A model generated the notes under the pieces. That model saw nothing but the letters and a program-made list of their open reading frames with translations. It had not been told where the DNA came from and did not search any database. Positions 1-45,527 of a stretch of 45,527 bases of DNA are shown one piece after another. How positions within the stretch are numbered: the stretch's first letter is position 1; each line of letters opens with the position of its first letter. The DNA is taken from contig CANROU010000008.1 in the NCBI GenBank assembly GCA_947632325.1, positions 1 through 45,527 on the forward strand, in the 5' to 3' direction. Both the position numbers and the translations under genes were made by a program. The DNA is from an uncultured Bacilli bacterium. Its GTDB lineage: Bacteria; Bacillota_I; Bacilli_A; RF39; UBA660.

Positions 1-1
1 A

Positions 2-847
2 CAATCATTTTTATCACCTAATCCCGTTGGTGCAGGATACTATATAACTTTACCAAATAATAATCAATATAATGGTAAAGAATTTATATTTACTATAACA
101 GCTACTGATAAAGCGGGAAATAGTACTACTAAACAGGCTGATACTACTTATACTGTTTACAAAGAATGTAGTGAAACAACTGAATCAAGTAGAGAGGAAA
201 GCTCCTGTAGTGTTGAATGTGGCGGTGGAAGTAAAACAATAACAATACATAAAAAAGATAAATATTTAACTAATAAAGTTTGCCCTAACGAAACAAAAAC
301 TGAACAATGTAACACTCAAGCATGCTCTTATGTACAATCAATTGATGGAAATATAAATAAATGGATGTGTGGTAATTGTAGAACAGAATGTAATGGTTGT
401 TATAATGGCGGAACTTGTTGGTGTGCGCAAGATAGAAATAATTCTGTTATATATACTTCAGATAATCTTACTCAATCTGGCAACACCATGGGAAAAGTAG
501 AAAGCACAATAAAAACAGATGGTACAGTTGATTTCTATTGGCTTATTTATACTGCTAGGGGGAATGGTTTGTGTTCTGGTAATAATAGTGTGTGGATTGG
601 TGATGGTTATGTAGTTGAATTTCAAATATATGCGCCTAATGTTTCCAGCCCAGTTTTTACAAAAACATTAAAAGAAAGCCACGGCGAAAAATGGTGTCCA
701 GATAATTACGCACATGACGGCACCATTAATGTTAATTTTAATGACCTAAGGAATAGATACGGAAGTGGAGATTACTATATTAAAATTTATAGCAGTTCCA
801 ACAACCCCGGCTTCCAATACAATTTTGGTACTATCCATGTTAATTAG
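2..847 (+). CDS. C-terminal part of a large secreted Cys-rich protein with an Ig-like and a thrombospondin-type-1-like repeat (5' end outside window)
   Basis: The frame is open from the left edge to TAG at 845-847, so this is a 3' fragment (about 281 residues); an ATG at 365 lies inside the frame and is not the likely start. The first ~55 residues look like the end of a bacterial Ig/HYR-type domain (FTITATDKAGNSTT, then a TYTV strand). Next comes a compact Cys module with CSVECGGG, a Cys in the middle and QCNTQAC at its end. That spacing resembles thrombospondin type 1 repeats. The last ~165 residues are Cys-rich and polar (CGNCRTECNGC, GTCWC) and look extracellular. No sorting signal or membrane anchor is visible at the C-terminus, so attachment, if any, must lie upstream. 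Exact function unknown. Confidence 0.75.
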   Translation, partial: QSFLSPNPVGAGYYITLPNNNQYNGKEFIFTITATDKAGNSTTKQADTTYTVYKECSETTESSREESSCSVECGGGSKTITIHKKDKYLTNKVCPNETKTEQCNTQACSYVQSIDGNINKWMCGNCRTECNGCYNGGTCWCAQDRNNSVIYTSDNLTQSGNTMGKVESTIKTDGTVDFYWLIYTARGNGLCSGNNSVWIGDGYVVEFQIYAPNVSSPVFTKTLKESHGEKWCPDNYAHDGTINVNFNDLRNRYGSGDYYIKIYSSSNNPGFQYNFGTIHVN

Positions 848-874
848 GGCAAAAGTTAAACTATACATAATCAT

Positions 875-903
875 TTGACAATTCTATTATGATTAATTAA
901 ATT
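875..903 (+). promoter_or_regulatory. Candidate sigma-A promoter of the dehydrogenase gene
   Basis: TTGACA at 875-880, a 17-nt spacer, then TAAATT at 898-903. The gene starts at 940 behind a strong AAGGAGG ribosome binding site. The -35 is perfect, the -10 only fair. Confidence 0.5.
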
Positions 904-939
904 AATATATATAACAACTATAAATTAAGGAGGAATAAT

Positions 940-1989
940 ATGAAAGATTTAAGAGTTGTGCAATATGGAACAGGTAAAATGTCTGTTTATACCATGCGTT
1001 ATGTCATGGAAAAAGGAGGTAAAATAGTAGGAGCCATCGATAAAGATCCTAATGTAGTTGGCCAAGATATTGGAACCATCATGAATAGTAGTGAAACTGG
1101 CATTAAAGTAGTTGATGTAGAACACGCCGAAGAATTGCTAATGAATACTAAACCAGATATATGTATTGTTACTACCATGAGTTTACTAAATGATGTTAAA
1201 GATGCTTTAATGTTATGTGCTAAACTAGGAATCAATGCTATAACTACTTGTGAGGAAGCTTTTTATTCATGGAATTCTAATCCTAATGTTACTTTGGAAA
1301 TTGATAAATTAGCTAAACAAAATAATTGTACTATTACAGGAAGTGGATATCAAGATGTTTATTGGGGTAATTTAATTACTAATATTGCTGCTTCTACACA
1401 CAAAATAACTAAAATTAAGGGTAGTTCAAGTTATAATGTAGAAGATTATGGAATTGCTCTAGCCAAGGCTCATGGTGCTGGTTTAACTTTAGAAGAATTT
1501 GATAAACAGATTGCCATTAATGATAATATTACTGATGAAGAAAGACAAAAACAAATTACCACTGGTTGTTTCTTACCATCTTATATGTGGAATGTTAATG
1601 GTTGGTTAGCTGATAAATTAGGTCTAACTATTACAAGTCAAAAACAAAAATGCATCCCTCAAACTCATTCTAGTGATATTGTTTCTACTACTTTAAATAT
1701 GACGATACCAACGGGCTGTGCTACAGGTATGTCTGCTGTAGTTACTACTGAAACAGAAGAAGGTATAACTATCGAAACAGAATGTATTGGTAAGGTATAT
1801 GCCACTGAAGATTTTGATAAAAACGAATGGACTGTTCAGGGTGAACCAGATACTACTTTGATTATTAATCGACCTAATACTGTAGAATTAACATGTGCTA
1901 CTATTGTAAATAGAATTAAAGATGTTATAGAAGCACAACCAGGTTTTATTCCAACTTCACAAATGGGTGAACCAAAATACCAAAAATAA
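940..1989 (+). CDS. Putative NAD(P)-dependent amine dehydrogenase, 2,4-diaminopentanoate dehydrogenase-like
   Basis: 349 residues with an N-terminal Rossmann segment of the dihydrodipicolinate reductase type (RVVQYGTGKMSVYTMRYV, then VGAIDKDPNVVGQDIG). The overall pattern and length recall the Ord-type 2,4-diaminopentanoate dehydrogenases of ornithine fermentation, which oxidatively deaminate a diamino acid with NAD(P)+. No other ornithine-degradation gene is nearby, so the substrate is uncertain; a different amino acid or imine substrate is possible. Cytoplasmic, no signal peptide. The ATG follows AAGGAGGAATAAT, a strong start. The gene is monocistronic, closed by a bidirectional terminator shared with the convergent DUF421 gene. 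Confidence 0.6.
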   Translation: MKDLRVVQYGTGKMSVYTMRYVMEKGGKIVGAIDKDPNVVGQDIGTIMNSSETGIKVVDVEHAEELLMNTKPDICIVTTMSLLNDVKDALMLCAKLGINAITTCEEAFYSWNSNPNVTLEIDKLAKQNNCTITGSGYQDVYWGNLITNIAASTHKITKIKGSSSYNVEDYGIALAKAHGAGLTLEEFDKQIAINDNITDEERQKQITTGCFLPSYMWNVNGWLADKLGLTITSQKQKCIPQTHSSDIVSTTLNMTIPTGCATGMSAVVTTETEEGITIETECIGKVYATEDFDKNEWTVQGEPDTTLIINRPNTVELTCATIVNRIKDVIEAQPGFIPTSQMGEPKYQK

Positions 1990-1997
1990 AGAATTTT

Positions 1998-2027
1998 AAA
2001 AACTTATTAGATAACTAATAAGTTTTT
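1998..2027. terminator. Bidirectional intrinsic terminator
   Basis: Stem AACTTATTAG/CTAATAAGTT with a 4-nt loop (2011-2014), T-rich on the plus side and A-rich on the other, between two convergent genes. Confidence 0.8.
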
Positions 2028-2030
2028 TGT

Positions 2031-2744
2031 TTATTCTAATACTTTTTTAGCTTTTAAACCGGCATTTTTTTCAAAGATGGTTATTTTTTCATCAGTATCA
2101 CAAGTGACTAATAATATATCATCAATTAGCTCATATCCATTGTTTTTTAAACGTGTTAATAACCATTTTTCATTTTTACCAATTTCCTTTAGATTATCTT
2201 GCATAATTTTCCCATCTATTACTAAATTGGTTGTTAAACCTTTATATGATGTTTTTATTTTCATATCATCAGGAGTTAAAGGTACATATTTACTTTTAGG
2301 TAAAAAACTTATACGACCGTTAGCTTCCATAATAGCATATTCTATTTGACTTAAATCAAAATAGCCATTACTACGACATTCTTCCAATAAATCATTAATA
2401 TCAAAGCGTATTTTCTTTAATCCTGATTCCAATAATTTTCCATCTTGAATAATAATTATAGGTGTCCCTGTAAAAAAACGTCTTGCCTTAATACTTTTGG
2501 TAGTCAAAATAGATACTAAAACAGAAAAAGCAGCATAAATAGCCATTGCCACAACACCATCTAATAAACTTACCTCTTTATTAACAGCCATTTCGGCGGC
2601 AATATTGCCAATAGTTATACCAATGATAAAATCAAAAATATTTAATTGACTTATTTGTTTTCGTCCCATTATTTTCGTAATTAAAAATAAGACAATAATA
2701 GAAGTTATGGTTTCAACAATCATTAGAAAAAAGGTTTTTTGCAT
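2031..2744 (-). CDS. DUF421 (YetF/YcaP-type) membrane protein
   Basis: 237 residues. Three hydrophobic helices lie in the first ~85 residues (FFLMIVETITSIIVLFLITK, then FDFIIGITIGNIAAEMA, then GVVAMAIYAAFSVLVSIL) with the family-typical loop MGRKQISQLNIFDF. A soluble domain follows (PIIIIQDGKLL; later ANGRISFLP), which is the DUF421 cytoplasmic part. The family has no settled biochemical role; Bacillus members such as YetF have been connected with spore-associated functions, which is only suggestive here. The start ATG follows GGTGATATT. Monocistronic, 48 bp downstream of fhs, which may read into it. Confidence 0.85.
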   Translation of the reverse strand: MQKTFFLMIVETITSIIVLFLITKIMGRKQISQLNIFDFIIGITIGNIAAEMAVNKEVSLLDGVVAMAIYAAFSVLVSILTTKSIKARRFFTGTPIIIIQDGKLLESGLKKIRFDINDLLEECRSNGYFDLSQIEYAIMEANGRISFLPKSKYVPLTPDDMKIKTSYKGLTTNLVIDGKIMQDNLKEIGKNEKWLLTRLKNNGYELIDDILLVTCDTDEKITIFEKNAGLKAKKVLE

Positions 2745-2791
2745 AATATCACCAATTATATTATGTAAAAAATTAATAAATTTATGCAGAA

Positions 2792-4441
2792 CTAAAAAAT
2801 ACCTTGAATTTCTAAATTATCATTTAAATCTATTTGTTCATAATTAGCGTGTTTAGGTAAACCAGGCATAGTCATAATATCCTTTAATAAAACTGTAATA
2901 AAGCCTGCGCCATTATAAATAGATACATCTTTAACTGTAACAGTAAAATCTTTTGGAGCACCTAATTTAGTAGGATCATCAGTAAAAGAATATTGTGTTT
3001 TAGCTACACAAATAGGTAAAGAACTCATGTCATTTTGTTCTATAAATTTAATTTTTTCTTCGGCTTCTTTACTATAAATTACTTTTTCACTACGATATAT
3101 TTCTCGACAGATAGTTTCTATTTTTTCTTTAATTGATTGATCAAAAGAGTAAAGAGGCGCAAAGTTAGAAGGCTTCTCACACAATGATATAACTTCTTTT
3201 GCTAAAGAAAGAGCTCCTTTTCCGCCATCAATATAGGCACTACTAGTTAGACATTGAACCCCATAATTAGAACAATAATCTTTTACTATCTGTTCTTCTT
3301 CAGGTATATCAAAAGTATGTTTATTTAAACAAACGACAATTGGTACTTTAAATTTTTTTAAATTTTCAATATGTTGTCCTAAATTAACTAATCCTTTCTT
3401 AAGGGCAGAAAGATTAGGGACATTAATATCATCTTTACCTACTCCACCATTATATTTTAAACTTTTAATAGTAGCTACTAATACAGCACAATTTGGCTTA
3501 AACTTGGCGATAGGACAAGTTATATCAAAAAATTTTTCAGCTCCTAAGTCAGCACCAAAACCAGCTTCAGTAATGACATAATCTGCAAGGGAAAGAGCTA
3601 ATTTAGTGGCTACGATACTGTTACATCCATGAGCAATATTAGCAAAAGGGCCACCGTGAATCAAAGTTGGTGTATATTCTAGGGTTTGCACTAAATTAGG
3701 TTGGAAACTATCTTTTAATAATACCGTCATAGCTCCTTCTATATGTAAGTCCTTAGCTAACACAAAAGAACCATCTTGTCTACGAGCCACAACAATATTG
3801 CCTAATTTCATTTTTAGATCCTCTAAGGATGTGGCTAAACAAAATAGAGCCATTATTTCACTAGCAGCCGTAATTGTAAATTTATCTAATCTTTCAACGC
3901 CGTTATTTTTTCCTAACCCAATTTTTACTTCCCTTAAGGATCTATCATTAACATCTAAACAACGGTGAAATAAAATTTGATCTTTATCTATTTGTAATTC
4001 ATTACCTTGTTGTAAATGATTATCAATAGCTGCACATAGGAGATTATTACAGGCCGTTATAGCGTGAAAATCACCTGTAAAGTGCAAATTGATATCAGTC
4101 ATGGGAACTACTTGGGAATAACCACCACCAGTGGCGCCACCTTTTAACCCAAAAACAGGTCCAAGCGATGGTTGCCTTAGAGTTAATATAACATTTTTCT
4201 TAAGTTGCTTCATGGCATCAGCTAGTCCAATACTAACTGTTGTTTTACCTTCTCCATAAGGTGTAGGATTCATGGCTGTCACTAATATTAATTTACTATT
4301 TTGTTTAATTTGACCGAATGGTTTAATTTTAGCTTTATAACGTCCATAATATTCTACATTATCAACAGGAACTTTTAATTCCTTAACAATCTCTTTTATA
4401 TCTTTTATCTTGTGTTTACTAGCTATTTCTAAATCTGTCAT
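2792..4441 (-). CDS. fhs: Formate--tetrahydrofolate ligase
   Basis: 549 residues, close to the usual ~555. It makes 10-formyl-THF from formate, ATP and THF in the cytoplasm and feeds one-carbon units to purine and formyl-Met-tRNA synthesis. The P-loop-like motif NPTPYGEGKTT sits at residues 58-68; GPVFGLKGGATGGGYSQV and NLHFTGDFHAI further on are hallmark sequences of the family. The start follows AGAGGTGATAAG. It stands alone, divergent from the thioester adhesin gene; no folate riboswitch-like structure is evident upstream. Confidence 0.97.
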   Translation of the reverse strand: MTDLEIASKHKIKDIKEIVKELKVPVDNVEYYGRYKAKIKPFGQIKQNSKLILVTAMNPTPYGEGKTTVSIGLADAMKQLKKNVILTLRQPSLGPVFGLKGGATGGGYSQVVPMTDINLHFTGDFHAITACNNLLCAAIDNHLQQGNELQIDKDQILFHRCLDVNDRSLREVKIGLGKNNGVERLDKFTITAASEIMALFCLATSLEDLKMKLGNIVVARRQDGSFVLAKDLHIEGAMTVLLKDSFQPNLVQTLEYTPTLIHGGPFANIAHGCNSIVATKLALSLADYVITEAGFGADLGAEKFFDITCPIAKFKPNCAVLVATIKSLKYNGGVGKDDINVPNLSALKKGLVNLGQHIENLKKFKVPIVVCLNKHTFDIPEEEQIVKDYCSNYGVQCLTSSAYIDGGKGALSLAKEVISLCEKPSNFAPLYSFDQSIKEKIETICREIYRSEKVIYSKEAEEKIKFIEQNDMSSLPICVAKTQYSFTDDPTKLGAPKDFTVTVKDVSIYNGAGFITVLLKDIMTMPGLPKHANYEQIDLNDNLEIQGIF

Positions 4442-4654
4442 CTTATCACCTCTTCTTTATTATACTACAAGTATTAAAAAATTAGATATAATACTAAAAA
4501 TAATTTTTAGGATATTTTATATAAAACCTTTTAATGATTTTCTTCTCGTAAATTTATTAATTAGGCCTTTTTCTTGATAAAATTGTTCGTTTTAATGATT
4601 TGGCATTATATAACAATTGTGTTAAAGTGACAAAAAAAAGAAAGAAGGCAAGTT
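4442..4654. other. Divergent intergenic region between fhs and the adhesin gene
   Basis: 213 bp of very AT-rich DNA. A weak plus-strand promoter could be TTGTTC at 4583-4588 with TATATA at 4607-4612 (18-nt spacer). Only the ribosome binding sites next to each gene are convincing. Confidence 0.3.
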
Positions 4655-6112
4655 ATGAAAAAAATAACCTTATTTATTACAATCATTTTAAGTATCTTTT
4701 TATTAGGCAACAACCTAGTTCATGCTGAAGGATTTTATGAGGGAGAATACATTAATAACATCTGGATGGTTCGTAAAAACAGTAAACGTTTAATTTATCA
4801 AACAGCTCGATTTTTGAAAAGAAGCAGTGATAATCAATTTGCTTATTGTGTAGAACCATTTACGATTATTAATGCTCAACAAGGATATACGGAAATTGAT
4901 CCTAATACTATTTCACCAAATACTTGGGAAAGAGTTTCTTTATTAGCTTATTATGGATATGGCTATGGTAATCATACTGATCCAAAATGGTATCCTATTA
5001 CCCAAATAATGATTTGGAAAGCTATAGATCCTAGTAGCGATTTTTACTTTACTGATTCTTTGAATGGTAATCGTATTAATATTTTTCAAGCTGAAATGGC
5101 CGAAATAGAATCATTAATTCAAAGATATTATACACAACCTAGTTTTGCTAACCAGGAATTTACTATGGTAAAAGGACATAATAAAACTATAATCGATAAT
5201 AATCAAGTATTAACAAATTATAGATTAACTAATCCTTCACCATATGTTAATATTCATAATAATAGTATAGAAATTATAGCTAATGATTTAATAGAAACTA
5301 ATTTAGAATTTATAAAAGAAGAAAACAATTATAGTATACCACCTATATTGTATTATCATGCTAGTAGTCAAAATTTAATGACCGCTGGTAAAATAAATCC
5401 TATTAATACTAATATTAAAATAAAAGTTATAGAAACAAAATTAGAAGTTAACAAATTAGATAAAGATACTAATCAAGCTATTAGTCAAGGACAAGCACAC
5501 TTAGAGGGATCTATTTTTGGAATTTATGATATGAACGATCAAAAGATAGATCAGGTAATTATTGATGAAAAGATGCAAGCGACTTTTAATAATTTAGATT
5601 TTGGGAAATATTATTTAAAAGAAGAGAAAGCAGGAATCGGTTATTTACTTGATGAAACCATTTATCCTTTTGAAATAACCGAAGATAATACTGCAATTCA
5701 TCTAGATGTTACTAATGAAGTAATTAAAAGAAAAATAGAAATATATAAAAAATATGGAAATCCTCATGATAAAAACATGCTCCCAGAGGCAAATATTCAA
5801 TTTGCTATATATGATATAAATGGTGAGTTAGTAACTACTATTATTACTGATGAAAATGGTTATGCTTCTATAACACTACCTTATGGTAAATATAAAGTAA
5901 AACAAATAAATACTACTGAAGGATATCAAAAAGTTGATGATTTTGAAATAGATATTACGGAAGAAGATATAGAACCGCTTACTTACAATCTAGATAATTT
6001 AGAAATTGAGGTACCTAATACCTATAGTAATCAACAAACAATTTTCTATGGTAATTATTTAATACCTTGTATAACAGGAATATTGTATGTTAAAAAGAAA
6101 CTATACACCTAA
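4655..6112 (+). CDS. Thioester-domain (TQXA) surface adhesin with two SpaA-like domains
   Basis: 485 residues. A signal peptide covers residues 1-24 (KK, then a hydrophobic core ending VHAEG). Residues ~50-130 carry the two halves of a thioester domain: YCVEP with Cys65, and TQIMIW with Gln117, the pair that forms an internal Cys-Gln thioester used for covalent attachment to host surfaces. Two prealbumin/SpaA-like domains follow (about 262-355 and 360-450), with typical GKYYLKEEKAGIGYLLDE and GKYKVKQINTTEGYQ strands. The C-terminus has VPNT at 453-456, a short hydrophobic stretch and KKKLYT, a noncanonical sorting signal. The last 26 bp overlap a sortase gene, its probable dedicated anchor enzyme. 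The start follows AGAAGGCAAGTT. Confidence 0.88.
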   Translation: MKKITLFITIILSIFLLGNNLVHAEGFYEGEYINNIWMVRKNSKRLIYQTARFLKRSSDNQFAYCVEPFTIINAQQGYTEIDPNTISPNTWERVSLLAYYGYGYGNHTDPKWYPITQIMIWKAIDPSSDFYFTDSLNGNRINIFQAEMAEIESLIQRYYTQPSFANQEFTMVKGHNKTIIDNNQVLTNYRLTNPSPYVNIHNNSIEIIANDLIETNLEFIKEENNYSIPPILYYHASSQNLMTAGKINPINTNIKIKVIETKLEVNKLDKDTNQAISQGQAHLEGSIFGIYDMNDQKIDQVIIDEKMQATFNNLDFGKYYLKEEKAGIGYLLDETIYPFEITEDNTAIHLDVTNEVIKRKIEIYKKYGNPHDKNMLPEANIQFAIYDINGELVTTIITDENGYASITLPYGKYKVKQINTTEGYQKVDDFEIDITEEDIEPLTYNLDNLEIEVPNTYSNQQTIFYGNYLIPCITGILYVKKKLYT

Positions 6113-6632
6113 AGTATTATGGCTATTTTGTTTTTATTGTATCATATGTATAGCTATTTATAATCAACGTTTACCACAGTCAAATATGACAAATAAAGTT
6201 ATAAATAATGTGGTTATATCACATAAAAAGGATTTATACGCTTTATTAGACATACCTAAATTAAATAGTAAGTATGAGTTGTTTGCTATGAATGATTCAA
6301 GAAATAATGTGGATAATAATGTGACTATTTTACCAATATCTAAAATGCCTGATGAAAAACACTCTTTACTTATTTTAGCCGCACACTCTGGTAGTGGTCA
6401 AAATGCTTACTTTAACAATATTGATAAGTTAAATATTACTGATGAAATAATTATTTATTATCATGATCATAGATATATTTATGAGATAACTAATAAAAGC
6501 GAAGAAAATAAAACAGGTATAATCCATATAAAAAAAGAAAATGATAAAAATCAAATTATTCTTACGACATGTAGTACTAAAGATTTAAGCAAACAACTAG
6601 TTATCAATGGTTTATTAAAAGATGTTGAATAA
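6087..6632 (+). CDS. Small sortase-family transpeptidase
   Basis: 181 residues, short for a sortase. An N-terminal membrane anchor (VLWLFCFYCIICIAIY) is followed by a sortase beta-barrel with LDIPKLN, LAAHSGSG (His100) and ILTTCS (Cys162). These match the catalytic His and Cys. The usual third residue, Arg about eight positions after Cys, reads Lys169-Gln170 (DLSKQLV), so the active site may be noncanonical. The gene overlaps the adhesin gene by 26 bp and is probably translationally coupled. It likely anchors the adhesin through its VPNT signal. Transcription ends at a strong bidirectional hairpin at 6661-6681. Confidence 0.82.
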   Translation: MLKRNYTPKVLWLFCFYCIICIAIYNQRLPQSNMTNKVINNVVISHKKDLYALLDIPKLNSKYELFAMNDSRNNVDNNVTILPISKMPDEKHSLLILAAHSGSGQNAYFNNIDKLNITDEIIIYYHDHRYIYEITNKSEENKTGIIHIKKENDKNQIILTTCSTKDLSKQLVINGLLKDVE

Positions 6633-6660
6633 GACTTGACTATAAATTATTATTACACAA

Positions 6661-6681
6661 AAAAACCCCAAAGGGGTTTTT
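6661..6681. terminator. Bidirectional terminator between sortase and rpsI
   Basis: Stem AAAAACCCC / GGGGTTTTT with an AAA loop; serves the plus-strand adhesin-sortase unit and the minus-strand rplM-rpsI unit. Confidence 0.9.
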
Positions 6682-6690
6682 AATAACTGT

Positions 6691-7107
6691 CTAACGTTTT
6701 GAAAATTGTGGCGCACGTCTTGCTTTTTTAAGACCTGGCTTTTTACGTTCTTTTTTACGAGCATCACGAGTAACAAATCCAGAAGCTTTTAAAAGCTTGC
6801 GATAACTATCTTCACTATCTTTGTTTGGAGCATCATAATTTAATAATGCTCTAGTAATACCAAGGCGAATAGCTCCTGTTTGTCCGGAGAATCCCCCACC
6901 AGTAACGTCAGCTTCTACATCGAATGTTTCTCTTGTTTTAGTTACATCAAGTGGTTGACATAAATCCATAACTAAGGTTTCATATGGTAAATAGTCATGA
7001 ACATCTTGACCATTTACAGTTATTTTTCCACTCCCTGGTATTAAACGAACACGAGCAACACTAGTTTTTCTGCGCCCTGTTCCTGTATATATTTTATCCT
7101 TTGCCAT
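6691..7107 (-). CDS. rpsI: 30S ribosomal protein S9 (uS9)
   Basis: 138 residues. [13 protein letters not shown] at the N-terminus, [15 protein letters not shown] in the middle and the basic tail ending in QFSKR are diagnostic; the C-terminal Lys-Arg reaches the ribosomal P site. Slightly longer than the usual ~130 because of an insertion near [10 protein letters not shown]. The start follows GGTGGTGAAATA. Second gene of the rplM-rpsI operon, 12 bp after rplM. Confidence 0.98.
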
Positions 7108-7119
7108 TATTTCACCACC

Positions 7120-7551
7120 CTACTTGATTTCCATTAATTCTGGCTTTTGTGCTATATGAGGATGTGTTTGTCCTTCATATACGAATAATTTACCATACAT
7201 TGTTCTACCTAAACGATTATGTGGTAACATTCCTTTTACAGCTCTTTCAACCATTTCAACTGGATATTTTTCTTTCATTTCTTTAGCTGTTCTTTCTCTT
7301 AGGCCACCTGGATACATAGAATGATTGTAATACATTTTATTTTGTAATTTGTTACCAGTTAATTTAACTTTTTTAGCATTAATAATAATTACATAATCAC
7401 CGCAATCAATATGTGGTGTATATGTTGGTTTGTGTTTGCCACGTAATAATACTGCCGCTTTACTTGCAACGCGTCCTAATGGTTTGTCTTCTGCATCAAT
7501 AACATACCATTTACGTTCTACAGTTTCCTTCTTTTGCATAAAACTTGTCAT
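7120..7551 (-). CDS. rplM: 50S ribosomal protein L13 (uL13)
   Basis: 143 residues, usual length. [45 protein letters not shown] and [10 protein letters not shown] are the family's conserved blocks. The start follows AAAGGAGAGAGATT. First gene of the rplM-rpsI operon, with a clear promoter and a structured leader that probably provides autogenous control. Confidence 0.98.
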
Positions 7552-7564
7552 AATCTCTCTCCTT

Positions 7565-7620
7565 TACTTAAATCTAGGGTTCCCAATCCTAAATTTATGT
7601 GGGGATATATAAATGTACCG
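7565..7620 (-). promoter_or_regulatory. Candidate ribosomal protein L13 leader
   Basis: The ~65-nt transcript leader holds a 9-bp stem (7570-7578 with 7588-7596, one G-U pair) with a CCCC-containing segment just upstream in the transcript. Position and size fit the L13 leader known in Bacillota, where the protein is thought to repress its own mRNA. Not matched to a covariance model here. Confidence 0.45.
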
Positions 7621-7626
7621 ATTAAA

Positions 7627-7655
7627 ATTATACTAAAACATTATATGAAAGTCAA
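7627..7655 (-). promoter_or_regulatory. Promoter of rplM-rpsI
   Basis: On the minus strand TTGACT (7650-7655), 17-nt spacer, TATAAT (7627-7632). The predicted start of transcription near 7620 leaves a leader of about 70 nt. Confidence 0.75.
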
Positions 7656-7711
7656 TAATAAATAGGACTTATTTCTTTCTTTTTTATTCTTTTAATTAAA
7701 ATTTAATACTT

Positions 7712-8095
7712 TTATCTACTAATGTGAAAAGAGTTAACATTTTCTTCAATTTCTAGAATATCAAAATATGAACATTGATTATCTTTAGTAATAGCTACTA
7801 TAAACATAGGTACAATTTCTATTGGTTTAAACTTTCCTGTAAACATATATTCCATATTTTCCTTAACTATGACTTTATCTATAGCAATACCATTAATAAA
7901 ATAAAAGCCTTCATTTTGTTCAACATTATCCTCCAACAAAGATATTAAACTACTAGCTAGCTGTTTCTGTTCTTTTGTAGGACTTAACTCCATAATTTTT
8001 GCCATTTCTAATTTATTAACATAACGACTATAATCATCGACTATAGGTTGCAAATGGTTATTGATATGTTGTGATCTTTGCCCTGTTTTCATCAT
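7712..8095 (-). CDS. Hypothetical protein following the sigma factor gene
   Basis: 127 residues from the ATG at 8095, chosen because AAAGGAGC precedes it by 8 nt; a frame extension to 8128 would overlap the sigma gene and has no better site. Mostly hydrophilic, starting MMKTGQRSQHINNHLQP with a helical middle (ELSPTKEQKQLASSLISLLEDN) and a beta-rich C-terminal half. No signal peptide, membrane helix or recognised domain. It begins 22 bp after the sigma factor gene and is surely cotranscribed, so a regulator of that factor is conceivable, but nothing in the sequence proves it. Confidence 0.7.
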   Translation of the reverse strand: MMKTGQRSQHINNHLQPIVDDYSRYVNKLEMAKIMELSPTKEQKQLASSLISLLEDNVEQNEGFYFINGIAIDKVIVKENMEYMFTGKFKPIEIVPMFIVAITKDNQCSYFDILEIEENVNSFHISR

Positions 8096-8117
8096 ATTTA
8101 ATGCTCCTTTTGTTTTT

Positions 8118-9071
8118 TTATTCCTCATAATAATTTCTATAGCACCTAGTTTTTTCAGGATGTCTTAATTTACGTAATGCTTTATTTCTAACTTGATGCA
8201 CCCAACTTGCACTTACATCTAGTTGTTCTCCTATTTGTTTAGCCGATTTTTCCTCCCCATTTAACCCATAATAATCTTCTATAATTTTTCTATATTGAAC
8301 AGGTAATGTAGCTAAAGCATTCTTAAGTTGAGTACTTAAATCATTATTTTCAACTGCTTCAATTAGATTATATGAATCGATTAAATCAACAGGTAAATTT
8401 GCTTCTTCATCATCAATCAAAATTTCTGCTTCTAATGAAACTGAACCATTAAATACGGCCTTAGCTTTTCTATAAGTTTCAGGTGGAATCTTACAACTTT
8501 TGGCGACCTCTTCATCTGTTATATCATTACCTTTTATCAACCAATATTGAACATTACTAGGTATAGTACATGCCGAATATTGTAGTCTTGCAGAATGATT
8601 TATTTTTCTTAAACTTATAAAAAAATAGTTACTAAAAGAACCAAGTTCCGGATCATATCTATCTACTGATTCTATTAATATTTGATTAGATTCTTGAATA
8701 ATATCATTTATATCATAACATGGATTATCTTTTAATAAGTCGCTATTAAGAACATATTTTATTGCTAATTTTAAATTACCCTCAATCATTTTTTGTCTAA
8801 TTCTATCTTTATCTTCACCTGTTGCCATTCTTAATTGCCTAGCTAATATCTTATTTTCTTCTGTTGTTAAACTAGGAAAATCTTTTATTTGTTTCATATA
8901 ATTATTATAACTAGCAAAAAGAGCTCGTTTACGTGATATTTCCTCTTTATTTTCTCCCCTTATTTCTTTTAATATCATCATTATCTTTTCAAATTTTTTA
9001 GCATCACTTAATCGCATAGATGCTATACGTGTTACTAAATCATCTAAAGTATCTTTTGGCATTTTCTTCAC
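8118..9071 (-). CDS. Divergent sigma-70 family RNA polymerase sigma factor
   Basis: 317 residues. Region 1.2-like helices occur at 65-100 (LTTEENKILARQLR). The region 2 core is at 119-175 (DINDIIQESNQILIESVDRYDP), and region 4 with its helix-turn-helix at about 255-307 ends in the primary-sigma-like KALRKLRHP. It lacks a long region 1.1. Where primary sigma factors have YATWWIRQ it reads YFFISLRK, so the Trp pair used in promoter melting is missing. The recognition helix reads SASWVHQV instead of the usual RERIRQI. It probably reads promoters unlike those of the housekeeping factor. The start follows AAGGGGTGAAGAAA. A small gene follows 22 bp later. Confidence 0.85.
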   Translation of the reverse strand: MKKMPKDTLDDLVTRIASMRLSDAKKFEKIMMILKEIRGENKEEISRKRALFASYNNYMKQIKDFPSLTTEENKILARQLRMATGEDKDRIRQKMIEGNLKLAIKYVLNSDLLKDNPCYDINDIIQESNQILIESVDRYDPELGSFSNYFFISLRKINHSARLQYSACTIPSNVQYWLIKGNDITDEEVAKSCKIPPETYRKAKAVFNGSVSLEAEILIDDEEANLPVDLIDSYNLIEAVENNDLSTQLKNALATLPVQYRKIIEDYYGLNGEEKSAKQIGEQLDVSASWVHQVRNKALRKLRHPEKTRCYRNYYEE

Positions 9072-9141
9072 CCCTTAAACACGCGCTCTATTATAACATA
9101 GGTTAATATAATTTGCAACTCTAATTATAAATTTAAAAATA

Positions 9142-9170
9142 TAGACAAAATAATAATTTTATAGTATAAT
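9142..9170 (+). promoter_or_regulatory. Promoter of rnjA
   Basis: TAGACA at 9142-9147, 17-nt spacer, TATAAT at 9165-9170. Confidence 0.65.
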
Positions 9171-9214
9171 TTTAGCAGTTGGTTCTTTTATTACCAAAAA
9201 AGAAAGGAGAAAGT

Positions 9215-10894
9215 ATGAAAACAAATAAACCAAATGAAACAAAGATCATTGTTTTAGGAGGTTTAGGAGAAATCGGAAAAAACATGTATTGTGTAATGCA
9301 TGAAAACGAAATTATTATTATTGATGCGGGTGTTAGTTTTCCAGAAGGAGAATTATTAGGAATCGATTATGTTTTACCAGATTATACTTTTTTAAAGCAA
9401 AATCAAGAAAAAATTAAAGCTCTTATTATTACTCATGGTCATGAGGATCATATTGGCGGAATTCCTTTTTTATTGCAAACAGTTGATGTTCCGGCTATTT
9501 ATGCTCCTAATCAAGCCAAGGAATTAATCGCTTTGAAATTAGCTGATCGAAATATTCGTTATAATAATTTATTCGTTTATACTGATGATACTAAACTAAA
9601 GTTTAAAAATATTGAAGTCGAATTTTTTAGAACTACCCATTCTATTCCTGATTCACATGGTATTTGTATAAGAACGCCCAATGGTACGATTGTTACTACA
9701 GGGGACTTTAAATTTGATTTAACGCCCATTGGCCCTATGGCAGATTTACATAAAATGGCGGAAATCGGTAAAAGGGGAGTTGATCTTTTAATAAGTGATA
9801 GTACTAATGCTTTAAATGAAGGAATGTCTATTAGTGAATCAAAAGTTGATGGTGTCTTATCTGATATTTTTGATCGTTATCAAACACAGAGGATTATCAT
9901 TGCTACATTTGCTTCTAATATTTATCGTCTAAAACATATTTTTGAAACATGTTTTAAACATAATCGTAAAATTTGCGTTTTTGGAAGAAGCATGGAAAAT
10001 AATATTGATATTTCTATCAAAGGTGGTTATATAAATCATAAAGAATTATTAGTTAGTCCAGAGGAAGCTAATAATTTAAAACCTGGAGAGGTAGCCATTT
10101 TATGTACTGGTTCCCAAGGAGAACCTCTAGCGGCACTTTCACGTATTGCTGATGGAACACATAAACAAATAAAATTGCGTCCTGATGATATCGTTATTTT
10201 CTCATCTAGCGCTATTCCAGGTAATGCTCTTAGCATTTCAAAAACAGTTAATAAGCTTTACTTACAAGGTGTTAAAGTATTTACTAACACTTCATTATCT
10301 GATCTTCATACATCTGGGCACGCTAACATTGAAGAATTAAAGTTAATGATTCGTCTTATTAATCCAACATATTTAATGCCTTTTCATGGAGATTATCGCA
10401 TGTTAAAGAATCATGCTAATATAGGTATTGAATGCGGTATTCCAAAAGAGAATACTTTTGTTATCCAAAATGGTGATATCTTAACTATGGTTAAGGGAAA
10501 AATTTTTAAAGATGGCAATATTCCTGCTCCAGATGTTTATGTTGATGGTAATCGCATTGGTGAAGTTGGTGGTGCTGTACTACGTGACCGCAAAATTATG
10601 GCTAATGATGGTATTTTAGTTGTGATTGCTAATATTAACATGAAAAAAAGAGAGTTGTTAATTAAGCCAAATATTACTACTAGGGGTTTCATTTTAATTA
10701 ATGAAAATGAAGAATTATTACATAAAATAGAAGTTATTGCTACTAATTCTATTAAAGAAAAATTAAAGGATCCTACAGTCACATTTGCTGATATTAAATC
10801 CCAGATTATGACTGACTTGATCCCTAATGTTTATAATTTAACAGGCCGAAAGCCGATTATTTTACCAGTTATTTTAGATATTAAAAAGGATTAA
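9215..10894 (+). CDS. rnjA: Ribonuclease J
   Basis: 559 residues from the ATG at 9215, preceded by AAAGGAGAAAGT; a TTG at 9179 in frame has no ribosome binding site. The metallo-beta-lactamase motif HGHEDHIGG (74-82) binds two metals; SDSTNA, the beta-CASP segment and FHGDYRML follow, as in 5'-to-3' exo/endoribonucleases of the RNA degradosome. One RNase J gene is visible; Bacillus has two (J1, J2) and the sequence alone does not decide which this is. Its last bases overlap the end of a convergent gene within a shared terminator hairpin. RNase Y is encoded nearby, so two main mRNA decay enzymes sit close together. Confidence 0.95.
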   Translation: MKTNKPNETKIIVLGGLGEIGKNMYCVMHENEIIIIDAGVSFPEGELLGIDYVLPDYTFLKQNQEKIKALIITHGHEDHIGGIPFLLQTVDVPAIYAPNQAKELIALKLADRNIRYNNLFVYTDDTKLKFKNIEVEFFRTTHSIPDSHGICIRTPNGTIVTTGDFKFDLTPIGPMADLHKMAEIGKRGVDLLISDSTNALNEGMSISESKVDGVLSDIFDRYQTQRIIIATFASNIYRLKHIFETCFKHNRKICVFGRSMENNIDISIKGGYINHKELLVSPEEANNLKPGEVAILCTGSQGEPLAALSRIADGTHKQIKLRPDDIVIFSSSAIPGNALSISKTVNKLYLQGVKVFTNTSLSDLHTSGHANIEELKLMIRLINPTYLMPFHGDYRMLKNHANIGIECGIPKENTFVIQNGDILTMVKGKIFKDGNIPAPDVYVDGNRIGEVGGAVLRDRKIMANDGILVVIANINMKKRELLIKPNITTRGFILINENEELLHKIEVIATNSIKEKLKDPTVTFADIKSQIMTDLIPNVYNLTGRKPIILPVILDIKKD

Positions 10895-10910
10895 TTATCC
10901 TTTTTCTTTT
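10884..10910. terminator. Bidirectional terminator overlapping both stop codons
   Basis: Stem AAAAAGGAT (10884-10892) with ATCCTTTTT (10898-10906), 5-nt loop. The stop codons of rnjA and of the convergent hypothetical gene lie inside it. Confidence 0.75.
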
Positions 10911-11775
10911 TATGAGGAAAATTTTTCATATATTTTTTTTGACTTGCGATATTTTCAACTTTTAATTGTATACTATTATAGTAATTATCATGATATTGGC
11001 AGTTCTTATTGACTACTAAAGTTAATTTAGCCGTATCCTTATATACTACATCTGTTATTTCTTCTAAATATTGGGTTTTTTCTATTTCCTCCACTAAGTA
11101 TCCTTCTTCTTTAGAAATATTATCTTGTAATAAAATACGACCTTTAGTAAAGTAATAATATTGTTTTAATAATTCTCCTATTAATTCTTTAGAAATTTTA
11201 GGATCTTGTTTATTTTGAATGATATCACATAAAATGTATATTACATGATCATTATATTGTAATACTTCGTTTAATTCATGATAACTGTGATAAAAATTAG
11301 CTAATATGTCACATTTATTATTGGATGCATTTATAGTATGGATAGCGTGATCTATTTCAAAGAATGGATCAAATCGACTATATATATTAGCAAATTCACT
11401 ATTAAGTATTAAGTTATAGATCATTTCTTTTTGTAATTCCTCAACTTCTGTTTTTTCAACAGTACATTCTATCGCATCTAGAAAAAAATCTTCATCACAA
11501 GCAAAAGCACTCTCTATCTCATCAATATCCATTTGTTTAATTTGCTCGATCATATCAGTAGGATAATCTTTTAAATTAGTGTAATTACCTTCTACAAAAT
11601 TTATTATTAAGGTTCCCATAAATCCTCTAACTATATTTGGCGAATATCCTCTTAAATCTTCAAATAAATATTTATATATATCCTCATAATCAGGATATTG
11701 GCAAACTAAAGATTCAAATTTTTCGGTAATTACATCTGTTATTAAATCAGTATATGGTCTAAATCGTGTGTCCAT
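10891..11775 (-). CDS. Hypothetical acidic protein
   Basis: 294 residues, start ATG after AAGGGGACAAGATT. Predominantly helical and acidic in its first 200 residues, many Tyr and Ile, ending in a basic tail (KKYMKNFPHKKKKDN). No signal peptide, transmembrane helix, P-loop or metal motif is visible. The gene sits downstream of rny on the same strand, 53 bp away, and may be cotranscribed with it. Function not recognised. Confidence 0.75.
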   Translation of the reverse strand: MDTRFRPYTDLITDVITEKFESLVCQYPDYEDIYKYLFEDLRGYSPNIVRGFMGTLIINFVEGNYTNLKDYPTDMIEQIKQMDIDEIESAFACDEDFFLDAIECTVEKTEVEELQKEMIYNLILNSEFANIYSRFDPFFEIDHAIHTINASNNKCDILANFYHSYHELNEVLQYNDHVIYILCDIIQNKQDPKISKELIGELLKQYYYFTKGRILLQDNISKEEGYLVEEIEKTQYLEEITDVVYKDTAKLTLVVNKNCQYHDNYYNSIQLKVENIASQKKYMKNFPHKKKKDN

Positions 11776-11828
11776 AATCTTGTCCCCTTATAATTAATTC
11801 AAAAAACAATTACTTAGTAGTAATTGTC

Positions 11829-13382
11829 TTATTTAGCTTCTTCCTGCGCTCTTGTTTCTCTAATAACTGTAACTTTTATAGTTCCAGGGTATTGCATAGT
11901 TGATTCAATTTTATCTTTAATATCTCTAGCTATTTTATGACTAGTAACATCATCTATTTCCTCTGGTTTAACAATTACACGTAATTCTCTACCTGCTTGT
12001 ACCGCAAAGGTTTTATCTACACCTTTAATATCAGTGGTTATTTGCTCTAACTGTTCTAAACGTTTGATGTAATTTTCTAAAGAATCATTTCTAGCTCCTG
12101 GACGAGAAGCACTTAAAGCATCCGCAATAGCAACTAATACCGCAATAACACTATTAGCTTCTTTATCACCATGGTGAGAGGCAATCGTGTTGATAACTAT
12201 TTCGTTTTCATGATATTTTTTAACTAATTTTTCACCTATTTCCACATGACTACCTTCAACTTCATGATCAATAGCTTTACCTATGTCATGTAGAAGACCT
12301 GCTCTTTTAGCCATATTAACATCTTCGCCTAATTCTTGAGCTAATAATCCCGCTAATTGAGCCACTTCAATAGAATGTTGTAAAGCATTTTGACCATAAC
12401 TAGTACGGAAATGCAAGCGACCTATTATTTCAATTAAATATGGATCCATTTTAGTAATTCCCAAATGGAACAAAGCATCATTACCATATTCAACAATTTT
12501 TTCCTTAATATCTTTGCTCACTTTGTCATATACTTCTTCAATCCTAGTTGGATGAATACGACCATCTTTCAGTAATAATTCCAATGTTTGACGAGCAATT
12601 TCTCTTCTTAATGGATCAAAACTGGATAATACTACCGCTTCAGGTGTATCATCAATTATTAAATCTACTCCAGTTATAGCTTCTAAAGTACGAATATTAC
12701 GACCTTCTCTACCGATAATACGACCCTTCATATCATCATTTGGTAAATTAACTACTGTTACTGTTTGTTCGTTAGCAACATCAGCCGCATACTTTTGCAT
12801 AGCTAAGACCAATAAATCCTTACTTTTTTTATCAGCCTGTAATTTAGCTTCGGCTTCTTTCTCTTTCATGTATATAGCAATATCTTTAGTCATGTCTTCT
12901 TCTACACGACTCATAATCATTTTTTTAGCTTTATCTTTGCTAAAACCAGAAATTTTTTCAAGTATTTCCAATTGCTGTTGTTTTAGTTCTTCCACTTTAC
13001 TTTGTTCAATTTGGATATCTTGAGCTTTCTCAGTTAATTTGGCTTCTCTCTCATCTAATGTAGCTTCTCTTTTTTGATATAATTCATCTCTTTTATCTAT
13101 GTTTTGTTCTCTTTGTAATAATCTTTGTTCAGATTCTTTTAATTCAGCTTTTTTCTCTTTAATTTCTTTATCTACTTCTAATTTTAATTTATGTGATTCC
13201 TCACGGGTTTCTAGTATAGATTCTCTCTTTTGCTTTTCGGCTTCCTTTTTAGCATTTTGAATTATTAAATCAGCCTTATGAGATGCATTATTTTCTTTTA
13301 AATTATTTAAAATATAACTGATAAGTATACCTATTGATAACCCAAGTATCATTAGTAAAATGGAGAATAGAATATTATTCAT
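11829..13382 (-). CDS. rny: Ribonuclease Y
   Basis: 517 residues, the family length. An N-terminal membrane anchor (about 3-26) is followed by a long Lys/Glu-rich coiled coil to about 170. A KH domain has the [12 protein letters not shown] loop (about 215-280). An HD domain carries [17 protein letters not shown] (about 330-425). It is a membrane-bound endoribonuclease starting bulk mRNA turnover. The ATG follows AAGTGGAGGTACTAT. In Bacillus rny lies just downstream of recA; here murE is placed between them. Confidence 0.97.
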
Positions 13383-13435
13383 ATAGTACCTCCACTTAAA
13401 ATCTAATTAAAAATATTTAAACTTTATCTAATTAT

Positions 13436-13464
13436 ATTTTAAAATTCTTTAACACTTATGTCAA
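13436..13464 (-). promoter_or_regulatory. Promoter of rny
   Basis: Minus strand TTGACA (13459-13464), 17-nt spacer, TAAAAT (13436-13441), directly behind murE. Confidence 0.65.
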
Positions 13465-13475
13465 GAAAAAGAAAG

Positions 13476-14897
13476 TTAATTCTTTTTCTTCATATATTCT
13501 TCAATACATTGAATATCACTATAGGGAATACGTGCTTTCCCAATAGCCATATAGTTATCTCTACCTTTACCTAATATCAGGACAACATCATTTTTTCGGG
13601 CCATATCTAAGGCCGTAGCAATCGCTTGTTTACGATTAATAATTCGCATATAATTATTACCTTTATATTCACCAATCATCTCATCTATAATATCATCTAC
13701 TTTTTCATATCGAGGATCATCCATAGTAAAAATCACTTCATTTGATTTAGTTAAAACAATTTGCCCAATTATTGGCCTTTTCTTTTTTTCACGACCACCA
13801 GCGGCTCCTGTAACGGTTATAATTTTTCCTTTTTTCCAACTATTAACCATACTAAGTATATTTAAAATGGAATTAGGCGTATGAGCATAATCTAATAAAA
13901 TTTGATACTCTTGACCATAATCTAATAATTCTGTTCTACCAGGTATTGCCGTCATTGTTGGAATAAGATTAATTAATTTATTTATATCACAACCAATTAA
14001 GTAAACAGTTATAATAGCAGCCGTTAAATTCCAAACATTATATTTGCCAATATAATTACTTTTTACATTATAACTTTTATCATTATAAGTTATAGTGAAC
14101 GCCGTGTTATCTTTTTCCTTGATATTAGAAATAAGAAAATCACTGTCTTGATGTTCGCCATAAGTATATATTTTTTTACCCTTACAATATTTAATAATAT
14201 CATTATAATGATCATCATCTCTATTTAAAATACAAATTCCATCTTTTTTCACTAAGGAAAATAATTTACCTTTAGATTTTACATATTCAGCAATACTTTT
14301 ATGTATATTTAAGTGATCTTCTGTAATATTGGTTAATATAGCTATATCAAATGGTATTTTTTCTACCCTCTCATGTAATAGAGCTTCGGATGATACTTCC
14401 ATACTAACGTATTTTACTTGTTGTTTGTTCATATCATGTAATGATTTATATAAAACTTCTGGAATTGGTGTCGTATTAGCAGTTTTATATTTATTATTTG
14501 GCAAATATATACCATTAGTACCAATGTAACCAGTTAAATAAAAATGGTTTAATAATTGCCAGATCATTGTTGCAGTTGTTGTTTTGCCATCAGTTCCAGT
14601 AATACCAATGGTCTTCATTTTATCCAGAGGATGATCATAAAATTTATCACAAATTTCTAGCAATGCTTTATTAGTATCTTTGACTTTAATAGTAGGATAC
14701 GTAATAGATATATCTTTATCTACTACAATAGCATTAGCCCCTTTTCTTATAGCTTCTTCAATATAATCATGTCTATCACAATAAAAGCCATGAATACAAA
14801 CAAACAAATCACCTTTTTTAACTAAATTAGAATTGGTAGCAATTCCTGTAATATCCATATCATATTTACAATTAATTAATTCATTTAATTTTTTCAT
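13476..14897 (-). CDS. murE: UDP-N-acetylmuramyl-tripeptide synthetase (MurE)
   Basis: 473 residues. A Mur ligase that adds the third amino acid to UDP-MurNAc-L-Ala-D-Glu. The ATP loop GITGTDGKTTT lies at 98-108, the substrate block TANTTPIPEV follows, and the C-terminal specificity loop reads DDPRYE (393-398). A DNPR loop marks meso-diaminopimelate enzymes; DDPR occurs in enzymes of either preference, so diaminopimelate versus lysine is undecided. The ATG at 14897 has no good ribosome binding site. It lies between recA and rny, behind the recA terminator, away from other mur genes. Confidence 0.93.
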   Translation of the reverse strand: MKKLNELINCKYDMDITGIATNSNLVKKGDLFVCIHGFYCDRHDYIEEAIRKGANAIVVDKDISITYPTIKVKDTNKALLEICDKFYDHPLDKMKTIGITGTDGKTTTATMIWQLLNHFYLTGYIGTNGIYLPNNKYKTANTTPIPEVLYKSLHDMNKQQVKYVSMEVSSEALLHERVEKIPFDIAILTNITEDHLNIHKSIAEYVKSKGKLFSLVKKDGICILNRDDDHYNDIIKYCKGKKIYTYGEHQDSDFLISNIKEKDNTAFTITYNDKSYNVKSNYIGKYNVWNLTAAIITVYLIGCDINKLINLIPTMTAIPGRTELLDYGQEYQILLDYAHTPNSILNILSMVNSWKKGKIITVTGAAGGREKKKRPIIGQIVLTKSNEVIFTMDDPRYEKVDDIIDEMIGEYKGNNYMRIINRKQAIATALDMARKNDVVLILGKGRDNYMAIGKARIPYSDIQCIEEYMKKKN

Positions 14898-14916
14898 ATA
14901 GTAATATATGAAAACC

Positions 14917-14941
14917 TAAAAAAAAGGACATTAATTGTCCT
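14917..14941 (-). terminator. Terminator of recA
   Basis: On the minus strand AGGACA/TGTCCT stem (14925-14930 with 14936-14941) followed by eight T. Confidence 0.85.
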
Positions 14942-14943
14942 AA

Positions 14944-15960
14944 TTATTTATTATTATTTTTTTTAAGAGTAATTCCATAAAATTCTCTTACCTTTGATTC
15001 TAGTTCATCTCTTAGTTGAGGATTATCTTTTAATAAAAGTTTTACATTTTCTTTGCCTTGGCCTAACTTTTCACCATTATAAGCAAACCACGCCCCGCTT
15101 TTTTCAATAATTCCAGCTTCAACGCCTTTATCAATTATTTCTCCTTCTCGGCTTACACCTTCACCATACATAATATCTACACTAGCCGTTTTAAATGGTG
15201 GTGCAACCTTGTTTTTTACCACTTTTATATTAGTTCTGTTTCCAACAATACTATCACCTATTTTTAAAGATTCACTACGGCGAATTTCTAGCCTGATTGT
15301 CGAATAAAATTTTAAAGCTCTACCCCCAGGTGTTGTCTCAGGATTACCAAACATTACACCAACTTTTTCTCTTAATTGATTAATAAAAATTGCCGTTGTT
15401 TTAGTTTTACTGATAGTACCAGATAATTTTCTTAGAGCCTGACTCATTAAACGGGCCTGTAATCCAACATGAGCATCTCCCATTTCACCATCTATTTCAG
15501 CTTGTGGTACAAGTGCAGCAACAGAGTCAATTACTACAATACTAACAGCTTCACTACGAACTAGTGCTTCACAAATTTCTAAAGCTTGTTCGCCTGTATC
15601 TGGTTGGGAAAGTAACAACTCATTTATGTTAACCCCCAAATTTTTTGCATATACTGGATCTAAAGCATGTTCTGCATCAATAAAAGCCGCACGACCACCA
15701 GCTTTTTGAATTTCCGCAATAGCGTGCAAAGCAAATGTTGTTTTACCACTTGATTCTGGTCCATATATTTCAATGATACGTCCTCTAGGATATCCACCTA
15801 CTCCCAACGCAATATCTAATGATAAGGAGCCACTTGGACATACATCTATTTCCATATGCTTGCTTTCACCCAAGCGCATTATGGAACCTTTCCCAAATTG
15901 TTTTTCAATATCATTAAGAACTTGTTCTAAAGCTTTGTCTTTATCAACAGTTTTACTCAT
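14944..15960 (-). CDS. recA: Recombinase RecA
   Basis: 338 residues from the ATG at 15960, preceded by AGAGGAGGAAAAA; the frame continues to 16092 without a start signal and that part includes the promoter. Walker A GPESSGKT is at 67-74, Walker [10 protein letters not shown] and the loop [16 protein letters not shown] follow. It catalyses strand exchange and triggers LexA self-cleavage. A LexA-type box precedes the promoter. Downstream of pgsA as in Bacillus, but without the cinA gene that often lies between. Confidence 0.98.
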
Positions 15961-15991
15961 TTTTTCCTCCTCTAATCTAACTGATAAATTT

Positions 15992-16020
15992 ATTCTACTA
16001 TATTTTTTATTAAATTGCAA
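15992..16020 (-). promoter_or_regulatory. Promoter of recA
   Basis: Minus strand TTGCAA (16015-16020), 17-nt spacer, TAGAAT (15992-15997), about 30 bp upstream of the recA start. Confidence 0.65.
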
Positions 16021-16028
16021 GCTTTTTT

Positions 16029-16042
16029 CGAACAAAAGTTTG
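16029..16042. promoter_or_regulatory. LexA (SOS) box upstream of recA
   Basis: CGAACAAAAGTTTG agrees with the Gram-positive SOS box CGAACNNNNGTTCG except for one base. It lies 8 bp upstream of the recA -35 element, which fits repression by LexA and SOS induction. Confidence 0.75.
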
Positions 16043-16126
16043 TTATTTTTTGGAAGTAATATTGAGACCCTTTTTTCTTTTTCGACAAACAAAAAAGTGT
16101 TTTTTAACGCTCTTTTACTATTAGTT

Positions 16127-16723
16127 TTAACTTTTTAATTCTTTTAAATATTGTTTATATAATCGATAATATTCAAAAGCCGAAACAACAGACATGATAG
16201 TCGCAAAATAAAGTAGGAAGTCAGCTACACGAATATTAAAGAGTTCAAATGGTAAATTATAGAATAAAGTCAAAATAATTCCTACCATCAAAGTAGCTGT
16301 TTTTATTTTACCTGAAGATATGGCAGCAACCACCTTACCTTTACTAGCAAGTTCCATTTTAAAAGCATTAACTACAACATCTCTAAGTACCACTATTACA
16401 GGTATTAAAGTAGAAATTAAGCCTTGACATGCTAGAATGATTAGAGTTGAATCAACTAAAATTTTATCTGCAATAGCATCTAGCATCTTACCAGTGTTCG
16501 TTATTTGATTATTTTTACGAGCTAGGTAACCATCTAAACCATCAGTTATGCTTGCTAAGGCGAACAGACCCCCAGCGAACAAATACTGACTTTTAATATA
16601 AATGCCTCCTAAGATAAATCTTGGAAATGATATACCAATCAAATAAAAAGGAAACATCAACAAAAAGATAATTATAATAGTCATAATAATACGTAAAACA
16701 GTTAACTTAGTAGGCGTATTCAT
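16127..16723 (-). CDS. pgsA: CDP-diacylglycerol--glycerol-3-phosphate 3-phosphatidyltransferase
   Basis: 198 residues, integral membrane enzyme of phosphatidylglycerol synthesis. The CDP-alcohol phosphotransferase signature is complete: Asp61, Asp64-Gly65, Ala68-Arg69, Gly78, Asp82, Asp86. Several hydrophobic helices flank it. Its start lies inside the end of the rodZ-like gene (17-bp overlap), which implies translational coupling, as in the Bacillus rodZ-pgsA arrangement. Confidence 0.95.
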
Positions 16724-17225
16724 TAAGTTTCACCTCACTTATTATATTAGCTTTTAATTCAGTAGCTATCTTAGGTGGTTGCCCAACATTTCTAAATATA
16801 ATATAAATTAATAACATTACTAATAAAAATAGAAAAACACCAAATAATATTTTCTCCCAAGGTAATATTATATTTTTATTGGATATCTTCGTATATGGTG
16901 AAGTTATTTTTTTATCGTTAGTTGTTTTTTCCTTGTTTTTAAGATTTTGTTCGGCCTCTAATATATCTGTTAATGAAATTTTAGACGTATGTTCAAATAA
17001 AAAATCATTGAATTCATCTAATACTTTATCTGGATCGAGTCCTAAATATTTAGAATATGTTTTAACTTGTTCTTTTAAATTATAGACATCTTGGAAAGCT
17101 CTGATATTACCACTTTCCATATTTTCTAATTCTAAGGTAGTTAATTGTAAATCTTCAGCTGCCTCTTCTAAACTAACACCATTAGCAATTCTTGTCTGCT
17201 TTAAATATTCACCTAATTCTTTCAC
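16707..17225 (-). CDS. RodZ-like membrane helix-turn-helix protein
   Basis: 172 residues. The N-terminal HTH_25 domain (GEYLKQTRIANGVSLEEAAEDL, 4-70) is followed by a charged linker and one transmembrane helix (about 124-146, ILFGVFLFLLVMLLIYIIF). The outer part is only some 25 residues, far shorter than in E. coli RodZ. RodZ links MreB to the cell-wall elongation machinery; Bacillus YmfM is the counterpart next to pgsA. The start has an AAAGGGTG-like site just upstream. Confidence 0.85.
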   Translation of the reverse strand: MKELGEYLKQTRIANGVSLEEAAEDLQLTTLELENMESGNIRAFQDVYNLKEQVKTYSKYLGLDPDKVLDEFNDFLFEHTSKISLTDILEAEQNLKNKEKTTNDKKITSPYTKISNKNIILPWEKILFGVFLFLLVMLLIYIIFRNVGQPPKIATELKANIISEVKLNEYAY

Positions 17226-17248
17226 CCTTTACACCTCATTATTAGTAA

Positions 17249-17270
17249 AGGAAGAGCGTTACTTCTTCCT
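17249..17270 (-). terminator. Hairpin after rnpB
   Basis: AGGAAGA / TCTTCCT stem with an 8-nt loop just 3' of the RNase P RNA; its T-tract is short. Confidence 0.55.
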
Positions 17271-17285
17271 AATTATAATTACAAT

Positions 17286-17636
17286 AATACTTTATAAGCC
17301 ATGTTCTGTACCTATTGATATAGGTGGCAAACATCTATCTACTGATTACTCAGTCCTTGAATTCGTTATCTTTCCTCATTCAAAGTTCCCCTACCAAAAT
17401 TTGGGTTTCTCACTCGCGGGGTTTACCAACGTTTCACTCTTAAATTTCTTCAAGATATCGTCACTGTGGCACTTTAAATATACTCTAGCCATAGTTTCCC
17501 TTAGGCTATTTCTATGCCGTTAGATTACTCTACCTTAGGTTATTTTTTCCCTAAGCACGATCATTAAGGACATCACAGCCCTTGTGAGCATGGACTTTCC
17601 TCTATACTATAATAGTACAGCGTTTGCCAAAGTATT
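17286..17636 (-). ncRNA. rnpB: RNase P RNA, class B
   Basis: About 351 nt, ends set by the P1 helix AATACTTT/AAAGTATT (17629-17636 with 17286-17293). Conserved blocks on the minus strand include GAGGAAAGTCCATGCTC near the 5' end, the AGTGCCACAGTGACG segment, GTAAACCCCGCGAGTGAG, and ACAGAACATGGCTTATA at the 3' end. It is the catalytic part of the enzyme that matures tRNA 5' ends. It follows gpsB as in Bacillus, but the 5' end falls in the gpsB stop codon. Confidence 0.95.
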
Positions 17637-17964
17637 ATGTCTCATCTTTTCCATAAACTATTTTTTCCAAATGCGATAAACGGCGCATAATATCAATGTT
17701 GGTCATTTCTTTAGATTCGCTATTTTTGGCAATCTCTACATTCATTTTGGCATTGCGAAGTTCTTGCTTTAAATTCATGATTTCATGAAGTAATTCTTCT
17801 TTTTCTTTTTCTAATGTATTTATAATAGAAAAGAATTGTTCATAATCGCCAATGATGATATCTAAAAATTGATCTACTTCTTTCAAGCGATAACCTCTGG
17901 TATCAATTTTAAACTCTTTTTCCAAAATATCCTGTGGAGATAAATTAATTTTACTTTGATACAT
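17635..17964 (-). CDS. gpsB: Cell division protein GpsB (DivIVA-like)
   Basis: 109 residues from the ATG at 17964, which has GGTGATAAAT upstream; an in-frame TTG four codons earlier overlaps that site. The N-terminal DivIVA/GpsB motif (LSPQDILEKEFKID, RGYRLKEVDQFLD) is followed by a coiled coil (about 40-75) and a short C-terminal helix (IMRRLSHLEKIVYG) of the GpsB type. It shuttles PBP1 between elongation and division, and the PBP1 gene is just across the divergent intergenic region. Confidence 0.93.
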   Translation of the reverse strand: MYQSKINLSPQDILEKEFKIDTRGYRLKEVDQFLDIIIGDYEQFFSIINTLEKEKEELLHEIMNLKQELRNAKMNVEIAKNSESKEMTNIDIMRRLSHLEKIVYGKDET

Positions 17965-18009
17965 ATTTATCACCAATCCCTTTATATCATATATTGTCGC
18001 AAAAAAGAG

Positions 18010-18132
18010 TTAGTTTGTCAATTGCTTACCTGATTTTATATTATTTATTTTAATAACTTGAGTCTTTAAACTAGCATATGTTATATTACTAAGCATTCGG
18101 TTTATTATATTTATTACCTCACATGACATCAT
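18010..18132 (-). CDS. Possible 40-residue small protein
   Basis: A short frame starting MMSCEVINIINRML with a good ribosome binding site (AAAGGAGC, 8 nt before ATG) upstream of gpsB on the same strand. No recognised family. Codon use is unremarkable and the length is within chance, so it rests mainly on the start signal. Confidence 0.3.
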   Translation of the reverse strand: MMSCEVINIINRMLSNITYASLKTQVIKINNIKSGKQLTN

Positions 18133-18327
18133 CTTTTTAGCTCCTTTCATAAGAACAATTTATACTATTTTTTATCCTGTTACATCATCTTCGACACCCT
18201 TAGACAAAAAGTACTTTCAATTTGACATAACTATTGTCATATAATTTCATATAAAATAATTCATACTTTAAAACAAAAAAGATGGAAAAATAATTAGATA
18301 TATAGTATAATTATAAAAGGTGATGAA
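18133..18327. other. Divergent intergenic region before recU
   Basis: AT-rich. TGACATAACTATTGTCA at 18223-18239 is an imperfect palindrome that could be an operator. TATAAT occurs at 18306-18311, only 16 bp before the recU start, too near for a normal leader unless the leader is very short. Confidence 0.3.
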
Positions 18328-18933
18328 ATGAAGTATCCCAAGGGTATAAAAAAACAGCCTAATATTGTTAATGCACCAATTAAATATGGTAATAGGGGCA
18401 TGAGTTTAGAAAACGATCTTAATTTAACTAATGAATATTATCGTAATCTAGATATTGCTTACATATATAAGAAACCCACACCTATTAAAATAACTAAAGT
18501 TGATTATCCATCTAGAAAGGAAGCCATTATCAAGGAAGCTTTTTTTCAAATGCCATCTACTACAGACTATAATGGTATATATAATGGTTGTTATATTGAT
18601 TTTGAAGCTAAGGAAACAACTAGTAGATCATCGTTCCCTTTAGCTAATATTCATCATCATCAAATAGAACATATGAGACATATTATTGAACATCATGGGA
18701 TTTGTTTTTTAATAGTGCGTTTCACCGTCTTAAATAAAACGTATCTGTTATTAGCTAAAGATTTATTGTCTTTTATTAAACTAAATAACAGGAAATCAAT
18801 TCCCCTTTCATACTTTCAAAAATATGGTTATCTGCTGAAAGAAACCTTAACTATTAGAGTTGATTATTTAGCTATTATTGAAAAAATATATGGAGGTATA
18901 TTATATGACAAAAAATGTACAGTCAAAAAATAA
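18328..18933 (+). CDS. recU: Holliday junction resolvase RecU
   Basis: 201 residues. Near the N-terminus NRGMSLENDLNLTNEYY, then the nuclease core with PSTTDYNGIYNGCYIDFEAKET, where the conserved Asp, Glu and Lys bind metal, then the basic HHHQIEHM block. It cuts recombination intermediates in Bacillota. The start follows AAAGGTGATGAA. It overlaps ponA by 29 bp, the same recU-ponA operon as in Bacillus. Confidence 0.96.
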   Translation: MKYPKGIKKQPNIVNAPIKYGNRGMSLENDLNLTNEYYRNLDIAYIYKKPTPIKITKVDYPSRKEAIIKEAFFQMPSTTDYNGIYNGCYIDFEAKETTSRSSFPLANIHHHQIEHMRHIIEHHGICFLIVRFTVLNKTYLLLAKDLLSFIKLNNRKSIPLSYFQKYGYLLKETLTIRVDYLAIIEKIYGGILYDKKCTVKK

Positions 18934-21760
18934 AGGTAAACGTAGTAATACTACTAAAAAAGTTAATAAAAAGAGTCCTGGACAAGGTTTTAATTGGAAA
19001 AATCCTAGGTTTATTAGTCTAGTGATTATAGCTTTATTATTGATTTTTAGTTATTTTGCTATTGGTTTGATATTAACTATTATCATGGCACTTGGCATTG
19101 GTATTATTATTGGAGTGGCTAGATTATTAGATAAAACAAAATCTAAAGCTAAACAAAGAAAAATTTTAAATATAGTTTTGATTATAATACTATCAATCGG
19201 TATCTTTGGATGTGTTACTGTAGGTGGGTTCCTGGCGTATGTCGTTATTAAAGCACCATCTTTTAATGAAAGTCAATTAAATTCTAAAGAATCAACTATT
19301 TATTATGATAAAGATGGTGAAGTTATAACTAAATTAGGAACTGAAATGCGTGAAAAAATAGATTATGATGATCTGCCTCAAGTACTAGTTGATGCGATTA
19401 TAGCAACTGAAGATTCAAGATTCTTCCAACATAATGGATTTGATGCCCCAAGATTTCTTTCGGCCTCTTTAAAACAGGTAGCTGGTAATGCGGATGCTGG
19501 TGGTGCTTCTACTTTATCCATGCAGGTTATCAAAAATACTTTTACTTCAACTACTAGCACAGGCATTAAAGGAATAATTCGTAAATTTAGTGATATATAT
19601 TTAGCGGTTTTTAAACTAGAAAAAAATTATACTAAAGAACAGATAATTGAATTTTATGTTAACAATCACTTTTTAGGTGGTAATGTATACGGTGTTCAAC
19701 AAGCTAGTCAAGCTTATTTTGGGAAAGATGTTAGAGATTTAAATTTGACAGAGGCAGCTATTTTAGCTGGAATGTTTAAAGCTCCTAATTCTTATCGGCC
19801 TGATACTATGCCAGAACAAGCCACTAAAAGACGGGAAACAGTTTTATATTTGATGAGACGTCATGGTTATATAAGCAAAGAAGAAGAGGCTATAGCTAAT
19901 TCTATACCTGTTAGTAGTCTAGTAGATACAGTTTCACAAGTTAGTGCTGAATTCCAAGGTTATATTGATACAGTTACTGAGGAAATCGAAGATCGCTATG
20001 GTGTTAATCCTTATGTTACCCCTATGTTAGTTTATACTAATATGGATAGAGAAAAACAACGTGGTGTTGATAGGGTTATGAATGGTCAAGGATTTGACTG
20101 GGTAGATGATGTTATCCAAAGTGGTGTATCTGTTATGGATGTTCATAGTGGAAAAATTTTAGCCATTGGCGCTGGACGAAATAAAAGTGGTGCAAATACC
20201 TTCAATTTTGCTACTTTCAGTAGTACCCCAAATAAACGTCAACCCGGATCTACTGCTAAACCTATATTTGATTATGGTCCAGGTATAGAATTTAATAATT
20301 GGTCAACTTATACGCTTTTCGTTGATGAACCATATTCTTACTCTGGTGGAAAAAGCATTCAAAACTGGGATGGTTCTTTCATGGGCACCTTAACTTTACG
20401 TAGGGCTTTAGCTTTATCTCGTAATATCCCAGCATTAAAGGCTTTCCAACAAGTTGATAATGCTAAAATAAGATCTTTTGCTGAAGGATTAGGAATTCAA
20501 CCAGAGGTAGATGAAAACACTGGAAGACTTCATGAAGCACATGCTTTAGGGGCTTTCAATGGTGTATCACCTGTTCAATTAGGGGCAGCATATGGTGCCT
20601 TCGCTAATGGTGGATATTATTATGCACCATATACTGTTAACAAAGTAGTGTTTAGAGATACAGGGGAAACTAAGGAATATAGTTCTGAAAGAAAGAAAGC
20701 TATGAGTGATTCTACTGCTTTCATGATTACTGATGTTTTAAAAGATGTCGCAGTTGGAAATATTCCAAATGTTACCTTTGCCGCTAAAACAGGAACTACT
20801 AATTATGATGATAAAACAATGGAGGCCCATAACTTACCAAGTGACGCTATAAGTGATTCATGGATTGTTGGTTATACTCCTGATACTTTGATTAGTGTTT
20901 GGTATGGATATGAGAAAATAGATAGTGTTTATGTCAGTCACAATCTACCGATGTCCAACCAAAAGAACCGTTTATTTGTGGCTTTAGGTAAAGAAATATT
21001 TGATAAAAGCAACAAACAATTTACTGTCCCTAGTAGCGTTGTAAGAGTTTGCATCGAAGGAGGTAGTAATCCACCAAAATTAGCTAGTCCTAATAGTGGA
21101 AATGCTGTTTGTGAATATTTCAAGAAAGGAACAGAGCCAACAGAAACAGCTAATGTTCAAACTAATTTAGATGCTCCTTCTAATTTAAAAGTTACTTATG
21201 ATGAAAGAGCAGACAAGATAAGTATTACTTGGAATCGAGTTAATGCTGTTGGGGCACAGGAAAGTTATGGACCACTTGGTTATAATGTATACTTTAATGA
21301 TAAACTATTAGGTTTTACTGAAAAAAATAGTTATACAATTACTAAACCTGAACAACCATATGGTACTTATAAGGTAGTTGCTACTTATAAAAGTTATAAT
21401 GGAAATCAAAGTAGTCCTTCTACCTTCACTCTTAAGGATCCAAATAGCAGTGGCGGTAGTAGCGGTAATGATCCATCTACGGAAGTTAGTTACTCTAGTT
21501 CCTTAAAGGTTAGCAACAAAGAGAGCGTCACATTGCCTAGTAGTGGTTATTATATAGCTGATGGAAAGGATGTCATCAATGTCTTTGAAAATAGTAAAAA
21601 TGTAACTAGTCAAGCCACTATTACATATACCGTTACAGATGGAACTGGCAAGGTAGCAGCTGAACCTATTGAATCTCCTGGTGTTTATACAGTTACATAT
21701 ACTGTAAAATATAAAACTTATACAGCAACTCATGTTAGAATAATCACAATTAATAATTAA
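18905..21760 (+). CDS. ponA: Class A penicillin-binding protein 1A
   Basis: 951 residues from the ATG at 18905, chosen for the TGGAGGTATATT upstream. After a Lys-rich cytoplasmic tail there are two hydrophobic segments, then a basic loop and the usual membrane anchor (about 87-115). The glycosyltransferase GT51 domain has TEDSRFFQHNG with Glu169. The transpeptidase domain has STAK (449-452), SRN (505-507) and KTGT (628-631). Beyond it are a fibronectin type III-like domain (about 755-840), a Gly/Ser linker and a final Ig-like domain. Polymerises and crosslinks peptidoglycan outside the membrane. Overlaps recU. Confidence 0.96.
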   Translation: MTKNVQSKNKGKRSNTTKKVNKKSPGQGFNWKNPRFISLVIIALLLIFSYFAIGLILTIIMALGIGIIIGVARLLDKTKSKAKQRKILNIVLIIILSIGIFGCVTVGGFLAYVVIKAPSFNESQLNSKESTIYYDKDGEVITKLGTEMREKIDYDDLPQVLVDAIIATEDSRFFQHNGFDAPRFLSASLKQVAGNADAGGASTLSMQVIKNTFTSTTSTGIKGIIRKFSDIYLAVFKLEKNYTKEQIIEFYVNNHFLGGNVYGVQQASQAYFGKDVRDLNLTEAAILAGMFKAPNSYRPDTMPEQATKRRETVLYLMRRHGYISKEEEAIANSIPVSSLVDTVSQVSAEFQGYIDTVTEEIEDRYGVNPYVTPMLVYTNMDREKQRGVDRVMNGQGFDWVDDVIQSGVSVMDVHSGKILAIGAGRNKSGANTFNFATFSSTPNKRQPGSTAKPIFDYGPGIEFNNWSTYTLFVDEPYSYSGGKSIQNWDGSFMGTLTLRRALALSRNIPALKAFQQVDNAKIRSFAEGLGIQPEVDENTGRLHEAHALGAFNGVSPVQLGAAYGAFANGGYYYAPYTVNKVVFRDTGETKEYSSERKKAMSDSTAFMITDVLKDVAVGNIPNVTFAAKTGTTNYDDKTMEAHNLPSDAISDSWIVGYTPDTLISVWYGYEKIDSVYVSHNLPMSNQKNRLFVALGKEIFDKSNKQFTVPSSVVRVCIEGGSNPPKLASPNSGNAVCEYFKKGTEPTETANVQTNLDAPSNLKVTYDERADKISITWNRVNAVGAQESYGPLGYNVYFNDKLLGFTEKNSYTITKPEQPYGTYKVVATYKSYNGNQSSPSTFTLKDPNSSGGSSGNDPSTEVSYSSSLKVSNKESVTLPSSGYYIADGKDVINVFENSKNVTSQATITYTVTDGTGKVAAEPIESPGVYTVTYTVKYKTYTATHVRIITINN

Positions 21761-21763
21761 AAC

Positions 21764-21785
21764 AAAGTAGCCACTTGGCTACTTT
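21764..21785. terminator. Bidirectional terminator between ponA and nth
   Basis: AAAGTAGCC / GGCTACTTT stem with a 4-nt loop followed by T residues; the nth stop lies in it. Confidence 0.85.
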
Positions 21786-22420
21786 TTATTTTGTTCTTTA
21801 ATATATTTACAAATAGTTTGTAATTTACATGTTGCACACAATGGTTTTATTGCTTTACAATAATAACGCCCATATAACACCATTTGATGATGACGTCTAG
21901 ACCAGGTTTTTTTAGGATACTTTTTCATAAGCTTTTGTTCTACAACCAATACTGAATCCTTTTCTTGAGCTAAACCCCAGCGCTTACTTAATCTATCAAC
22001 ATGAGTATCTACAGCAATAGCTGGAAAATCATATAAATTGCTTAAAACAACATTAGCGGTTTTACGGCCTACACCTTTTATCGTTTGCAAAGCATCCCAA
22101 TTATTAGGAACCTTACCATCAAAATCCTTTAATAATCTATATGCTATTTCATGAACATATTCAGCCTTTTTACGATAGGATCCCAAGGGACGAATTATGT
22201 CTTCTATGTCTTCTATTTTAGCGTTTAATAATTTATCTAAGGTATCATATTTATCGAATAAAATCGCTGTTACAGCATTTACCTTTTTATCTGTTACCTG
22301 AGCACTCAAGGATACAGCTATTAATAGTTCATAATCCTTATGATAAACTAATTCACACTTAGGATCAGGAAATAAGGAATCTAAATAATCACCTATTAAT
22401 TCTATCTTATTCGTCGTCAT
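21779..22420 (-). CDS. nth: Endonuclease III
   Basis: 213 residues from the ATG at 22420; the frame continues upstream but there it lies within dnaD. The helix-hairpin-helix IKGVGRKTANVVL contains the catalytic Lys and VDTHVDRLSKR the catalytic Asp. The C-terminal C-X6-C-X2-C-X5-C iron-sulfur loop is intact. It removes oxidised pyrimidines and nicks abasic sites. It overlaps dnaD by 14 bp with only a close GAGG site, so coupling is likely; dnaD-nth is also the Bacillus order. Confidence 0.95.
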   Translation of the reverse strand: MTTNKIELIGDYLDSLFPDPKCELVYHKDYELLIAVSLSAQVTDKKVNAVTAILFDKYDTLDKLLNAKIEDIEDIIRPLGSYRKKAEYVHEIAYRLLKDFDGKVPNNWDALQTIKGVGRKTANVVLSNLYDFPAIAVDTHVDRLSKRWGLAQEKDSVLVVEQKLMKKYPKKTWSRRHHQMVLYGRYYCKAIKPLCATCKLQTICKYIKEQNKK

Positions 22421-23084
22421 GTTCCTCGAACCAATCATATTCAAAGACTTCGCTTTCTGCTTCCTTCTTATCTTTTTTCTCTTGTTGATAACGTTTTTTG
22501 TGTTTTTCGACATCATCTTTATTTTTGATTCCTTTTTTACCCCATTCATATAAAATTTTATCGATATATCTAAGATTTGATACCCCATTATATACAGCTT
22601 CTCTAAGAGCCTCTTGAATTAATTCTTCACTAATATTATTATCAATCCAGGCTTTTATAATTTCATATTCCATGGGACTTAGAGTTCTGCCAAATTCCTT
22701 TTCAATCATTTCAAAAATATTGTCATTCATACTTTCATCTTTTTGATTAATAATATCGGTCAACAATAAAGAAATTTTTTTATAAAAATCTTCTAAATTG
22801 ATATATTCTTCTCGTATATTATGTTCGTTTTTTAATACTTCTACTCTTAGTAAATTTTTATCAGTTAATTTAGAAATATAAGACATAACTTGTGATACAT
22901 TAATTTCATATTCTTCAGCCATTTGTTTTGGATTAAACAAAAATAAATCCCCTGATTCTTTTAAATACATCAAAAATATAAATTCATCTAATTTTATGTT
23001 TAATTTAGGATATAGCTTTAATAAATAAAGAGGCACTACAATATTTTTTTGTTTTACTAATTGTGTTAATTTATCGTTTTTCAT
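22407..23084 (-). CDS. dnaD: DNA replication initiation protein DnaD
   Basis: 225 residues from the ATG at 23084, preceded by AAAGGAGGAAAAAC. A winged-helix N-terminal domain (about 1-110) and a C-terminal DnaB_2 domain with the YIDKILYEW signature (about 130-195) are followed by a charged tail rich in Lys, Glu and Asp. It helps load the replicative helicase at origins and restart sites. It overlaps nth. Confidence 0.92.
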   Translation of the reverse strand: MKNDKLTQLVKQKNIVVPLYLLKLYPKLNIKLDEFIFLMYLKESGDLFLFNPKQMAEEYEINVSQVMSYISKLTDKNLLRVEVLKNEHNIREEYINLEDFYKKISLLLTDIINQKDESMNDNIFEMIEKEFGRTLSPMEYEIIKAWIDNNISEELIQEALREAVYNGVSNLRYIDKILYEWGKKGIKNKDDVEKHKKRYQQEKKDKKEAESEVFEYDWFEEHDDE

Positions 23085-23138
23085 GTTTTTCCTCCTTTGA
23101 TTTATCATATCATATAAGATTATTTTCAGCAAATAACC

Positions 23139-24233
23139 TTATTTATTTCCATATTTTTCTTTACAATAACTAATTATACTTACCTTGGTATTTGATAGCT
23201 CTTTTAATAAGATTTTATTAGCAATATCTTCATATATTTTAGTTAGTAAATTTCTTTTATTATAGCCTACTACATTAAGTATATCGCTTGAATTTATAGC
23301 TATATCTTTTTTACTATGAATAGGTAAAGATTGATACACAGCTTCTACATCATGTAAATTTAAACCCTTTTGTTTAGCGGCAATACTGTTAACATATAAA
23401 CCATATTTATATAATACAAGAGGATTTAAATTATCTAATTTAAGGACCGTTTTAATATTATTAATAATCTTTCTTTCCCTTTTAGTAAAAGGATACTTAC
23501 CATTATCTATAATAGACCATGTACCCAATAAATCATCATACACCTTTACTGTACTTAATCCCTTTATTTCTAAGATTTCTAGTAAATTCCATTTAATTAA
23601 TAAATCAATACCTTTTAGTCTATTACTACTCGTAAAAATTTTATCTAATTCTTGTTTTTTACGTTGATAGGATATATTAGCTAATAAGGACTTATTATTC
23701 ATAATAGCTATTTTGGTATCACTACTTATTGTAAAATCTAATTCTGTAGCAAAACGAATAGCCCTTAAAATACGCAAAGGATCTTCTTGAAATTTATTAT
23801 TACTGTTTCCTACCGTCTGGATAGAGCGATTTAAGATGTCCTTTTTACCATCTAATAAATCAATAATATCACCATATTGATTCATACATAATGTATTAAT
23901 AGTAAAATCTCTTCGTTGTAAATCTGTTTTTAGATCGGGAACATAATTAATATGAATAGGTTTACGATTATTGTTGTATGCTAACTCTTGGCGAAAAGTA
24001 GTGACTTCAAAACAAATATCATCGACATTAACAACTGTAGAACCATAGGGTTCCTGAGGTAATATACTATTAGAAAAAAGCTTATTAATATCCGTTGGTA
24101 AAGCATTAGTAGTAATATCTATATCGTTAGATGGAATACCTAATATATAATTTCTAACATATCCACCAACTATATAGGCCTCAAATCCAGCATTTTCTAT
24201 TGTTTTTAATATAGATAAAGCGCTTTCTAACAT
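23139..24233 (-). CDS. cca: CCA tRNA nucleotidyltransferase (poly(A) polymerase family)
   Basis: 364 residues. The nucleotidyltransferase head has IVGGYVRNYILG and NDIDITTNA (metal-binding Asp pair), RRDFTINTLCMN and EDPLRILRAIRFA, the class II pattern. It adds or repairs the 3' CCA of tRNAs. The family also contains poly(A) polymerases; sequence alone does not wholly separate them. 54 bp upstream of dnaD on the same strand. Confidence 0.93.
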   Translation of the reverse strand: MLESALSILKTIENAGFEAYIVGGYVRNYILGIPSNDIDITTNALPTDINKLFSNSILPQEPYGSTVVNVDDICFEVTTFRQELAYNNNRKPIHINYVPDLKTDLQRRDFTINTLCMNQYGDIIDLLDGKKDILNRSIQTVGNSNNKFQEDPLRILRAIRFATELDFTISSDTKIAIMNNKSLLANISYQRKKQELDKIFTSSNRLKGIDLLIKWNLLEILEIKGLSTVKVYDDLLGTWSIIDNGKYPFTKRERKIINNIKTVLKLDNLNPLVLYKYGLYVNSIAAKQKGLNLHDVEAVYQSLPIHSKKDIAINSSDILNVVGYNKRNLLTKIYEDIANKILLKELSNTKVSIISYCKEKYGNK

Positions 24234-24262
24234 AATATCACCTATTAATATTATATCAAAAA

Positions 24263-24279
24263 ACTAGGAATATCCTAGC
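24263..24279 (-). terminator. Terminator of the BspA-like gene
   Basis: CTAGGA/TCCTAG stem with a 3-nt loop, then six T on the minus strand. Confidence 0.7.
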
Positions 24280-24628
24280 TATTATTCATGATTAACAATA
24301 TCAATATTACCATAGGGACCTGTTATACTTCCAGTTATAAAACTATTATTACCACTTCCATTAATTATACCTTCCCAATTAAAACTCTTTCCTGTTAAGT
24401 TTACTATTTTTTTTAATGATTTACAACCATCCAAAGCACGAGTACCAATTGTCGTAACCTTACTTGGTATCGTTATGGTTGTAAAATAGTTAGCTAGATA
24501 AAAAGCATAATCACTAATTGTTGTTAAATTACTTGGTAAAGTGATGCTAGTAACAGTGGTGTTATAAAAAGCGTGCCCTTTTATTATAGTTACTTGATCT
24601 GGTACAACAACTGTTCTATTAGCTCCTG

Positions 24629-24710
24629 CATAAGAATTTAAACTGGTATTATTAATACTACCATCACTATTCCTGTTATAAATAAAAGCTTCATTATCTG
24701 GTAATTGATT
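24629..24710. repeat. Intragenic repeat, copy 1
   Basis: 82 bp nearly identical to 24914-24995; codes for the NEAFIYNRNSDGSI module inside the BspA-like gene. Confidence 0.85.
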
Positions 24711-24913
24711 GCTAGCAAAAGCTGCTCCTTCTATTAGAATGACAGTTGAAGGTATATCTATATGTGTTAATTGATTGTTATTGAAAGCTCCCCATCTAAT
24801 CGTTTTAACACCAGATGGTATAACTACTGATTTTATCTTACTCCAATAAAAAGCTTTTGTGGCGATTGTTACGACATTACTAGGAATAACTATGTTTTCT
24901 CTTTTTTTACCTC

Positions 24914-24995
24914 CATAAGAATTTAAACTAGTATAATCAATACTACCATCACTATTCCTATTATAAATAAAAGCTTCATTATCTGGTAATTGATT
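24914..24995. repeat. Intragenic repeat, copy 2
   Basis: Second copy of the 82-bp module, 204 bp away from the first; could recombine and change the number of repeats. Confidence 0.85.
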
Positions 24996-25766
24996 ATTTA
25001 TAAAAGCACTGGTCCCAATGAAAGTTACTGTATCTGGAATACTTAAATGTGTTAAACCTTTATTAATCATAACATTCTCATGACTACTATCTCCAATCCT
25101 CTTAACTTCTACTCCATTTATCCTATCTGGTATATCTACACTAGTACCACATTTTGTAGCATCATAACCTAATATTGTACCTGTTGCTTCATCAAAAGTA
25201 TAACAGTAGTCCGTTGGTCCTTCTATTATTTGGCTCGTTTCTAATTTTAATTTCTTAGATAACACTTTATCTATCGCTAGATTATCTGCTTTCTCATCTA
25301 TCCATAATCTTAAGTTATAATTATTAGTATTCCCTTTATTTATACTTGTTTCATCTAATAGATTATCTTTTAATTCATCTAATGTTCCACTTTTTATTAC
25401 TACATTTTCTCTTTCTAAACTATATCTTACATATTTATTATCTATTCTCTCTTCATTATCTTCTATTTCATCATCACTTAAATATAATTTATATCTTCCA
25501 TTTATTGTTCCTTTATTTATTACTTGAAAGGAATAAGGTGTACTTTTTAATCCTTCTTCTTCACTCACAGGATATGCTTTTTCTAAATTAATGGTAGTCC
25601 CTTCTTCTTCTAATACTATATTTAAATTACCACTTGTTAATATATTATTCTTATTACTATTTAACGTTAATGTTAAATAGGCATAACTACCACCTATTAA
25701 TAATATTGTTACCATTATTATTAAAATACTTGTTACTAATATTTTCTTGGAGGTCTTATTTAATGA

Positions 25767-25776
25767 CCCCCCCCCC
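25767..25776. repeat. Homopolymeric tract of ten C (ten G on the coding strand)
   Basis: In an extremely AT-rich region, placed six codons after the start of a surface protein gene. Length of ten shifts the frame; nine would restore it. Confidence 0.9.
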
Positions 25777-25828
25777 AGTTAACTTTTTGTTCATTTATCT
25801 ACACCTCTTTTAGTTTATTTATACCTTT

Positions 25829-25857
25829 ATTATATCTTCTTTCTTTTCTATTGACAA
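25829..25857 (-). promoter_or_regulatory. Promoter of the BspA-like gene
   Basis: Minus strand TTGTCA (25852-25857), 17-nt spacer, TATAAT (25829-25834), just behind the hup terminator. Confidence 0.7.
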
Positions 25858-25880
25858 GAAAAAAAAGCCTAATGGCTTTT
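25858..25880 (-). terminator. Terminator of hup
   Basis: AAAAGCC/GGCTTTT stem with a 4-nt loop followed by T residues, overlapping the hup stop codon. Confidence 0.8.
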
Positions 25881-26151
25881 AGTTAACTGCATCTTTTAGA
25901 GCAGATCCAGCTTTAAATGATACTGCATTACGTGCAGCAATATGAACAGGTGCTCCAGTTTGAGGATTACGACCTTCACGAGCAGCTCTTTTTGAAACTG
26001 CGAATGTACCAAATCCAACTAGTGGTACTTTATCTCCCTTTTTTAATGCTCCTGTGATTGCTTCAAATGTTGCATCGATTGCTCTAGTAGAATCAGCTTT
26101 TGTTAAACCCGTTTTTGCTGCTACTGCTTCTACTAATTCAACTTTTTTCAT
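25879..26151 (-). CDS. hup: DNA-binding protein HU
   Basis: 90 residues, family length. MKKVELVEAVAAKTGLTKAD, VGFGTFAVSKRAAREGRNPQTG and the arm end AARNAVSFKAGSALKDAVN are diagnostic. A dimeric nucleoid protein that bends DNA. The start follows a CGGGAGGTAAATT site. Its GC content is higher than its neighbours', as usual for strongly expressed genes. Confidence 0.98.
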   Translation of the reverse strand: MKKVELVEAVAAKTGLTKADSTRAIDATFEAITGALKKGDKVPLVGFGTFAVSKRAAREGRNPQTGAPVHIAARNAVSFKAGSALKDAVN

Positions 26152-26254
26152 AATTTACCTCCCGTATTATGTTTTTAAGCACATACTATGCTTACATATA
26201 TAAAATATCATGAATTATTAGCAAAATCAATAAAATTTAATAAAAAACTTGTTT

Positions 26255-26587
26255 TTATTGCATTTTATGTTCAATCGCTTCCAAAACATTTATAATATGA
26301 CCAATACTATAGAAGAACATGCTTAGTAGAAAACAGATAGCCAACGATAATAGCGTCAATGAAATATTAAACTCTGTTGCTTGACATTGCCCAAAAACAT
26401 TGGTATCGGTACATGATGGTACCATATTGCCTAAGAGAATCGACATGAATGATCCTACTATAAACAAAATAATAGCCACAATTTGATAAAAGTTTTGTTT
26501 CTTACTATTAAATATTTTCTTCTTAACTACTGAAACATTAGGTAATTCCTTTTTGGCTTTTTCAATTTCATCAAACATCTTATTCAC
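26255..26587 (-). CDS. Small membrane protein with two transmembrane helices
   Basis: 110 residues. A charged N-terminal helix (MFDEIEKAKKELPNV) precedes two hydrophobic helices (about 34-54 and 76-97) joined by a Cys-containing loop (SCTDTNVFGQCQ) likely outside the cell. It overlaps the upstream membrane protein by 8 bp and is thus coupled with it. No family recognised. Confidence 0.75.
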   Translation of the reverse strand: MNKMFDEIEKAKKELPNVSVVKKKIFNSKKQNFYQIVAIILFIVGSFMSILLGNMVPSCTDTNVFGQCQATEFNISLTLLSLAICFLLSMFFYSIGHIINVLEAIEHKMQ

Positions 26588-27230
26588 TGTCCTTTTTCTT
26601 TTTTCTTTTTGGTTTAGTATCTTCCTTAGTTTTTAACAAAATATTTTCCTGATATGATCTCCATAAATATAAATAACGTGATACTCCAATTATGAAAATA
26701 CTTTCTAATAAAGATAATACAATATGATCAAATTCTAAGCTATTTATAAATTCACCAACTAATAATAGTATCGCTAAAGCAAACATACCATAAAAACAAT
26801 TTTGATTAGTTATATGAGAAGATATATTTGTAATACCTTTTAAATGTTTTTCTAATGGTGTATTTATCAATAAAGAAAAGCCCATATAAAATAATAACAG
26901 AATATTAAGTATGAAACGTATTATAATAGATATTTGTAGGCTTTGAAATAAATTCAAGAATGACGCTACCACGCATAATATTTGTACTAATAATAAACAT
27001 ATATTACATAAATTAAAATTCTTTTTACCAATGGATAGTTTAATGAAAATAAAATATACTAAAAAAAGTAAATAAATACTATTATTATTTAATAAGGATC
27101 GAACAATAAAAGTTAAACCCAGTTGATGTCTAATAGCAAATGCTTGTGACATAATTATAATTAATATTAGTAAACCAATTAATAAACTAGTTACCAAATT
27201 TTCATCATCATACCACTGTTTCTCTTCCAA
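26580..27230 (-). CDS. Multi-spanning membrane protein
   Basis: 216 residues if it starts at TTG 27230, favoured because AAAGGAG lies 8 nt upstream; a GTG at 27239 overlaps that site. About six hydrophobic helices are followed by a very basic C-terminal tail (KPKRKKKKDSE). No transporter motif or catalytic signature is seen. It forms a two-gene unit with the small membrane protein downstream, between rel and hup. Confidence 0.75.
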   Translation of the reverse strand: MEEKQWYDDENLVTSLLIGLLILIIIMSQAFAIRHQLGLTFIVRSLLNNNSIYLLFLVYFIFIKLSIGKKNFNLCNICLLLVQILCVVASFLNLFQSLQISIIIRFILNILLLFYMGFSLLINTPLEKHLKGITNISSHITNQNCFYGMFALAILLLVGEFINSLEFDHIVLSLLESIFIIGVSRYLYLWRSYQENILLKTKEDTKPKRKKKKDSE

Positions 27231-27315
27231 AATAATCACTCCTTTATCTTTATATTTTTATTGTATCACAATTAAAATAAAAATTAAAGAAAGTACTATT
27301 TGATATTTTTAATTA

Positions 27316-28749
27316 TTATTTATTGTTAAATTCTTTAATCATTTTTTTGGCTCTAGTGGTTACTGCTTTATCAATCCAATCCTCTCTTGGTCCAAAAGAA
27401 AGCGGATCAGTAATTATTCTAACTCTATCTTTATTTTTCAAATTATAATCAATAGAAACATATTCATCATTAACTACTGCGCTAACCATAGTATTACCTA
27501 TATCTGTGTGAATTTTATAAGCAAAATCAATGGGTGTCGCTCCTTTTGGTAATTCAATGATTTCTCCTTTAGTTGTATAAACATATATTTTATCCGCAAA
27601 TAATTCTTTTTTAACCTGGGTTACAAACGCTTGGTTATCTGCGAAACAATTATTAATTTCTACTAAAGATGAGAAAAATTGATATTTTTGTTTCAATTCT
27701 TGCTGCATGATATCACGGGCTCCTTCTTTAGCTAATTCCCAGTGTACAGGAAGGCCAAAGGAGGCAATTTTATCCATATCAAATGTTCTTATTTGAGTTT
27801 GAACTATTCTATCATTTGGTCCAAAAACCGTAGTATGTAATGATTGGTACATATTGGTTTTGGGGTTACAAATATAATCTTTAAATTGGGCGTTTATAGG
27901 ATGATATTGAGAATGAACATACATCAATGTTTGATAACAGTTAGCTACATTATCTACCATAACTTTAAGACACAATAGATCATGAATATCACTAATTCGA
28001 TGTCCATCATTTAACCATTTATAGACACCATAAATATTTTTGGTTCTAATTTTAATAGAATTAGGAATGTTAGCATCATTTAAAATTTCATGTATGGTTT
28101 GAAGCATTTCCTTAAGGCAAGATTCGCTATCACGACTAATAACTGCCATTTGTTTTTCTAATTTGTGATAAGTCTCTGGCTTTAAGTATTGTAATGCTAA
28201 ATCTTCTAATTCACTTTTAATACGATAAGCTCCTATGTAATAAGCCAATGGTACAAATATTTCTATTGTCTCTAAAGCATTCTCCTTTTGCTTATAAATA
28301 TTTTTATGTTGTAAGGTACGCATATTATGTAATCGATCAGCTAATTTAATAATAATTATACGAACGTCTTCAGTAATGCCCGTGATAATCTTTCTTGTGT
28401 TAGCATAAATTTGATCTTGTTTAGAAGAAAAATTCATTTTGGCTAATTTGGTAACGCCATCTACTAAATTAGCCACATTTTGATTGAATTCATGAGCAAT
28501 ATCCTCTTTAGTAGTCGAAGTATCCTCTAAGGTATCGTGTAAAAGCCCGGCACATAATGTATCACTATCAGCATGCATTTCAGCTAAAATTATAGCTACA
28601 TTTAAAGGGTGATTAATATATGGTTCTCCACTTTCCCTAGTTTGACCTGTATGCAATGTTTTAGCATAATTATAGGCCTTCATAATATTGTCTTTTTCTT
28701 CAAGGGTATAATTGTTAAGTAAGCTAGTAAATTGTTCAAATATATTCAT
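27316..28749 (-). CDS. rel: Short RelA/SpoT homologue (HD, synthetase and TGS domains only)
   Basis: 477 residues against ~730 for a typical long Rel. The HD hydrolase domain has LLHDTLEDT (His71-Asp72). The synthetase domain (about 225-350) has RTKNIYGVYKWL, FKDYICNPKTNMYQSLHT and HWELAKEG, and a TGS domain covers about 385-445 (KIYVYTTKGEIIELPKGATPIDFAYKIH). The protein ends soon after TGS, so the helical, zinc-finger and ACT regulatory domains are missing. It makes and degrades (p)ppGpp. AGGAGGTAAGAT precedes the ATG, and directly upstream of that is a terminator-like hairpin with seven T. Confidence 0.9.
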   Translation of the reverse strand: MNIFEQFTSLLNNYTLEEKDNIMKAYNYAKTLHTGQTRESGEPYINHPLNVAIILAEMHADSDTLCAGLLHDTLEDTSTTKEDIAHEFNQNVANLVDGVTKLAKMNFSSKQDQIYANTRKIITGITEDVRIIIIKLADRLHNMRTLQHKNIYKQKENALETIEIFVPLAYYIGAYRIKSELEDLALQYLKPETYHKLEKQMAVISRDSESCLKEMLQTIHEILNDANIPNSIKIRTKNIYGVYKWLNDGHRISDIHDLLCLKVMVDNVANCYQTLMYVHSQYHPINAQFKDYICNPKTNMYQSLHTTVFGPNDRIVQTQIRTFDMDKIASFGLPVHWELAKEGARDIMQQELKQKYQFFSSLVEINNCFADNQAFVTQVKKELFADKIYVYTTKGEIIELPKGATPIDFAYKIHTDIGNTMVSAVVNDEYVSIDYNLKNKDRVRIITDPLSFGPREDWIDKAVTTRAKKMIKEFNNK

Positions 28750-28762
28750 ATCTTACCTCCTA

Positions 28763-28811
28763 TAAAAAAACAGCGCCCAATAACGTCGTACGTTATTTAG
28801 GCACCGTTTTT
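28763..28811. terminator. Strong hairpin just upstream of rel (bidirectional terminator or attenuator)
   Basis: Arms 28769-28786 and 28790-28808 pair almost throughout; on the minus strand seven T follow (28764-28770), immediately before the rel ribosome binding site. On the plus strand the hairpin is followed by five T. Confidence 0.8.
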
Positions 28812-28877
28812 ATCCCCAATATATGAGAAGCAAGGACACACCACACATAATATTAATATTACAAATATATGTATCAT
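28797..28877 (-). CDS. 26-residue hydrophobic peptide upstream of rel
   Basis: A tiny gene with its own promoter and a GAGGAG site 8 nt before ATG. The peptide begins MIHIFVILIL, has three Cys in the middle and a polar end (GDKNGA). Ten of 26 residues are Ile, Leu or Val. Its stop codon lies within the first arm of the hairpin before rel. It could be a type I toxin-like membrane peptide or a leader peptide controlling rel; the sequence does not decide. Confidence 0.5.
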   Translation of the reverse strand: MIHIFVILILCVVCPCFSYIGDKNGA

Positions 28878-28910
28878 ATTACCAACTCCTCATTTGTATT
28901 AATAAAATTA

Positions 28911-28939
28911 ATACTACTATTTATCAAAATAAAAGTCAA
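28911..28939 (-). promoter_or_regulatory. Promoter of the small peptide and rel leader
   Basis: Minus strand TTGACT (28934-28939), 17-nt spacer, TAGTAT (28911-28916). Confidence 0.6.
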
Positions 28940-29005
28940 GCATTTTTAGTAAAATTAGCCAATTTTTTACTAGATTATTCATTGTGTTGTATTTTCATTT
29001 TATGT

Positions 29006-29011
29006 TATAAT
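29006..29011 (+). promoter_or_regulatory. -10 element of the der promoter
   Basis: TATAAT with TG one base upstream (extended -10) and a weak TTGTGT at 28982-28987 (18-nt spacer). Confidence 0.5.
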
Positions 29012-29034
29012 ACTGGTGAATTGGAGGTGTTGTT

Positions 29035-30345
29035 ATGCCACTACCGGTTGTAGCTTTAGTAGGACGACCAAATGTTGGTAAGAGTACTATTTTTAATAAA
29101 ATCGTTGGCAAAAAAATGGCTATTATTGAAGATACCCCTGGTGTTACCCGCGATCGTCTTTATAGTGAAGCAGTTTATAATCAATATAAATTTAATATAA
29201 TTGATACTGGTGGTATTGATGTATCAACAACAGCTTTTAATAAAGAAATCAAAATTCAAGCTGAAATTGCTATATTAGAAGCTGATGTCGTTGTTTTTGT
29301 CGTAGATGGTAAAGAAGGTCTTACCCAAAATGATTTTGTAGTTCGTGATATTTTACGTAAATCTCAAAAGAAAGTTATTGTTGCCATTAATAAAATGGAT
29401 AATAAAGATGCCCAGGCAAATATTTATGATTTTTATGAATTAGGATTTGATACTTATATTCCTATTAGTGGCATCCACAACATTGGCTTTGTAGAATTAA
29501 TGGATAATATTACGATGAATTTTCAAGAAATGGAAGAACAAGAAGAAGATAATCGTTTAAAATTTTCTATTATTGGTCGACCAAATGTTGGTAAAAGTAG
29601 TTTGATGAATGCCATTTTGAATGAAGAACGTGTCGTAGTTAGTGACATCGCTGGTACTACACGTGATGCTGTTGATTCTGTTTTTAAATATAATGGTGAG
29701 GAGTATGTAGTTATTGATACCGCTGGAATGCGTAAAAAAGGTAAGGTTTTTGAGACTATCGAAAAGTACAGTTTGCTTCGTTCTTTAAGGGCTATTGATC
29801 GAAGTGATCTTTGTTTAGTCGTGATAGATGCCCTACAGGGAATTACTGAACATGATAAACATATCGCTGGTTATGCAGCTGATAAAGGCAAAGGAATTAT
29901 TTTGGTAGTTAACAAATGGGATGCTATTAAAGATGTTGCTATTAAAGATTATACTAAAACAATTCGTAATGAATTTCAATTCATTACATATGCTCCAGTT
30001 GTTTTCTTATCGGCTCTTACTAAAAAAAGAATTCATACATTGATGCCTGAAATAAAAAGGGTTTATGAAAATACTCGTCGGTTAATTAAAACAAGCATTT
30101 TAAATAATGTTATTATGGATGCTTATCAGTTGAATCCGCCACCCTCTTATAAAACAAATCGTCTTAAAATCTATTTTGCTAGTCAAACAGGCAGCGCCCC
30201 TCCTAAATTTACTTTACGAGTAAACAATAAATCGCTTGTTCATTTTTCCTATTATCGCTATTTGGAAAACAAACTGCGAGAAAACTTTGACTTTAGTGGA
30301 ACACCAATTATTATCCAATTTAAGAATCGGGGTGATGAAACATGA
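29035..30345 (+). CDS. der: Ribosome-associated GTPase Der (EngA)
   Basis: 436 residues, the exact common length. Two GTPase domains in tandem: GRPNVGKSTIFNK with DTPGVTRDR, then GRPNVGKSSLMNA with DIAGTTRDAV; NKMD and NKWD are the base-specificity motifs; a KH-like C-terminal domain follows. Needed for 50S subunit assembly. The start follows TTGGAGGTGTTGTT. Its stop codon overlaps the start of a 56-residue gene (ATGA). Confidence 0.98.
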   Translation: MPLPVVALVGRPNVGKSTIFNKIVGKKMAIIEDTPGVTRDRLYSEAVYNQYKFNIIDTGGIDVSTTAFNKEIKIQAEIAILEADVVVFVVDGKEGLTQNDFVVRDILRKSQKKVIVAINKMDNKDAQANIYDFYELGFDTYIPISGIHNIGFVELMDNITMNFQEMEEQEEDNRLKFSIIGRPNVGKSSLMNAILNEERVVVSDIAGTTRDAVDSVFKYNGEEYVVIDTAGMRKKGKVFETIEKYSLLRSLRAIDRSDLCLVVIDALQGITEHDKHIAGYAADKGKGIILVVNKWDAIKDVAIKDYTKTIRNEFQFITYAPVVFLSALTKKRIHTLMPEIKRVYENTRRLIKTSILNNVIMDAYQLNPPPSYKTNRLKIYFASQTGSAPPKFTLRVNNKSLVHFSYYRYLENKLRENFDFSGTPIIIQFKNRGDET

Positions 30346-30512
30346 TTTTCTATAAAAAAGAAGCTCCTAAAAATTTATTAGAAGGATTAGACCGAGCTCA
30401 AGAAATGCTTGATGAACGTTTAAAAAACAAACAGATAACCCTTGATCAATATAAAAGGCAATGTCTTGAATTTGCCAAAAAAAGAGCCAAATACCAAAAG
30501 AAAACAAAATAA
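30342..30512 (+). CDS. Small basic protein coupled to der, SHOCT-like
   Basis: 56 residues, starting MIFYKKEAPKNLLEGLDRAQ. The ATGA overlap with the der stop and GGTGATGAAAC in front indicate translational coupling. The middle (DERLKNKQITLDQYKRQC) resembles the short SHOCT helix pair found at the ends of many membrane or oligomerising proteins. Ends in a Lys-rich tail, so it may contact RNA or ribosomes, consistent with but not proven by its partner der. Confidence 0.65.
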   Translation: MIFYKKEAPKNLLEGLDRAQEMLDERLKNKQITLDQYKRQCLEFAKKRAKYQKKTK

Positions 30513-30514
30513 TA

Positions 30515-30541
30515 ACCATTTATTCCTCTTAACATATACTA
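30515..30541 (+). promoter_or_regulatory. Candidate sigma-K promoter of spoVIF
   Basis: AC at 30515-30516, 16-nt spacer, CATATACTA at 30533-30541, equal to the Bacillus sigma-K consensus AC-16-CATANNNTA. The -35 carries little information, so the support comes mostly from the -10 and from the gene downstream. Confidence 0.45.
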
Positions 30542-30558
30542 CTGTTAGGAGGAATCTT

Positions 30559-30798
30559 ATGTTTAAAGATAGTTTTTTTAAAAGAGTTGAAGATAAAACA
30601 CATGTAGATAAAAACACTATTATGTCACTTGCCAAAAAACTTCAAAGTTCAAATATGAAAGATGAGGCAGTCTTGAGAGATTTAGTTTCTGAAATTAGTA
30701 GTTTAACTGGTAAACCGGTGAGTCAAGAAAAAACCGATAAAATTGTCAATGCCATCATGAAGGATAATGTCCCTAAAGATATTGATAAAATGTTTTAA
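30559..30798 (+). CDS. spoVIF: Stage VI sporulation protein F (SpoVIF)-like
   Basis: 79 residues from the ATG at 30559, behind TAGGAGGAATCTT; an earlier in-frame ATG at 30442 lies in the previous gene. FFKRVEDKTHVDKNTIMSLAKKLQ, then RDLVSEISSLTGKPVSQEKTDKIVNAI matches the layout of Bacillus SpoVIF (YjcC), a mother-cell protein for late coat assembly. Next to spoIVA, which supports the assignment. Confidence 0.75.
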   Translation: MFKDSFFKRVEDKTHVDKNTIMSLAKKLQSSNMKDEAVLRDLVSEISSLTGKPVSQEKTDKIVNAIMKDNVPKDIDKMF

Positions 30799-30829
30799 AA
30801 AAAGAATATACAAAAATATTCTTTTTTTT
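30796..30829 (+). terminator. Terminator of spoVIF
   Basis: Long AAAAAAGAATAT / ATATTCTTTTTT hairpin and T-tract. Confidence 0.85.
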
Positions 30830-30856
30830 CATATTCTAAAGTTATTGTCATAAATT
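30829..30856 (+). promoter_or_regulatory. Candidate sigma-E promoter of spoIVA
   Basis: TCATATT at 30829-30835 and CATAAATT at 30849-30856 with a 13-nt spacer, close to the sigma-E consensus (ATATT, 13-15 nt, CATACAAT). It begins in the T-tract of the spoVIF terminator, 32 bp ahead of the spoIVA start. Confidence 0.5.
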
Positions 30857-30887
30857 TAAATGAATAGAAAAGAAAAGGTGAAATGTT

Positions 30888-32363
30888 ATGGAAAAATATG
30901 AAATTATAAAAAACATCGCAGAACGCACAGGGGGAGATATTTACTTAGGAGTCGTAGGTGCTGTTAGAACAGGAAAAAGTACTTTCATAAAAAAAGTAAT
31001 CGAAACATTAGTAGTTCCTAATATCGAAGATGAGTATGAACGAAAAAGATCTTTAGATGAAATTCCTCAAAGTGCTCAAGGAAAAACAATTATGACTACG
31101 GAACCAAAATTTGTTCCAAATCAAGCAGCTAAGATTCAAATTGATGATTTTACATGTAATATCCGTTTAATTGATTGTGTTGGATACATGATTGAGAATG
31201 CTAAAGGCGCTGAAGATGAAAATGGTCCTAGGATGGTTAAGACCCCTTGGTATGATGATGAAATTCCATTTGTTGAAGCAGCTGAATTAGGTACTGAAAA
31301 AGTCATTAAAGATCATTCTACCATTGGTATTGTAGTTACAACCGATGGTTCTATTGGCGAGTTCACGAGAAAAGATTATTTAGAAGCTGAAAATAGGGTC
31401 ATTGAAGAATTAAAAAGTATTGGTAAACCATTTGTTGTTATCCTAAATTCAACGCATCCATCACTACCAGAGACCGAACGTCTAGCTGAATCCTTACAAG
31501 AAGAGCATCAAGTACCTGTTATTCCTATTAGTATAGAGTCAATGAACGAAAAAGATATGTATAATATTTTACGTGAAGCTCTTTATGAATTCCCTGTTTT
31601 AGAAGTAAAAGTCAATATGCCAGAATGGATTGCCATTTTAAATCATGATCATCCAGTAAAAAAATGTTATATAGACGCTATTAGAGAAAGTGTTATTGAT
31701 GTTGATAAATTGCGGGATATTGAACACATTACTAATCATTTTCTTAATAATGAAAATATTGAGAAGGCTTATTTATCAGAAGTTAACCCTGCAACAGGGG
31801 AAATTACTATTACCTTAAAAGCACCAAGTAATTTATATCACGAAGTATTAACTAATATTATTCATATTGATTTTAGAAACAAAGCCGAATTATTAGCTTT
31901 ATTCCAAGAATTTAATGAAGCCAAAAGAGAATATGACCAAATTAAATATGCCTTGAAGATGGTAAAACAAACTGGCTATGGTGTTGCTACCCCAACTTTA
32001 GCAGATATGAAATTAGATACTCCAGAAATTATTAAACAAGGTTCTCGTTATGGTGTTAAATTAAAAGCTGTAGCGCCATCCATCCATATGATTAGAGTAG
32101 ATGTTCATAGTACTTTTGAACCGATTATAGGAAGTGAACTACAAAGCAAAGAACTTATTGATTATTTGATGAAAGATTATGAAACTGATCCTTCTAATAT
32201 TTGGAAAAGCGAAATATTTGGTCGTAGTTTAGATGTTATTGTACAAGAAGGTATTCAATCTAAAATATCTTTGATGCCAGATAATATTCGTTACAAATTA
32301 CAACAGACTTTATCTAAAATAGTCAACAAGGGTTCTAACAATATGATTGCTATTGTTCTATAA
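30888..32363 (+). CDS. spoIVA: Stage IV sporulation protein A, spore-coat morphogenetic ATPase
   Basis: 491 residues, normal length (Bacillus 492). The Walker A motif GAVRTGKSTF is at 24-33, followed by TTEPKFVPN, VRLIDCVGYM-like (IRLIDCVGYM), GTEKVIKDHSTIGIVVTTDGS and NSTHP. The C-terminal region, needed for docking to the forespore through SpoVM, is complete. It polymerises with ATP hydrolysis into the coat basement layer. The start follows AAAAGGTGAAATGTT. Its presence is the main sign of endospore formation in this organism. Confidence 0.98.
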   Translation: MEKYEIIKNIAERTGGDIYLGVVGAVRTGKSTFIKKVIETLVVPNIEDEYERKRSLDEIPQSAQGKTIMTTEPKFVPNQAAKIQIDDFTCNIRLIDCVGYMIENAKGAEDENGPRMVKTPWYDDEIPFVEAAELGTEKVIKDHSTIGIVVTTDGSIGEFTRKDYLEAENRVIEELKSIGKPFVVILNSTHPSLPETERLAESLQEEHQVPVIPISIESMNEKDMYNILREALYEFPVLEVKVNMPEWIAILNHDHPVKKCYIDAIRESVIDVDKLRDIEHITNHFLNNENIEKAYLSEVNPATGEITITLKAPSNLYHEVLTNIIHIDFRNKAELLALFQEFNEAKREYDQIKYALKMVKQTGYGVATPTLADMKLDTPEIIKQGSRYGVKLKAVAPSIHMIRVDVHSTFEPIIGSELQSKELIDYLMKDYETDPSNIWKSEIFGRSLDVIVQEGIQSKISLMPDNIRYKLQQTLSKIVNKGSNNMIAIVL

Positions 32364-32375
32364 ATACATATATTA

Positions 32376-32855
32376 TTAAAAAGAAAGTTTTAATATTTGA
32401 CTTTCTTTTTTTATTCTATCAGCTGTTTTTCCATAAATTAAAGTAGCCCATTCACTAAGTAATGTAACCTGTTGATTAGAAATATCTTTAATATCTATAT
32501 AATATTTATTATGATTAATATATATATAATTATGGCCTTTTAATAAATCAATATCATTCACTTCTAAAAGAAAGGGACTATTTAAAAACAAGGAAACTCT
32601 TAAATCGATAGTATCTATTTCAAATCCAAAATCATCCATTTTTGTTAATTCTATAACCATACCTATTTTTTTGTTAATATAAATATCCATTTTATAAAAA
32701 CCCAAGAGTGATAAATGATAAATTCTATTTAATTTTAGTATAAGTTTTTTTACATTTTTTTCAATTTCATCTTTATCTTCCCAATTTAAAAATGTAAAAT
32801 AGCAATTATTAATATAGATCAAAAAACAATCGTCTCTTATTGTTTCTACTTTCAT
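32376..32855 (-). CDS. Hypothetical protein convergent with spoIVA
   Basis: 159 residues from the ATG at 32855, which has TAGGTGAGGATA in front; a GTG three codons upstream overlaps that site. Beta-rich, with many Ile and Asn (FLIYINNCYFTFLNWEDKDEIEKNV; later YIYINHNKYYIDIKDI). No signal peptide or recognised domain. Convergent with spoIVA, sharing its terminator. A sporulation role is possible from position only. Confidence 0.7.
   Translation of the reverse strand: MKVETIRDDCFLIYINNCYFTFLNWEDKDEIEKNVKKLILKLNRIYHLSLLGFYKMDIYINKKIGMVIELTKMDDFGFEIDTIDLRVSLFLNSPFLLEVNDIDLLKGHNYIYINHNKYYIDIKDISNQQVTLLSEWATLIYGKTADRIKKESQILKLSF
32378..32412. terminator. Bidirectional terminator after spoIVA
   Basis: AAAAAGAAAGT / ACTTTCTTTTT stem with an 11-nt loop, followed by T residues. 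Confidence 0.75.
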
Positions 32856-32916
32856 TATCCTCACCTACATATAAGAATTCATCTATTGTATATTATGCAT
32901 AATCTGTATTTGAGGA

Positions 32917-32941
32917 ATAAAAAAAGATCAAAATTGATCTT
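32917..32941 (-). terminator. Terminator of engB
   Basis: AAGATCA/TGATCTT stem with a 4-nt loop, then T-tract on the minus strand; overlaps the stop codon. Confidence 0.8.
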
Positions 32942-33533
32942 ATATAGTCTCAACTATCAAATCATCTATTTGTTGTAATATTTCATTTCTTCCTAGTTTA
33001 GTTATACTAGAAAATAATACTATATTATCCCCTATTACTAAATCTAGGGTATCTTTGATTATTTTTAAATTACGATCTTTCTTGCTAGAGCCGACTTTAT
33101 CTTCTTTGGTAAGAACAATGGTAACAGGTATATTATAATATTTTAGAAAATTATACATCAATAAATCATCTTCCGTGGGCTTATGGCGAAAATCAATTAA
33201 CATAAATACCCGTTTTAATTCATCACGTTTTTGTAAATATTCTTCTATCATCATACCAAATTTATGTTGAGTCTTTTTATCAACTGAGGCATATCCATAT
33301 CCTGGAACATCTACTAAATAAAAGCTCTTATTTACTCGATAGAAATTTAAGTGTTGGGTTTTCCCTGGACGAGAAGAAATTCTAGCAATGTTTTTTCTAT
33401 TAACAATAGCGTTAATGAAGCTGCTTTTACCAACATTACTTCTACCTACCAATAAAAACTCTGGTAAATTATCATCAGGATATTGACTACGTCTTACTGC
33501 ACTAACGTATAACGTAACATCTGTAATTTTCAT
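32940..33533 (-). CDS. engB: Ribosome biogenesis GTPase EngB (YsxC)
   Basis: 197 residues, family length. GRSNVGKSSFINAIVNRK (P-loop), SSRPGKTQHLNFY, DVPGYGYA and LTKEDKVG are the G motifs. Acts in late assembly of the large ribosomal subunit. The start lies 1 bp from the stop of the upstream nrnA-like gene, with AGGAGAGGTAAA in front, so the two are coupled. Confidence 0.97.
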   Translation of the reverse strand: MKITDVTLYVSAVRRSQYPDDNLPEFLLVGRSNVGKSSFINAIVNRKNIARISSRPGKTQHLNFYRVNKSFYLVDVPGYGYASVDKKTQHKFGMMIEEYLQKRDELKRVFMLIDFRHKPTEDDLLMYNFLKYYNIPVTIVLTKEDKVGSSKKDRNLKIIKDTLDLVIGDNIVLFSSITKLGRNEILQQIDDLIVETI

Positions 33534-33534
33534 T

Positions 33535-34488
33535 TTACCTCTCCTTTGTTTTTTTTAAATAATCCTTACTAGCTTGATCTAAATCATCTATTAATAATTG
33601 AGCTTCCTCAAAAGTTTTAACACGAGCTCCACTGGCATATTTATGACCTCCACCATTATATTTTTCGGCTATAAAATTAATCTCTGGTCCCCGCGAACGA
33701 ATGTTAATACGAATTATATCATTCTTAATATCTTCTGTTATAGATACCCACACGTAAACCTCTTCAATAAAATTAAAATTATTAATCATATTACCAGATG
33801 ATGCAGAGTCAACATTATATTTATTAACTAAATCATTAGTTATTTTAATATAACCCACGCCGTGCTCAGTAATTTGCATGTTTTCACTGATATATCCTTG
33901 TAAACGAACTTCTGAAATAGGTCTCATATAAAGTTTTTGATATAACTGAGCAATATCAAATTTATATTTTTGTAAGTATTCAGCTACTAGACTAAATGTT
34001 TTTGGTGTACAACTATTAAATAAAAATCGATTAGAATCAGCAGCAAGTCCTAAAAATAATTTTTCCGCAATAGATTTATTAGCTCGCAATTTAGTATGCT
34101 TAATAAAATCCATTATGATCTCACAAGTACTAGAACATTTATCAGCAATATATTCTAAATCACAAAACTTTTCTACAAAAGGATGATGATCTATTTTGAT
34201 AGAATAAAGATAATCATCAAGATCAGTAGCGTCTACTCTTCTCTTATCAGGAGTATCCAAAACAATCAGCAATTCATGTTTTATATTTTCTGGTTTATCT
34301 AATTTTCCTAAGTAGCGAAATTTAATACTATTATTTCCTATAGCCAATACTTTTTTAGTGGGAAAAGTTAGTTGAATAGCTTCTTTTAAGGCTAATTGAC
34401 TAGCTAAAGCATCAGGATCAACTCCTATATGTCTAGCAATAACAATATTATCATATTTTTTTATGGCTTGATAAAGCTTCTTATACAT
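33535..34488 (-). CDS. nrnA: DHH/DHHA1 phosphoesterase, NrnA-like
   Basis: 317 residues, typical for NrnA. IARHIGVDPDALAS near the start, VLDTPDKRRVD and KIDHHPF are the DHH metal motifs; the DHHA1 end shows GGGHKYASGARV. NrnA enzymes degrade short RNA oligomers (nanoRNA) and dephosphorylate pAp. The first motif reads HIGVDPDAL where many have HxNPDGDA-type residues, but the Asp pair is kept. Between ackA (12 bp upstream) and engB on one strand. Confidence 0.9.
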   Translation of the reverse strand: MYKKLYQAIKKYDNIVIARHIGVDPDALASQLALKEAIQLTFPTKKVLAIGNNSIKFRYLGKLDKPENIKHELLIVLDTPDKRRVDATDLDDYLYSIKIDHHPFVEKFCDLEYIADKCSSTCEIIMDFIKHTKLRANKSIAEKLFLGLAADSNRFLFNSCTPKTFSLVAEYLQKYKFDIAQLYQKLYMRPISEVRLQGYISENMQITEHGVGYIKITNDLVNKYNVDSASSGNMINNFNFIEEVYVWVSITEDIKNDIIRINIRSRGPEINFIAEKYNGGGHKYASGARVKTFEEAQLLIDDLDQASKDYLKKTKER

Positions 34489-34500
34489 AATATTATCATC

Positions 34501-35682
34501 CTATCTATTAATAATTTCTAAAGTATCACGAGCAATCATCAATTCTTCGTTAGTTGGTACAACATAGATCATACTACTTGAATCTTTTGAACTAATTTTT
34601 TGTAATTGTCCTCTAACATTGTTAGCTTCAACATCTAACTGGAAGCCAAGACACGCTAGTTTTTCTACGATCTTCATTCTGGTATTAATACTATTTTCAC
34701 CAATACCCGCGGTAAAGGCCAAGACATCACAGCCACCAAGTAAAACATAGTAACTAGCAATATAATTTACTACGGTTCTAACAAACTTTTCCTCAGCTAA
34801 AATACAATTAGCTTTACCTTCTAAGGCACCATCTTCAATATCCCGTGAATCACTACTATATTCACTTAGTCCTAAAAATCCTGATTTTTTATTTAAATCA
34901 TCGATTACTTCACTGGCATTTTTACCTTCCTTCTCCATGATAAACGGAATAATGGAAGGATCGACATCACCTGATCTAGTACCCATCATGATACCACTTA
35001 ATGGCGTAAAGCCCATTGAGGTATCTATACATTTACCATCCTTAATAGCGGTAATACTACCACCATTGCCTAAGTGGCAACTTATTATTTTTAAATCTTG
35101 ACGATTTAATTCATTGGCCAAAGTTAAAGCAATATAACGGTGGCTTGTTCCATGAAAGCCATATTTCCTAACTTTATATTCTTTATACCAACGGTAAGGA
35201 ACGGGATATAAATAACTTATTTCATCCATAGTTTGATGAAAAGCTGTATCAAATACCGCTACCATTGGGATCTTAGGTAATACTTTTTTAAAGGCCTCTA
35301 TCCCTAAAACATGAGCCGGATTATGTAATGGAGCAAAATCCTTAAAAGCAATTAAGTCGTTGATTACCTTATCAGTAATAGGCACAGATTGTCCGTAAAC
35401 ATCGGCTCCACTAACAACACGATGGCCTATACCTTCAATCTCTTCTAATGATTTGATAATTCCCAAATCAATTAACTTATCTAAAAGAATGGATACAGCC
35501 ACTGCATGATCTGGTAAATCAATTTCTTGACTTATCTGTTCATCCCCATATTTAATTTTATATTTACTTTGATCAATACCAATTCTTTCAAATAAACCGC
35601 TAGCAATTACTTCCTCATTATCCATATTAAATAAACTGAATTTTAAGGAACTACTTCCTGCATTAATTGACATTATTTTCAT
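34501..35682 (-). CDS. ackA: Acetate kinase
   Basis: 393 residues. INAGSSSLKFSLF at the start, GHRVVSGAD, VFDTAFHQTM, YGFHGTSHRY, HLGNGGSITAI and FTAGIGENS are all present. It makes ATP from acetyl phosphate, consistent with a fermenting organism. No pta gene is in the window. The start follows AAAGAGGTTAAAAA. First of an apparent ackA-nrnA-engB operon. Confidence 0.98.
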   Translation of the reverse strand: MKIMSINAGSSSLKFSLFNMDNEEVIASGLFERIGIDQSKYKIKYGDEQISQEIDLPDHAVAVSILLDKLIDLGIIKSLEEIEGIGHRVVSGADVYGQSVPITDKVINDLIAFKDFAPLHNPAHVLGIEAFKKVLPKIPMVAVFDTAFHQTMDEISYLYPVPYRWYKEYKVRKYGFHGTSHRYIALTLANELNRQDLKIISCHLGNGGSITAIKDGKCIDTSMGFTPLSGIMMGTRSGDVDPSIIPFIMEKEGKNASEVIDDLNKKSGFLGLSEYSSDSRDIEDGALEGKANCILAEEKFVRTVVNYIASYYVLLGGCDVLAFTAGIGENSINTRMKIVEKLACLGFQLDVEANNVRGQLQKISSKDSSSMIYVVPTNEELMIARDTLEIINR

Positions 35683-35713
35683 TTTTTAACCTCTTTCCAA
35701 TATTTATATTATT

Positions 35714-35741
35714 ATTATACATGAAAAAAAGCTTTTTTCAT
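35714..35741. promoter_or_regulatory. Palindrome and -10 element upstream of ackA
   Basis: ATGAAAAAA / TTTTTTCAT inverted repeat at 35721-35741 next to TATAAT on the minus strand (35714-35719). The repeat overlaps the -35 position and could be an operator; evidence is limited to symmetry. Confidence 0.35.
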
Positions 35742-35820
35742 AGTAAAATAATTTTATCTATATTCATATTAATAATATAGAAAGCTATTTATGTTATGAT
35801 TAGCATAAGAAGGTGATATT

Positions 35821-36396
35821 GTGGATTATACCATTTTAGTAAATAGTACTCACCCGCTTAAAGAAAAACTTGATATTAAGTTAGTAAAAGTTAAAACTAA
35901 ATATATTAGTGATAGACAACAACTTTTAGAGCAAAAAACATGTGACTACTTCTTAAAATTAAAACAGGCAGCCAAACAAAATGGATACGATATAGAAATA
36001 GAAGACGCCTATCGAACACATGAATATCAACAAAATTTATTTGACAAGATAAGTTTGCAAGATGGTATTGAGTATGCGCAAAGTCATGTAGCTAAACCTT
36101 ATACTTCTGAACATGAAGTGGGATTAGCTATTGATTTTTGTATTTATAAAAACAATCAATATATCATTGCTGAACAATTAGATGAATTAGAAGAAGTTAG
36201 GTGGATTCATCGTAATTGCCACAAATTTGGTTTTATTCTACGTTATCCTAAATGCAAAACAAGCATCACAGGTTATAGTTATGAACCATGGCATATTAGA
36301 TTTGTTGGTAAACAGTTGGCGATTTATTTATTTACACATAATTTAACATTAGAAGAATATTATTCTAATATACCTACCAAAAATGTGGTAAAGTAA
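35821..36396 (+). CDS. VanY-type D-alanyl-D-alanine carboxypeptidase (M15B)
   Basis: 191 residues, GTG start behind AGAAGGTGATATT. ILVNSTHPLKEKL opens it as in many M15B enzymes; AYRTHEYQQNLF, then SEHEVGLAIDF (zinc His and Asp) and YEPWHIRFVG (catalytic Glu and zinc His) complete the active site. It trims the terminal D-Ala from peptidoglycan stem peptides. No signal peptide or membrane helix is visible, which is odd for a wall enzyme; a start further upstream is blocked by the promoter region. Confidence 0.88.
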   Translation: MDYTILVNSTHPLKEKLDIKLVKVKTKYISDRQQLLEQKTCDYFLKLKQAAKQNGYDIEIEDAYRTHEYQQNLFDKISLQDGIEYAQSHVAKPYTSEHEVGLAIDFCIYKNNQYIIAEQLDELEEVRWIHRNCHKFGFILRYPKCKTSITGYSYEPWHIRFVGKQLAIYLFTHNLTLEEYYSNIPTKNVVK

Positions 36397-36432
36397 CATT
36401 AATGATAACAAATACCTCAGGTAATAGCTAAA

Positions 36433-36465
36433 ATAAATTCCATTATATTACATAATGGAATTTTT
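36433..36465. repeat. 33-bp direct repeat, left copy (terminator hairpin; putative target duplication)
   Basis: Exactly repeated at 38061-38093. It contains the hairpin AATTCCATTAT / ATAATGGAATT and ends in five T, so it terminates the VanY-like gene. The insertion sequence starts at 36466. Confidence 0.9.
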
Positions 36466-36513
36466 CAGACTGTTGACAAAGTCAATGGTCTTTTCTTTAA
36501 AAAAAATATGTAG

Positions 36514-36519
36514 TATAAT
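36514..36519 (+). promoter_or_regulatory. Outer -10 element in the IS leader
   Basis: TATAAT upstream of the leader hairpin; no convincing -35 at normal distance. A second TATAAT at 36592-36597 lies after the hairpin and could begin transcripts near 36604. Confidence 0.4.
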
Positions 36520-36525
36520 AAATAC

Positions 36526-36578
36526 GTAAGGTTGCTTTATGTTATCCAAAAATTAAAGCTTACAAACCTTACTTTTTT
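36526..36578 (+). terminator. Terminator-like hairpin in the IS leader
   Basis: GTAAGGTT (36526-36533) pairs with AACCTTAC (36565-36572), extended by GCTTTA/TAAAGC, and is followed by six T. The loop side holds 13 nt (36535-36547) complementary to 36604-36616 at the transposase start. Confidence 0.75.
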
Positions 36579-36601
36579 ATTGCTTTTTTGATATAATTAA
36601 A

Positions 36602-38020
36602 GTGGATAACATAAAGAAAGTAAGTGATAAAATGATAACGATAAATAAAAATATACAAAGTGAAATCTTAATGACAACAATGGAAGAACTAGTCCCAGAG
36701 GATAGTTTGTTTCGAAAGATAGACAAATATATAGATTTCACTTTTATTTATGATTTAGTTAAAGATAAATATTGTGAGGATAACGGAAGGCCAAGTATAG
36801 ATCCTGTCGTTTTATTTAAGATAGTTTTTATTCAAACTATAGATGGACTTAAATCTATGAGGCAAACTTGTAAAAAGATAAAAGTAGATGCCGAATATAG
36901 ATGGTTCCTAGGAATACCATTTGGGAAAGAAACACCACACTTTTCTACATTCAGTAAGAATTATGAAAGAAGATTTAAGGGAACAACAATTTTTGAAGAT
37001 ATATTTACTAATATTGTTAAGCAAGCAATGAAATATAACTTAATAGATGGGACAACATTTTATACAGACTCAACACATAAAAAAGCCAATGCAAACAAGA
37101 ACAAATATGAAGATGAAATAGTAAGAGAAGTAAAGAAAAGAAGAAAATGGTTGGAAGAGGAAATCAATGAGGAAAGAATAAAAAATGGAGAGAAACCATT
37201 TGAATATAAGGATGAAATAGAAGAAAAACATATAAAAGTAAGTAAAACAGATAAAGAAAGTGGATATTATCATAGAGATAATAAAGAAAAAGGATTTATG
37301 TATTTAGATCATCGTACAGTAGATCATAAATGTAATATAATAGTTGACTGTCATATAACCAAAGGTAATATACATGACTCGGTTCCTTATATAAATAGAA
37401 TGGAATACATAAAAGAAAAATATGGATTTGATATAAAAAAATGTGCGGTCGACTCAGGATATGATACACCAGAAATAAGAAGATATTATTATATAAATAA
37501 TATATTCGGGGTAATAGGATATAGAAGATATGGAAGTAGTGAGTCTAGAAAAGAAAAGACAAAATATGAATATAGTAAAGAACATAATATATATGTAGAA
37601 AAGGAAACAGGAGAAGTATTAGAGTATACAAAACATATAGATAAATTAGGATATAAATTATATGCCAATTTAGATAGGAGTAAAATAATAAGAAGACATA
37701 TAGAGGAAGAAAGAAAAGAAGAAATGAAGGCCCGGAGGTTATCTACAGAAGGGAAAAAACTTTATAACAATAGATGTCAAAAAATAGAAAGAAGTTTTGC
37801 TGACTCTAAAAACAATCATGGATATAGATATGCGATGTATAAAGGAATAGAAAAAAATCAAAATTATACATGGCTTATTTGTGCTGCCCAAAACATGAAA
37901 AATATAGCAATAAAGAAAGAAAAAGTAGATGGAATACCACTACTTTCTCTTACTTTATTAGAAAAAATTACCAAAAATATTAAAAAGTTTATCTTTTTTC
38001 ACTTTTTAAATTTTACATAA
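36602..38020 (+). CDS. IS1182-family DDE transposase
   Basis: 472 residues from the GTG at 36602, or 462 from the ATG at 36632; the latter has a weak AAGTAAGTGA site and fits a transcript beginning after the leader hairpin. N-terminal DUF772-type domain (VPEDSLFRKIDKYIDF, GRPSIDPVVLFKIV). The catalytic residues are Asp156 (FYTDSTH), Asp284 (AVDSGYD) and Glu396 (KIERSFADS). Between them is a charged Lys/Glu-rich insertion (about 162-225). Codon choice is more A-rich than the neighbouring genes. Confidence 0.93.
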   Translation: MDNIKKVSDKMITINKNIQSEILMTTMEELVPEDSLFRKIDKYIDFTFIYDLVKDKYCEDNGRPSIDPVVLFKIVFIQTIDGLKSMRQTCKKIKVDAEYRWFLGIPFGKETPHFSTFSKNYERRFKGTTIFEDIFTNIVKQAMKYNLIDGTTFYTDSTHKKANANKNKYEDEIVREVKKRRKWLEEEINEERIKNGEKPFEYKDEIEEKHIKVSKTDKESGYYHRDNKEKGFMYLDHRTVDHKCNIIVDCHITKGNIHDSVPYINRMEYIKEKYGFDIKKCAVDSGYDTPEIRRYYYINNIFGVIGYRRYGSSESRKEKTKYEYSKEHNIYVEKETGEVLEYTKHIDKLGYKLYANLDRSKIIRRHIEEERKEEMKARRLSTEGKKLYNNRCQKIERSFADSKNNHGYRYAMYKGIEKNQNYTWLICAAQNMKNIAIKKEKVDGIPLLSLTLLEKITKNIKKFIFFHFLNFT

Positions 38021-38022
38021 GA

Positions 38023-38048
38023 AAACCTCTAGAAAAATCTAGGGGTTT
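38023..38048 (+). terminator. Terminator inside the IS right end
   Basis: 11-bp stem AAACCTCTAGA / TCTAGGGGTTT with a 4-A loop, after the transposase stop. Confidence 0.8.
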
Positions 38049-38060
38049 GTCTACACTCTG

Positions 38061-38093
38061 ATAAATTCCATTATATTACATAATGGAATTTTT
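38061..38093. repeat. 33-bp direct repeat, right copy (terminator of the DUF362 gene)
   Basis: Second exact copy of the 36433-36465 sequence; on the minus strand it follows the DUF362 stop codon directly and works as its terminator. Confidence 0.9.
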
Positions 38094-38094
38094 A

Positions 38095-38970
38095 TTATAT
38101 TTCAATTAATTCATAATCTCTACTACCAATGCCTAATTTTTCAGCAGCATCTATAGTGTGTGTTCCTTGTTTAGAGTCAATTCTCTCAAGAAGGTGATCT
38201 TTGCCCGGATCAGTAGATTGTTTCACTAAATCAATACATGCTTGATCAATGGCAACTGGGTCAGTTGACGCTAAAATACCGATATCCTTCATACAAGGAT
38301 CTTCAGCCACTTCACAACAATCACAATCCACTGACATATTGCACATAACATTGATATAAGCAATATTGCCATTAAAATATTGTACAACTGAAGATGCAGC
38401 GTCAGCCATTGCCTCTAAAAACTTTTTCTGTTCTACTTGAAACATTTCTTCAAAAGTACCATTTTCTTTACCAACGCAATGAATGTATCTTTTCCCTTTG
38501 CTAGACGCTATTCCTATAGACAATTGTTTTAAGGCGCCTCCAAAGCCTCCCATTGGATGACCTTTAAAATGTGATAATACTAACATAGAATCATAATTAG
38601 TTAAATGACTACCAACATAGTTTTTATTAATTATATTACCTTTTGGAACATCTAATACCATATCACTATCACTATCCATAATATCTACAGTAAAGTATTT
38701 ACTCCATTCATGTTCATCTAATAACTGAATATGTTTGGCTGTTGTATCTCTGGCACCATCATATGCAGTATTACATTCTACTACAGTACCATTAACATGG
38801 TCAATAATAGGTTTTAAGAATGTTGGTTTCAAATAATTTTGGTTACCTCGTTCTCCAGAGTGCACTTTAACAGCCACTTTCCCAGGTAATGTTTTACCTA
38901 ATCTTTCAAATATTTTAACAATACTATCAGGTGTTAATTCTTTCGTAAAATATACTTTTGACTTATTCAT
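38095..38970 (-). CDS. DUF362 domain protein
   Basis: 291 residues from the ATG at 38970, with AAAGGAGAAAGAGAGAA in front; a TTG nine codons earlier is less likely. KVAVKVHSGERGNQNYLKP, ECNTAYDGARDTT, LSHFKGHPMGGFGGALKQLSIG and STDPVAIDQACIDLV are DUF362 landmarks. A Cys cluster MSVDCDCCEVAEDPC could bind a metal or iron-sulfur cluster, as the family often occurs near or fused with ferredoxin domains. Specific reaction unknown. Convergent with the IS. Confidence 0.9.
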   Translation of the reverse strand: MNKSKVYFTKELTPDSIVKIFERLGKTLPGKVAVKVHSGERGNQNYLKPTFLKPIIDHVNGTVVECNTAYDGARDTTAKHIQLLDEHEWSKYFTVDIMDSDSDMVLDVPKGNIINKNYVGSHLTNYDSMLVLSHFKGHPMGGFGGALKQLSIGIASSKGKRYIHCVGKENGTFEEMFQVEQKKFLEAMADAASSVVQYFNGNIAYINVMCNMSVDCDCCEVAEDPCMKDIGILASTDPVAIDQACIDLVKQSTDPGKDHLLERIDSKQGTHTIDAAEKLGIGSRDYELIEI

Positions 38971-39037
38971 TTCTCTCTTTCTCCTTTTTAGTTTCAATAT
39001 TATTATACACTTTTAATGAACATTTTTTGTTATTTTT

Positions 39038-39670
39038 TTAAAATTCTTTTTTCATAAATATTTTTTGCGATATTTTATAAGATAGATAAACCATAATAAT
39101 AGTTATTATTATTAAAATTATTACTAAATAATTTTCTAAAAATGATAATGATTTCCCAATGAATGTCATGTCTAAATATTGAGCAAGAAAGCTCCCTATA
39201 ATAATCATAACAAAAACAATTATGAATATGCCAATTCTTGCTTTTTCAACACCGAATTTATAAATAATTGGATACATAAAAGTTAAAACTAATAATGTTG
39301 CAAATATGGTGCCAAGTAGTGATATTAATATTTGTTCGTAGTTAATAGTTTTAGTATTGATATAAGAAATAATAAATGACAAAAGAAGAGTAATAATAGA
39401 GACAATAAACACCATCAAAATTGTGGCTACATATTTAGATCTTACACTATTTTTTCTGCCATCAGGCAAAGATATAGCATAAGCATCCCATTTATTATAA
39501 TTATCATAACTAAATGTTGAGATCATAATCATTACACTCATGAAAGGCAAAATAAATGATATGTCCATCTCACCACATATTCCCATTAAAGTATATATAA
39601 CAATTAATATTTCTAATAATTTAAAATTACTTTTAATCATGGCTAAATCTTTTTTTATAAATCCTAACAT
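39038..39670 (-). CDS. ABC-2 type transporter permease
   Basis: 210 residues with about six transmembrane helices, starting MLGFIKKDLAMIKSNFKLL, the amphipathic opening common in ABC-2 permeases of bacitracin/lantibiotic-exporter type. Its ATG overlaps the stop of the ATPase gene (TAATG), so the two are made together. Substrate unknown. Confidence 0.85.
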   Translation of the reverse strand: MLGFIKKDLAMIKSNFKLLEILIVIYTLMGICGEMDISFILPFMSVMIMISTFSYDNYNKWDAYAISLPDGRKNSVRSKYVATILMVFIVSIITLLLSFIISYINTKTINYEQILISLLGTIFATLLVLTFMYPIIYKFGVEKARIGIFIIVFVMIIIGSFLAQYLDMTFIGKSLSFLENYLVIILIIITIIMVYLSYKISQKIFMKKEF

Positions 39671-40527
39671 TATTCTTCCCCCTTAATCATTAACACCATA
39701 AGATCATCTAAAGTTATTTTGTCTATCACTTTAATATCATATTTGGATTTAAAGCTTTTTTTATCGGTTGTTAATACTTCATACTGATATTTTGTTTTCT
39801 TATATTTAACATAGTCTTTCTTATCTATCTTTTTAAATTCAGCTTCCGTACACTTTACAATACCATATTTATCTAATAATTCGTTTGTTGCTTTCGATAA
39901 AAGTATCTTACCATTACTAATAAAGGTTATATAATCAGCAATATGTTCTAGATCTGTAGTAATATGACTGGATAATAAAATAGAACAATCAGCATCTTCA
40001 ATAAATTTTTGAAATATAGAAATAATTTCAGCACGAGCAATAGGATCAAGACCTGAAGTAGGTTCGTCTAAGATAAGAAGTTTAGGTTTGTGAGCCAATG
40101 CTGTAGCAATTTCTAATTTTTTTCTCATGCCTTTAGAGAACGTTTTAATTTGTTTATTAGGTAATAAATGAAATTCTTTTAAATAATATTGAAACATCTT
40201 GGAATCCCAATTTTTATATATACCTGCCATAGACTTATTTATATCATTAGGAGTGAGAATTTCAGGAAAAAACATATCATCTAATACTACCCCAATATCT
40301 TCTTTTATTTGTTTTTCGTCCTTACGATTGTCTAAACCAAATATTTTAATATGTCCACTATACGATTGAATAATGTTTAATATAGCCTTAATGGTAGTAG
40401 TTTTTCCGGCACCATTTTCACCAATAAATCCCATGATTGTTCCCTTAGGCAAATTGAATGATACATCCTTTAATTCAAAATTATCATACTTTTTATATAA
40501 ATTTTTAATTTCTAATATATTTTTCAT
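39670..40527 (-). CDS. ABC transporter ATP-binding protein
   Basis: 285 residues from the ATG at 40527, one base after the regulator's stop, with GAGGAGATTAAATAAA upstream. Walker A GENGAGKT (36-43), a degenerate signature FSKGMRKKLEIA, Walker B LLILDEPTSGLDP and SSHITTDLEH. C-terminal ~70 residues form an accessory domain as in YtrB/BcrA-like ATPases. Part of a GntR-ATPase-permease operon. Confidence 0.93.
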   Translation of the reverse strand: MKNILEIKNLYKKYDNFELKDVSFNLPKGTIMGFIGENGAGKTTTIKAILNIIQSYSGHIKIFGLDNRKDEKQIKEDIGVVLDDMFFPEILTPNDINKSMAGIYKNWDSKMFQYYLKEFHLLPNKQIKTFSKGMRKKLEIATALAHKPKLLILDEPTSGLDPIARAEIISIFQKFIEDADCSILLSSHITTDLEHIADYITFISNGKILLSKATNELLDKYGIVKCTEAEFKKIDKKDYVKYKKTKYQYEVLTTDKKSFKSKYDIKVIDKITLDDLMVLMIKGEE

Positions 40528-40528
40528 T

Positions 40529-40906
40529 TTATTTAATCTCCTCATATAAAATATCCAATATGTCATTTATAGTTTTCCTTGAAATATTATTATAATTAGC
40601 TATATTAACTACTTTATATAATAAATTCTCTATTTTATTTAATTGCTCTTCTAAAACTAAATCCTTATTTATTTTAGCAACATAAAATCCTTTTGCAGGA
40701 ATATTTTTAACATATCCTTCTTTTACCAGTTCCTCGTAAGCCTTTTTAGTAGTTATGACACTACATCTTAAATCTCGCGCTAAAATTCTTATGGATGGCA
40801 ATAATTGATTTTCTTTTAGTTCATTAGAAACTATTTTGCTTTTTATCTGTTCTTTAATTTGTTCATATATTGGAACACCACTGGAATTACTGATTATTAT
40901 TTCCAT
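40529..40906 (-). CDS. GntR-family regulator, YtrA type
   Basis: 125 residues. The winged helix IYEQIKEQIKSKIVSNELKE, LPSIRILARDL, KKAYEELVKEGYV and PAKGFYVA is standard, and the short C-terminal helix pair (no large effector domain) places it in the YtrA group, which usually represses its own ABC transporter operon. An AT-rich palindromic repeat covers its promoter. Start follows GAGGTGAAAT. Confidence 0.93.
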   Translation of the reverse strand: MEIIISNSSGVPIYEQIKEQIKSKIVSNELKENQLLPSIRILARDLRCSVITTKKAYEELVKEGYVKNIPAKGFYVAKINKDLVLEEQLNKIENLLYKVVNIANYNNISRKTINDILDILYEEIK

Positions 40907-40918
40907 ATTTCACCTCAA

Positions 40919-40958
40919 TGTATATGTATATTATATACAGTATATACACAGATGTCAA
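40919..40958 (-). promoter_or_regulatory. Promoter and candidate operator of the GntR-ABC operon
   Basis: Minus strand TTGACA (40953-40958), 17-nt spacer, TATAAT (40930-40935). Symmetric GTATATAC / GTATATGTATA repeats at 40919-40948 cover spacer and -10, as expected for an autorepressing YtrA-type regulator. Confidence 0.7.
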
Positions 40959-40986
40959 GAAAAAAACTGATTAAATATAATCAGTC
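40959..40986 (-). terminator. Terminator of the ASCH gene
   Basis: ACTGATTA / TAATCAGT stem with seven T following on the minus strand, right before the next promoter. Confidence 0.8.
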
Positions 40987-40996
40987 TCCTCAATCA

Positions 40997-41389
40997 TTAT
41001 TTATCTAAATGCCAAATACCTAATTTCCCTTTAACAGCAAAAGGTTTAATAGGTTCTATATTATCTAAAATCCATGCAAATCTTCCAACACTATACTCAC
41101 CTAAGAGATAATTCATATTATCCTCTTTTCTTATTTTCTCAATATATTCATCAGTCATTTCAATACAATCAGCTAAATTACATTTACATAAAACACTCCC
41201 GGGATTATAAGTGTATTGACTGACAATCTGTTTAAAAGCAGATCCTTTGTGTTCATAATTAGGTTTTTTGATGCCAGCGTGAATATATATTTCTCCACGA
41301 TAATTAGTCCGCCAACTTCTTGTTTCAATTGTTTTAATTTTATGACATATAAGCGTGGCAAAGGGTTCTCTTACCGTTAATATTCTCAC
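40997..41389 (-). CDS. ASCH domain protein
   Basis: 130 residues. LTVREPFATLICHKIKTIETRSW is the ASCH opening; YRGEIYIHAG and a closing segment GRFAWILDNIEPIKPFAVKGKLGIW complete the PUA-like barrel. ASCH proteins bind RNA or nucleotides, and some hydrolyse modified nucleosides. Closest in style to the short free-standing ASCH proteins. Monocistronic, divergent from the GIY-YIG-like gene. The start follows GAGGTGATAAT. Confidence 0.85.
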   Translation of the reverse strand: MRILTVREPFATLICHKIKTIETRSWRTNYRGEIYIHAGIKKPNYEHKGSAFKQIVSQYTYNPGSVLCKCNLADCIEMTDEYIEKIRKEDNMNYLLGEYSVGRFAWILDNIEPIKPFAVKGKLGIWHLDK

Positions 41390-41468
41390 ATTATCACCTC
41401 ATTAATAATATTAGGCTATTTCAAAATTTTATGTTATAATTAGGGTAATTTAAGGAGGTATATGCACT

Positions 41469-42170
41469 ATAGCAAAAAAAGATAGACCAACCATTGAACA
41501 ACTAAAATCTGTTTGTGATTTTGATGGAGAAAAATATCAATCAAAGCAAGGTCAAGATTATGTAAAAGCCTTAGCCAAAATTTTTGCCCTTGATAATAAA
41601 AATGATAGGCCTTTTACTATTGATGACATTAAACAACAACCTGTAATTAGTGATTTTAGTTTCGCTGGTTTAGCAGATTATCGCTTTATTTGTTATTTAA
41701 AAGCTAATCCTATGATAATTTTGTCAAATGATAAACGAAAAAATGAAAAAATAGTACCGTTTGCTTTTAATGGTGATATTGAAAAAACTATATTTGATGA
41801 ATCTGCCGGAGTATCTTATATTTTTACTTGTGTCCTTGATGATAAAGAATATATAATTAAAATTGGTAGTTCTAGAAAAACGTTTAAAGATGGACTTCAA
41901 TCATACAACTGCGGTTACTTATACAATTGGAGAACGGCTTCAACTACAAATATAAAAATTTTACAATCAATGGTCACTACTAGAGCTTTATTTAAATTAT
42001 ATTTATATGATTGTAGTGATAATCCATATATCTTTGATTGGTGTGGAGTAACATCTGTGCCTTTTGCTAATCCTAAAGCTTTGGCTGTTGAAGATATAAT
42101 GATTAAAAAATTTATTGAGCAATTTGGACATAAACCATTAGCCAATGTTCAAGCAGATGCCGAAGGATAA
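41469..42170 (+). pseudogene. GIY-YIG-like protein without a standard start codon
   Basis: The frame is open from 41463 to the stop at 42170. A strong AAGGAGGT site precedes codon ATA at 41469 by 9 nt, where ATG would be expected (then AKKDRPTIEQL); the nearby ATG at 41462 is in another frame and stops after seven codons. 233 residues. The C-terminal half has SYIFTC, YIIKIGSSRKTFKDGLQSYN, resembling GIY-YIG domains of the T5orf172 group; the catalytic Arg expected near KDRLQSY is Gly. Both changes are single transitions. An ATG at 41712 could give a shorter product of 152 residues. Probably a decayed nuclease. Confidence 0.65.
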
Positions 42171-42180
42171 AATAAGTGTT

Positions 42181-43497
42181 TTAATAATCTATTAGTTTAA
42201 CTAATTTTTCTATTTCAGCTTGCTCTTTTTTAGTAAATCGATATTTTTTATCGAAATTTAGATATCTTAAAACCGTGATATTATTAAAATTACCATATCT
42301 AGTTAAATGAATTAATAGTTTAAAATGGGGTTGAGTTATTATCGCAAGATAATCTTCAGCCTCTTTTTTAGAATCAAATGCTATATAACCAACTGATTGC
42401 GTCACGTTTACATTATGCATAATTTTGGGGATATAATAGGTAGATAGCGGTATTATAATTAACCATTTATTATAGATATCTTGTTTCTTACTGGCATATC
42501 TCGTTTTTCTCATAGTATGAATAGTTTTGTATTTGAATCTCTCATTTTTTTCATCACTTAAATATTTTTTTTGAGTAAAATTATGCAAATCACATCTATA
42601 ATCAAAGTTATTTCTTTTTTTAATAATCATCTTAGGTACTAATTTTAAATAGTGTTTGATATATATAATGGAATAAAGGGTATATCACGAGGTATTTCAA
42701 CCTGTTCTTGAATATCCTTCAATAAAAAATTATTAATTACTTTGGTTTTATTATTAAATACTCCCTTTTGCCAAACAAAGATGGTAAATGATGAACCTAT
42801 TCCATGAAAATATTGTTTCGCATTATTATCGATAACAATAAATGAACCGTTGTTTAATAATTTTTTTAAAGTTGTATTATCATTATTATATGTCATCCAA
42901 TTATTTGGCGTTACATAGCATAAATAACCTTTATCGTTTAATATACTTTTCAATAAATAAATTAGATAAACTTCTGTTTTTATTTCCACCTCCAGAATAG
43001 GGTGGATTAGCTATTATTAAATCCCAATCTTTATTCCATTTACCTTTTAAATTAAAAAAATTTTCATGTTAGATATGCTTTGGTTTTAGCAATTTTTTAC
43101 AATTAGCAAATCTTATTGGATTCAATTCATTGAACCATATATTATCTATATCCGTCTTAAATTGGCAATAGGCACCAAAATTACCGTTGCCACTACAGGG
43201 TTCTAAAACTCTTAAATGTGATCGCTTCCATAGTTCTTCAGGAATATAGTTTATCATATTTTTTACACATTCCATTGGTGTACAAATATCATCATTAGAC
43301 ATATAATGTGAGGTATCAATGTTCACTATTTCATCATAATATTTCATCAAATCATCTTCAACGCAATTACCAATGTATTTATATTTAGATTTATATTTAG
43401 CAATTATATCTAAATCTTCACCAAAAAAACCAGATTGAACCACTTTTTTAGGTTTATTTTGTTTTGAGGCTTTTTCTAGGGAATTACTTATTTTCAT
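42181..43497 (-). pseudogene. Decayed N6-adenine DNA methyltransferase
   Basis: The N-terminal piece (43497 down to 43069) has the SAM motif I EPCSGNGNFG. An in-frame TAA at 43069-43071 breaks it; the same frame then runs on with HENFFNLKGKWNKDWDL and motif IV NPPYSGGG. A frameshift near 42985 leads to the next piece (42989-42645), and a second near 42660, in a TATATATA run, to the target-recognition part (42630-42181). Motif order I-IV-specificity domain fits a type I/IIG or gamma-class enzyme. Not functional as it stands, unless read with frameshifts. Confidence 0.85.
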
Positions 43498-43579
43498 CTT
43501 TTAATATTTTAAATATTTCTCCAATTTCAATTTCGTAATTGCCTTATTATTGCTCGATAAATCTCTATACAGTAACATC

Positions 43580-43904
43580 AATGTAACCACCTCATGATAC
43601 CATTTTAAAGCAATTTATTACAAAAATCAATCGCTTGTAGTATTTTACTTTAAAACCTTCTTATTTGTATTATCAAAAATTAGAATTTTTTACTGTTATA
43701 TAGTTTTTTCAAATATTTTTTTAACATATACAACAAACAAATACGTTAATTTTTTTGCTGTTTTTAATACATTATAAAAACAGGCTACTTTTGTTGAAAA
43801 TTTTTCTAATTAAAAAAAGATTAGAAATTGTAATCATTTTGATCAATTTATGACACTTAATATATAGTATCCACACATATCAATGTGACATAAATGACAT
43901 AATA
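43580..43904. other. Non-coding stretch upstream of the methyltransferase
   Basis: About 325 bp, very AT-rich. A minus-strand promoter may be TTGATT (17 nt) TAAAAT near 43610-43640. TTTCTAAT / ATTAGAAA forms a hairpin near 43800-43830, and TATGTCA repeats lie near 43880-43900. No gene seen. Confidence 0.4.
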
Positions 43905-44405
43905 TTATTTAAATACATCATCTGGATATTCAGTATCTTTAAATTGGCTAGGAGTAAAACATTTTACTTCTCCTTTATCATTAACTGAAAAAATATATAA
44001 ATTCAACACTTGTGCTATTTCTTTCGGTATTCTTCTAAGTGCAACTTGTGCCGATTCCCAATACAATCCTAATCCATATTTGTACGCTCTATTTATTTCT
44101 TTTCCACCATTTTTAGAATTATAATACCTTTTAACATTCATTCGAGTAACTATTTGCCCCAAAGCATTTAACCATCCTTCTCTATTAATAGATCGTGCAG
44201 ATTTGGCATAAGATTTACCTTTGCACTCTATAAAGAAGTATTCGCTATTTCTCTTACCACCAATTAATTTAATATCTACTCCATGTTGATGTAGATCAGC
44301 TTTAATAGTTTTCTCAGCATGCCAGTTTCCATCAGTCTTATTTTCCATGTACTTTATTGCTTTGTTTGTAATAAAATTCTCATCGATTTTTTGCATTACA
44401 GTCAT
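43905..44405 (-). CDS. PD-(D/E)XK-like nuclease
   Basis: 166 residues, start ATG with AGGTGAAAAGAG in front. AEKTI, GVDIKLIGG and FFIECKGKS give the Glu, Asp and Glu-x-Lys of a PD-(D/E)XK core (about 30-75); a basic middle (RSINREGWLNALGQIVTRMNVKR) may bind DNA. Restriction endonuclease or Holliday-type nuclease is possible; its position beside a broken methyltransferase suggests a restriction role. Intact and apparently monocistronic. Confidence 0.65.
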   Translation of the reverse strand: MTVMQKIDENFITNKAIKYMENKTDGNWHAEKTIKADLHQHGVDIKLIGGKRNSEYFFIECKGKSYAKSARSINREGWLNALGQIVTRMNVKRYYNSKNGGKEINRAYKYGLGLYWESAQVALRRIPKEIAQVLNLYIFSVNDKGEVKCFTPSQFKDTEYPDDVFK

Positions 44406-44510
44406 CTCTTTTCACCTAATTATATCATGTAGCTAACATAACAAAATAAAAATTCTTATATTTTTTCTTAAAAATGCCCTCTAAAATGAATCTTTTAAAT
44501 TTGGTAGTTG

Positions 44511-44545
44511 AAAAGGTAGTTGAGATTGTTTCTTAACTACCTTTT
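44511..44545 (-). terminator. Terminator of the Fic gene
   Basis: 15-bp stem (44511-44525 with 44531-44545, one G-U) and T residues on the minus strand. Confidence 0.8.
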
Positions 44546-44549
44546 ATGT

Positions 44550-45527
44550 TTAAATTTTATAATACATTTGATTTTTACTAGTTGGTTTATCGGGAATAGT
44601 AAGAGCCACTAATCCTTCATTTATAGCTGGATCTAAATAAGTTGATCTTAAAGTTTCTTTTGATTTAATTCCTAATTTATTCATAATATCATTTGCAGTC
44701 ATTGGAACATTATGATCCATTACCTGTAATAATTTTCTAATATTAATTGTTTTTTCTGTGATAGGCACACTAGCAGCAATAACTGGTTCATCTAAAACTT
44801 CATCAATCATTTTTAACATAAACTCAATAAAGATTGTAGAATCTCCATTTTTGTTGCAGTCTGCAATTGCTTTGTAATATCCATTTTGATATTTTTTTAA
44901 TTCTGATTCTATAGGTAAATATTCAAATATTTCTTTCCAATTAGAAAGAATAATATTTTGCCATAACCTAGCTGTTCTACCATTTCCGTCTTCAAAAGGA
45001 TGAATAAATACAAATTCATAATGAAAAATGGATGATAATATTAATGGATGTATGTCATTTTTTCTTTTTTTCATCCAATCAAACAATTGATTCATTAATG
45101 TATCTACTTGTTCTGGTGGAGGACACATATGAATGCAGTTACCATTTTCATCAAATACTCCTTCATTACCTTTTCTAAATTCTCCAGGCTTATTTACGAT
45201 TAAATATGTCATAGTTTCATGTATTTTTTTTAAGTCTTTAATAGAATATGGATTTACATCATTTATCATTTCATAAGCCTTATATGCATTTTTAACTTCT
45301 TGAATTTCTTTTTGTGGTCCAATAACTGTTTTGCCAGAAATTAAATCCTTGACTTGATCAATTGATAGAGAATTTGCTTCTATTGCTAATGACGAATGAA
45401 TTGAGCGAATTCTATTATTTTTTCTTAATGTTGGCATTTTATTAAAGTTAGCATAGTTATCTAATTTTCCTATTTTTTCCATAATGCTAGAAATATAATC
45501 AACCATTTTACTCGTTATTGTAAATGG
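44550..45527 (-). CDS. Fic-family AMP-transferase-like protein (5' end outside window)
   Basis: The frame is open through the right edge; the seven codons before the ATG at 45506 read PFTITSK, as in the usual N-terminus of this Fic group, so the true start lies outside. The Fic motif HPFEDGNGR is complete, preceded by GEFRKGNEG and CPPPEQV flap residues. An N-terminal SSLAIEAN resembles the inhibitory S-x-x-x-E helix that blocks ATP binding (class II). A winged-helix domain closes the protein (about 245-318). Fic proteins AMPylate protein hydroxyl groups; target unknown. Confidence 0.92.
   Translation of the reverse strand, partial: PFTITSKMVDYISSIMEKIGKLDNYANFNKMPTLRKNNRIRSIHSSLAIEANSLSIDQVKDLISGKTVIGPQKEIQEVKNAYKAYEMINDVNPYSIKDLKKIHETMTYLIVNKPGEFRKGNEGVFDENGNCIHMCPPPEQVDTLMNQLFDWMKKRKNDIHPLILSSIFHYEFVFIHPFEDGNGRTARLWQNIILSNWKEIFEYLPIESELKKYQNGYYKAIADCNKNGDSTIFIEFMLKMIDEVLDEPVIAASVPITEKTINIRKLLQVMDHNVPMTANDIMNKLGIKSKETLRSTYLDPAINEGLVALTIPDKPTSKNQMYYKI

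Follow-up and report, generated by a model that had tools for sequence, protein, structure and literature searches.

The question raised by this locus is whether a run of ten G directly behind the start codon of a predicted surface-protein gene serves as a phase-variation switch, as an earlier note made from the sequence had claimed. The window (the whole 45,527-nt stretch of DNA that was analyzed) corresponds to contig C8 in the 35-contig, 1.05-Mb draft genome of an uncultured Bacilli bacterium. The tract lies on the coding (minus) strand where the earlier note had placed it, 15 nt downstream of the ATG (Table 1), and the minus strand around the start reads ...AAAGAGGTGTAGATAA ATG AAC AAA AAG TTA ACT GGGGGGGGGG TCATTAAATAAGACC... 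The ATG at 25794 also has the ribosome binding site (AGAGGTG) and the promoter that had been ascribed to it, the latter (TTGTCA-17-TATAAT) being the best consensus match in the region. With ten G the ATG frame encodes MNKKLTGGGVIK and stops after 12 codons, and the long frame that follows the tract (SLNKTSKKILVTSILIIMVTILLIGGSYAYL...) stays open as far as 24282, so that the start is indeed out of frame; the 477 codons previously given for the downstream frame had been counted from an ATG at 25715 inside the hydrophobic segment, and the whole open frame is 494 codons long. Frame computation likewise agrees that nine G would bring the ATG into frame with the long downstream frame (as would twelve) and that the present allele is OFF. 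The run is unusual in its surroundings: the G/C runs of the window comprise seven of five, none of six to nine and the one of ten, and shuffled sequences predict a G8 only 0.05 times in the window. The two sibling species both have cca immediately after hup, and only in this species does the surface gene stand between hup and cca; the window gene is therefore a lineage-specific insertion, and the inserted unit (24282-25857, by comparison with L295 and L296) has its own promoter and terminator-like site.

Table 1. Features at the start and end of the surface-protein gene in the window.
Feature	Position	Strand	Basis or remark
G10 tract, proposed slipped-strand switch	25767..25776	-	sequence, frame computation, run statistics
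ATG start with AGAGGTG ribosome binding site 7-8 nt upstream	25792..25794	-	sequence
Lead-in AACAAAAAGTTAAC	25778..25791	-	two promoter-spacer tracts of the same genome have it in its GAC form
Promoter TTGTCA-17-TATAAT of the surface-protein gene	25829..25857	-	11 of 12 consensus matches; consensus match only
Surface-protein frame (signal/anchor helix, beta-rich domain, BspA-type LRR region)	24282..25766	-	494 open codons
Terminator-like stem-loop, gene end	24262..24280	-	consensus match only
hup terminator-like site	25880-25863		just before the surface-gene promoter

The protein encoded behind the tract has a lysine-rich start, a hydrophobic helix ending in SYA-Y, a beta-rich domain and BspA-type leucine-rich repeats. 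It scores 122.2 bits with PF13306 (LRR_5), for which the curated cut-off is 27.7, its AlphaFold model has a mean pLDDT of 85 (28-sequence alignment), and its PDB fold matches (4gt6, 4cp6, 4h09) are to BspA-type LRR surface proteins from gut bacteria and to PcpA of the pneumococcus. An LRR_5 score above the cut-off together with a matching fold identifies a BspA-type leucine-rich-repeat protein, signal-anchored, in agreement with the BspA-like assignment made earlier. The N-terminal domain recurs in about 20 places in the genome, and a protein-pattern scan of genome contigs with the window protein found no relatives. The TasA/camelysin-like models TIGR04088 and PF12389 give no match to the window protein and weak matches to four and two, respectively, of the 28 homologues. 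Elsewhere in the genome a tandem array of small exported TasA/camelysin-like proteins (L030; G000 C1:108000-116000), with one promoter containing a G9 spacer tract (tract at 4432), is followed by a SipW/archaeal-type signal peptidase. This C1 peptidase scores 103.6 with TIGR02228 (cut-off 51.85), falls below the threshold of the SipW model, and may be the enzyme that exports the window protein.

The tract in the window belongs to a larger set. Pattern searches of the genome, in which homopolymer lengths are the least certain part of the draft, gave 12 distinct sites with nine or more G in a row, where a first-order Markov model predicts 0.35; such lengths lie far beyond what composition predicts, as in phase-variable loci based on simple sequence repeats. 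All 12 have G on the sense strand, and they occupy two functional positions: seven are at coding starts (codon 6-7) and five lie between the -35 and -10 elements. The coding-start element, ATGAACAAAAAGTTAAC-NN-G9-TCATTAAATAAG or, in full, ATGAACAA(A/G)A(A/G)GTTAAC-NN-G9-TCATTAAATAAG, is found in seven surface-protein paralogues (twice on C1, and on C2, C3, C6, C8 and C12, where the copy lacks the 3' part at the contig end), all of which keep the ribosome binding site and ATG; a -35/-10 pair with 17-nt spacing is also kept at the paralogue starts. The C2, C12 and second C1 copies are cut no more than about 120 nt from the tract, so that their gene bodies are not seen. In the five promoter tracts, G9-10 stands between TTGAC(A/G) and TATAAT with spacers of 15, 17, 17, 18 and 18, and the genes behind them include a UDP-galactopyranose mutase/glycosyltransferase operon (L039, C19, tract at 1196), an IspD/TarI-like cytidylyltransferase (L037, C10, tract at 5855) and the C1 exported-protein cluster. 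The first two of these promoters suggest that surface glycans may also be phase-variable. A change in tract length shifts either the reading frame (computed for 24 coding-start tracts) or the promoter spacing (15-18), and by their sequence and position the tracts make up at least 12 putative switches in this genome, seven at coding starts and five in promoter spacers. Neither of the two sibling species examined has the start element, and a scan of viral contigs did not find it.

Related genomes contain tracts in the same two positions, with differing lengths. The sibling species G002 has 21 tracts of at least eight G, and its homologues of the window protein carry the tract in the promoter (TTGACAGAC-G9/10-TGTGAATTATAAT or TTGACAGAT-G10/13-TTG(G)ATGTATACT) at lengths of 9-13 G; the other sibling, G001, has a broken tract (TTGACATGGGTAGGGGATACATTTTATAAT). 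Another LRR gene of G002 has a coding-start tract (MKLSSQKLTRGG...) in the ON frame, the context of which, AAGTTAACTA-G9, is identical to that of the C3 copy in the window genome. A genome of a related genus, G044, has 11 coding-start tracts (one ON, six OFF+1 and four OFF+2), and the genes that follow, where tested, show homology to the N-terminal domain of the window protein; two of its copies (L274 and L284) have equal upstream lengths and differ by one G. Among promoters, one in G014 occurs with 10, 11, 13, 14 and 14 G and a family in G062 with 10 or 11 G. Length variation, which the earlier note had proposed to look for in related genomes, is present there between near-identical copies; among the seven copies of this genome net length is constant. 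Across the family, G9 tracts were found in 39 of 78 genomes, each from another genus, with counts per genome from none to dozens (the highest being 46 distinct tracts in G073 and 35 in G062), and in the rest of the class most genomes have none or few. The exact promoter-spacer pattern has more than 100 matches in public genomes, many of them Bacilli and Clostridia drafts from animal guts, and because these relatives come from animal guts the organism studied here is probably gut-dwelling as well.

Further tracts in relatives concern other kinds of genes. In G002, G10-11 lies inside two frames matching EcoRI-type adenine methyltransferases (PF13651; at the starts of L279 and L293), making phase-variable DNA methylation possible in that species. 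Among prepilin-like genes (KKGFTLIELL), one relative has a G11 tract at the coding start and a second has a G10 tract in the promoter (L078, tract at 1501; L114, tract at 1508). In G003 (L103-L106 and L065), G9-10 is found upstream of genes directly 3' of the palindrome GTGTGC-N5-GCACAC, where the tract may set the spacing between operator and promoter element. A rabbit-gut Bacilli draft (CANRHM) contains at least 12 near-identical promoters of the form AACAAAAAGTTGACAT-G9-TAGTTTTATAAT, nearly all with nine G and a 16-nt spacer (L142, L147, L148, L169, L172, L176, L179, L182, L187, L193, L198).

Taken together, the seven paralogue tracts, the five promoter tracts and the length and frame differences in relatives support the slipped-strand ON/OFF reading put forward earlier, and the G10 tract very probably turns a BspA-type surface protein ON and OFF at its translational start by phase variation. 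Replication would gain or lose one G in the tract, the ATG would enter or leave the frame of the signal segment, and the cell and its progeny would produce the protein or lack it; as assembled, the allele would be in an OFF state in which translation stops after 12 codons. We infer replication slippage at this locus with mixed expression, and a role of the protein as an adhesin or variable antigen. The genes that bear tracts (surface proteins, surface-glycan genes and, in G002, EcoRI-type methyltransferases) are of the usual phase-variable classes.

The alternative that survives best, although it is improbable, is that the tract is fixed in length and OFF+1 is its set state, a steady low level of protein being obtained when RNA polymerase slips in transcription, or ribosomes shift frame, on the G run. 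The best argument for such fixed-length slippage at the RNA level is the constant frame, since neither net length nor the OFF+1 frame differs among the seven copies (7/7), even though two bases ahead of the tract do; in the C8 and C3 copies, moreover, GACCTCC lies a short way behind the G run and can pair with it. Against this, the coding tracts of G044 and G002 together occupy all three frames, the hairpin energies of three copies (z -0.6, -0.6 and -2.4) resemble those of shuffled sequences in all but one, the G044 tracts have no C-rich arm behind them, and the promoter-spacer tracts of the same genome cannot act in this way. An RNA-structure switch was also considered because GACCTCY is able to pair with the ribosome binding site or the G run; as energies were near those of shuffles and the copies fold differently, it is retained only as a part of the alternative just described.

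A constant OFF frame is also compatible with a phase-variable family that is mostly OFF, as described for the BspA-like genes of Candidatus Mycoplasma girerdii (PMC5476646). Under the published poly-G rates of Campylobacter jejuni (PMC8224891), tract lengths settle mostly at 8-10, and finding none of seven copies ON has a p of 0.08; a p of 0.0015 is obtained for all seven in one given frame at the same rates, a value that assumes independence, whereas the copies are not independent, because their starts are nearly identical and their bodies have diverged. In two genomes together, one of 18 coding starts is ON (p 0.007 with equal thirds, 0.022 with the C. jejuni length bias). A special mechanism that keeps the genes OFF is not claimed here, because the p value rises to 0.022 and the copies are not independent. 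The tenth G of the window may itself be a T-to-G substitution instead of a slip. Between the window gene and its close paralogues, dN/dS is 0.49-0.66 (152-236 nucleotide differences per pair) with no internal stops; the frames are intact and constrained and no assembled start is in frame, and therefore expression is expected in some cells, as such frames would hardly be expected to persist otherwise.

It is highly improbable that the out-of-frame copies are silent donors and that recombination between paralogues, with the G tract in a minor part, drives variation. In line with that explanation, near-identical start regions precede gene bodies of only 30-40% identity, and several contig ends fall within the family, but every complete copy has its own promoter, ribosome binding site and terminator-like site, which donors do not need, and the precise G9-10 is left without explanation. 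The contig ends near tracts were rejected as a sign of length polymorphism, since repeats explain them equally well. Least probable of all is that the assembly or the sequencing is wrong or that the gene family has decayed, for although homopolymer lengths are the least certain part of a 35-contig draft, the same net length occurs at seven places, G9-10 also occurs at defined promoter positions, the frames are intact and constrained, and ON copies exist in relatives (L272, L281 and L091).

Tracts of the proposed switches at coding starts and in promoters share a lead-in. The sequence AACAAAAAGTT(A/G)AC occurs exactly seven times in the 1.05-Mb genome, each time adjoining a tract of nine or more G; AACAAAAAGTTRAC matches coding starts five times, in the A form, and promoters twice, in the G form, and with one mismatch it finds two further coding copies and four other sites without a tract, compared with six matches at up to one mismatch for the reversed AACAAAAAGTTRAC control. 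The coding element and the G9 promoter module are equal in length (25 nt), the tenth G of the window occupying the position of T in the promoter module, and the promoter form AACAAAAAGTTGACAT-G9-T is found again in the rabbit-gut Bacilli draft. Since the lead-in always lies against a G tract, in coding and promoter positions alike, both kinds of switch are probably of shared origin, common descent from an ancestral module of lead-in plus tract being the simplest reading of the sequences, and the change probably ran from promoter to coding position, because TTGACA-type tract promoters are widespread in the family. A common coding bias at gene starts (MNKK) could explain part of the likeness. 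Tentatively, at a little under even confidence, we propose a portable module of AACAAAAAGTT(G/A)AC and about nine G that within one genome acts both as a promoter-spacer switch and as a frame switch. Together with its start region it would have reached seven or more surface genes, and about half of the sampled genera of the family would have G-tract switches, some by the dozen. The -35 consensus would have been lost, and capture of the module behind a ribosome binding site and ATG would then have made it a frame switch.

The mechanism of the switch is of a known kind (PMC5476646, PMC9187656), and what is new here is the multi-locus scale in an uncultured family and the module shared by promoter and coding switches. 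One major open question, according to a 2025 review of phase variation (PMC11868660), is whether large sets of phase-variable loci in a genome are truly confined to pathogens or whether the databases are biased. Metagenome reads that already exist could test this in the present family of small-genome uncultured bacteria, some genera of which have from a dozen to several dozen G-tract sites and others none. If promoter and coding tracts owe their lead-in to a common origin, they would exemplify the conversion of one kind of switch into another.

The literature, as far as it was covered, yielded nothing usable on phase variation in RF39-type or other uncultured gut Bacilli. In the promoter-spacer repeat switches of Bordetella fim and Haemophilus hif, a tract between the -35 and -10 elements alters their spacing and hence transcription. 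The five promoter-spacer sites of this genome resemble these systems; the window gene differs in having its tract in the coding start, though its lead-in resembles the promoter form. Campylobacter jejuni has poly-G contingency loci in 12-29 genes, with G7-G13 (PMC8224891), and is similar in its many loci per genome, in lengths centred on 9-10 and in the surface genes concerned, but it belongs to an unrelated phylum and its switching has been measured, whereas here switching is inferred. In the gut commensal Bifidobacterium breve, sortase-dependent pili are switched by an intragenic G tract (PMC9187656), so that slippage in the coding region of a gene for a surface structure decides whether the full product is made, as is proposed here; B. 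breve is an actinobacterium with few such loci, in contrast to the dozen putative loci, including promoters, of this genome. In Candidatus M. girerdii, BspA-like surface genes switch by repeats, the major allele is often OFF, and low-frequency ON variants are seen in metagenome reads (PMC5476646). The repeats there are mostly dinucleotides with variants found in reads, unlike the G9-10 in a conserved start element of the assembly here, and the two organisms have in common families of BspA-like surface genes, a small genome, and a frame switched, here probably, by a short repeat.
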